Below are positions 1 to 34,684 of a DNA stretch of 34,684 bases, piece after piece; position 1 is the stretch's first letter, and each line of letters opens with the position of its first letter. Source of the DNA: a virus; IMG/VR virus record IMGVR_UViG_3300021963_000379, positions 1-34,684 of that record. The stretch is one strand, 5' to 3'. The notes beneath the pieces were generated by a model that saw only the letters and a list, made by a program, of their open reading frames with translations, was not told where the DNA came from and did no database searches. The translations under genes and the position numbers were made by a program.

Positions 1-128
1 TCGGATGTTTCGGACATCAGTCGTAAATAAATGATGGGTTGTTTTGCTTGTTCAGGTCTATGTATTACCAAGACTACCCAGTTTCCCCTGTCGTTAGACA
101 ATAGGACAGTTCCATAATTTTTGCTCAT
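1..128 (-). CDS. Possible partial protein running off the left edge
   Basis: An open leftward frame starts with ATG at 128, directly after an in-frame TAA, and stays open to the window edge for about 42 codons. The visible product begins MSKNYGTVLLSND and has a balanced, soluble-looking composition with a hydrophobic stretch (WVVLVI). I do not recognise the family. No convincing Shine-Dalgarno sequence precedes the ATG, and a frame this short could be chance. It would be co-directional with the regulator at 368-604. Confidence 0.35.
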   Translation of the reverse strand, partial: MSKNYGTVLLSNDRGNWVVLVIHRPEQAKQPIIYLRLMSETS

Positions 129-367
129 TTATTCGCAAAATATGGGGCATTGCTGCCGTTTCGCTTCTGAAGTATTTACGGCCTTTACCGCATCATCACG
201 CCTGTGTGCGGGCTAGACAGAAAGAGAAAACCCCTTTGGGTAGCTCTAAGTTGATACCGCTTTAGGAAGCACTCCACAGGCTTTCCAAAACGCTCAAAGC
301 TACCCAAAAGGGTCTTAATGGAGTTCTACTAAACAGGTATCAATCTGCCCCGTCAGTATAACACCAA
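129..367. other. Non-coding control region with interleaved inverted repeats
   Basis: No credible gene is seen between the left-edge frame and the regulator. The stretch holds the strong interleaved inverted repeats at 232-343, annotated separately, and a weak GCCGT/ACGGC pair at 155-182. It lies directly downstream of the leftward regulator gene, so it would be the 3' part of that transcript, or a separate small RNA in either direction. Confidence 0.6.
232..343. repeat. Two interleaved inverted repeats in A-B-A'-B' order; candidate pseudoknot or antisense-RNA element
   Basis: Arm A (232-245, CCCTTTGGGTAGCT) is complementary to A' (298-312) with one bulged A. Arm B (251-275) is complementary to B' (320-343) in three blocks: TTGATACC/GGTATCAA (8 bp), TTTAG/CTAAA (5 bp) and ACTCC/GGAGT (5 bp). 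The spacers are 5, 22 and 7 nt. The order A-B-A'-B' means the two helices interlock, which is H-type pseudoknot topology on either strand. Alternatively, one half of the element could act in trans on the other half. Phage immunity RNAs of the P1/P7 C4 and P4 CI kind use repeated complementary segments beside regulator genes. That comparison is inference only; I cannot match it to an RNA family. Confidence 0.6.
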
Positions 368-604
368 TTAACGCAACTCAGGCCAAATTAATGAGTATGA
401 ATCGGGGAATAAGTCCTTACGGCTTACTAAACCTTTAGATTCCTGTTCTAACAACGCCCCTAAATAAACCATCTTATCGGCTGGAATACCTGAGTTTTTC
501 CACATAGACACCGCAGGTACGCTAATTTTGCAGATTTTGGCTATTTTGGTAGGCCCACCCAGTAACTCGATAATTTGACTATCGGTAAACATTTTCTTCT
601 TCAT
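368..604 (-). CDS. Cro/YdaS-like helix-turn-helix regulator
   Basis: A 78-residue protein with one helix-turn-helix over about residues 10-45. A segment reading GGPTKIAKICKIS is followed by the turn and recognition helix AVSMWKNSGIPADK, a pattern typical of Cro/YdaS-type phage regulators ('G...lA..lgvs..aVs.W...G'). It should bind operator DNA as a dimer and set the early/late or lysogeny decision. It is transcribed leftward, divergent from the early operon starting at 712. A TTAA-N6-TTAA site at 604-617 overlaps its start, suggesting autoregulation. The first ATG (604) has no clear Shine-Dalgarno; a second ATG at 592, preceded by GAAGAAGA, is an alternative start. No second repressor or integrase is seen nearby. 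Confidence 0.8.
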   Translation of the reverse strand: MKKKMFTDSQIIELLGGPTKIAKICKISVPAVSMWKNSGIPADKMVYLGALLEQESKGLVSRKDLFPDSYSLIWPELR

Positions 605-617
605 TAAGCAAGTTTAA
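604..617. promoter_or_regulatory. Candidate operator (TTAA-N6-TTAA) at regulator start
   Basis: TTAAGCAAGTTTAA on the + strand, read on the - strand as TTAAACTTGCTTAA, matches the sites at 657-670 and 2801-2814 (shared form TTAA-nYTkGC-TTAA). It overlaps the start codon of the leftward regulator, where binding would repress that gene. Binding is inferred, not shown. Confidence 0.45.
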
Positions 618-644
618 CAAAAATACAACGCCATATCAAATAGT

Positions 645-673
645 TTGCACATTTATTTAATTTGGCTTAATAT
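645..673 (+). promoter_or_regulatory. Candidate early promoter overlapping operator site
   Basis: A -35-like TTGCAC (645-650) and a -10-like TAATAT (668-673) are separated by 17 nt upstream of the rightward early operon. The TTAATTTGGCTTAA site (657-670) lies in the spacer and runs into the -10, the usual place for a repressor to block polymerase. Both hexamers are imperfect matches to the sigma-70 consensus, so confidence is moderate. Confidence 0.45.
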
Positions 674-711
674 GGTGGTACAGCATAAGCTGTTTACTTT
701 TGGAGATGATT

Positions 712-924
712 ATGGATGACTTACAGCAATTACATAACGAAATGATGGCAGACCAAGAACGCCTTGAGATAGCTTTAGATAAGGCAGAAGATGGTGATAT
801 GTTGACATTGGCAGAAATTGACCTAATCAGGTTTCATTGTGGCTTACCCAATAAGCGTAGGATTAGCCCCATTTTGGGTACGATTTTTGACGATTTTTCT
901 AATATTTTTGGGGGGAAACAATGA
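712..924 (+). CDS. Small acidic protein of unknown function
   Basis: A 70-residue protein opening the rightward early operon. I chose the ATG at 712 because GGAG (702-705) sits 6 nt upstream. An in-frame TTG at 700 and an ATG at 706 give longer forms but lack spacing for that ribosome site. The N-terminal half is acidic and helical (LHNEMMADQERLEIALDKAE) and the C-terminus is aromatic (FDDFSNIFGG). I recognise no domain. Its stop overlaps the start of the SSB-like gene by 4 nt (ATGA), so the two are translationally coupled. An accessory role in early DNA metabolism is a guess from position only. Confidence 0.65.
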   Translation: MDDLQQLHNEMMADQERLEIALDKAEDGDMLTLAEIDLIRFHCGLPNKRRISPILGTIFDDFSNIFGGKQ

Positions 925-1544
925 TTGTGACAGGCACAACTACAGAAAAGAAAGAGTTTAAGGTAGCCCCAGTAGGGTCGCACCTAGCTCGTTTATACCG
1001 AATTATTGACTTAGGCACACAGAAATCTGAGTACATGGGTCAAGTCAAGATGCTACGCAAAGTAAAGTTCTTTTGGGAGCTTCATGGCGATGACTTAAAG
1101 ATTGAGGGCAAACCCCTTATCCAAACACGCAACTACACGCTATCGCTAGGCGATAAGGCTTCTTTACGGAAAGACTTGGAATCTTGGCGTGGCAAATCAT
1201 TTACCGATGATGAGTTGCGTGGCTTTGACCTTAGAAACCTACTAGATAAATGGTGCATGGTTACTGTTCAGCATAGGACTGCTAATAACGGCAATACCTA
1301 CGCTGATGCGGTAGCTATCACCCCAGTACCTGCAATCGTACAGAAAGCTGGCGTACCACAGGGCGTAAACCCTTGCGTATTGTTTGACTTACAGAAGTTT
1401 GACCAAGAAGTATTTGACAGCTTATCGCAAGGTCTAAAAGACCAAATCATGCTGTCAGCCGAGTACCGCAATACATTTAATAAACCTGATGTAAATAAGC
1501 AGTTGCAAGACGCAGCAATAGAGGACGATTCCGTCCCGTTTTGA
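921..1544 (+). CDS. Phage single-stranded-DNA-binding-like protein with acidic C-terminal tip
   Basis: A 207-residue protein resembling a family of phage early proteins that sit beside nucleases or recombinases. Its sequence ends DDSVPF, the acidic hydrophobic tip (like DDDIPF) by which bacterial SSBs recruit partner enzymes. The body (about residues 20-135) is rich in beta-forming segments, such as KVKFFWELHG and WCMVTVQHRT, consistent with an OB-like fold. An SSB role is inferred from the tip and context, as no classical SSB signature is visible. The start has a strong ribosome site (GGGGGG, 5 nt spacing) and overlaps the preceding gene by ATGA. The exonuclease-like gene at 1785 is a plausible partner in recombination or replication. 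Confidence 0.7.
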   Translation: MIVTGTTTEKKEFKVAPVGSHLARLYRIIDLGTQKSEYMGQVKMLRKVKFFWELHGDDLKIEGKPLIQTRNYTLSLGDKASLRKDLESWRGKSFTDDELRGFDLRNLLDKWCMVTVQHRTANNGNTYADAVAITPVPAIVQKAGVPQGVNPCVLFDLQKFDQEVFDSLSQGLKDQIMLSAEYRNTFNKPDVNKQLQDAAIEDDSVPF

Positions 1545-1568
1545 GGGGGTAACCTTTAGGAGCGAGCT

Positions 1569-1766
1569 ATGAACCACATGATTAAAGACTTTATTGACCA
1601 AAAATATACAGTCAAGACCTTTCAAGAACGAGGGTACGATGAAGAAGTACCCATCATTGGGTTTGCCCAAGATGACTTGGAAACTGTCATTAAGACTGTG
1701 GTTCAGGCTTGTGCCGACAGGGTTAGAAACTCAGATGATAGAATCGCAATACTACAGTTAATGTAA
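1569..1766 (+). CDS. Hypothetical early protein
   Basis: A 65-residue soluble, acidic protein between the SSB-like and nuclease genes, with AGGAG (1558-1562) 6 nt before the ATG. A central YDEEVPIIGFAQDDLETVIKTVV segment suggests a short strand followed by a helix. I do not recognise a family. Co-direction and tight spacing (24 nt after SSB-like, 18 nt before the nuclease) place it in the same early DNA-metabolism operon. Confidence 0.65.
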   Translation: MNHMIKDFIDQKYTVKTFQERGYDEEVPIIGFAQDDLETVIKTVVQACADRVRNSDDRIAILQLM

Positions 1767-1784
1767 TGTTTAACAGGGGGATGT

Positions 1785-2525
1785 ATGTTAGTGAAAGAGC
1801 ATCAAAGTGAGAGTGGTCATTGGTACTTACCCAATGGCAGTCCAGCCTATCGGGTCGTTGGCAAGAATGGCAAAGAAAGAAACACAACTGTCAAAGACGC
1901 AAGAGAACATGGCTTATTGCCCTCAGTCACCACAATTATTGGTTGTGCGTCAAAACCCGCATTGGATGTATGGAAACAGCAACAAGCTATCCTCGCTGCA
2001 CTTACATTACCTCGCTTAGAGGGTGAATTAGAGCAAGATTGGCTAAGTAGAGTTGTATCGGATTCAAAAGAACACGCCAAGCAAGCTGCGGAACGGGGAA
2101 CACAGATACATGGGGTCATAGAAGCGTTCTACGAGGGCATTTACATTCCTGAGCTACCGCCCTATGTCCGAGTCGTAGAAAGCACCATAAACGAGCATTT
2201 TGGCTCACAGCTATGGGTTTCTGAGAAGTCCTTTGCTAAAGGTGGGTATGGGGGTAAATGCGACCTAATCGCCAAGAACTGCGTAATCGACTTTAAAACG
2301 ACTGAAAAAGACTTAGATAAGCTGGACTATTACTTTGACCACCAAATGCAACTGAGTGCCTATAGACAGGGCTTTGATATGCCTACAGCTCGGTGTGCCA
2401 TTGTTTATGTCAATGCCCTACAAAATAAGGCTAAACTAATAGAGATACCTGAAGATGACCTGCGAATTGGGTGGGAATGTTTTACCCATTTATTAGCGTT
2501 TTATCGGGCAAAGAATAAACTATAA
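1785..2525 (+). CDS. PD-(D/E)XK (RecB/Cas4-like) exonuclease
   Basis: A 246-residue nuclease of the RecB/Cas4-like PD-(D/E)XK superfamily. The diagnostic features run in order. A GTQIHGVIEAFYEG helix near residue 105 corresponds to the 'G...H..iE' motif. GGKCDLIAKN near 160 supplies the catalytic Asp, and VIDFKTT near 173 supplies the (D/E)xK pair. A QLSAYRQGF helix near 193 matches the 'QlaaY' motif of RecB-type nucleases. It is expected to degrade or resect double-stranded DNA in phage recombination or replication, probably with the SSB-like protein upstream. The ribosome site AGGGGG lies 4 nt before the ATG. It is the last gene before the structured spacer at 2526-2846. Confidence 0.85.
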   Translation: MLVKEHQSESGHWYLPNGSPAYRVVGKNGKERNTTVKDAREHGLLPSVTTIIGCASKPALDVWKQQQAILAALTLPRLEGELEQDWLSRVVSDSKEHAKQAAERGTQIHGVIEAFYEGIYIPELPPYVRVVESTINEHFGSQLWVSEKSFAKGGYGGKCDLIAKNCVIDFKTTEKDLDKLDYYFDHQMQLSAYRQGFDMPTARCAIVYVNALQNKAKLIEIPEDDLRIGWECFTHLLAFYRAKNKL

Positions 2526-2658
2526 TGATTACGGGGTGGCGGCAATCCCCCTGCCACAATCTCCTTCACACCGAGGGCCACCCCACCTTACAACGGGCGA
2601 AAGTTTGTATATAGAAAGGCCAGTAAGTATGCTTTCTCAACAAGTAGCCCACCTTTTT

Positions 2659-2760
2659 ACAGGGCGTTAAGCCGCCCCAAGAGGATGTGGCAAGTAACGA
2701 ATTTTGCGGCTTTCAGCGTTACATGAAACAGCTACCAAATCTTGCCCTGTCTTTTTACTC
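2659..2760 (+). ncRNA. Candidate structured non-coding RNA with terminator-like 3' end
   Basis: Nested complementary segments are seen. ACAGGGC (2659-2665) pairs with GCCCTGT (2744-2750). Inside it, GTGGC (about 2687-2691) can pair with GCTAC (about 2731-2735, one G-U), and GTAACG (2694-2699) with CGTTAC (2717-2722). A local GGGCG/CGCCC hairpin (2662-2677) competes with the outer stem, which could be a switch. The outer stem is followed by CTTTTTACTC, a plausible intrinsic terminator tail in the + direction. The family is unknown to me. Confidence 0.4.
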
Positions 2761-2800
2761 TTATACAAGACTTAGGGTATGTCCCTAGTATATTAATATG

Positions 2801-2814
2801 TTAAGTTGGCTTAA
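2801..2814. promoter_or_regulatory. Candidate operator (TTAA-N6-TTAA) with -10-like TAATAT
   Basis: TTAAGTTGGCTTAA, with TAATAT at 2812-2817, shares a 12-base match (TTGGCTTAATAT) with the early promoter site at 662-673. It sits about 30 nt upstream of the small-gene cluster starting at 2847, so it probably drives and controls that cluster. The -35 region is poor, so an activator or phage factor may be needed. This is inference. Confidence 0.45.
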
Positions 2815-2846
2815 TATTTAATTGTTGTTTAACCAAAGGGGGATTT

Positions 2847-2939
2847 ATGAAAGACTTTTTATTAGGTATGGTTGCAGGTGTGTTGGCATTTGGCATACCT
2901 GCTATTGTGTATGTGTGGAGAACTGGGGGAATATCATGA
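2847..2939 (+). CDS. 30-residue single-pass membrane protein
   Basis: A tiny protein, MKDFLLGMVAGVLAFGIPAI followed by VYVWRTGGIS, with one hydrophobic helix covering most of its length. A strong ribosome site (AAGGGGG, 4 nt spacing) precedes the ATG, and its stop overlaps the next ATG as ATGA (2936-2939). These are good signs that it is translated despite its size. The function is unknown; small phage membrane proteins often act on the host envelope or in superinfection control, but nothing here proves that. Confidence 0.65.
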   Translation: MKDFLLGMVAGVLAFGIPAIVYVWRTGGIS

Positions 2940-3139
2940 TTGGTACTGTAACGATTGGTGATACGCCTGTTGATGTATATGGCACAGAACTGCCTAGCGA
3001 GCCTGATGTTGGCATTATGGGCAATTATGTAGAGATTGAGGATTTAGAAGTGGGTGGTATTAGCATCTATGAGATGGTCGCTAATAACCCAATATTTGAA
3101 CAAATCCAAGAAGCAATTAACGATATGGTGAACGCATGA
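2936..3139 (+). CDS. Hypothetical acidic protein
   Basis: A 67-residue acidic protein (start MIGTVTIGDTPVDVYG). I used the ATG at 2936, which overlaps the previous stop as ATGA. The frame extends upstream to a TTG at 2822, but that would bury the micro-protein at 2847 and read through its ribosome site. No domain is recognised. Short beta-rich N-terminal repeats (VTIGDTPVDV) are followed by a C-terminal helix (ANNPIFEQIQEAINDMV). The next gene starts inside its stop (ATGA at 3136). Confidence 0.65.
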   Translation: MIGTVTIGDTPVDVYGTELPSEPDVGIMGNYVEIEDLEVGGISIYEMVANNPIFEQIQEAINDMVNA

Positions 3140-3381
3140 AAGCATTTCCAAGCACAGAACCTATTTATGGCGATAACATTGTTGGCGTTAAACAAAGCAC
3201 AGGTATGGATTTACGGGATTACTTTGCTGCCAAAGCATTTCAAAGTTTAATATCTTACGCCCTTCCTGACTGCGTTTATTACACTATAGACAACGAATCA
3301 AGAATTGAAATAGGAATAGAAATTTTGGCTAAAGATGCTTATTTATTTGCTGATGCAATGATGAAAGCGAGGACAGAATGA
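3136..3381 (+). CDS. Conserved small phage protein (LRDYFAAKA type)
   Basis: An 81-residue protein of a kind common in phage early regions. It has a short proline-rich start, then STGMDLRDYFAAKAFQSLIS, then a C-terminal helical segment ending LAKDAYLFADAMMKARTE. The 'GmtLRDYFAAkAlq' signature recurs in many phages and has no assigned function. It is coupled to both neighbours through ATGA overlaps (3136-3139 and 3378-3381). The product looks cytoplasmic, unlike the membrane micro-proteins on either side. Confidence 0.75.
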   Translation: MKAFPSTEPIYGDNIVGVKQSTGMDLRDYFAAKAFQSLISYALPDCVYYTIDNESRIEIGIEILAKDAYLFADAMMKARTE

Positions 3382-3464
3382 ATCCATTTGTAGCTACAAT
3401 TTTATTTGTGTTATTTGCAGTAGCCTGTACAACTCTAGGTTATGGTTTAGCGGGGTATCTATGA
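3378..3464 (+). CDS. 28-residue single-pass membrane protein
   Basis: A tiny product, almost entirely one hydrophobic helix (MNPFVATILFVLFAVACTTL then GYGLAGYL). A Cys in the middle of the helix could suggest a lipobox, but the context does not fit well. The ATG overlaps the previous stop (ATGA 3378-3381) and the stop overlaps the next ATG (ATGA 3461-3464), so it sits exactly in a coupled chain, the main evidence that it is real. The function is unknown. Confidence 0.6.
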   Translation: MNPFVATILFVLFAVACTTLGYGLAGYL

Positions 3465-3664
3465 ACATTCCATACAACAACGGCAAGGTCAGTATTGGTA
3501 AGTATTATGTGCCACCTAAATATGTTGAAAAAGACGCAGATATGCTAGAGCTTCAGTCTTATTTAATTCACGACCCAGCCCGTCTTAATAGGGCGTATTG
3601 GACAGAAAAAGCCTTGTTAATACTAGGACTCTTTATTGTCTTGATTATTTTCCTCAAGAGCTAG
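3461..3664 (+). CDS. Small C-terminally anchored membrane protein
   Basis: A 67-residue protein with a polar N-terminus (NIPYNNGKVSIGKYYVPPKY), a short helix, and one C-terminal membrane helix (ALLILGLFIVLIIFLKS). It is the last gene of the rightward early cluster. Its final 42 nt overlap, tail to tail, the 3' end of the endolysin gene on the other strand. The family is not recognised. Topology suggests a cytoplasmic domain tethered to the inner membrane. Confidence 0.65.
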   Translation: MNIPYNNGKVSIGKYYVPPKYVEKDADMLELQSYLIHDPARLNRAYWTEKALLILGLFIVLIIFLKS

Positions 3665-4159
3665 TTTTCTAGCATCCTCAACCCGATTAAGCCAACCTTT
3701 AATAAAGCGAGCTTGGTCGGGTTTTCTTGCAACTATGCCTTGATAGAAGTCTGCCCTAGCGTCTGAAAACTTTGTAATAAGGTCTTTAGGGTTTGCATCA
3801 TTAATTGCTGCCATAGTCTTAGGCCCGATAACTCCATCAGCCACGCATCCGATTGCCTGTTGTAAAGTCTTAACGCTTCGCCCTGTCCCTGCATTAACGG
3901 CAAAATCAAATACCACATAATCTAAGCCTTTCGGTAAGACTTCACAGTAGCTAGGATTCCAATACTTTAATTTGTACATTGGGGCTATTTTTTCGGGGGT
4001 TAGAGCCTTCATATCAGCTTCGGTGACAGGATGCCCCACAAATTCTTCCCAAACCCTCTGTGTGACCCCTAAATTGGTTCTACCACCTGAGTCCAACGGG
4101 TCGTTTACATAACCACCTTCGTGCTTCAAAATACGGGCTAAACAGTCCTCAAATCTCAT
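3623..4159 (-). CDS. Endolysin, glycoside hydrolase family 108 (ZliS-like)
   Basis: A 178-residue muramidase that cuts peptidoglycan to release virions. The GH108 catalytic signature is at the N-terminus: HEGGYVNDPLDSGGRTNLGV, with the likely catalytic Glu at residue 14. The C-terminal part (about residues 95-165), with CVADGVIGPKTMAAIN and KGWLNRVEDAR, matches the predicted peptidoglycan-binding domain usually fused to GH108. There is no signal peptide, so it should depend on the holin. It follows the holin with an ATGA overlap (4156-4159) and ends the long late operon. Its last 42 nt overlap the end of the rightward membrane-protein gene. Confidence 0.93.
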   Translation of the reverse strand: MRFEDCLARILKHEGGYVNDPLDSGGRTNLGVTQRVWEEFVGHPVTEADMKALTPEKIAPMYKLKYWNPSYCEVLPKGLDYVVFDFAVNAGTGRSVKTLQQAIGCVADGVIGPKTMAAINDANPKDLITKFSDARADFYQGIVARKPDQARFIKGWLNRVEDARKLALEENNQDNKES

Positions 4160-4554
4160 TTCTTCGCTTTCATCTCAATAATCTTCTCAGCCGTTCTGCC
4201 ACCAAAATAGGCTAGGAATACGATTTGTCCCCATTGACCAAGCAACTGGACATAGTTTTGGTTAGCATCGTAGCCAAAGGCAGACATCATAGCAAATAAG
4301 AAATAAGCCCCAAATATAGCGATTAAAGCCATTGGGCGAATGTTTTTGGATAACCAACTGTCACTAGACATATCAGCTTCCCAACGCTTTGTAACCTCTT
4401 GGGCTTCGGCTATATCGGCTTGCATCTTAGCCAGTTCGCCTTCTTGTTGAAGTTTTACCAGTTCTAACTGAGCCTTAGCCTTTGCTTCAGGGTCGGGGAT
4501 AAGCTTATCGATGAGCTTTGTGCCAATATCAAGAATCGCTGTCAATGGAAACAT
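4156..4554 (-). CDS. Holin (phage 3TM holin family)
   Basis: A 132-residue protein of the three-transmembrane holin family found in phages and gene transfer agents. The N-terminal part is amphipathic (ILDIGTKLIDKLIPDPEAKA), followed by a charged helix (about residues 25-65). Hydrophobic segments lie at about 72-92 (IRPMALIAIFGAYFLFAMMS) and 103-120 (WGQIVFLAYFGG), with a basic C-terminus (EKIIEMKAKK). The 'DSWLSKNIRP' turn before the first membrane helix is typical of the family. It forms inner-membrane holes that let the endolysin reach the wall. It sits directly between a coiled-coil membrane protein and the endolysin. Confidence 0.88.
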   Translation of the reverse strand: MFPLTAILDIGTKLIDKLIPDPEAKAKAQLELVKLQQEGELAKMQADIAEAQEVTKRWEADMSSDSWLSKNIRPMALIAIFGAYFLFAMMSAFGYDANQNYVQLLGQWGQIVFLAYFGGRTAEKIIEMKAKK

Positions 4555-4988
4555 TATTTATAACCCCATACTAAAAAGTAAGCTATTACGCCAGCTACCG
4601 CAAAACACCAAAACTGTGCATTTCTAGCCTTGTTTAAATCTTTGTTAAATTCTTTCTGAAACTCTTTCTCTTGCTTCTCTAGCTTGGCTTTTAGGGCTTC
4701 AACTTCTGCCCATCGTTTGCCATACTTTTTTAAAAAATCTGCTCTAATCTGTGCTTCTTCTCGTCTAACTCGTTCTTCGTGTTCCCATTGCATCAATACC
4801 CGTTTTAGGAATAACTCTTTGCGGACTTCGTTTTCTCGTAACTCTCTGCGTCTATCTATATTTCGTTGTACTGCAACATCGGTGGCTTCTTTTTGAACAT
4901 TCTCAATACTTTTAGAAAGTTCTTTAGCACTTGCTCGGCTTGTATCAAGGTTACTAGTTAGGGTTTTAATCCCTTCGTGAAGTTCCAT
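4554..4988 (-). CDS. Coiled-coil protein with C-terminal membrane anchor (lysis-cassette associated)
   Basis: A 144-residue protein, highly charged and helical throughout (long Glu/Lys/Arg-rich coiled coil, about residues 10-120), with one membrane helix at the C-terminus (FWCFAVAGVIAYFLVWGYK). I prefer the ATG at 4988, 4 nt after the upstream stop; an in-frame ATG at 5015 adds 9 residues but overlaps the upstream gene. Neither start has a strong ribosome site. Position next to holin and endolysin suggests a lysis accessory role. It lacks an N-terminal anchor and a lipobox, so it is not a classical i- or o-spanin. The function is unassigned. Confidence 0.75.
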   Translation of the reverse strand: MELHEGIKTLTSNLDTSRASAKELSKSIENVQKEATDVAVQRNIDRRRELRENEVRKELFLKRVLMQWEHEERVRREEAQIRADFLKKYGKRWAEVEALKAKLEKQEKEFQKEFNKDLNKARNAQFWCFAVAGVIAYFLVWGYK

Positions 4989-4992
4989 AGTT

Positions 4993-5160
4993 TCATTTTG
5001 GCAAAGACCACCCATGAGTTGTTAGGTAGGCATAGCCTAAACCAGCTACAAAGACATAGAAAATAGTACGGATAGAGAACCAACCAAACTGGGTTACTTT
5101 CTCATTTAACCACTCTTTAATGGCTTCTTTAACGATTTCTTTTTCAATTTCGTTAGCCAT
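4993..5160 (-). CDS. Small single-pass membrane protein of the lysis region
   Basis: A 55-residue protein, MANEIEKEIVKEAIKEWLNE then KVTQFGWFSIRTIFYVFVAG, with an amphipathic charged N-terminal helix and one membrane helix (about residues 31-46). It ends HGWSLPK. AAAAGG lies upstream of the ATG. It is co-directional with holin and endolysin. An antiholin or an extra pore component are possible roles, but nothing in the sequence decides this. Confidence 0.7.
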   Translation of the reverse strand: MANEIEKEIVKEAIKEWLNEKVTQFGWFSIRTIFYVFVAGLGYAYLTTHGWSLPK

Positions 5161-5162
5161 AA

Positions 5163-5336
5163 TTAAACCTTTTTGCGTACAGTTCTAGTCGTTGCTTTTT
5201 TGACCACAGGCTTGCGTTTAACCGCAGTTTTTTTGGGCGTAGCTTTAACTTCACCTTCCCAATCATTGAGAATAGTAAGCCAATGCACCTTTTTGGTGTA
5301 GCCCATCTTATCAAACATCCAATCAATTAGGAACAT
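5163..5336 (-). CDS. Small protein with basic Lys/Arg-rich tail
   Basis: A 57-residue protein. The N-terminal half is mixed (MFLIDWMFDKMGYTKKVHWL) and the C-terminal half is strongly basic (KKTAVKRKPVVKKATTRTVR plus KKV), resembling DNA- or RNA-binding tails. A strong ribosome site (GAGGT, 5 nt spacing) precedes the ATG, which overlaps the 3' end of the 5323-5820 gene. No family is recognised. The basic tail is low-complexity, so homology searches may be misleading. Confidence 0.7.
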   Translation of the reverse strand: MFLIDWMFDKMGYTKKVHWLTILNDWEGEVKATPKKTAVKRKPVVKKATTRTVRKKV

Positions 5337-5820
5337 TTTGCACCTCTACATAGTTAGGGTCGTTGGGCCAAGTAACAGTTAATTGTGCCAATTCATCAAC
5401 ATCAGCGCAAGCATTAACCGCAGTAATAGCGTTCTCACAAGTAGTCCGTATTGATGCTCTCCATGTGTTCCAATCGGTTGGGATTGGGGTGGATGTTTCT
5501 ACAGACTTTACGACCATCCAATCGGTAGGCAAGAGCATGGTGTATGCGGTGGTTCTTAGCTGACTAACCGCATTGGTTTTGCAAGTATCTAAATCTTTAG
5601 GATTGTTTATGTAAGTTAATGTTGCACCATTTAGTTCTTGGCTAACCCAGTAGTATTGTTGATTGGCGGGGCTATTAGTCGCAATAACTTCCTCTAAACC
5701 AATGTCAATCTTTTCTTGTGGGGTAGATAGGTTTAAACAAATTTGTTGGTTATTGATACCATTAATTTCAAAAGGTGTACCTTCTTGAATGTATTGTCCT
5801 GTGGTTGTGCAATAAAACAT
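5323..5820 (-). CDS. Putative tail fibre assembly / accessory protein
   Basis: A 165-residue protein directly downstream of the large adhesin. It begins MFYCTTTGQYIQEGTPFEIN and has a second half with LRTTAYTMLLPTDWMVVKSV, where 'lL..tDW..v' is a motif common in tail fibre assembly chaperones and tail accessory proteins. It ends VTWPNDPNYVEV. Such chaperones help fibre folding and trimerisation. The call rests on this motif and position behind the fibre gene. It could instead be a minor virion component. Confidence 0.65.
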   Translation of the reverse strand: MFYCTTTGQYIQEGTPFEINGINNQQICLNLSTPQEKIDIGLEEVIATNSPANQQYYWVSQELNGATLTYINNPKDLDTCKTNAVSQLRTTAYTMLLPTDWMVVKSVETSTPIPTDWNTWRASIRTTCENAITAVNACADVDELAQLTVTWPNDPNYVEVQNVPN

Positions 5821-5829
5821 AATTAACTC

Positions 5830-8292
5830 CTATCGGGCGTTAGCGTATTTAAAGGGGTTTTCGGCAAATGCCATGTAGATGTAAGTGCCACCTGATGCGT
5901 TCATACTTGCACCTGTTTGTCTTTGTTTAAAACCATTGGACAAAATGTCTGTTTTTTCTGCCGCATAGGTTGCTTCAGCACCGCTTGTATCAGCATATAA
6001 ATCTTTTTCAGACACATTATATGTATCACGACTTGTATCCTGAATTACCCAGTTATTTGTAGTATCTGTGCGTTTAATCATCAAAAACCTAGGTCTAAAC
6101 CCAGTAAAGATAAATGGACCATCACTCGAACCATTACCTGTGTATGAGCCAAATGCAGAGTAACCAGCTACTTCAGAAAAACAATATACTACATAATTCT
6201 TAGCATTTTCATTTACAGCATCAACATTTGATGTAGTGCTTGCAAACGCAAAGGTGGATGAACCATTATTTTTTATTTGTCCATCATTTATGCTTGCTCG
6301 TTCTGCTTCTGTATTATTTAAGAATAAGTTATATGAGCTTCCACTTAAACCTTTGTGCCAAACATGCCACCAATCACCACCACCTCTTTCAAATTGTATT
6401 AACATAGCTGGCTCTACACCTAAACCATGACCTACTGTAGCTGTGCTACTTCCGTTACCTGTATAAGTAACAATACTAAATCCAACACTTGTATTAACAC
6501 TTACTGTAGATGTAATAGTTCCATCTGTGTTAGATGAACCTGCTCCATTAGCTTTCCAATTCCAACCAACATAAGTAGCTGACGAAGTGTTTAATTGGGC
6601 TAATGCACCGACAGTAAAGCCATCTGAACCAAATGCAGTTAAGCCTGTGGTTTCGGTAGTTTCTGCGTCTGTATTATTGCTTTCTATTTGTTTTTGAACT
6701 CCACGAACTGCATCATAAATTCCATGGTCAGTTGCACCACTACGACCTTTAATCCATGTCCAATCAGGTTGGAATCCTAGCCCTGTAATAGATTGGCTAG
6801 AACCTGTGCCTGTGTACAAAGCAATATTCATATACTTATTCGCTGTTGTAGATGCAGTAGCACCAATCGTAGGAGTAGGTAAGTTAAATGTGTTTAGTCT
6901 TACAAAGCCTGTTGGTGGGGTGTGAGCAAAAGGTTGCTGTCCAAAATTAAAGTTGTAAGTTTCATTAAAAGAACCACCTCTACTTACCATCGGATATAAA
7001 GTGCCAGTAGGTAAAGATATAGTAGTTGCACCACTTCCATTAACGGCTGGGGTAACTCCATCTGCCCATACTAAAGTGCCTGACCTTGACCGACCAATCC
7101 AGAATTTATTGTTAGTTACATCAATAGCAATACACCAAATATCTCCATCTTGCGTAACATCAGTACCAGTTAAATTATTGGTGTCTGTTGTTGTGCCGTT
7201 TTGATAGCTTGCTGAATAAGTGCTAAAACCTAACCAAGTTCCATTGGAGAGTGTAGTAGGTATAAATGCTTCATTAACTATTCCAAGAGTTGTGCCACCA
7301 CCAGTTATATAATCTGTTGCTGTAATTTCAAAATAGTATTGTCCTGTTGATGGCAAAGCCATCGTTCCAGTCATTGTTCTGGAATTAGTAGATGTAACTA
7401 ATTGTAAATTTCCGTTAGATACTGTTCCTATACCTACATTTGTTAACGGATTCAACACACAATAGTTAGCCGCAGTAGCACTTGTCAGCGTTGGCACATC
7501 TGTCATGCTGTCATAAGTAGAGCCTGATGTAATGCTGATATTGTTTGTAGTCCAATAGTTTGCGTTGCCTGAAAAGTCTTTTCCTAGTCCAGCATTAGAT
7601 GATGTAGTCAGAGCAGAGTTATCTGTGAAAGGCAGATAGAATCCATTAGTGCCGTATGTTCCTGTGTATTTCTTAGGTTGCCATACACCAGTTGTTGCGG
7701 ATGTTTCACCGAATGAGGATGGGGTTAGGGCTTGACCATCAATGCTATTAATTTCAGCCATGTAGCCGTCAAAATGATACAAGCCAGTTGGCACATTTGC
7801 CGCATCATCGCTAATTGTATGGATGACTGAGTTATTAAAAGCCCAATCGTAGTTTTGAGTTGGGTATGTTGCCGTTCCAAATGCTGTTACTTGAGAACCA
7901 TTAACATAAATTTTTACTCTGTTTGATGAAGTTGCTTGAGTAGTATCAACAGCAACAACAATATGATACCAAGCGGAAACATCTCTAAATACTTGAGTTG
8001 TTGTTAATAACGCACTTGAACCATCATTTGCAAAAACGCTTAATGTTTGGTTCGTTCCAAAATACATACCATCACGAACAGATGAACTTGGTCTAGCACT
8101 AAAAAAGTATTTGTTGTAAGAAGCGTCTAACACACCTCTTTTTAACCATACTGAATAGGTAAATGTTCTGCGATTACCAGCACTAGCTGGAGTTCTATTT
8201 AAATAAGCAGAAGCACTAGACCGAAAGCGTAGGGAGTTGGTTAGGTTATAACCACTTGGCCCGTTAGCAGTAAAGACTACAGGTAGGGTCAT
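5830..8292 (-). CDS. Large tail adhesin with LamG-like, SPRY-like and repeat domains
   Basis: An 820-residue tail spike or fibre, the probable host receptor-binding protein. Residues about 15-190 form a LamG/concanavalin-like lectin domain (TFTYSVWLKRG, WYHIVVAVDTTQ, VKIYVNGSQV). About 300-455 resembles a SPRY domain (QYYFEITATD, GDIWCIAIDVTNNKFWIG). About 480-815 contains repeated blocks of the form 'YTGNGSS..ItGlGF.Pdw..iK', seen at 498, 608 and 717, typical of aquatic phage adhesins. The start overlaps the upstream fibre gene by 4 nt (ATGA) with a GGGGG ribosome site. It lacks a detectable S74 or depolymerase signature, so binding rather than cleavage is the likely activity. Confidence 0.85.
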   Translation of the reverse strand: MTLPVVFTANGPSGYNLTNSLRFRSSASAYLNRTPASAGNRRTFTYSVWLKRGVLDASYNKYFFSARPSSSVRDGMYFGTNQTLSVFANDGSSALLTTTQVFRDVSAWYHIVVAVDTTQATSSNRVKIYVNGSQVTAFGTATYPTQNYDWAFNNSVIHTISDDAANVPTGLYHFDGYMAEINSIDGQALTPSSFGETSATTGVWQPKKYTGTYGTNGFYLPFTDNSALTTSSNAGLGKDFSGNANYWTTNNISITSGSTYDSMTDVPTLTSATAANYCVLNPLTNVGIGTVSNGNLQLVTSTNSRTMTGTMALPSTGQYYFEITATDYITGGGTTLGIVNEAFIPTTLSNGTWLGFSTYSASYQNGTTTDTNNLTGTDVTQDGDIWCIAIDVTNNKFWIGRSRSGTLVWADGVTPAVNGSGATTISLPTGTLYPMVSRGGSFNETYNFNFGQQPFAHTPPTGFVRLNTFNLPTPTIGATASTTANKYMNIALYTGTGSSQSITGLGFQPDWTWIKGRSGATDHGIYDAVRGVQKQIESNNTDAETTETTGLTAFGSDGFTVGALAQLNTSSATYVGWNWKANGAGSSNTDGTITSTVSVNTSVGFSIVTYTGNGSSTATVGHGLGVEPAMLIQFERGGGDWWHVWHKGLSGSSYNLFLNNTEAERASINDGQIKNNGSSTFAFASTTSNVDAVNENAKNYVVYCFSEVAGYSAFGSYTGNGSSDGPFIFTGFRPRFLMIKRTDTTNNWVIQDTSRDTYNVSEKDLYADTSGAEATYAAEKTDILSNGFKQRQTGASMNASGGTYIYMAFAENPFKYANAR

Positions 8293-9023
8293 GCAACCCC
8301 CAAACTTCTACCTTGCTCGTATAGGTTTGTACCATCAGAGCGGAATACAAAATAGTCTTTAGCACTAGCACCTGTTGAAAGAGTAGGTGCAGTTCCACCC
8401 GCCCACTTAAATACAGCGTTCCAAGTAAGGGTATTTGACCCTGCGTTTTGGATAACTGCTAGACCATAATAAGCCCCGTTTACAAGTCCTGTAGGTGCGC
8501 CCATTGTTCTGTTATTGGATACAAAGGTAAAGGTAGCGACTTGGGCAGTATTAGCCGCCCATGCAATCGTAGCACCATCGGTTAAAGCTACATTCCCAAA
8601 GTATTGTTGAGCAGTAAAGTTTGTTGTCGTAGCGGGGGCTACATACTCTGTACCTGCGGTGGCTACAGCAACAACGCCTGAAGTGCCTTTTAAGACCCCT
8701 GTTAAGGATGTAGCAAGGGTAGTCGTACCCGTAACAGTTAAAGTAGTAAACGAACCCGTACCCGAACCACCCACTAAAGCGTCTGCATAGGCTTTAGTTA
8801 CAGCATCGGCTGTTAAAGTAGGGGTAGCTAAATTAACAATTTTGTTACTATTTGCATCAAGATTGCCCGTCATTGGGGTTTGACCATCACTTGCCAATGA
8901 GCCAGTAAGAGCAGTAGCTATATCACTAAGTGTGTTATTTGCCCATGTACTTGCAATGGTTGTGCCTGTTACTACGGGATTACCCGCAGGTAGTGTATAT
9001 GTGCCTGACCCGTTTCTACTCAT
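8289..9023 (-). CDS. Tail fibre shaft-like structural protein
   Basis: A 244-residue structural protein. The N-terminus reads MSRNGSGTYTLPAGNPVVTG and continues with 'tpmtGnLd.n.nkI.nla.Pt...dAv.kaYaD' (residues about 50-90), a repeat widespread in phage tail fibre shafts and attachment regions. The C-terminal half is beta-rich, with a GlyThr-rich region and a closing LTWNAVFKWAGGTAP domain. It probably connects the tail to the large adhesin encoded next. Its start overlaps the 548-residue gene by 4 nt and its stop overlaps the adhesin start. Confidence 0.8.
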   Translation of the reverse strand: MSRNGSGTYTLPAGNPVVTGTTIASTWANNTLSDIATALTGSLASDGQTPMTGNLDANSNKIVNLATPTLTADAVTKAYADALVGGSGTGSFTTLTVTGTTTLATSLTGVLKGTSGVVAVATAGTEYVAPATTTNFTAQQYFGNVALTDGATIAWAANTAQVATFTFVSNNRTMGAPTGLVNGAYYGLAVIQNAGSNTLTWNAVFKWAGGTAPTLSTGASAKDYFVFRSDGTNLYEQGRSLGVA

Positions 9024-10666
9024 TTTTGCTCCTCATTTGCTCCAGCTTTGGTTGCCCCTTGTAGCATTAACATTCTAGCTAAATTGCGTGTTTCAGGACT
9101 TAAATTTTGCATTTGTTGGTTAGTTAATCTGCTTTGTATAGGCTTTGATAGTGCTGCGGCTCTTAGCGTTGGTCTTGCTAGTAAAGCAGCCAAAGTTGCT
9201 GGAGTTTCTGCACCTGAACCTGAAACATAAGCACCGCCACCTGTTAATACTGCACCACCAACATCTAGTGGACTAATTTGCGGAATACTGCCCATAGTTT
9301 CAGGAGTTTTAACTGCTGTTGGGAAAGCAGTACCAAATTCACCAACTTGTTTTAACTCGCCCGACAAAGGTTTGCCTTTTTGTAATTGGGCAGCTAATTT
9401 TTTAGCATCGATTGTTCCAGTTTTTACATTTAAAGCGTTTTCTACAGAATAAGTCTTAGCAATGGTTTGACGAGCTTCTCTAAACCTTTGCAACAAATCC
9501 GTTTGTTTAGTGTTGGCAAGGTAGTTTTCAATAGTGTTTTCTAATACTTGGCTTGCTTCTTTGTTTGCCTTTCCTAATGCTTTATTGCCTGTTCCATAAG
9601 CTATATCTGCGTCATTACGCAATACATTAATTTTAGAAATAGCTGAATTTACATCAAAACTTTTTTGTTTTAATTCGTCAATAACGCTAATAATTGGGTT
9701 TTTATCTGCTGTTGGAAAATCTTTTGACGCTTGGACAGCATCTTTGTAAGGTTTTATTTCATCCAACGCTTGTATAAATTTAGGGCTAGTTTTAACTGTG
9801 CCAGTAGCCCCTAGTGTTTCGTAGGCTTGACCAGCTTTTGCTCTAATATTTGTAAGAATTTCAGGGGTAATAACAACATCTTCAGGCAATCCTAAAGACT
9901 TTGCAGCCAACTGGTTGGTTACTTGTTGGTTTTTAAAACTAGCGTTTTGTGCGGTACTTATTTTTCCAGCAGTACCTTCTAAAAAGCGGTTTAGCAACGA
10001 TGGTTTTACTTGGGTTGGGGGTATTACATAACCTGCTTCTTGGGCTTCTCTAGCGGCTTGCATTGTGCCTTGTGCTGGTGGTGTGCCACGCAATAAATTA
10101 ACAGTACCACGAACCGCTTTTTCTAAAAATGGGGTAGCAGCACCAGTTAAAGTACCAAATGTGGCGGCTTGTTCACGATTTTGTTGGTCAGGAGTTAAAC
10201 CATACCCTAAAGTTCCACCAATAGTGGCTTGTTGACCTACAGCCCTAGCAAAACTAGGTAATTGACCTATTTGTCTAGCAACTTGCGGAATATTACCAAC
10301 AGCAGTTGTAGCTTTTTGTGCAGCACCATATGGCACTAAATAAGAACCAATTTGCCCTACTGTGCCTGAAACAGGAGCTACGCTTTTAGCACCCTCAGTC
10401 ATAGCTTCGCCTACTTCAACCATGCGTGTACCAGCATTAGGAAACGCCATTTGGGTTAAAGCACCAGCACCCTTAATAAGTTCGCCTGTACCGCCTACTA
10501 ATGCAGGGCCAACAACGCCACTACGGCCACCTGTTTGGGGATTGCGTAGGCTATCTAAAAAGCGGTCATAGGCTGTTTGTTGTTGCAATACAGCACCTTG
10601 TGGCAAAGGTGGCATATCATCAACCATGACTGCACCTTTAGGAAGTGGCGGTAATGTGTCGCTCAT
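9020..10666 (-). CDS. Putative internal virion / DNA ejection protein
   Basis: A 548-residue protein with no enzymatic motif that I recognise. It begins with two copies of a short proline motif (LPPLPKGAVMVDD, then MPPLPQGAVL), followed by a Gly/Ala-rich region with hydrophobic patches (about residues 45-200) and a long helical region (about 250-450). Gly/Ala-rich, helical, membrane-active proteins encoded between the tail nozzle and fibres are usually ejection proteins in podoviruses. The call is by position and composition only. It is coupled by 4-nt overlaps at both ends. Confidence 0.55.
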   Translation of the reverse strand: MSDTLPPLPKGAVMVDDMPPLPQGAVLQQQTAYDRFLDSLRNPQTGGRSGVVGPALVGGTGELIKGAGALTQMAFPNAGTRMVEVGEAMTEGAKSVAPVSGTVGQIGSYLVPYGAAQKATTAVGNIPQVARQIGQLPSFARAVGQQATIGGTLGYGLTPDQQNREQAATFGTLTGAATPFLEKAVRGTVNLLRGTPPAQGTMQAAREAQEAGYVIPPTQVKPSLLNRFLEGTAGKISTAQNASFKNQQVTNQLAAKSLGLPEDVVITPEILTNIRAKAGQAYETLGATGTVKTSPKFIQALDEIKPYKDAVQASKDFPTADKNPIISVIDELKQKSFDVNSAISKINVLRNDADIAYGTGNKALGKANKEASQVLENTIENYLANTKQTDLLQRFREARQTIAKTYSVENALNVKTGTIDAKKLAAQLQKGKPLSGELKQVGEFGTAFPTAVKTPETMGSIPQISPLDVGGAVLTGGGAYVSGSGAETPATLAALLARPTLRAAALSKPIQSRLTNQQMQNLSPETRNLARMLMLQGATKAGANEEQK

Positions 10667-12078
10667 TCGACAGCCTTTCCAGTTCTTTCATTAACCCATT
10701 TACCATTTCTAACAACAATACTTTCGCCATTTAACATAGCTCTAGCTACAGCCCCAGTTGCTTTAGGCTGTCCTTTTTGTTCTGATTTTGGCAATTCTCT
10801 AGGTTTAATTTCAACAAATTCACGCAAATTCTCAGGTACAGCTTTTTGAGCAGAACGATAATTTGTTTTAATTACTTCGGTTGTAAACATTCTTTGATTG
10901 TCATAAAGTTTATTGATAGTGCTTCTATCTTTAATTAAAGCGTTAACAGCAGTTGGGTCGCCAACAATTTTTTCCAAAATACTTAAGTCAGGGCCGTTCA
11001 GAACTCCTAAACGATTGGCTTCTTTACCTTGTAACAAAGCGTTGTTTAAAGATTGTTGAATTTCAGCACGAACATTAGGATTTAATAATTCAGCACCTTT
11101 ATATCTTTGGAATATGTCTTGCAAACTATTCAAAGATTTTTGGTAATTAATAGCACCACTAACTTGCTTTTCAGATTCGCCAGTTAAAGGTTTAGCTTGG
11201 TCTGCTTGCCATTCTCTAGCTTGTTTGCCACTTAAACCTGCTGGTACAGGCGGAGCTTTAAATGGGTCATATTCTTTTGTAGAAGCAACAGTAGGAGCGA
11301 CATTAGGTGCTACTTGAGGTTGACCTGATGGTTGACCTTGAGGTGCACCTACAGATTGGTTAGGGGTAAACTGGACATTTGCACCATAGGCACTTGTAGG
11401 TTGACCTTGAGGTTGACCTTGACCAGTAAATTGCGATGGAACGGCAATACCTTCATCCCTAAATCGAATCATATCGGCAGGACTGATAGCAGTTTTAGTC
11501 ATAGCAAACTGTCTAAATGTAGATTCAGGATTAGCTGAGTTCATATCTACATAGCCTGAAATAGTATTGCCTTGAGCGTCTAATTTAGATGCTTCTTTCC
11601 ATTGTGGGCCTTCGGTCAGTTTCTTTAAAGCCACTTGTTGTAATGCAGGGTTGTACGCTGTAGAACCAAACAAATAAGCAGCTTCAGGATTAGCCCCAGC
11701 ACGATAAGTCTGATTAGGTATGTTGCCACCAGTAGGTGTTGGCCCTGCTTGTTCAAATGTAGCTTCTTTGCCACGCAACAAATCTTGATACTGTTGGGCT
11801 TCGTTAGCGTATTGTTGACGCAATGCTTTAGCTAAATCTGCACTAGCTTTATCACCTTTTTCGGCAAGTTTTGTACCAGCATAGGTTTGGAATAAAGGTG
11901 CTGCGTATTGAAAGAAACTAGGAGCAACATACCGCCCACTTACCATTTGTCCTGACGGCATAGATTGACCCTGTTGCATAAGCAACTGAGCCATCTGCTG
12001 TTGGCGGTTTAAGGCTTGTTGTTGCTGTAGGATTTCGGGTGGTAAATTACCGCCTACATTGAGCATTGGTTGTGCCAT
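10663..12078 (-). CDS. Putative internal virion / structural protein, Gln-rich
   Basis: A 471-residue, Gln- and Pro-rich protein. The N-terminus (ILQQQQALNRQQQMAQLLMQ) and the middle (a repeated GQPQGQPTS-like stretch at about residues 215-260) are low complexity. The last 200 residues look helical and end with a basic segment. No motif identifies it. Similar Gln-rich proteins sit between the tail nozzle and the ejection protein in podoviruses, so a virion internal role is likely. The ribosome site AGGAA lies 6 nt before the ATG. Confidence 0.55.
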   Translation of the reverse strand: MAQPMLNVGGNLPPEILQQQQALNRQQQMAQLLMQQGQSMPSGQMVSGRYVAPSFFQYAAPLFQTYAGTKLAEKGDKASADLAKALRQQYANEAQQYQDLLRGKEATFEQAGPTPTGGNIPNQTYRAGANPEAAYLFGSTAYNPALQQVALKKLTEGPQWKEASKLDAQGNTISGYVDMNSANPESTFRQFAMTKTAISPADMIRFRDEGIAVPSQFTGQGQPQGQPTSAYGANVQFTPNQSVGAPQGQPSGQPQVAPNVAPTVASTKEYDPFKAPPVPAGLSGKQAREWQADQAKPLTGESEKQVSGAINYQKSLNSLQDIFQRYKGAELLNPNVRAEIQQSLNNALLQGKEANRLGVLNGPDLSILEKIVGDPTAVNALIKDRSTINKLYDNQRMFTTEVIKTNYRSAQKAVPENLREFVEIKPRELPKSEQKGQPKATGAVARAMLNGESIVVRNGKWVNERTGKAVE

Positions 12079-12086
12079 GTTAATTC

Positions 12087-12518
12087 CTAGTTATTTGGAA
12101 GTAATTGACCATAAGCCCCTACTACAGGCATATTTTTTACAGGCGATAAATTAAAACCCATGCCCGATTCTTGAGCCGCTAACATTCTGCTTTGTTGAGA
12201 ATAAGGGTCTGTTCCGTATGTGTTAGATACATCAAACTGAGAGAAAGGGTTATAACTGCTTGTGCCACCCATTTGCACATCACTTGCATTTACACCAGCT
12301 TGGTCTGTTGGTTTACCTTTGCGTAACATCATAGCCATAGCCATCGGATTCATACCGCCTTGTACTGTACGCCCTGCATCTTGCGTTAGCCCTTGAGCTT
12401 GTTGCATTGCAGCGTTTTGCATAGCCTGTTGTGCCCCAATGTTCTGATAAACAGGATTTAACCCACCTAAGTCTTGGGTTTGTGGCATTTGTTGAATGTA
12501 GGGGTTGTACATATTCAT
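12087..12518 (-). CDS. Hypothetical virion-associated protein, Gln/Met-rich
   Basis: A 143-residue low-complexity protein rich in Gln, Met, Ala and Asn (e.g. QQAMQNAAMQQAQGLTQDAG). It has no recognisable domain, signal peptide or membrane helix. It overlaps the preceding S74-type gene by 4 nt and is 8 nt from the next. Composition and position match the neighbouring Gln-rich proteins, suggesting one virion sub-assembly, perhaps packaged internally. Function is not assigned. Confidence 0.6.
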   Translation of the reverse strand: MNMYNPYIQQMPQTQDLGGLNPVYQNIGAQQAMQNAAMQQAQGLTQDAGRTVQGGMNPMAMAMMLRKGKPTDQAGVNASDVQMGGTSSYNPFSQFDVSNTYGTDPYSQQSRMLAAQESGMGFNLSPVKNMPVVGAYGQLLPNN

Positions 12519-13567
12519 GGTAATAGTCCGTAATCTACGACTTTATAGCCGTCATCTAAGGTCTTAACTGCGTATGGAAATACTTGCTCTACTTCTTGTG
12601 CCATGACACCAACATGGATACCATCGCCTGCTAATGGGTGCGATTTAACTTCATCTTTGTATTCAAAACTATAAAGAGTTAATCCATTAGGCATTACACC
12701 GATTGCTTTAATGTTTTCTTTTGCACGAATGTCAGACATTAATGCTGCACCGCCTAGACTAAATAAACCTTGATTGAGGTTAGCTTGGGCGGCTTGTTTA
12801 GCATTAAAGTCACCCATTTGGGCGTTGTATCCCATCTGTGCTGCACCCAATATGTCAGGGCCAGCAGTCGTAGCTTGTTGGGCAGAATTAACGAATTGTG
12901 GGCCTTGTACTTGAGCACCTGTACGAACCGCAGAAAGGGTGTTTAAAGGCTCGTTTCTAAGGTAGGCTTGTTCTTGCAAAGCAGACTGACGGGCTTGCTG
13001 ACCAACACCAAAACCTTGAGTTGTGGCGGCAGCTAATAAATCATTCTCACGCTGGGCTTGTTGCATCATGGCTCGGTCATACGCTGTAGAGCCAATATCT
13101 ATACCTTTGTTTGCAAGCTGTTGCTGTAGTTGTTCACGCCCTTGTTGTAACTGTGGGGCAAGCCGTTGCATATAGGCTTCTTGATATGTCTGACTAGGAT
13201 TAAACCCTGTGCTTGGCAGTTTGCTTGTGTCAAACGGGGTGTTGAGCATATTCTCAACATAACCCAATCCTTGACCTGCAAGTCTGCCTAATCCAAGGCT
13301 TGTTTGGTTTTGATAATCAAGAAGTTGTTGTTGGGCGGGGCTTAAGGTCTGAGTAGCAGTCCAAGTCGGATTGCCATAAGGGTCAGCACCAGTAACAGCG
13401 TAGTTAAGATTGCCATAAGGCGTAACTTGATTAACTCGGTTAGCGGCAGTTGCAACACGAGCCGCATCAATATTGCCAGCAGCCGTTTCTTGTGCAGCAG
13501 CCCTGTAATCAGGAGCAGCAGGGGCACTTGGAGCAGGCCCTAATCCTAAAAATCCACCACCACCCAT
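12515..13567 (-). CDS. Virion protein with C-terminal S74 intramolecular chaperone domain
   Basis: A 350-residue protein. The first 275 residues are Ala/Gln/Asn-rich, with an N-terminal Gly/Pro segment (GGGGFLGLGPAPSAP) and repeats such as QQLLDYQNQTSLGLG. The last 75 residues carry a peptidase S74/endosialidase-type intramolecular chaperone: LMSDIRAKENI, then LYSFEYKDE, then HVGVMAQEVEQVFP. In known fibres this domain trimerises the protein and then cuts itself off just before the conserved Ser of the SD motif. Ser (SD) and the downstream Lys (RAK) are present here. It is unusual in that the body is not a typical fibre. The ribosome site GGAGA is 5 nt before the ATG. Confidence 0.8.
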   Translation of the reverse strand: MGGGGFLGLGPAPSAPAAPDYRAAAQETAAGNIDAARVATAANRVNQVTPYGNLNYAVTGADPYGNPTWTATQTLSPAQQQLLDYQNQTSLGLGRLAGQGLGYVENMLNTPFDTSKLPSTGFNPSQTYQEAYMQRLAPQLQQGREQLQQQLANKGIDIGSTAYDRAMMQQAQRENDLLAAATTQGFGVGQQARQSALQEQAYLRNEPLNTLSAVRTGAQVQGPQFVNSAQQATTAGPDILGAAQMGYNAQMGDFNAKQAAQANLNQGLFSLGGAALMSDIRAKENIKAIGVMPNGLTLYSFEYKDEVKSHPLAGDGIHVGVMAQEVEQVFPYAVKTLDDGYKVVDYGLLP

Positions 13568-13568
13568 A

Positions 13569-14003
13569 CTATTCTCCCTTGTTTAAAGAGCATCGGATGT
13601 TAAGAAACCGACACTCCTCTTTTCTCATAGCCATAATTACCAAATCACCACTCATGTGGGCATCAGGTATTTCAGCTACAACCTTAAAGCCCAAATGTCG
13701 GTTTAACTTTAGGGCATCTGTGTTATCAGCACAGATTTGCCCTAGTATAACGCTAACTCCTAGTTTATTAAAGGGGTAATCAAACACCGCCCATATAAAA
13801 TCTTTACTAGCCCAATGCTCACCAACGCTACCAATATGAATCTCACAAGCCTTTGGCATAAAGTTGGTATATCCTGCTACCGCTACTAAATTGCCGTCTT
13901 TTAACTGCCCTATACATTGGGTGGTTTCAGGTAGGGGAAAGTTAAGTATTCTGACCAGCCATTCCCCCAAATATTGCTGATTTTCAGTCGTAACAGTCCT
14001 CAC
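13569..14003 (-). CDS. GNAT-family acetyltransferase-like protein
   Basis: A 144-residue protein resembling the GNAT N-acetyltransferases seen near tail genes in podoviruses. A central beta-strand pair (LVAVAGYTNFM, ACEIHIGSV) and the segment QICADNTDALKLNRHLGFKV correspond to the 'N..a..l..klGF' acetyl-CoA binding and C-terminal GNAT motif. I chose a GTG start at 14003, which overlaps the upstream stop (GTGA). A longer ATG form (14045) would overlap that gene by 46 nt. The substrate is unknown; protein N-acetylation or host modification are possible. Confidence 0.7.
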   Translation of the reverse strand: MRTVTTENQQYLGEWLVRILNFPLPETTQCIGQLKDGNLVAVAGYTNFMPKACEIHIGSVGEHWASKDFIWAVFDYPFNKLGVSVILGQICADNTDALKLNRHLGFKVVAEIPDAHMSGDLVIMAMRKEECRFLNIRCSLNKGE

Positions 14004-15769
14004 AGTACCCCGCCACGCTCCATTACATAATCGGTTGATGCCCAATGAAAATCAATGCCTTGACTTGCTACATTCAGGCTAATTGAGCCTGCATAGCCTA
14101 TTCCTGTCACGCCTTGCCATATTTTGCTTGTCAATAAAGCCCCACCCCAATTAGCATCATCCCAGAGTGCTGTATCCCAAACCCCTACATCAAGGGTACT
14201 AGGATTAAATGAAATTTGATTGGTCAATGGTACTGTTTCATAATCGGTGCTAATACCGCATAAAACAGTCGGTAAGCCGTTATCGGTCTGTAGGATAGGG
14301 CGTACCATAGTAAAGCGTTTTTGTTGCCCCCTAGACTCAAAATACGAGTAGGCTTGCTGTACAAAAGCGTTGATGTTTGTGCCATCGTCAGAAAAAGAGT
14401 CGTAAAAACGAGCTACATAGCCGTTTCCACCAAAATACATATCTTGACCACTCATTTCCCAACAGTTAGCACTAATATTAGTAAATCTTCCCCAAGACTT
14501 AGTAATGTTGTGCATAACATACTGTTCAGAACCAGTAGTAATTGGGATATTAACTATCAACATATTGTATTTAGCCAAATAATTGATTTGCCATCCATAA
14601 TTAGCTGAATACAGGTCGGCTGCTTGGCTAATAGCGTAGAAAATCTTGTCGGTAATGTTTACACGAGGGTCTAAACGAGTAGATTGCAAGCCTGCGGAAA
14701 GGGGTACAAGACCATCTTGGGTTAAAAGTAGAATGTCACCACCAAATTTAAACACGCATTTACGAGCAAAAGTCTGTCCAATATTCCAAATACCAACCAA
14801 CGCCCAATCATTTGGGTCAGATGGGTCAGAACCCTTGTAAACAGCGACTTCCCCGTTACTTGTAACAAATACGGCTAGGTCATCGACCCCGTAACCAGCG
14901 TCAATAGTCCAAGTCCCCATTGCTTGTAGGTAGCCACCTCGTTTAAATATGCCACCAAGAGGAAATTCGGTTACTGCCCCGTTAATACTATCAACAGGCA
15001 AGTACCAAAAACTAAGAGAGTTTTCTTCTACAAAATACAGACGCTCTTTAAACAAGTTTACATAGGCAAATGTATTAGAGTTTTTACCTGTAATGTAGTA
15101 GTTAATGGTATAAGTTCCTACAGTTGTAGCATCTCCGCTTGGTGCAGTAGCCATTGTGTAGGTAAAGGTTGTAGCACCCGTTACTGTAATGCGGTAAGTG
15201 CCGTTAAATTGGGTAGGAATAGCCCCTGCGACTGTTATGGTGTTACCTGTAACTAATCCATGTGCCACAGCAGTCGTTAGGGTAGCGGTTAAATTGCCTG
15301 TACCACCTCTTGTAATGGTAGAAATAGTCTGTGCGGTGCTTGTCGTAGCACTTCTTGACCATCTTGTGCCATCATAAATCACCATAGGGTCAGTATTGTT
15401 AACAGCAGGCATAAAAGAGCCACCAGCCGTTGTAATCATGGAATGAATCCATTTACCGCTTGTGTTACCAGTCAAACTAGCTGTAGCCGTAGATGTGCTT
15501 GTGTCATAAATAATGCTATCAGTAGATGCAAACAGTTTAGTTGTTGCTGGGCTACTGTAACTCATTAAAGATAAAACTTGCCCTGAAATACCTGTAGAAA
15601 TCTTGGTATAACCCTTACGCATTGTGACATCGGTAGGCGTAGGAAAAAAGTTGACCATTTGAACCGCATCTAAAGGGTTCATTTCGGCTAAAGAATCTCT
15701 TGCGTTCCAGCCCCCAATAGGGGCGGGTAAGGAAGCTGTGACTGCCCGTCTTTGTTGAGCGACTGCCAT
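14000..15769 (-). CDS. Tail nozzle / packaged-DNA stabilisation-like protein
   Basis: A 589-residue beta-rich protein beginning with a conserved tail-protein N-terminus (LPAPIGGWNARDSLAEMNPL, then VNFFPTPTDVTMRKGY). A predicted Ig-like insertion lies at about residues 145-215 (GNLTATLTTAVAHGLVTGNT). The later part contains FKRGGYLQAMGTWTID, beta-propeller-like repeats and a C-terminal membrane-free domain. Proteins with this architecture close the podovirus connector and form the tail nozzle. It lies between the adaptor gene and the acetyltransferase, the expected place. The exact counterpart (P22 gp10-like or T7 gp12-like) cannot be decided by eye. Confidence 0.75.
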   Translation of the reverse strand: MAVAQQRRAVTASLPAPIGGWNARDSLAEMNPLDAVQMVNFFPTPTDVTMRKGYTKISTGISGQVLSLMSYSSPATTKLFASTDSIIYDTSTSTATASLTGNTSGKWIHSMITTAGGSFMPAVNNTDPMVIYDGTRWSRSATTSTAQTISTITRGGTGNLTATLTTAVAHGLVTGNTITVAGAIPTQFNGTYRITVTGATTFTYTMATAPSGDATTVGTYTINYYITGKNSNTFAYVNLFKERLYFVEENSLSFWYLPVDSINGAVTEFPLGGIFKRGGYLQAMGTWTIDAGYGVDDLAVFVTSNGEVAVYKGSDPSDPNDWALVGIWNIGQTFARKCVFKFGGDILLLTQDGLVPLSAGLQSTRLDPRVNITDKIFYAISQAADLYSANYGWQINYLAKYNMLIVNIPITTGSEQYVMHNITKSWGRFTNISANCWEMSGQDMYFGGNGYVARFYDSFSDDGTNINAFVQQAYSYFESRGQQKRFTMVRPILQTDNGLPTVLCGISTDYETVPLTNQISFNPSTLDVGVWDTALWDDANWGGALLTSKIWQGVTGIGYAGSISLNVASQGIDFHWASTDYVMERGGVL

Positions 15770-16692
15770 TATGTCCCGTAGCCAGTATCAGGAATGTTGG
15801 CGTAACCAATAAGCACCTTCGTTGGGTATGGTGCAAACGATAGGTTAGCAGAGCCTTTATCGTTGGCTTTAGCAACATTCAAATAGCGGAAATAGTCTTG
15901 TTGCAATGCAGTAGTGTCAAATCCTTTAATTTGGAAATACTTAAGTTTTGTACCTAAAACCATGACTGTATCGTCAAATATGGTCGTATCGGTATCAGCC
16001 GTAAAGCTGTTCTTAACTTGGTCAGTAGCACTTCTAGCCCAACCTTTTGAGCGGTATTCAAAGCCTAAATACTCTTGTGTGTTATATGGTGGCCAAATTT
16101 GGAACTTATTGCCTAGAATACGCCACCTAATACGAGGGCCTGTTGAAATATACCCCGACTTTAGCCATTGCCATTGTTGGGCATCTTCAGGGCCAAGCAT
16201 CTGCCAATGTTTTGTTTTGTCCCAATGTGTATTGTCCGTAATGGTTTCAAAGTCATTAGGCAAGGGGTATTTAGTCTGTGAAAAGGTAAAAGTCACGCCA
16301 GTATATGTACCACTAGCCAACTGGCTCATAACGATGGTAGAAAGATTTAAACCAGCGTTGTAAGTTACGCTTGACACATAGGTATCTTGATTAATGCCTG
16401 TGCCTGTAATGGAATAATTGCCATTTAAGGCTGTAGCGTCACCCGTTACAATAATGTTATAACTTTGGTCACTAACTGTATCTCCTACAAAGGTGACTGC
16501 ATCGGTATAGAAACGATACTCCAACTGTAAGCCTTGCCAATCATATTCTTTAACCAAATCATAGCCAGTACGATTCATAAGGGCTAAAACTTGTTGTACA
16601 TCTTGACTAGTATTGCCTGCAACATAAGTCGGAATAGCAAGATTTAACTCGCTAGTGGTCTGTTGCATAAGTTGGAGCATCGTTGATGACAT
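15769..16692 (-). CDS. Tail adaptor / head-tail connector-like protein
   Basis: A 307-residue protein. The helical N-terminus (MLQLMQQTTSELNLAIPTYV and LALMNRTGYDLVKEYDW) is followed by a beta-rich centre (about residues 60-140) and a C-terminal helical part with WRILGNKFQIWP and EYRSKGWARS. This layout matches the podovirus tail adaptor ring joining the portal to the nozzle. It abuts the nozzle-like gene (shared 1 nt at 15769) and follows the capsid block. Family assignment is by architecture and order, so confidence is moderate. Confidence 0.7.
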   Translation of the reverse strand: MSSTMLQLMQQTTSELNLAIPTYVAGNTSQDVQQVLALMNRTGYDLVKEYDWQGLQLEYRFYTDAVTFVGDTVSDQSYNIIVTGDATALNGNYSITGTGINQDTYVSSVTYNAGLNLSTIVMSQLASGTYTGVTFTFSQTKYPLPNDFETITDNTHWDKTKHWQMLGPEDAQQWQWLKSGYISTGPRIRWRILGNKFQIWPPYNTQEYLGFEYRSKGWARSATDQVKNSFTADTDTTIFDDTVMVLGTKLKYFQIKGFDTTALQQDYFRYLNVAKANDKGSANLSFAPYPTKVLIGYANIPDTGYGT

Positions 16693-16693
16693 A

Positions 16694-17335
16694 TTAGACT
16701 TCCTCTACGACTTTCTTTTTGCGGGGTTTTTTCTCTCCAACTGCCGCAAGTATAGCCGCCATTTGTTCTTGCATTAAGGCGAGCTTCGCATCAGTTTCAG
16801 CCTTGATTTTAGCAGTTTCCTCGTCTTTTTTGGCAAGTTCTTGCTTTAACTGATTAATTTCTTCAGTTCGTTTTGTGGCTTCTGCGGTTTCTTCGGCAAG
16901 GTTTAGAAAGGTTCTAGCCTTATCCCTAAAGGCGTGGGGTGACATACCAGCAATCATGCCAATGCGTTGAAGCTGTAAGTCTGATGCGTTAGCGATGGAT
17001 TCGACTGTCATAAACTTGATGCCCCGTAGCTCTTGGGCTTGGGATTGGCTAATTAAAGTCCATTCCTCTACAGGTGTTCCAATCATCTCGCTACTAGTGT
17101 CTTGTGTAGCTTGATATTGAAGCCATTGGCGTGGAAAACGCTGTTTGTGGCTATTCTGTGCGTAGGTGTCAATCTCGGTAAGGCTGTCACCAGCGACCAT
17201 AATGCGTACAAAGTCGTAATCTTTGAATATTGGTCTGCCTGCTTCGTTTGATTCATGCTCTAGTTTGACTGCTCGCTTATAAAACTTAACTGCCAAACGA
17301 GAATCTGCGTCTTGCATATCGCTATCTATTGCCAT
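16694..17335 (-). CDS. Conserved phage structural-region protein with C-terminal coiled coil
   Basis: A 213-residue protein of a family found between capsid and adaptor genes in podoviruses. The N-terminal domain has DSRLAVKFYKRAVK and PIFKDYDFVRIMVAGDSLTE, followed by KFMTVESIANASDLQLQRIG. The last 60 residues form a charged coiled coil (TEEINQLKQELAKKDEETAK) with a basic end (KKPRKKKVVEEV). Its role is not known; a head-completion or assembly factor is plausible. It follows a strong terminator at 17371-17411, so its expression may depend on read-through or its own promoter. Confidence 0.7.
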   Translation of the reverse strand: MAIDSDMQDADSRLAVKFYKRAVKLEHESNEAGRPIFKDYDFVRIMVAGDSLTEIDTYAQNSHKQRFPRQWLQYQATQDTSSEMIGTPVEEWTLISQSQAQELRGIKFMTVESIANASDLQLQRIGMIAGMSPHAFRDKARTFLNLAEETAEATKRTEEINQLKQELAKKDEETAKIKAETDAKLALMQEQMAAILAAVGEKKPRKKKVVEEV

Positions 17336-17370
17336 TTTAAAACTCCCAAGTGGTTAGGATACTGCGGTTA

Positions 17371-17411
17371 AAAAAAGAAAAAGGAGCTACCCCATTACGA
17401 GATAGCCCCTT
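17371..17411 (-). terminator. Intrinsic terminator after the capsid genes
   Basis: On the - strand AAGGGGCTATC (17411-17401) pairs with GGGTAGCTCCTT (17392-17381), 11 bp including two G-U pairs. It is followed by a U-tract TTTTTCTTTTTTT. A shorter T-run on the + side (TTGTTTTT, 17410-17417) suggests it may act in both directions. It separates capsid and decoration genes from tail genes. Confidence 0.8.
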
Positions 17412-17431
17412 GTTTTTACTACAATTTTTGA

Positions 17432-17737
17432 TTAGACGCTAGTAGCAGCAAACCAACCAAAGTCACCGCTTGCCATAGATTCGGCTGATACATAAGTGCC
17501 ACCAGATGCGGAAGCAATAAATGTAGAAGCGTTAATAGAGCAAGTTGCGGTAGATGCACCAATAGCAGCACCAGCTTTAGCAAAGACATAACGCTTGCCG
17601 TCAGAGCCAAAAGTTTGTGTGCCAAGTGGCCCAAAGCTAGGAATATCAATGGTAGTTGCACCATTTACATATTCAAAACTAATGGGGGTATTACTATTTA
17701 AATCAACCCCTGCAATGGGGAGTGTTGAGTAAGCCAT
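17432..17737 (-). CDS. Putative capsid decoration (head) protein
   Basis: A 101-residue Ala/Ser/Thr/Gly-rich, probably beta-barrel protein (IPSFGPLGTQTFGSDGKRYV, AKAGAAIGASTATCSI) directly downstream of the major capsid gene, where small decoration or cement proteins are usual. The start has a strong AAGGAA ribosome site, like that of the capsid gene, implying high expression. It is followed by an intrinsic terminator. The role is inferred from position and composition. Confidence 0.7.
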   Translation of the reverse strand: MAYSTLPIAGVDLNSNTPISFEYVNGATTIDIPSFGPLGTQTFGSDGKRYVFAKAGAAIGASTATCSINASTFIASASGGTYVSAESMASGDFGWFAATSV

Positions 17738-17756
17738 GATTATTTCCTTTACTTAA

Positions 17757-18731
17757 TTAGGTGGTCAAAATACCCTGCAACTGTGCGTTGCTGGTGGTTA
17801 AGTTACCTGCCCAACCATAGAGTTTAACAATCGCATCTTGGTTGATGGCTTGACGCTCACCACCGATAGGTACGAAATTACGCTCTTTGTGTGGGCGGAA
17901 GAAAATGTAATTGGTGTTCAAGAGATACATATAGTTGTCATTCTCTTGTTGACCAATACCACCACCGAGTACCACATCAGCAGATGTACCACCGCCGTAG
18001 AACTTGAGGGATGCGAAACCTGCTGCACCTGATTCTTCGGTAGTAATACGCTGAATTGCTTGCAATGCACCTACGAAATACTGATATGCGGTGTTACCAG
18101 CAATGTAAAGGTCAGCTTTGTCTGTACCACGAACCTGCTTGATGGCTGCTTCAGTCATCTTAGCAAGGGTGTTGGTAGAGAGCAAACCAGTAGTTACTTG
18201 GTTACGCCAAAAAGTCCAGTTAGCACGATTAATACCGCCATAAGTGCCTGTGGATGGGGAAGTAGCAACGGCAGCAGCCAAGCCGTCAATGTTCTTACCG
18301 CCATTACCAGTACCATCGCCATACAAATCGCCTGAAATGCGGTTCAAAAGGCGAGCTTCAGAAACTTGCATACGACCATCTAACAGGTCAATGATTGCTT
18401 CTTTGCTTGAGTTTTGGAGCATTTCCAAACCGCTCATTGTTACAGCAGCAGCGTACTGAGCAATCTTAAACTGAGCAGCCGAGATTGGGCTATCAGGAGC
18501 AATGTTCAATACTTCGTAACCGCTATACGAGTTAGCGTTGTTGGTGTTAGGGTCGTTGTACATGATTTCTTCCAAAATCACATTACCACCCGAGAATGGG
18601 CGTACATTGCCCTTAGAGTTAAGTCTTTGCAGAATCGCATTGTTCTGCGTTAAGTTATCAGCCAATTCACCGCTACGACTTTGAATGGTGGTAGCGATAA
18701 TATCGGTGATTGCTGAGTTAGCAAATGCCAT
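17757..18731 (-). CDS. Major capsid protein
   Basis: A 324-residue protein with the expected size and position of an HK97-fold major capsid protein. The N-terminal helix (SRSGELADNLTQNNAILQRL) is followed by GGNVILEEIMYND, then NSSKEAIIDLLDGRMQVSEA (spine helix) and LLNRISGDLYGDGTGNGGKN. Near the C-terminus, LNTNYIFFRPHKERNFVPIG resembles the closing strands common in this fold. It lies between scaffold and decoration genes with a strong ribosome site (AAGGAA). It forms the icosahedral shell. No prohead protease gene is seen, so maturation may be protease-free. Confidence 0.9.
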   Translation of the reverse strand: MAFANSAITDIIATTIQSRSGELADNLTQNNAILQRLNSKGNVRPFSGGNVILEEIMYNDPNTNNANSYSGYEVLNIAPDSPISAAQFKIAQYAAAVTMSGLEMLQNSSKEAIIDLLDGRMQVSEARLLNRISGDLYGDGTGNGGKNIDGLAAAVATSPSTGTYGGINRANWTFWRNQVTTGLLSTNTLAKMTEAAIKQVRGTDKADLYIAGNTAYQYFVGALQAIQRITTEESGAAGFASLKFYGGGTSADVVLGGGIGQQENDNYMYLLNTNYIFFRPHKERNFVPIGGERQAINQDAIVKLYGWAGNLTTSNAQLQGILTT

Positions 18732-18752
18732 GATATTTCCTTTTTAAGTTAA

Positions 18753-19823
18753 TTAAAGCCTACCGCTCTCTGCTTCAGCCATTTGGGCCATCAGTAAAGA
18801 ACGCCTGTCCTTTGCTTCGACTTTCGCCTGCGTTCCGTTAGGAGTAACGGATTTTGGACTAACAGCCGTTGCTTTGGCTCGTGCTACTTGTTGTGCCTTA
18901 GATGCTTGCTTTGTAGCGTTGCTCAGGAGTTTTTCCTGTTCCAACCTAAAGGCTTCATCGTTCATACGCACAGCTTTTGCATAAGCCGTTTCAAGGTCTT
19001 GGGCCTTACCTAGCTCAAGTAGTTGAGCCATTTCTTCCCTAACCATATCAAAGTGCGGAAACCGCTCTCTGTCACTTCGTACTCGCTCAATCTCATTATT
19101 TAATCGAGCTTGTTCTTCTTGCTCAAACCGCCCTTTTATCGTGCTAACCTCTTGATTAACTTGATAAAGTTGTTGCATTAACTGTTGAGTATATGAGTCA
19201 ACTGGTTGTTGCGGTTCGTTAATTTGATTTAAGTTTACTCCATAATCTTGTGCAAGTCTATGAAACATCTGTACTTTTTGTTCATGCGGAGCTTTGGTCA
19301 GAATCATGTGTGCCCGACCTAAGTTGTTTATCCATGCGGCAGGGTGGATTCCTTGTGCTTGGAGTTCAGGTACAAACGGGGTAATTGCTTCCTCAAGAGC
19401 CTTTGCTCGTTCCGCTTCCGCTTTATATACGCTAACGCCTTTTTTAAACTCGTTCTCTCTTTGGTTGAGGTATTCAAGATGTTTCTTACTTTCTTCTTTA
19501 GTTAATGTTTCGCCTTTGGCTATCTTATCCCATAGAGGTAAAAGGTCTTTCTTCCAAGTCGTAGGCTTTGGTATATCGCCAACCTCAAGCTGTTCTTCGG
19601 GCTGTTCGGGTTCTGCCGTATTTTCTGCAACAACCTCAGCGACTTCTTCCTCTGCCACCGCTTCATCTTTAGCGACAAACTGTCCCTTCTCATTCCGAGC
19701 AGGTTCGTCTTGAGAAACTTCCTCTTGCATCTCCTCATGTTCTTCCTCTACGGGTTTACCCTCATCTTGTGGCTCAAGTACATCCTCTAACGCTGCTTCC
19801 AACATCTCTCTGCGGTCTGCCAT
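18753..19823 (-). CDS. Scaffolding protein
   Basis: A 356-residue, extremely charged helical protein. The N-terminal third is acidic (EEHEEMQEEVSQDEP), the middle has KGETLTKEESKKHLEYLNQR, and the C-terminal half has long coiled-coil-like stretches (STIKGRFEQEEQARLNNEIE) and a basic end. This profile and the position immediately before the capsid gene mark it as the scaffold that guides procapsid assembly and then leaves. The ribosome site AAGGAG precedes the ATG by 5 nt. Confidence 0.85.
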   Translation of the reverse strand: MADRREMLEAALEDVLEPQDEGKPVEEEHEEMQEEVSQDEPARNEKGQFVAKDEAVAEEEVAEVVAENTAEPEQPEEQLEVGDIPKPTTWKKDLLPLWDKIAKGETLTKEESKKHLEYLNQRENEFKKGVSVYKAEAERAKALEEAITPFVPELQAQGIHPAAWINNLGRAHMILTKAPHEQKVQMFHRLAQDYGVNLNQINEPQQPVDSYTQQLMQQLYQVNQEVSTIKGRFEQEEQARLNNEIERVRSDRERFPHFDMVREEMAQLLELGKAQDLETAYAKAVRMNDEAFRLEQEKLLSNATKQASKAQQVARAKATAVSPKSVTPNGTQAKVEAKDRRSLLMAQMAEAESGRL

Positions 19824-19832
19824 GATTACTCC

Positions 19833-20207
19833 TTAACGATAGTTTAGTTTGGCGTAAGCAAGCTCGGCAATCTTGCGTTTACGGGTTTCTTGGTCTTTAC
19901 GGCTTAATTCCACAGGTTTGTGCTGTGTCGGTACATCGTTTCCTAATTCAATCATGCGGTGCTGTTTAAGGTGATTTCTGTGGTGACTACGGCTACTAAT
20001 CCAAGTGCCATCGACCTGAGATACATAGCCTTCAATGTCTGACATGACCATTGGTGATTCTTTGGCGGTCATTTCTTGCTTCTGTTTCCATGCTTCTTCA
20101 GCTTCAGGTGTGCCAAGCGTAAATCCCCAAAAATCTAGATATGATTCCTTGTCTGATTTTGTAACTACATGATTTGATTCAGAGTATCCGCACTTAGGGC
20201 AAATCAT
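19833..20207 (-). CDS. Conserved small protein with N-terminal CxxC knuckle
   Basis: A 124-residue protein starting MICPKCGYSESNHVV, a single CPKC pair without a clear second pair. A later conserved-looking block, VSQVDGTWISSRSHHRNHLK then HRMIELGND, resembles a conserved phage block encoded near scaffold or portal genes whose role is unknown. The C-terminus is basic. It is coupled to the glycosyltransferase upstream (shared nt at 20207) and lies 9 nt before the scaffold gene. Confidence 0.65.
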   Translation of the reverse strand: MICPKCGYSESNHVVTKSDKESYLDFWGFTLGTPEAEEAWKQKQEMTAKESPMVMSDIEGYVSQVDGTWISSRSHHRNHLKQHRMIELGNDVPTQHKPVELSRKDQETRKRKIAELAYAKLNYR

Positions 20208-20998
20208 TACATTCTCCTTATTAACTCAGGCACTTTGTCGTATTCGTGGGGTCTTAAAGCCACTACCGAATCGTACCAACGCCCATTTTTCCAACGCCAA
20301 CATACAAATTCTTCTTTAGGCAAAAGCACAATAGTTTTGACTCCTAAAGCCCCAGCTAGGTGTGCAGTACCCGTATCGACTGTTACAATGCCTTTACAGG
20401 CTTTCATGTGTTGGGCGGTTTGCATCCAGTTCTTTTTCCAACCATCGTTAGGTAGGGGGTGAAATGGCCCTTCGCTTTTAGGGTTTAAGGAATAGCAGTT
20501 ATCACCAGTTAGTTTGAGCATTTCCCGACTATCAATAGATTTGATGTAATACAAAGACTTACCCGATGCTTCCCAATTCACCCCAATCTTTGCAGGAATA
20601 TTGCTAGGCGTAGCTTCCAAATAGCCTTCTGAGCCGACAATCTTTTTAGTAGTAATCGGAAATAGACTTTTAACATAAGGTTGACTGTGTGAGATGTAAT
20701 GGGGCAAAGACATTGAGCCAATCCAATAGTCAGCTTCGGGGGCTTCGCCTTTGTCAATTTCATTGGTTATGACATCAACACATTCCATCTGCCCAATGAG
20801 GTAGTGCAATGAAGATTCTTGTAAAACAATAAGTTTTTTAGCCCCCATGACTTTTAAGGCGGGCAAAAAGCGATAGAACTGCAATACATCGCCATAGCCT
20901 TGTTCCATCTGCACCACAATGGATTTACCTAGTAAGGATTCTCCACGCCATACAGGGATTGAAAGGGCAGGCTTATAGGGTGTTGACTGCTCCCCCAT
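20207..20998 (-). CDS. GT9/heptosyltransferase-like glycosyltransferase, likely longer than the ATG form
   Basis: From the ATG at 20998 this is a 263-residue protein with a GT-B-type C-terminal domain: VVQMEQGYGDVLQFYRFLPA, then CKGIVTVDTGTAHLAGALGV and KTIVLLPKE, hallmark segments of GT9 (ADP-heptose transferase-like) and TPR-GT fusions. It probably transfers a sugar to a phage or host-envelope acceptor. The ATG has no Shine-Dalgarno and the homologous N-terminus continues upstream (see 20999-21106). So the real start is probably a rare ATT at 21106, giving about 299 residues. A glycosyltransferase inside the capsid gene order is unusual. Confidence 0.8.
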   Translation of the reverse strand: MGEQSTPYKPALSIPVWRGESLLGKSIVVQMEQGYGDVLQFYRFLPALKVMGAKKLIVLQESSLHYLIGQMECVDVITNEIDKGEAPEADYWIGSMSLPHYISHSQPYVKSLFPITTKKIVGSEGYLEATPSNIPAKIGVNWEASGKSLYYIKSIDSREMLKLTGDNCYSLNPKSEGPFHPLPNDGWKKNWMQTAQHMKACKGIVTVDTGTAHLAGALGVKTIVLLPKEEFVCWRWKNGRWYDSVVALRPHEYDKVPELIRRM

Positions 20999-21106
20999 AA
21001 TGTCTTTGTGCCATCTGTATTCAAAGTGCCTAAAACCCGCTTCGTAACGCCCTGCGTGTAAATGGTCGTAGGCTAACTTGTATAAGGCTTTTATGTCAGT
21101 AGTAAT
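20999..21106 (-). other. In-frame N-terminal extension of the glycosyltransferase with no ATG/GTG/TTG
   Basis: The glycosyltransferase frame stays open upstream of 20998 to a TGA at 21119-21121. It reads KALYKLAYDHLHAGRYEAG then FRHFEYRWHKD, a tetratricopeptide-like repeat ('G.Y..GF.h.EyRW') that normally begins this protein class. No ATG, GTG or TTG occurs there. ATT at 21104-21106 lies 6 nt after GGA within GAGGAAAG, a good ribosome site. A -1 frameshift from the upstream gene, which overlaps by 16 nt, is the alternative. Confidence 0.6.
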
Positions 21107-21567
21107 ATGCTTTCCTCGTCATCTAGTTCTGCTAGGCGTTTAGCTTCTAGGATGGCGAGTTTGGTCTGTAACCTTGCTACCTCTTGCCTATAAGCAACCG
21201 CTTTTAACAGGTTGTTTCGTTGGTTCTCAAGGTAGGCAATAGACTGCTCTAGTTCTGTAGTATCAACTGGCGGTGTACCAGCCTTAACCTCTTGAATAGA
21301 TTGTAGTTTATTTTGTTTCTGTTTAGCAACAATTTTTGGTGGGTCAACTAGACCCCTAATTCTAGCTTTACGAGATTCTCTGTCGGCTCGTTGGGCTTTA
21401 AGTAATGCTAGCTCTTTTTCCCGTATCTTTCGGTCTAATTTTTTTGCCCGTCTAATTTCTTCGGGAGTAAACCCGTCATGGGTATCATCTAATGGAGATG
21501 GGGGTAACCCGCTTATCTGAAAAGCGTTATTTTGAAAGGCGTTTGACTGAAAAGCGGTCTGAAACAT
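21091..21567 (-). CDS. Hypothetical basic coiled-coil protein of the fibre island
   Basis: A 158-residue protein. It begins with a short repeat (FQTAFQSNAFQNNAFQI), a motif seen in phage structural accessory proteins, then a Lys/Arg/Glu-rich coiled coil (about residues 35-75) and a second helical block (EQSIAYLENQRNNLLKAVAY, then further heptads). It ends DDEESILLLT, and that end carries the ribosome site for the glycosyltransferase. Function unknown. Start and stop overlap its neighbours. Confidence 0.65.
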   Translation of the reverse strand: MFQTAFQSNAFQNNAFQISGLPPSPLDDTHDGFTPEEIRRAKKLDRKIREKELALLKAQRADRESRKARIRGLVDPPKIVAKQKQNKLQSIQEVKAGTPPVDTTELEQSIAYLENQRNNLLKAVAYRQEVARLQTKLAILEAKRLAELDDEESILLLT

Positions 21568-23552
21568 TATCCAAACATTAAGAAATAGTTATTATTTTGG
21601 GCAGAGCTAATTGTATATACAATAAATATTACTCCTTGACCGCCAGCAGTACCAGCAGTAAAAGTACCAGTAGTTGTGACTCGACCCCCTGCTCCACCGC
21701 CACCATATAGACCCGAAACAGGAGTGGCTGAACCAGTTGCGTTTCCACCGCCACCACCGCCACCACCTAACGTATTTTGAAGGTCTATACCTGCACCACC
21801 AGAACCGCCTGAACCAGTATTGGCAGCACCGCCACCGCCACCGCCAATTGTTCCAGCCGTTCCACTACCGCTTGCACTTCCAGCGCCACCGCCTGTACCA
21901 GCAAAGTTATTTCCACCATTACCGCCTTGAGCAGATGTGGCATTTGCACCATTAGAACCACCGCCATTACCACCACCGCCACCACCTGCTATGTTTGCTG
22001 TGGTTGTAGAGCCAAATCCATTGCCGCCATTACCGCCTATTCCGTTAAATCCACCTGCTCCACCGCCAGCACCTGCTCCATAACCTTGTGAAGCAGTTGT
22101 ACCAAACGCACCAGCACCACCTGTACCACCAGCAAATGTTCCTGTACCACCTGCACCGCCTGATGAAGTTGGGGTTGTTGCGGCATTGCCTTTAGAACCG
22201 CCACCAGCCGTTGATGCTCCACTATTCCATGTAGTAGAGCCACCATTTGTATTTCCAGCAGAAGTACCAATAGTGTATGCAACAGAAGCGGCTGGGGTTA
22301 ATGATTGATTGGATAGGGCAGTATATCCACCGCCACCACCGCCACCCCCTGCTGCTCGGTTATTTCCTGATACTGCGGCAGTTGCACCGCCACCACCAGC
22401 ACCAATTAAATAAATATTGTTATTACTGCTATTCCAATCGCTTGGTACTGTCCAAGTAGTGCCTGTTGTTAAACGATAGGCTTTTTGGGTTGTGCCATCT
22501 ATAAACGCTATGCCTGAGTTATTACCGCCATTAGTAGAATTTGCGCCAGCATATACAAGGTAAGGGTTTGATGCCCCTAAAGTGTAGGACATATTAATGT
22601 CCGTAAACGACATATAGTCAAGATTAATTTGACTACCGCCATAGGTAATGGTTCTTAGTGTTCCAACAGCAGATGAATTAACTGTTACTACGTTTCCGCT
22701 TGTACCTGTAACAGTCCAATTTGTAATAGTGACATTACCAGCAAAACTAATTGTGTGTGCAACAGTTTTTGTGCTAGACAATGTTGTAAAAGTGGTTGTT
22801 CCGTTAATAGTTAATGTTGATATTCCTGTTGTGCCACCGATACTTAATGTTCCAAAAGTTAATCCACCGCCAATAAATGTTCTAGAAGATGTAGTTGTAT
22901 TAGTTAAATTAATGGTGGATGATGCACCACTAAAAGTAAGTCCTGTTGTGTTTGATGTAGTCCAAACAGTACCAGTACCGCTTAAATTAACAGTAGAAGT
23001 ACCTAATGTAAGCGTTCTAGTATTTGAGTTTGAACTTGAAAAGTTATTAGCTGTAACAGTTTGATTATTAGTATTTAACGACCCATTGGTTAATGTAATA
23101 CTTCCTGTAGAAGTTAAATTATCTTGTAATGTCCAACCACCGCCTATTCCATTAAATATTATTTGTTGACCAGTAGAACTAATTGTTATTCCATTAGTAG
23201 TAATAGTTTTACCAGTTGTGGTTGCAGCAAAAGCTATAGAAGAAGTTACATTTATTGTTAAATTTGTTGATGATAATGTGCAATTTCCAAAAATTGATAA
23301 AGTACTAACAGAAAGCGTCATTGCACCGTCAAGAGCATCAACGCCTGTACCAAAACTCATATTGTTACAGACTGCTGACGAACTAGTAACAGTAAATGTG
23401 CCTGTTCCTACATTGGAGTTTTTATCAAAAATAACATCATCAGCAGATGTAGGTACTCCTGCACCACCACTACCACCTGAACTAGATGCCCAAGGGGTTG
23501 TAGATGATGCGTTCCAAGTGCCTGTTCCGCCGACCCAATAGTATGTTGCCAT
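21567..23552 (-). CDS. Glycine-rich repetitive fibre/adhesin
   Basis: A 661-residue protein. Residues 1-380 are made of short Thr/Ser/Asn repeats (e.g. LTLGTSTVNLSGTGTVWTTS) consistent with a beta-solenoid or beta-helix. Residues about 385-640 are a Gly/Ala/Asn-rich block with runs such as AAGGGGGGGGYTALS and ending GGQGVIFIVYTIS, the glycine-rich type of adhesin tip known from phage receptor-binding proteins (polyglycine II-like). It begins ATYYWVGGTGTWNASSTT. It probably binds the host surface or decorates the head. It abuts the 54-residue gene upstream (TAA-ATG). Confidence 0.8.
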   Translation of the reverse strand: MATYYWVGGTGTWNASSTTPWASSSGGSGGAGVPTSADDVIFDKNSNVGTGTFTVTSSSAVCNNMSFGTGVDALDGAMTLSVSTLSIFGNCTLSSTNLTINVTSSIAFAATTTGKTITTNGITISSTGQQIIFNGIGGGWTLQDNLTSTGSITLTNGSLNTNNQTVTANNFSSSNSNTRTLTLGTSTVNLSGTGTVWTTSNTTGLTFSGASSTINLTNTTTSSRTFIGGGLTFGTLSIGGTTGISTLTINGTTTFTTLSSTKTVAHTISFAGNVTITNWTVTGTSGNVVTVNSSAVGTLRTITYGGSQINLDYMSFTDINMSYTLGASNPYLVYAGANSTNGGNNSGIAFIDGTTQKAYRLTTGTTWTVPSDWNSSNNNIYLIGAGGGGATAAVSGNNRAAGGGGGGGGYTALSNQSLTPAASVAYTIGTSAGNTNGGSTTWNSGASTAGGGSKGNAATTPTSSGGAGGTGTFAGGTGGAGAFGTTASQGYGAGAGGGAGGFNGIGGNGGNGFGSTTTANIAGGGGGGNGGGSNGANATSAQGGNGGNNFAGTGGGAGSASGSGTAGTIGGGGGGAANTGSGGSGGAGIDLQNTLGGGGGGGGNATGSATPVSGLYGGGGAGGRVTTTGTFTAGTAGGQGVIFIVYTISSAQNNNYFLMFG

Positions 23553-23717
23553 TTACTGCGCCTGTGGTGGGTTAAAGCGTGTGCCATCCCAAATATAGCC
23601 AATGTCGCAAAATGGAATTTCTACCAAAGTACAGCCTTCAGGCGGTGTATCGGTAGGTTCGGCAACAATCATATTTACCACAATATTATTAGAATCTACT
23701 ACTGCACAATTAGCCAT
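23553..23717 (-). CDS. Small fibre-associated protein
   Basis: A 54-residue protein, MANCAVVDSNNIVVNMIVAE and a C-terminal CDIGYIWDGTRFNPPQAQ. The 'YiWDGt.F' ending is common in short phage tail or fibre proteins and in fibre C-termini. A strong ribosome site (GAGGT, 5 nt spacing) precedes its ATG, and its stop is immediately followed by the ATG of the glycine-rich adhesin. Probably an accessory or capping element of that adhesin; the role is inferred. Confidence 0.7.
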   Translation of the reverse strand: MANCAVVDSNNIVVNMIVAEPTDTPPEGCTLVEIPFCDIGYIWDGTRFNPPQAQ

Positions 23718-23718
23718 T

Positions 23719-25083
23719 TTATACCTCGCTTGCTACTGCTACGACATCCCAAAAGGAGTCAGCTAAGTTATATACACAACCTACATAAATTGTTTTATTG
23801 GCGGTTGTTGTCAAAGGTAAAGTTGTGCCAATAACTCGATAACCGCCAGCCGATGTTACCCAAGTTAAAGTTCTGTTTGTTCCGTTGTCTTTGATTCGGA
23901 TTGACAATCTTTGCCCATCCGTAGGTGTTCCGCTAGGGATTTGAATATTGCTAGTACCAGTAAGACTAGTAATATTATATTGGTCAGCAGTATCGCTAGT
24001 AGGAGTAATATTTCCACTTGTCGTTGCTCCATTTGAACCGATGCGGTTAGTAACTCGTTTGTTGGTTAAAGTCTGTGTTCCTGTTAGGGTAGCTACAGTA
24101 GAATCAATCGCAACAGTAACCGAACCAGCACCCTCAGTAATACTTATGCCTGTGCCGTCTGTTAAATTAGCGTTTTTCCATACGCCAATAGGACTTGTGG
24201 TTGCATCATAAATCAGCAAGTTACCGCTTTGTGGGCTAGTGATGCGTACATCATGCAATTCGTCTAATTCGTAGCCATTATCGACTTTGACATAAATAGA
24301 ACCTACGGTGTTATCTACACGCTCTACCCATCCTACAACTACTAGTTGGTCGGGGGCTTGGGGTTTTGTGGTTGTTACTGCACCCGCAGTCGTGGGAGAT
24401 AGATAGACTGTAGCCCCTGCGGTCAATCCTGTGGTGTTTAGCTTATACAAAGCACCCGATACGATAATGAAGCCTTCTGCACCATTAGTCATGGTTTCAG
24501 CGACTAAACCGATTGTGCCGTAAGAGGTAGCTTCTACATCGGCTCTTGCTAGTTTGACAGCTACTCGGTTACCTTGTGCCCCTGAAATATAGACTGCTTG
24601 ACCTTTAGTTAAGGTTGTGCCGCTATCGTTAAATACTCGTGCGTATTCTTGTGTACCGACTTGCAGGTTTACATTGCCGCCTTTAAGAGCAACAGTCGGC
24701 ACTCCATCGCCATCATCCCATGAGATTGTGCCCACAGTAGTCGGTACAGTTGCTGGTGTTGTATCTAACCCAAGAGAATTGGCGTTAATGATGTTGCCAT
24801 TGTCATCAAGGGTTATGGTTGAGTTCTGAATTAGCTTGCCAGTTGTTAGGTCAAAGCGAGTAATGGCGTTATCTGTAGCGGATGCTGGGCCAGTTACATC
24901 GCCTAACCCTGTTACGCCTGTGATTGAACCGCCAGTAATATTGACGTTATTGGCATCCTGCTCTGCCATTGTTCCCAAACCAACTAAGGTATGGTCAGCG
25001 TTCCAATCACTAGGTCTAACTAAACTTGTGTCATCTGTGTCAGGGATTGTGCTGACTTTAGTATGTTTAACTGTTATTGTCAT
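23719..25083 (-). CDS. Tail/head fibre-like protein
   Basis: A 454-residue protein with the fibre N-terminal signature 'KHTKVSTIPDTDDTSLVRPS' then DWNADHTL, followed by beta-rich repeats. A GTQTLTNKRVTNRIGS segment (about residue 342) is a classic fibre repeat, and the C-terminal domain ends LADSFWDVVAVASEV. It is probably a fibre that attaches to the portal or head vertex, being next to the portal gene. Overlap with the portal stop is 4 nt. It heads the adhesin island between portal and scaffold. Confidence 0.75.
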   Translation of the reverse strand: MTITVKHTKVSTIPDTDDTSLVRPSDWNADHTLVGLGTMAEQDANNVNITGGSITGVTGLGDVTGPASATDNAITRFDLTTGKLIQNSTITLDDNGNIINANSLGLDTTPATVPTTVGTISWDDGDGVPTVALKGGNVNLQVGTQEYARVFNDSGTTLTKGQAVYISGAQGNRVAVKLARADVEATSYGTIGLVAETMTNGAEGFIIVSGALYKLNTTGLTAGATVYLSPTTAGAVTTTKPQAPDQLVVVGWVERVDNTVGSIYVKVDNGYELDELHDVRITSPQSGNLLIYDATTSPIGVWKNANLTDGTGISITEGAGSVTVAIDSTVATLTGTQTLTNKRVTNRIGSNGATTSGNITPTSDTADQYNITSLTGTSNIQIPSGTPTDGQRLSIRIKDNGTNRTLTWVTSAGGYRVIGTTLPLTTTANKTIYVGCVYNLADSFWDVVAVASEV

Positions 25084-27392
25084 TGGACACCTATGATTTT
25101 GCCTGCTTCATCCCTTATTACTTGTTTTGGTTGGCTTAGTTTGTCTATTAAAGCTCCTAAAGTAGCAGTCATTTCTTGATTACCTTGAGCAATAGCGTTG
25201 GCTATCGGGGCTAATGGGTGTTCAAGGTTCTGAATCATGTTCTCATCATTGTCGTATTGTTCGGCGATTCCCTCGCCACTATCTACACCTGCGGAGATAC
25301 GAGCCGTTTCAATCTTAGCCCCGTTATTGATATAAGCAAGCAAGAGTTGGGTATTACGCTCAGTCATCATCTTCATCTGAGCTAACTTCATCTCCATCTC
25401 TCGGTCTTGAGCATTACGCTGTTCTTCAAGTTGGAACTTAAGTTGATTCTCTTGTGCCTGATATTCCTGCTTAGCCTTTTCCAATTCAATTTGAGCAGCC
25501 ATCTTCTGTTGTTCAAGTTGTGCAGTAATTTGAGCCTCGGCTTGTTTCGCCTGAGTTTGAGCCGCCATTTTCTGTTGTTCCATCTGCGATTGCATTTGGA
25601 GTTTCTGAATCTCAATAGGTGGTGGTTTAGGTTGCCCTTCCATCGCTTTAGCCTTATTTCTAAATTGGTCGGCAGTTTCATCAATAAGCCCTTCCATACC
25701 TTTGCCAGCCTTAAACGCAGTAACCCCAAACTTGAGCATCTCCATGAGTAATGGGGTTAGTTCAGGGGCTTGGGTAGCTACTGGTAAGGCTTGGTTCATA
25801 AACTGGGATAAAGCACCTAAAAACTCGATTCTGTCGGCTTTTTCTTGTTGCTCATCCTGATAAATCATGGAATCGCTAGATACCTCAATTCTAAAGTTCT
25901 TAGCGGGTTCGTCTTTCAATAACTGTAAGGCTTGCGGTACTAACTGTTGGTCTTGTGGGCTTAGTTGCATTGCACCACTAATTTTCACGATGGTGTCATC
26001 TGTGAAATGCTTGCAGATAATCTGTGCCTTGATACTTAGAAGCTCGGTAGCAAAGTCCACGACTGCGTGTTGCATATTCTTAAGTCTGCCTGCTGCGTTA
26101 TTAGACTTAATAATCTGTGCACCAAGCGTTTCATTGGGGTCTGTCTGTCCCCGTTGAATGTCGGCAATGCCCATAATCTCGTAAATCTGACCCTTGACTT
26201 GCTCCATAGCCTGATAAGCCATCGTCAAGCCTTGAGCGATTGGGGTTATATCTACTAGGTCAATAGCCCCTTTCATGCCTTGTTTCTCAGCAAAAGCAGC
26301 CCAGTTCTTAACTGGTATCAGGGTATTGTTTTCGCCCTCAGAAAATAGTCTTGCAAGGCTTGGCTCGGATGCGTCATAGACACCCCGTACTTTTAAGGCG
26401 TTAATAAAGCCATCTATGCGGTCTGCCAGCGTGTCTAACTGCTTGGCTTGGTCTTGGTATAGTACAAAGTCAGGTACAGGCTCTAAGCTGTCTGTAGTCA
26501 ATGTGGCGTACATTGGTTTAGGGCAAGGGAAGAATCCCTCTAACTGTAGTGGGTCATCTTTTTCGTCAAGAATCTCACCCATTGACTTGCTAATCCAAAA
26601 TACTTTGCCTTGTTCTTTATCCCAAATCTCATAGATACAGGCTTGGAAATGTTCGGCAGTCATCTGTTTTGTAGCCCATTTGTCTGACTCAGGCTTAGTA
26701 TCTAGCGGAATCTTACCGCCAACTTCTTCACCAAAGCGGTCAATCAGAGCTTGTCGGCTCATATAGACTTTACGCCATACGGCTGTTACTTCTTCCCAAG
26801 TCCTGCCAACAGTATGGCCAAAATCACGCCAATGCACATAATCAACAGGGGCACACTCATATTCAATGCGTTCCTGCGACTCCACCAGTTCAGCGTTTTC
26901 CGTTTCTGCTTCATCGGCATCCTCTGTAATCTGTAGCCCATCTTCGGGCATTTGACCTGCAATACCTTCATTAATGTTATTTTGCTCTGCAACAATATGT
27001 GGCTCATAACGAACCCATGCCGTACCTCTACCACCTAATAATCGGTCAAGAACTGCGTTATCCATAGCGGAGCGATAGTCATGGTAATGCTCAACTTCGT
27101 ACTCTAAAGCCCGTTCTAGCATCATTGACGCTACTCGACCTATTGGGTCGTTATCTCTAAACCTACGGCTTACATCGGGGCGTGGCAGTCTAGCAAAGAT
27201 GGCAGGTTTGATGACCTGAACATTAGACCAAAGGATATTAAAGCGAGCATTGGGGTTATTACGGGTACGGCTGTCATCACGATAACGCTTAATAATTCTT
27301 GGTACTCTTGCTTCCCATTCCCTAAAAGACTTGTCGTACTGGGCGATGGTGTTGTACCAATCTTCGTAAGTCTTGTTTAGCGTATCGTTCAT
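25080..27392 (-). CDS. Portal protein (P22-like)
   Basis: A 770-residue portal of the P22-like family. The N-terminal helical region (YDKSFREWEARVPRIIKRYR) is followed by NARFNILWSNVQVIKPAIFA, the conserved core start, and RVASMMLERALEYEVEHYHD. The middle (about residues 350-500) contains MAYQAMEQVKGQIYEIMGIA and QRGQTDPNETLGAQI, typical of the crown/wing helices. The C-terminal 200 residues form a Gln/Lys-rich coiled coil (the barrel). It makes the dodecameric DNA entry ring. Length and architecture fit the family, and it directly follows the large terminase gene. Confidence 0.9.
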   Translation of the reverse strand: MNDTLNKTYEDWYNTIAQYDKSFREWEARVPRIIKRYRDDSRTRNNPNARFNILWSNVQVIKPAIFARLPRPDVSRRFRDNDPIGRVASMMLERALEYEVEHYHDYRSAMDNAVLDRLLGGRGTAWVRYEPHIVAEQNNINEGIAGQMPEDGLQITEDADEAETENAELVESQERIEYECAPVDYVHWRDFGHTVGRTWEEVTAVWRKVYMSRQALIDRFGEEVGGKIPLDTKPESDKWATKQMTAEHFQACIYEIWDKEQGKVFWISKSMGEILDEKDDPLQLEGFFPCPKPMYATLTTDSLEPVPDFVLYQDQAKQLDTLADRIDGFINALKVRGVYDASEPSLARLFSEGENNTLIPVKNWAAFAEKQGMKGAIDLVDITPIAQGLTMAYQAMEQVKGQIYEIMGIADIQRGQTDPNETLGAQIIKSNNAAGRLKNMQHAVVDFATELLSIKAQIICKHFTDDTIVKISGAMQLSPQDQQLVPQALQLLKDEPAKNFRIEVSSDSMIYQDEQQEKADRIEFLGALSQFMNQALPVATQAPELTPLLMEMLKFGVTAFKAGKGMEGLIDETADQFRNKAKAMEGQPKPPPIEIQKLQMQSQMEQQKMAAQTQAKQAEAQITAQLEQQKMAAQIELEKAKQEYQAQENQLKFQLEEQRNAQDREMEMKLAQMKMMTERNTQLLLAYINNGAKIETARISAGVDSGEGIAEQYDNDENMIQNLEHPLAPIANAIAQGNQEMTATLGALIDKLSQPKQVIRDEAGKIIGVQ

Positions 27393-27394
27393 AG

Positions 27395-28756
27395 TTAATA
27401 CCTTTGATATTTATTTTGTGGGGCGGTTTTCCACATTTCCTCTAGCGTAACCTCATTCTGTCCAACAACGATGCCACGAATCGGTGCGTTTTGCTTTGCA
27501 ATTTCTGCTTCATCTCGCCAAGCCACAGAAAGCATCCTAAAAGCATCCGCTCCATGACTAGTCCAATCATGTCTAGGCTTATCTCTAAATACTTTCTTAT
27601 CTTCATCGTACTCCCGTTGGTACTGACGCAAACATTCAATGCCTTCTGAACACTTCATGGCATCAAACCAAGTGCGACTTAACGCCATTCTTGTAGCTTG
27701 TATGCCGTCTTGTAATGACAGATTAGGTACGATTTTAAACAAATTTCCGCTTTTTAGGGGTAATTTATCGATTAATTGTTCAATTATTGACTTACCACCG
27801 CTTGCTAAAGTTTTAGCTCGTGCATCGTGTGGTAGCCAATGTGTACCATATTCGTATGGTCGTTCTTTAATTTGATTGGCGTAATAGACAATCGGTTGCC
27901 CATGAGCTTCGTGGTAATCCAATACTCTTATCTCACCATGCACCACTTGAAACCACCAAATAGCCGTAGCATCGTTAAAGCCCAAGTCCCAAGCAGTATG
28001 CACAGGGAATAGGGTGTCACACTCAACCTTATCAATACGCCCTGCATCGGTCAGTAGTCGCATTTCTGTGCCGTATATAGCACCAAGTATGGCAGCTTCA
28101 AAGCTACACTCAAACTCTTGCTGGTATTGGTCAACACTCATAGACTTTAAAGCATCGTCTAATTCAGCTTGTAGGATTAGCTTAGTTTGACTAGCTCGTA
28201 ATACAGAGCTATACCACTCATTTTTGTTAATCGTGGCGTACTGGTATATATCGTAAAAGGTATTGTGACCCTTTGGTGTTCCAATAAAGGTAGCCCAACC
28301 CTGTCTATCAGCCAATAGGGGTCGGATTACTTCGCCCCATATCTTTGGCTTCATGTCGGCATATTCGTCTAGAACTACGCCATCTAGGTATAAACCCCGC
28401 AAAGCATCAGGATTGTCTGCACCAAATAGACGAATTCTAGCCCCGTTGAATAACTCCACCCACAACTCTGAGATATTGTGCTTAAACCTAGCAGGCTCGC
28501 TAAACTGCATAAGGTAATCAAAAGCAATAGACTTAGCTTGAGCATAGTACGGGGCAATGTAGGCATATCGGGCATTTTCCTTAGTTTCGGTCAAAGCTCG
28601 CCAAAGAATGTCGTTAATACAGGCTACAGTCTTGCCAGCCCTGCGGTGGGCAATAATGACAGCCCATCGTTGTTGGCGGTCATGGAAGTCTAGGAATACA
28701 TCTCTAGGCTTATACAGTTCAATATTGAGGTCTGTATATTCGATTACTTCTTCCAT
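27395..28756 (-). CDS. Terminase large subunit
   Basis: A 453-residue packaging ATPase-nuclease. A Walker A variant AHRRAGKT is at residues 36-43, and Walker B with the catalytic Glu (GVVLDEYAD, D130/E131) follows. TFIGTPKGHNTFY (about 157) is the coupling motif. The RNase H-like nuclease domain begins HTAWDLGFNDATAIWWF (D257), with a C-terminal SHGADAFRM acidic residue. It cuts and pumps phage DNA into the prohead through the portal. It overlaps the small terminase gene by 13 nt and precedes the portal by 2 nt, the standard packaging order. Confidence 0.95.
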   Translation of the reverse strand: MEEVIEYTDLNIELYKPRDVFLDFHDRQQRWAVIIAHRRAGKTVACINDILWRALTETKENARYAYIAPYYAQAKSIAFDYLMQFSEPARFKHNISELWVELFNGARIRLFGADNPDALRGLYLDGVVLDEYADMKPKIWGEVIRPLLADRQGWATFIGTPKGHNTFYDIYQYATINKNEWYSSVLRASQTKLILQAELDDALKSMSVDQYQQEFECSFEAAILGAIYGTEMRLLTDAGRIDKVECDTLFPVHTAWDLGFNDATAIWWFQVVHGEIRVLDYHEAHGQPIVYYANQIKERPYEYGTHWLPHDARAKTLASGGKSIIEQLIDKLPLKSGNLFKIVPNLSLQDGIQATRMALSRTWFDAMKCSEGIECLRQYQREYDEDKKVFRDKPRHDWTSHGADAFRMLSVAWRDEAEIAKQNAPIRGIVVGQNEVTLEEMWKTAPQNKYQRY

Positions 28757-29031
28757 GTAACCACATATCGAATGGGTTTATCCTCGCTACCAGTATGCTC
28801 AGTACGGGCTAGTTTAGGTACATGGTATTCAGCCACTTGCATAAAGCAATCAAATGCGTGTTTAGGGCCGTATTTAGGGTCATCAGCAATGGCTTCTAGC
28901 CACTCTTGTAACTTATGGCTATTACCATCAACAAAGCGTGCTATGGCTTCTCTAGCCAATGCGGTGGATTTGTTAGGACTACCAGCAGGTCTGCCAGCAC
29001 CTTTGATATTTCTTAATTGTTTATTTTCCAT
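28744..29031 (-). CDS. Putative terminase small subunit
   Basis: A 95-residue helical protein with a 'KGAGRPAGSPNKSTALAREA' start, a motif of phage DNA-binding and packaging-associated proteins, followed by a helical core (FVDGNSHKLQEWLEAIADDP) and a C-terminal beta segment (RYVVTWKK). Its position just upstream of the large terminase supports a DNA-recognition role in packaging. The family signature is weak, so 'small terminase' rests partly on order. The ribosome site GAGGT precedes the ATG by 3 nt. Confidence 0.7.
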   Translation of the reverse strand: MENKQLRNIKGAGRPAGSPNKSTALAREAIARFVDGNSHKLQEWLEAIADDPKYGPKHAFDCFMQVAEYHVPKLARTEHTGSEDKPIRYVVTWKK

Positions 29032-29084
29032 ACTACCTCAAGTGATTGATTTAGTTAGGGTAAATTCTAATACTAAAACTAAGT

Positions 29085-29231
29085 TTATGCCATCTGTTTA
29101 ACAAATTGGTTAAAGTGCTTCATTAACTCCGCTTTACGCTTCATACGCTTATCTTCGTTCTTTTCTAGCGTAGATTGTTTGTGCGGTTGCAACAAAGAGT
29201 TCTCAGGTTTAATCTTTTCTTTTTTAAACAT
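29085..29231 (-). CDS. Small basic protein
   Basis: A 48-residue basic, helical protein (MFKKEKIKPENSLLQPHKQS then EKNEDKRMKRKAELMKHFNQ). AAGGA lies 6 nt before the ATG, and its start overlaps the previous stop (TAATG), so translation is likely. No family is recognised. It ends 53 nt before the small terminase gene. Confidence 0.6.
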   Translation of the reverse strand: MFKKEKIKPENSLLQPHKQSTLEKNEDKRMKRKAELMKHFNQFVKQMA

Positions 29232-29422
29232 TACATATCCTTCATTTTGTCGGTCAGCATTTGTTTTCTAGTCTTTTTGGGCGGTTTTGCAGTCTTAGCC
29301 GACTCAATAAAGTCTTGCTTGGTAGGAGCGTCTTTACTACCGACCTTGTTCATCTTTTCGCCTGAACCAGCTTTAATGCGTTCCCGCTTGGCGTGAATTG
29401 CAGCATATAGACCATGTTTCAT
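29231..29422 (-). CDS. Conserved small basic phage protein
   Basis: A 63-residue protein beginning MKHGLYAAIHAKRERIKAGS, then GEKMNKVGSKDAPTKQDFIE. The pattern 'GLYanI.aKR.RI.aGSGEkM...GskgaPt...F..sAKTAk' recurs near terminase genes in many phages; function unknown. The composition suggests nucleic-acid contact. Neighbouring genes are coupled by overlaps. Confidence 0.75.
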   Translation of the reverse strand: MKHGLYAAIHAKRERIKAGSGEKMNKVGSKDAPTKQDFIESAKTAKPPKKTRKQMLTDKMKDM

Positions 29423-29916
29423 TTGTAAGCTCCTACGGCTAATTTGAGTTCATCATTGCCTAAAAACTTGGCTACGGATTGGCAAAGCATATAAAAATCT
29501 TCATAACTAAAGTCAGATTTCATGCGATTAATAGCTTGGCATACCAATATTGTATTTTCTTTCGTATAACCAATGTTGCTATCAATACGCTCGATTGAAA
29601 CAGTATTAAGTTTGCCAGCTTCGAGGGTCATTTCTAACCCTGAATAGGGGCAAATTTTGTCTTGTTTATTCCAAAACTCAACTATATCGTTGATTTCTAA
29701 AGAAAATTCTTGTTTGCGTTTGTTTGCACTATTTTTGGCATTGCGTAAAAATATTTTAGCTCTTGTTTCTATTTTTGAATTAGCTTTTGCTAGGCTTAAT
29801 GCACCATTTATTCTGCAACAATTCTTGCACCAGCTATGCAAACCATCAACAGTATTGGTACTTTTAAAGAAAAAAGTATTTTCGTGACTTGTTTTGCATC
29901 TGAAGCAAGTTTTCAT
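29419..29916 (-). CDS. HNH endonuclease with zinc-finger N-terminus (probable homing endonuclease)
   Basis: A 165-residue protein. The N-terminus has two CxxC pairs (CFRCKTSHENTFFF, then WCKNCCRING) likely to bind zinc. The C-terminal half has the recombination-endonuclease-VII/HNH-like region ICPYSGLEM, then VSIERIDSNIGYTKENTILV and CQAINRMKSD, where 'siDRid...GY...N....c..iN..K' is the family signature. I used the ATG at 29916 (GGAG 6 nt upstream, TAATG overlap). It lies between small packaging-region genes, a usual insertion point for free-standing homing endonucleases, but it may also aid packaging or resolution. Confidence 0.82.
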   Translation of the reverse strand: MKTCFRCKTSHENTFFFKSTNTVDGLHSWCKNCCRINGALSLAKANSKIETRAKIFLRNAKNSANKRKQEFSLEINDIVEFWNKQDKICPYSGLEMTLEAGKLNTVSIERIDSNIGYTKENTILVCQAINRMKSDFSYEDFYMLCQSVAKFLGNDELKLAVGAYK

Positions 29917-30182
29917 TAGCAACTCCATCTCGCTCTTGCTGCTTTTCCTCGTTCCCCAGTCCAGCCTTTTGACCTTGCACAGAAACTATCATGGCGTGGC
30001 CCACTAGATTGGGGGGCTTGTAAATTTGCGTTGTTCTTGCGGTTATAGGCAGCTCTGCCTTTTGCCGTCATACCTGCACCTTCTTCAACCGATAAGTAAT
30101 TTCTACCTTTGCCTTTAGTGGTCTTAGGTATTGGTTTATCGTGCTTATCTATTGCTGCACGAATTTGGTCTTGTCGGCTCAT
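29916..30182 (-). CDS. Conserved small basic phage protein (GAGMTAKGRAAYN type)
   Basis: An 88-residue basic protein with EEGAGMTAKGRAAYNRKN, then LQAPQSSGPRHDSFCARSKG, a pattern common in small phage proteins upstream of terminases and resembling a domain of unknown function (I recall a DUF6321-like type, not verified). The conserved Arg/Cys-rich C-terminus suggests nucleic-acid or packaging association. The start follows a 23-nt gap and the stop overlaps the HNH gene start. Confidence 0.75.
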   Translation of the reverse strand: MSRQDQIRAAIDKHDKPIPKTTKGKGRNYLSVEEGAGMTAKGRAAYNRKNNANLQAPQSSGPRHDSFCARSKGWTGERGKAARARWSC

Positions 30183-30205
30183 ATTTCAAGAATTTTCAAG
30201 AAATT

Positions 30206-30391
30206 TCAGGCTTTTTCTTCAATGTACTTGCCGTAGGCTTCTTCTAGTTTATTCTTGCGGTTGCCTTTGGCGTATTTACGCTCAGTTGCAAGAGCAATAG
30301 CTACAGCTTGTTTCTTAGGTTTTCCAGCTTCCATCTCTTTTTTGATGTTCTTGCCTACCGCTTCTTTGCTACCTGATTTGACTAATGGCAT
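30206..30391 (-). CDS. Conserved small Lys-rich phage protein
   Basis: A 61-residue protein, MPLVKSGSKEAVGKNIKKEM then AGKPKKQAVAIALATER. The 'vgkNI..em.aGkp.kQAvAIAl' motif is widespread in phages of aquatic bacteria, with no assigned role. Two direct copies of TTTCAAGAA (30184-30192, 30194-30202) lie between its stop and the next start. The ribosome site AAAGGA precedes the ATG. Confidence 0.75.
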   Translation of the reverse strand: MPLVKSGSKEAVGKNIKKEMEAGKPKKQAVAIALATERKYAKGNRKNKLEEAYGKYIEEKA

Positions 30392-30402
30392 GATTTATCC
30401 TT

Positions 30403-30759
30403 TTATTTCAAGAACTTAAGTTTATAAGTGGCGGTGTTAATCAGGTCTGCAATCTCATCAATTAAGTTTTGCAGTTCGCTGTCTTGCGGTAAATCTTGGC
30501 GGGCATCTGTTACAAAGTTTTGTAGGGACTCTAGGTATTTAACAGGTTCTTTGGGCTGGTGGTACACGCTTGGAAATGCGGTGAATTTGCCATATTTGCC
30601 CATGTAGGCTTCTGCAAAAGCATCGGTCAATTCCACAATGCCATCGTAATATTCGCCCAAAGCGATGTGTTTAGAATAAGAATCGGTAGTCCAATGAAAA
30701 AAATGCGTGTTAGTCGCAGAATGTAGTAATGTAGCTACGAATAAAGCACAATTTTCCAT
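30403..30759 (-). CDS. Dps/ferritin-like four-helix protein
   Basis: A 118-residue helical protein. ATLLHSATNTHFFHWTTDS then LGEYYDGIVELTDAFAEAYM resembles the first two helices of Dps-like ferritins ('l...t...HW...g..f..lh...d.l.e..D.laE'). The His and acidic residues that would line a ferroxidase-like site are partly present. It is shorter than bacterial Dps (about 165 residues), so the C-terminal helices are reduced. Phage relatives are annotated as DUF5856-type. Protection of DNA or iron handling is inference. Confidence 0.65.
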   Translation of the reverse strand: MENCALFVATLLHSATNTHFFHWTTDSYSKHIALGEYYDGIVELTDAFAEAYMGKYGKFTAFPSVYHQPKEPVKYLESLQNFVTDARQDLPQDSELQNLIDEIADLINTATYKLKFLK

Positions 30760-30774
30760 ACAAACTCCTTGTTT

Positions 30775-31071
30775 TTATTGATTATAGTCGTGTTTTGGGA
30801 TTAATCCAATCACTCTTAATGCAGATTCAGGGCTATCTACTCGACTTAATGGCCCACCTTTCCACTTAGCAATAAACTTTAATTGGTCTGCGGTAAATTT
30901 AGCTTTAGCGTCACGCTTAACTTCCATCAAGATAGTTTCACCATTAAAAGTTACTAGTAAATCAGGTATTCCTTTGCCGACTCTTGATAAATCGTACACA
31001 TCAGCACCAGCTTCTCGTAAAGTTTTAACAATTTCGGCTTGATTAGCGTCAGTTCTTTTTGCGTATGCCAT
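30775..31071 (-). CDS. VRR-NUC / PD-(D/E)XK nuclease-like protein
   Basis: A 98-residue protein. LREAGADVYDLSRVGKGIPD then LLVTF and ETILMEVKRDAKAKFTADQ supply the nuclease core: Asp in GIPDLLV and the E-x-K in LMEVKR, followed by a helix with Gln. This is the minimal VRR-NUC/Holliday-resolvase-like fold. It is the first gene of the late leftward operon and could process replicative or packaging intermediates. Confidence 0.82.
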   Translation of the reverse strand: MAYAKRTDANQAEIVKTLREAGADVYDLSRVGKGIPDLLVTFNGETILMEVKRDAKAKFTADQLKFIAKWKGGPLSRVDSPESALRVIGLIPKHDYNQ

Positions 31072-31100
31072 TGTTTTTTAACATTAATCGGTTAAGATAT
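31068..31100. promoter_or_regulatory. Short divergent promoter region
   Basis: Only about 57 nt separate the leftward late operon (start 31071) from the chosen rightward start (31129). It holds TTGTTT, then TAAGAT/TATGCT-like -10 candidates, and TTAATCGGTTAA (31084-31095), a shortened form of the TTAA-N6-TTAA sites. Control of both directions by the same regulator is possible but unproven. Confidence 0.35.
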
Positions 31101-31128
31101 GCTAACTTTATCACGATTAGGGTCTTAT

Positions 31129-32160
31129 ATGGCTAAAAATCAGTTTGGTGATTACATTAGTGATGACGAATTTATAGAGAAATGGCGGGCATATCCTAGC
31201 CCTACAGCACTAGCAGAGCAATTAGGTATTGGTATTCGTGCCGTTCAAAATCGTAGGCGTTCATTAGAAATTAGACACAACATAACACTTGAAACCGACC
31301 TTAGTTACAAAATAGAAAAAAGCCAAGAATACATACAAAAAGCTAAGGCTGAAAAGGCAAAACGCCAAGAATTACTGCAAGAACGATTAGATGCCACCAC
31401 CCACAGCGTTAGACGGGGTATGGAATTAGAAAAAGGGCGAGTCATTATATTTTCGGATGCCCACTTTACCGACTGCACTACAACAGGGTTTAAAGCCCTT
31501 ATTAAGTTTATTGAACATTTCAAGCCCAAAGCCATTATTTGTAACGGAGACGCCTTTGACGGGGCTGTATTGAGTCGATTCCCAAAGATTAACTATGACC
31601 GCCAACCTAGCGTATTAGACGAACTAAACTACTGTAAAACGCATTTAGATGCCATTGAAAAGGTTAGACCTGCGGGCTGTCGGTTGATTTGGACTTTGGG
31701 TAATCACGATATGCGTTATGAATCCGCTTTGGTATCTCGTGCCCCTGAGTTTTCGGGGGTGGATGGATTTAACTTAAAGTACCATTTCCCCCATTGGGAA
31801 ACCTGTTGGTCATTTTGGGTTAATGAAGATACTGTAATTAAACACAGGCATAAGGGCGGTAGGTACGCAGGCTATAACAATGTGCAAGCCAGCTTTAGTA
31901 ATATTTTTACTGGGCATACCCATGTCTTGACTTTAAGTCCTATATCAACTTTTGACCAAAAGACCTATTGGGGTGTGCAGACAGGCACTTTAGCCGATGT
32001 TAACGCAGAAAGTTTTAGCTACACAGAGGACAATGCAAAGGATTGGCGGCAAGGGTTTGTCATGGCATCTTGGGAAAGAGGTCGGTTGTTAATGCCTGAA
32101 ATGATTCAAGTTTGCGGGGAAAACGAGGTAGAGTTTCGTGGTGAAATATTAGAAGTATGA
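31129..32160 (+). CDS. Calcineurin-like metallophosphoesterase with N-terminal HTH-like region
   Basis: A 343-residue protein (counting from 31129). The metallophosphatase motifs are all present: SDAHF (about 109-113), CNGDAFDG (about 138), LGNHDMRYE (about 190), a downstream His (KHRHKGGRY) and TGHTHV (about 261). They form the two-metal site. The first 50 residues (EFIEKWRAYPSPTALAEQLG, then AVQNRRRSLEIR) look like a helix-turn-helix. It probably acts on nucleic acids or nucleotides in phage metabolism. I chose 31129 over the upstream ATG at 31099 because AGGG lies 6 nt before it and the promoter overlaps the upstream ATG. Confidence 0.85.
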   Translation: MAKNQFGDYISDDEFIEKWRAYPSPTALAEQLGIGIRAVQNRRRSLEIRHNITLETDLSYKIEKSQEYIQKAKAEKAKRQELLQERLDATTHSVRRGMELEKGRVIIFSDAHFTDCTTTGFKALIKFIEHFKPKAIICNGDAFDGAVLSRFPKINYDRQPSVLDELNYCKTHLDAIEKVRPAGCRLIWTLGNHDMRYESALVSRAPEFSGVDGFNLKYHFPHWETCWSFWVNEDTVIKHRHKGGRYAGYNNVQASFSNIFTGHTHVLTLSPISTFDQKTYWGVQTGTLADVNAESFSYTEDNAKDWRQGFVMASWERGRLLMPEMIQVCGENEVEFRGEILEV

Positions 32161-32510
32161 AGATTACGCCTAAGATTATTGAACACATCTACAGTATGTT
32201 GTATTGCTGCGAGCCGTTTGCATCTTGGGACTTACCTTTGCCTGAAGAAATCAAGTTTGTCGTAGATAGCGACTTTGATGCTATGGGTACATACCTTTAT
32301 GACGATGGGGAAAAACACGCCCATACCATTACTATATCTGACGCTAGGTGCGGTCATTTAGACACAGTAATTAGGACTATGGCCCATGAGATGATTCATG
32401 CTAGTCGGTGGGATACTAGCACTCAGGCATGGACTAAACACGATAAGACTTTCAGGAATAGGGCTAAAGCTGTAGCTACAGAACTAGGCTTTGACCCGCT
32501 AGAGTTGTAG
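32157..32510 (+). CDS. SprT-like zinc metalloprotease
   Basis: A 117-residue protein of the SprT-like (SprT/Spartan-type) family. The metal-binding HEMIH motif is at 77-81, and a third ligand His is in KHDKTF (about 95). In Spartan-like enzymes this fold cuts proteins crosslinked to DNA. The phage form probably processes DNA-bound proteins. The start overlaps the metallophosphoesterase stop by 4 nt, so both are made together. Its last 12 nt overlap the Ref-like nuclease gene on the other strand. Confidence 0.85.
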   Translation: MKITPKIIEHIYSMLYCCEPFASWDLPLPEEIKFVVDSDFDAMGTYLYDDGEKHAHTITISDARCGHLDTVIRTMAHEMIHASRWDTSTQAWTKHDKTFRNRAKAVATELGFDPLEL

Positions 32511-32771
32511 CCTAGCTTTGACTATACCTAGTAAGGTATCGAACTCAACTTCGTGGTATCTCTCGAAAGCTTTTGCTCCGAGTCCATGCACACCTGTAGC
32601 ACCTCGGTGATGCTCGGTACATAAGGGGAGTATTGGTGCTTCTGACCGCTTTCCACCGAATCGTCTGACATGGTGAAGCTCTGCGGGGGTGTCATGGTAG
32701 CCCAAGTGGTAGCATAAGACGCAACCAAGTCTTGCAATATCGTCATTTTGTTTTCTTTCTTTTTTATTCAT
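32499..32771 (-). CDS. Ref-like HNH nuclease (RecA-dependent nuclease family)
   Basis: A 90-residue protein (from ATG 32771; a longer upstream start at 32816 is less likely). LGCVLCYHLGYHDTPAELHH, then RFGGKRSEAPILPLCTEHHR and GVHGLGAKAFERYH match the Ref family, which in phage P1 cuts DNA at RecA-formed displacement loops. The two-Cys/His zinc site is conserved. It ends the leftward operon, overlapping the end of the rightward SprT-like gene by 12 nt. Its start overlaps the upstream gene by 8 nt. Confidence 0.85.
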   Translation of the reverse strand: MNKKERKQNDDIARLGCVLCYHLGYHDTPAELHHVRRFGGKRSEAPILPLCTEHHRGATGVHGLGAKAFERYHEVEFDTLLGIVKARLQL

Positions 32772-33141
32772 TGGCGTATTCGTACCACATTGTATAAAAG
32801 GCTTTAAATTCATCAACCCCTGTGCCGAGTTTAACGCATGACCCGTAGGATTGGACTTGCCAATAGTCTTGAATAACTAGCCCGTCATCTGTGTTGCCTT
32901 GCACAATAACAACTGTAAAGTTAGGCGTTTTAGCAAAGGCTTGCAGTAATCTGCGTTGGCCCTCGCTAACCTTTTCATTGGGGCGTTTCCACTCCATCAC
33001 CAAGAACTTGCCTTTACGCTCTGCAATCCCATCTATGTTACTGGGGCAAAAATGTGGATTTGTAGGCAATAGCCCTAAGAACGCACCATAGTCGATGTGT
33101 GATGCAAAAGCGTTACGCATTATCTTATTGAATGTTTGCAT
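32764..33141 (-). CDS. PD-(D/E)XK nuclease-like protein
   Basis: A 125-residue protein. CPSNIDGIAERKGKFLVMEW then KRPNEKVSEGQRRLLQAF carry the nuclease core (Asp, then E-x-K in MEWKRP, then a Gln/Arg helix). The N-terminal part (FASHIDYGAFLGLLPTNPHF) is typical of short phage nucleases of this class. The start is uncertain: ATG at 33141 is used, with 33120 (15 nt after an upstream stop overlap) and a TTG at 33162 as alternatives. It probably works with the Ref-like nuclease next to it. Confidence 0.75.
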   Translation of the reverse strand: MQTFNKIMRNAFASHIDYGAFLGLLPTNPHFCPSNIDGIAERKGKFLVMEWKRPNEKVSEGQRRLLQAFAKTPNFTVVIVQGNTDDGLVIQDYWQVQSYGSCVKLGTGVDEFKAFYTMWYEYANE

Positions 33142-33292
33142 CTTTTTGCAGTACATCCTCAAGTTCTTGGGCGTAGTCTGTTATGTCGCAACTTAACAAA
33201 TAGGCTTCGGTATGGTCATTTTTAAGTTTAAGTTCATGCACCCGTTTAATAGTACGGGTTATATCTAGGAATACTTCTGCAAATTCTCTCAT
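33125..33292 (-). CDS. Small hypothetical protein
   Basis: A 55-residue protein (MREFAEVFLDITRTIKRVHE then LKLKNDHTEAYLLSCDITDY). It starts within an ATGA overlap with the 33289-33618 gene and ends beside the start of the nuclease gene. All-helical and charged, with no known motif. The operon position and coupling support it. Confidence 0.6.
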   Translation of the reverse strand: MREFAEVFLDITRTIKRVHELKLKNDHTEAYLLSCDITDYAQELEDVLQKDANIQ

Positions 33293-33618
33293 CGGGTCAA
33301 CCTTTCTAAGTTTCTGTCATTCGCTTGTTGGGTACGCCATGCTTCAAAACGCATCTTGGCGGCTTCTAATTGCCATCTAAGGGCTTCTTTTTGCTCTACC
33401 GCTACCCCTATGGCTTTGCATAAATCTTGGTATTCAGGACTGCGGTATGCTTCCCGTTCCTGTGCTCCTAGCGACTGTTCTTCGGTCTGCGACATCTTGA
33501 TGGCTTTAAGACTATGCCTAAAGTTCTCAAGTTGGGCTAGTTCACCGCTTGCTTTAGCGTATTGCGGTGCGGTTTTAAATATAAAGTCTATTGCTTCGTG
33601 TGGGTCATATTCTTTCAT
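33289..33618 (-). CDS. Conserved hypothetical coiled-coil protein
   Basis: A 109-residue helical protein starting MKEYDPHEAIDFIFKTAPQY, a common phage early-operon start ('yDPhEAIDFIfktAp.yAkAk'), followed by a long charged coiled coil (NFRHSLKAIKMSQTEEQSLG, then KEALRWQLEAAKMRFEAWRT). Function unknown. Its ATG immediately follows the TAG of the overlapping reading frame at 33619-34374, with AAGGA as ribosome site. Confidence 0.75.
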   Translation of the reverse strand: MKEYDPHEAIDFIFKTAPQYAKASGELAQLENFRHSLKAIKMSQTEEQSLGAQEREAYRSPEYQDLCKAIGVAVEQKEALRWQLEAAKMRFEAWRTQQANDRNLERLTR

Positions 33619-34378
33619 CTAATCTTCCTTTAAGGATGTTCCATGCTGTTGCTGCCACTTGTGGTACTTGTCCGTTTCCAATGGCTTTAAGTCTGTCCAC
33701 TCTAGTGGCCAATTCATCATCCACTCTGCAAAGGTTGGATGTAAATTTCTTCCATTCGTCAATCGATAAAAATCCGTCAGCTTCGCTCCAAACTCCGTTC
33801 CTGTTGTTTGGCTTGTCCGAATAAATCGTTTGTTTTTGTAAGTTATTCCTATTTTGTTTCCGTTGTATTGGTCTGAAGCTGTTGGAGTAGGCAAGTATCC
33901 AAACTCTTTCTCTTCTGTGATGTGCTCCAATGGAATCTGCTCCCAACACGCACCATTCTGCATTGAACCCCATTTTGGAAAGGTCTGAAAGGACTGTTCC
34001 GATTCCTCTAGTAACGAGCATTGGGCTGTTTTCCACAAAAACGAATTTTGGTCTAACTTCGCCAATAATCCTTGCCATTTCTTTCCATAAACCACTTCTT
34101 GTTCCTTCAAGTCCGTCTGCTGATTGGTTGGCAACTGACAGGTCTTGGCATGGAAACCCGCCCGATACAACATCAACAATTCCTCGCCAAAAGTTTCCGT
34201 CAAAGGTTTGAACATCATCCCAAATCGGGAAAGGCGGGAGAAGTCCGTCATTTTGTCTGGCGAGCAATACGCTTGCTGGGTATGACTCCCATTCGACTGC
34301 ACAGACTGTTCGCCATCCGAGCAAATGTCCCCCAAGTATTCCCCCACCAGCACCTGCGAAAAGAGCCAACTCATTCAA
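33605..34378 (-). CDS. dcm: DNA cytosine-5 methyltransferase
   Basis: A 257-residue C5-methyltransferase with motifs in order: I LFAGAGGG (6-13), IV GGFPCQDLS with catalytic Cys 77, VI VENS (115-118), VIII HHRRERVW (153-160) and X AIGNGQVP (232-239). It is small for the class: only about 60 residues lie between VIII and X for target recognition, so specificity is unknown. It likely protects phage DNA from restriction. I chose TTG at 34378, where AGGGGG lies 6 nt upstream; a TTG at 34426 would lengthen it into the upstream gene. Its reading frame is overlapped throughout by another open frame. Confidence 0.92.
   Translation of the reverse strand: MNELALFAGAGGGILGGHLLGWRTVCAVEWESYPASVLLARQNDGLLPPFPIWDDVQTFDGNFWRGIVDVVSGGFPCQDLSVANQSADGLEGTRSGLWKEMARIIGEVRPKFVFVENSPMLVTRGIGTVLSDLSKMGFNAEWCVLGADSIGAHHRRERVWILAYSNSFRPIQRKQNRNNLQKQTIYSDKPNNRNGVWSEADGFLSIDEWKKFTSNLCRVDDELATRVDRLKAIGNGQVPQVAATAWNILKGRLDERI
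33619..34374 (-). CDS. Overlapping reading frame inside the methyltransferase; candidate dual-coded protein
   Basis: A 251-codon open frame on the same strand as the methyltransferase, in another frame. The ATG at 34374 overlaps the upstream stop (ATGA) and shares the AGGGGG ribosome site (10 nt away). The TAG is followed at once by the ATG of the next gene. The product includes AGFHAKTCQLPTNQQ, WKTAQCSLLEESEQSFQTFP, FGYLPTPTASDQYNGN and LHPTFAEWMMNWPLEWTDLK. I recall similar sequences ('YgyLPTPTAsD', 'P.fvEWMMgWP..WTDLkPLe') as predicted phage proteins. They may be real, or translations of conserved methyltransferase DNA in the wrong frame. Translation is unproven. Confidence 0.45.
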   Translation of the reverse strand: MSWLFSQVLVGEYLGDICSDGEQSVQSNGSHTQQAYCSPDKMTDFSRLSRFGMMFKPLTETFGEELLMLYRAGFHAKTCQLPTNQQTDLKEQEVVYGKKWQGLLAKLDQNSFLWKTAQCSLLEESEQSFQTFPKWGSMQNGACWEQIPLEHITEEKEFGYLPTPTASDQYNGNKIGITYKNKRFIRTSQTTGTEFGAKLTDFYRLTNGRNLHPTFAEWMMNWPLEWTDLKPLETDKYHKWQQQHGTSLKED

Positions 34379-34550
34379 TCCATTCCCCCTTATTACCTTT
34401 GTTACCTTTTTTCCATTGGTCTGCAAAGCCTATTAGTAAATTACTATCAAGTTGGTATTTTGATAGATATTCTCTAAACTTTGCTAACCCCCATTGACTA
34501 CGCCATTTACATAACTGCCGTACTGCACATTGGTATTGATGTTCAATCAA
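34371..34550 (-). CDS. Small conserved protein upstream of the methyltransferase
   Basis: A 59-residue protein from a TTG at 34550 (8-nt overlap with the preceding stop). IEHQYQCAVRQLCKWRSQWG then FADQWKKGNKGNKGEWIE resembles small phage proteins placed directly before cytosine methyltransferases ('QC.vR.l..WR...g' and 'qW..GnrG..GeW'). The function is unknown; the pairing suggests a helper role. The stop overlaps the ATG of the overlapping frame (ATGA). The TTG start is a weak point. Confidence 0.6.
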   Translation of the reverse strand: MIEHQYQCAVRQLCKWRSQWGLAKFREYLSKYQLDSNLLIGFADQWKKGNKGNKGEWIE

Positions 34551-34683
34551 TCTCCATACCCATTCGCATCATACATTTCTTCTTTAAAGTTTCGTAGCTA
34601 TCGTACCCGTTACCCAGTATTCCTAATTCACGAGCTTTGTTCTCAATCCCTTGTTGGCTGAACATCCATGACCTGTCCACCTT
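34543..34683 (-). CDS. Partial protein cut by the right edge
   Basis: The C-terminal 46 residues of a leftward gene whose start lies outside the window: WMFSQQGIENKARELGILGN, then YDSYETLKKKCMMRMGMEID. The frame is open to the edge. The helical pattern with 'qgIE.KAreLGI...dSy.tlk.r' resembles small phage early proteins of unknown function. It is in the same operon as the methyltransferase. Confidence 0.55.
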   Translation of the reverse strand, partial: KVDRSWMFSQQGIENKARELGILGNGYDSYETLKKKCMMRMGMEID

Positions 34684-34684
34684 T

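Follow-up and report, generated by a model that had tools for sequence, protein, structure and literature searches.

A predicted double-pseudoknot RNA between a Cro-like regulator gene and the replication operon of phages, and its possible role as a leader attenuator

Two interleaved inverted repeats lie next to the sole regulator gene in a 34,684-nt stretch of viral DNA (the window; IMG/VR record IMGVR_UViG_3300021963_000379, positions 1 to 34,684). Comparison with relatives indicated that these repeats encode a small, very strongly conserved double-pseudoknot RNA of ~130 nt (217–348, minus strand). The locus is situated between the Cro-like regulator gene and the replication operon, and the element is probably a so-far undescribed RNA control element. 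In the preferred reading, to which we give a probability of slightly less than one half, it would head a phage non-coding RNA gene as its 5' leader domain and control transcription in cis, by conditional or partial termination (attenuation).

Interleaved helices and their covariation

The sequence-only reading had described two pairs of complementary segments, and both were found at the positions claimed, in the order A-B-A'-B' on the plus strand. Pair A joins 227–250 with 293–316 (24 nt, 83% complementary) and pair B joins 251–265 with 329–343 (15 nt, 87% complementary). Folding of both strands demonstrated that the repeats were not due to chance: the minus strand gave −60.5 kcal/mol (z of −5.2), which none of 200 shuffles equalled, and the plus strand folded more poorly (z of −3.1). 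Nevertheless, the first description had to be corrected in several points. The RNA strand is the minus strand, along which the order is B'-A'-B-A. B' forms the loop of a 5' hairpin (345–348/333–336), so that B'/B is a loop-bulge contact. A third interleaved helix (D' 319–324 with D 273–278) and an inner arm (280–292 with 258–270) had been missed, and the element reaches to a U-tract at about 218–230. The 24-bp stem 227–250/293–316 runs on into the 13-bp arm, the sole break being the 7-nt bulge B (Table 1). The H1 stem showed little variation in the main subgroup, and other groups had different stems. A putative helix P0, in which a 5' GCAGA would pair with UCUGC past the U-tract, was 98% paired with hardly any variation.

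Table 1. Features of the element and its flanks, in the order of the RNA from its upstream side, followed by the neighbouring module and gene
Feature	Position	Strand	Observation
−10 box TATACT	355–360	minus	6 nt before the first conserved G of the RNA
5' hairpin H1, stem 345–348/333–336	333–348	minus	97.7% of cells paired, 32 sequences
B', H1 loop, pairs with bulge B	337–343	minus	two-sided changes in 6/7 pairs, 99.1% paired
D', segment of the single-stranded linker, partner of apical loop D	319–324	minus	6–10 bp helix in 32/32
A', 5' strand of the long terminator-like stem	293–316	minus	92–96% of cells paired; 8 pairs with two-sided changes
C', 5' strand of the inner arm	280–292	minus	9/13 pairs with two-sided changes; 96.9% paired
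D, apical loop segment, partner of D'	273–278	minus	D'/D helix count
C, 3' strand of the inner arm	258–270	minus	alignment covariation
B, 7-nt 3' bulge, putative docking site for the 5' hairpin loop	251–257	minus	7 nt in 241/265
A, 3' strand of the long stem, GC-rich base	227–250	minus	complementarity to A' and alignment covariation
U-tract right behind the stem base, terminator-like	218–230	minus	T run of at least 4 in 164/167 distinct elements
Downstream structured non-coding module (type c), start only, cut by the contig end	1–216	minus	homologous in L006, L022, L066, L102
Cro/YdaS-like HTH regulator, 78 aa	368–604	minus	PHROG 35, PF15943; immediately upstream of the element

An exact 20-mer of the element retrieved 33 IMG/VR contigs, and two looser patterns retrieved 99 and 96 stretches. 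Because the looser patterns fixed parts of helix A, its conservation in that group is partly by construction; for this reason an independent scan was run with the cores of the downstream modules, without touching the element, which yielded 86, 66, 63 and 12 contigs. Most of these contigs had the same architecture upstream, many of them with wholly different sequence. The interleaving claimed for the window recurred in uncultivated phage contigs, in about 280 upstream regions whose sequences differ widely, with compensatory changes throughout. When 283 regions were folded automatically, 265 yielded a single long hairpin with just one 3' bulge, mostly of 7 nt. An exact Watson–Crick or G-U complement in the own 5' tail was found for 32 of 36 distinct 7-nt bulges, versus 7.9% of non-cognate tails; with Watson–Crick pairs only, the values were 29 of 36 and 0.6%.

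In a non-redundant alignment of 32 sequences, 95.7% of the cells were in standard pairs and 24 pairs showed two-sided changes. The covariation score reached 0.410, whereas shuffles scored 0.181 and slid controls no more than 0.102. The D'/D helix was counted separately, because the linker varies in length, and was formed by 32 different sequences in the 32 elements. In the wider set, the longest D'/D Watson–Crick run was at least 6 in 61% of cognate versus 4.7% of non-cognate combinations, which marks D'/D as a trait of the main subgroup and not a universal one; it was absent from some diverged groups. Compensatory changes were found in both interleaved helices, as expected of a generic pseudoknotted structured RNA, and the pseudoknot topology suggested earlier was strongly supported by the B'/B and D'/D values (Table 1).

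The element of one relative (L019) looked recombinant, with D of one type, D' of another and a weakened D helix, which could reflect a natural or an assembly chimera. Pattern matches in bacterial genomes (L106, L107) were dismissed as chance, with no second strand. A protein-coding reading was also rejected: a frame out of the element was protein-like in one relative, and the homologous stretch of the window has stops.

Strand and ends of the RNA

The stems averaged −44.4 kcal/mol on the RNA (minus) strand versus −27.9 kcal/mol for the reverse complement, which folded better in none of 129 cases. On the RNA strand, 752 G-U pairs were counted versus 50 A·C mismatches. This asymmetry already largely refutes the idea that the repeats act as DNA, for example as an attachment site, a resolution site or an origin. 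Inverted repeats at a fixed site between recombining gene modules would suit such a role, but the distance to the −10 box is fixed and the interleaved helices covary, so that we give this explanation almost no credence.

An exact TATAAT or TATACT was observed just upstream in 106 of 119 distinct upstream regions, and a box with at most one mismatch in 114, as compared with 29% of the shuffled controls. The gap was 6–8 nt in 111 of the 114 close matches. Judging from the position of this box, the most likely transcription start is ~348 on the minus strand. No −35 consensus was found upstream of the element, and a standard −35/−10 scan found no promoter. At the other end, a GC-rich stem directly followed by a U-tract, as in intrinsic terminators, was present in 164 of 167 distinct elements. 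It was missing only in the L308/L311/L312 group, which keeps the pseudoknot. A stock scan for compact terminators made no call at the element, because the stem encloses ~42 nt, 13 further pairs included. As the standard scans found neither a promoter nor a terminator, both ends of the RNA are putative.

Comparison with known RNAs

The regulator gene lies directly upstream on the same strand (604–368), just as the sequence-only reading had it. Its product matched PHROG 35 ('transcriptional repressor', 4.9e-14) and PF15943 above the cut-off of that family, and PF14549 (P22_Cro) below its cut-off.

Rfam holds no model for the element. A search of window positions 1–700, both strands, against all 4227 Rfam families at E ≤ 5 gave nothing but an unrelated snoRNA at 0.73. 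RF02932 and the self-cleaving ribozymes of Rfam, the HDV-like ones included, had no covariance-model match either in the whole window at gathering score or in 1–700 at E ≤ 5. In the relatives, searched at gathering score or E ≤ 1, only RF02932 (in the downstream module, never in the element) and one tRNA were found. tRNAs were absent from the element region, no DNA similarity was detected in named phage and plasmid records, and no description of the element was found in open-licence papers.

It had been proposed earlier that the repeats might form a sense/antisense arrangement as in the immunity RNAs C4 of P1/P7 and CI of P4. These are also phage RNAs with internal complementary segments near a regulator. 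By analogy, B' and D' would serve as antisense seeds against the B and D segments of nascent transcripts, and their pairing in trans would set the specificity of immunity. The adjoining regulator gene and the fast diversification of B and D within a conserved frame (36 distinct bulges) would fit. In contrast to those RNAs, however, the pairs of the element are intramolecular, interleaved and coevolving. All four partner segments were located within 217–348, with no target sites outside the RNA; the partners lie within ~110 nt of one ~130-nt RNA and would pair in cis. The element also has its own −10 box and terminator-like 3' end, the region is single-copy in the window genome, no separate target leader was found, and no Rfam family of this kind matched either strand at E ≤ 5. 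The immunity reading is thus unsupported and very improbable, and the element is not of the C4/P4-CI type by any feature tested.

Other known RNAs share some of these traits. Lambda nutR/tR1 and HK022 put are RNA control elements, with a terminator, that act in cis on transcription between a Cro-like gene and replication genes, and the present element resembles lambda nutR/tR1 by its position. It differs in that it would begin a transcript of its own, with a non-coding module behind it, and no boxA/boxB or put-like sequence was noticed. Riboswitches of the preQ1 and SAM-II type resemble it in coupling a leader pseudoknot to a terminator-like stem, but no conserved core like a ligand-binding one was seen across diverged groups (L135 and L238 versus the window), and an ncRNA instead of a metabolic gene lies behind the element. 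GOLLD and ROOL are large structured phage-associated RNAs known from freshwater and other metagenomes (PMC12286853); the element is smaller and a modular 5' domain, and no Rfam match to GOLLD or ROOL was obtained at E ≤ 1 in the nine loci searched.

Downstream modules and the attenuator reading

Behind the element, ORFs in the relatives resumed mostly 250–600 nt and up to 840 nt downstream, and the stretch in between held at least five alternative, sequence-unrelated structured non-coding modules. RNAalifold energies of modules a, d, e and c were well below those of column-shuffled controls, with two-sided changes in 24, 11, 19 and 12 pairs, respectively (three sequences only for c). Module e was identified as Rfam's Betaproteobacteria-1 RNA, RF02932, which starts right behind the element in L016, L042, L060, L090 and L092 and shares a predicted transcription unit with it in many relatives. 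Nevertheless, the element is not a member of RF02932: the model covers the downstream module only, the element is found ahead of unrelated modules as well, and RF02932 can occur in its absence. A module was found directly at the promoter, without the element, in L113, L114, L116, L121, L138 and L207. The sequence-only reading had taken loss of the repeats next to a retained regulator as grounds to doubt them. Such loss did occur in a minority of relatives (L113/L114/L116/L121/L207), which marks the element as optional and does not call its existence into question.

At least four types of 250–350 nt module (a/b, c, d, e) showed covarying consensus folds (window 1–216, minus strand, L002, L049, L043 and L016). 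For modules a/b, c and d, Rfam gave no match, and they appear to represent distinct RNA families that are as yet undescribed. RF02932 (120 positions) was observed in phage contigs L016, L042, L060, L090, L092 and L109–L187, and the consensus fold around it seems to extend beyond the 3' limit of that model. Contig IMGVR_UViG_3300047557_000594 (44.4 kb; L117, L120) carried two copies of RF02932 at a distance of 35.2 kb, and their B sequences differed; this could be explained by tandem prophages, by a redundant end or by a chimera. In L004 and L019, an HNH-endonuclease-like gene stood in place of the structured module right behind the element, and in L016 another HNH-like gene followed the module. 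These genes may be a sign of homing at this site.

According to the sequence comparison, the RNA most likely starts at ~348, and the 5' hairpin loop B' pairs with the 7-nt bulge B of the long hairpin, joined in the main subgroup by pairing of the linker D' with the apical loop D. The hairpin closes in its GC-rich base and U-tract like an intrinsic terminator, ahead of one of several unrelated modules. If the element acts as an attenuator, B'/B and D'/D, both of which could form before strand A is made, might govern the manner and timing of A'/A terminator stem closure, and with it the frequency of polymerase read-through into the module. The balance would be set by some factor, for which a phage or host protein, an RNA or the transcription speed are candidates. 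No −10-like box was seen between the U-tract and the module, suggesting that the module depends on read-through. The start-site position, the near-universal terminator-like end and read-through as the sole visible route to the module together argue for an attenuator in cis. The simplest reading, a leader of the protein operon, was rejected; a second promoter-like stretch, TTGACA-17-TAATAA (L028), precedes that operon 400–550 nt further on.

With the hairpin modelled as straight, the apical loop was out of reach for D' (mostly 0–7 nt from A') in all 124 cases, whereas B' was able to contact the bulge in 155 of 167, which would fit alternative states. However, the inner arm could fold back at the 7-nt bulge and accommodate all helices together (23 bp, compared with 13 plus 8 to 10 bp). 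With a sharp bend of this kind the argument for mutual exclusion would fail, and geometry does not decide.

Some observations speak against attenuation. The stem, with ~42 nt enclosed, is not a compact textbook terminator and was not called by the stock scan, no competing antiterminator stem overlaps strand A, and D'/D is not shared by all diverged groups. The L308/L311/L312 group, which lost the U-tract and kept the pseudoknot, implies that termination is not the sole function and argues for a further or different role, such as 5'-end protection. Element and module might then form one long ncRNA, in which the double pseudoknot buries the 5' end as an exonuclease-resistant or RNase-E-blocking-like cap and the U-tract is structural or weakly terminating. 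At its extreme 5' end the RNA is anchored in the fold by the 5' hairpin, the helix lengths permit a compact folded-back state, and a position ahead of unrelated modules suits generic protection. But the near-universal GC stem with U-tract exceeds what a cap needs, and modules also occur without the element. We regard protection as possible, though rather unlikely, as the main function.

The exact flanking of a very stable fold by a fixed −10 box and a terminator-like end would also suit a stand-alone small RNA of ~115–130 nt that has a promoter and a terminator to itself and acts in trans (as a decoy, in anti-defence or in regulation), the module being a separate product of read-through. Against this, the modules apparently lack a separate promoter wherever the element precedes them and lie at the promoter where it is absent, and no conserved single-stranded target-binding segment was seen across groups. 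A trans-acting small RNA therefore appears distinctly improbable.

An extension of the attenuator reading, which we put forward tentatively and hold to be doubtful, is that the element represents a new kind of RNA switch in phages. Its double pseudoknot would serve as a terminator at the transcription start and gate interchangeable large ncRNAs, the bulge/loop specificities diversifying from phage to phage within a retained frame, and the modules would be phage effector or regulatory RNAs not seen before. The element adds a widespread, very well supported pseudoknotted RNA family missing from Rfam, and gives the orphan Betaproteobacteria-1 RNA a genomic context in a phage early-region transcription unit with a control domain. 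Whole ncRNA modules are swapped by phages behind one conserved 5' domain. With hundreds of natural compensatory variants, the effect of interleaved pseudoknots on intrinsic termination would be open to a clean test.

Genomic neighbourhood

In the public phage MW202674.1 from Manatee Spring, the order of the locus was conserved: the regulator is followed by a diverged element, a module and the replication genes. In the deposited annotation of this record, 4581–5377 (L320), which spans the Cro-like gene and the ncRNA region, is filled with five small minus-strand CDS, and the plus-strand Cro-like gene is missing. In an Acinetobacter phage with a related Cro gene, CII lies directly behind that gene. 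The ORFs of the window included a podovirus-like set (portal, terminase, C5 methylase, metallophosphoesterase) and the Cro-like regulator; among them no integrase gene was noticed.

TTAAG..CTTAA-like inverted repeats were observed at window 603–622 and 652–671, near the promoter of the regulator, and at the promoter-like stretch of the downstream operon past the module in L006, L028 and L049; none was seen at the ncRNA promoter. They are probable operators of the Cro-like regulator. Another short conserved inverted repeat (TAGGGTAANTCCTA-like) was present ahead of the downstream operon, behind unrelated modules, in L028, L049, L102, L042 and L066.

When the element detector was applied to six related or neighbouring phage records (L313–L316, L318 and L320) and two regulator regions (L317 and L319), two weak matches were obtained; as the detector misses the diverged element of MW202674.1, its negatives are weak. 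A weak match at about 4649 of L313 (MW291508.1), minus strand, fell in an intergenic gap of Stenotrophomonas phage BUCT555 and may be due to chance.
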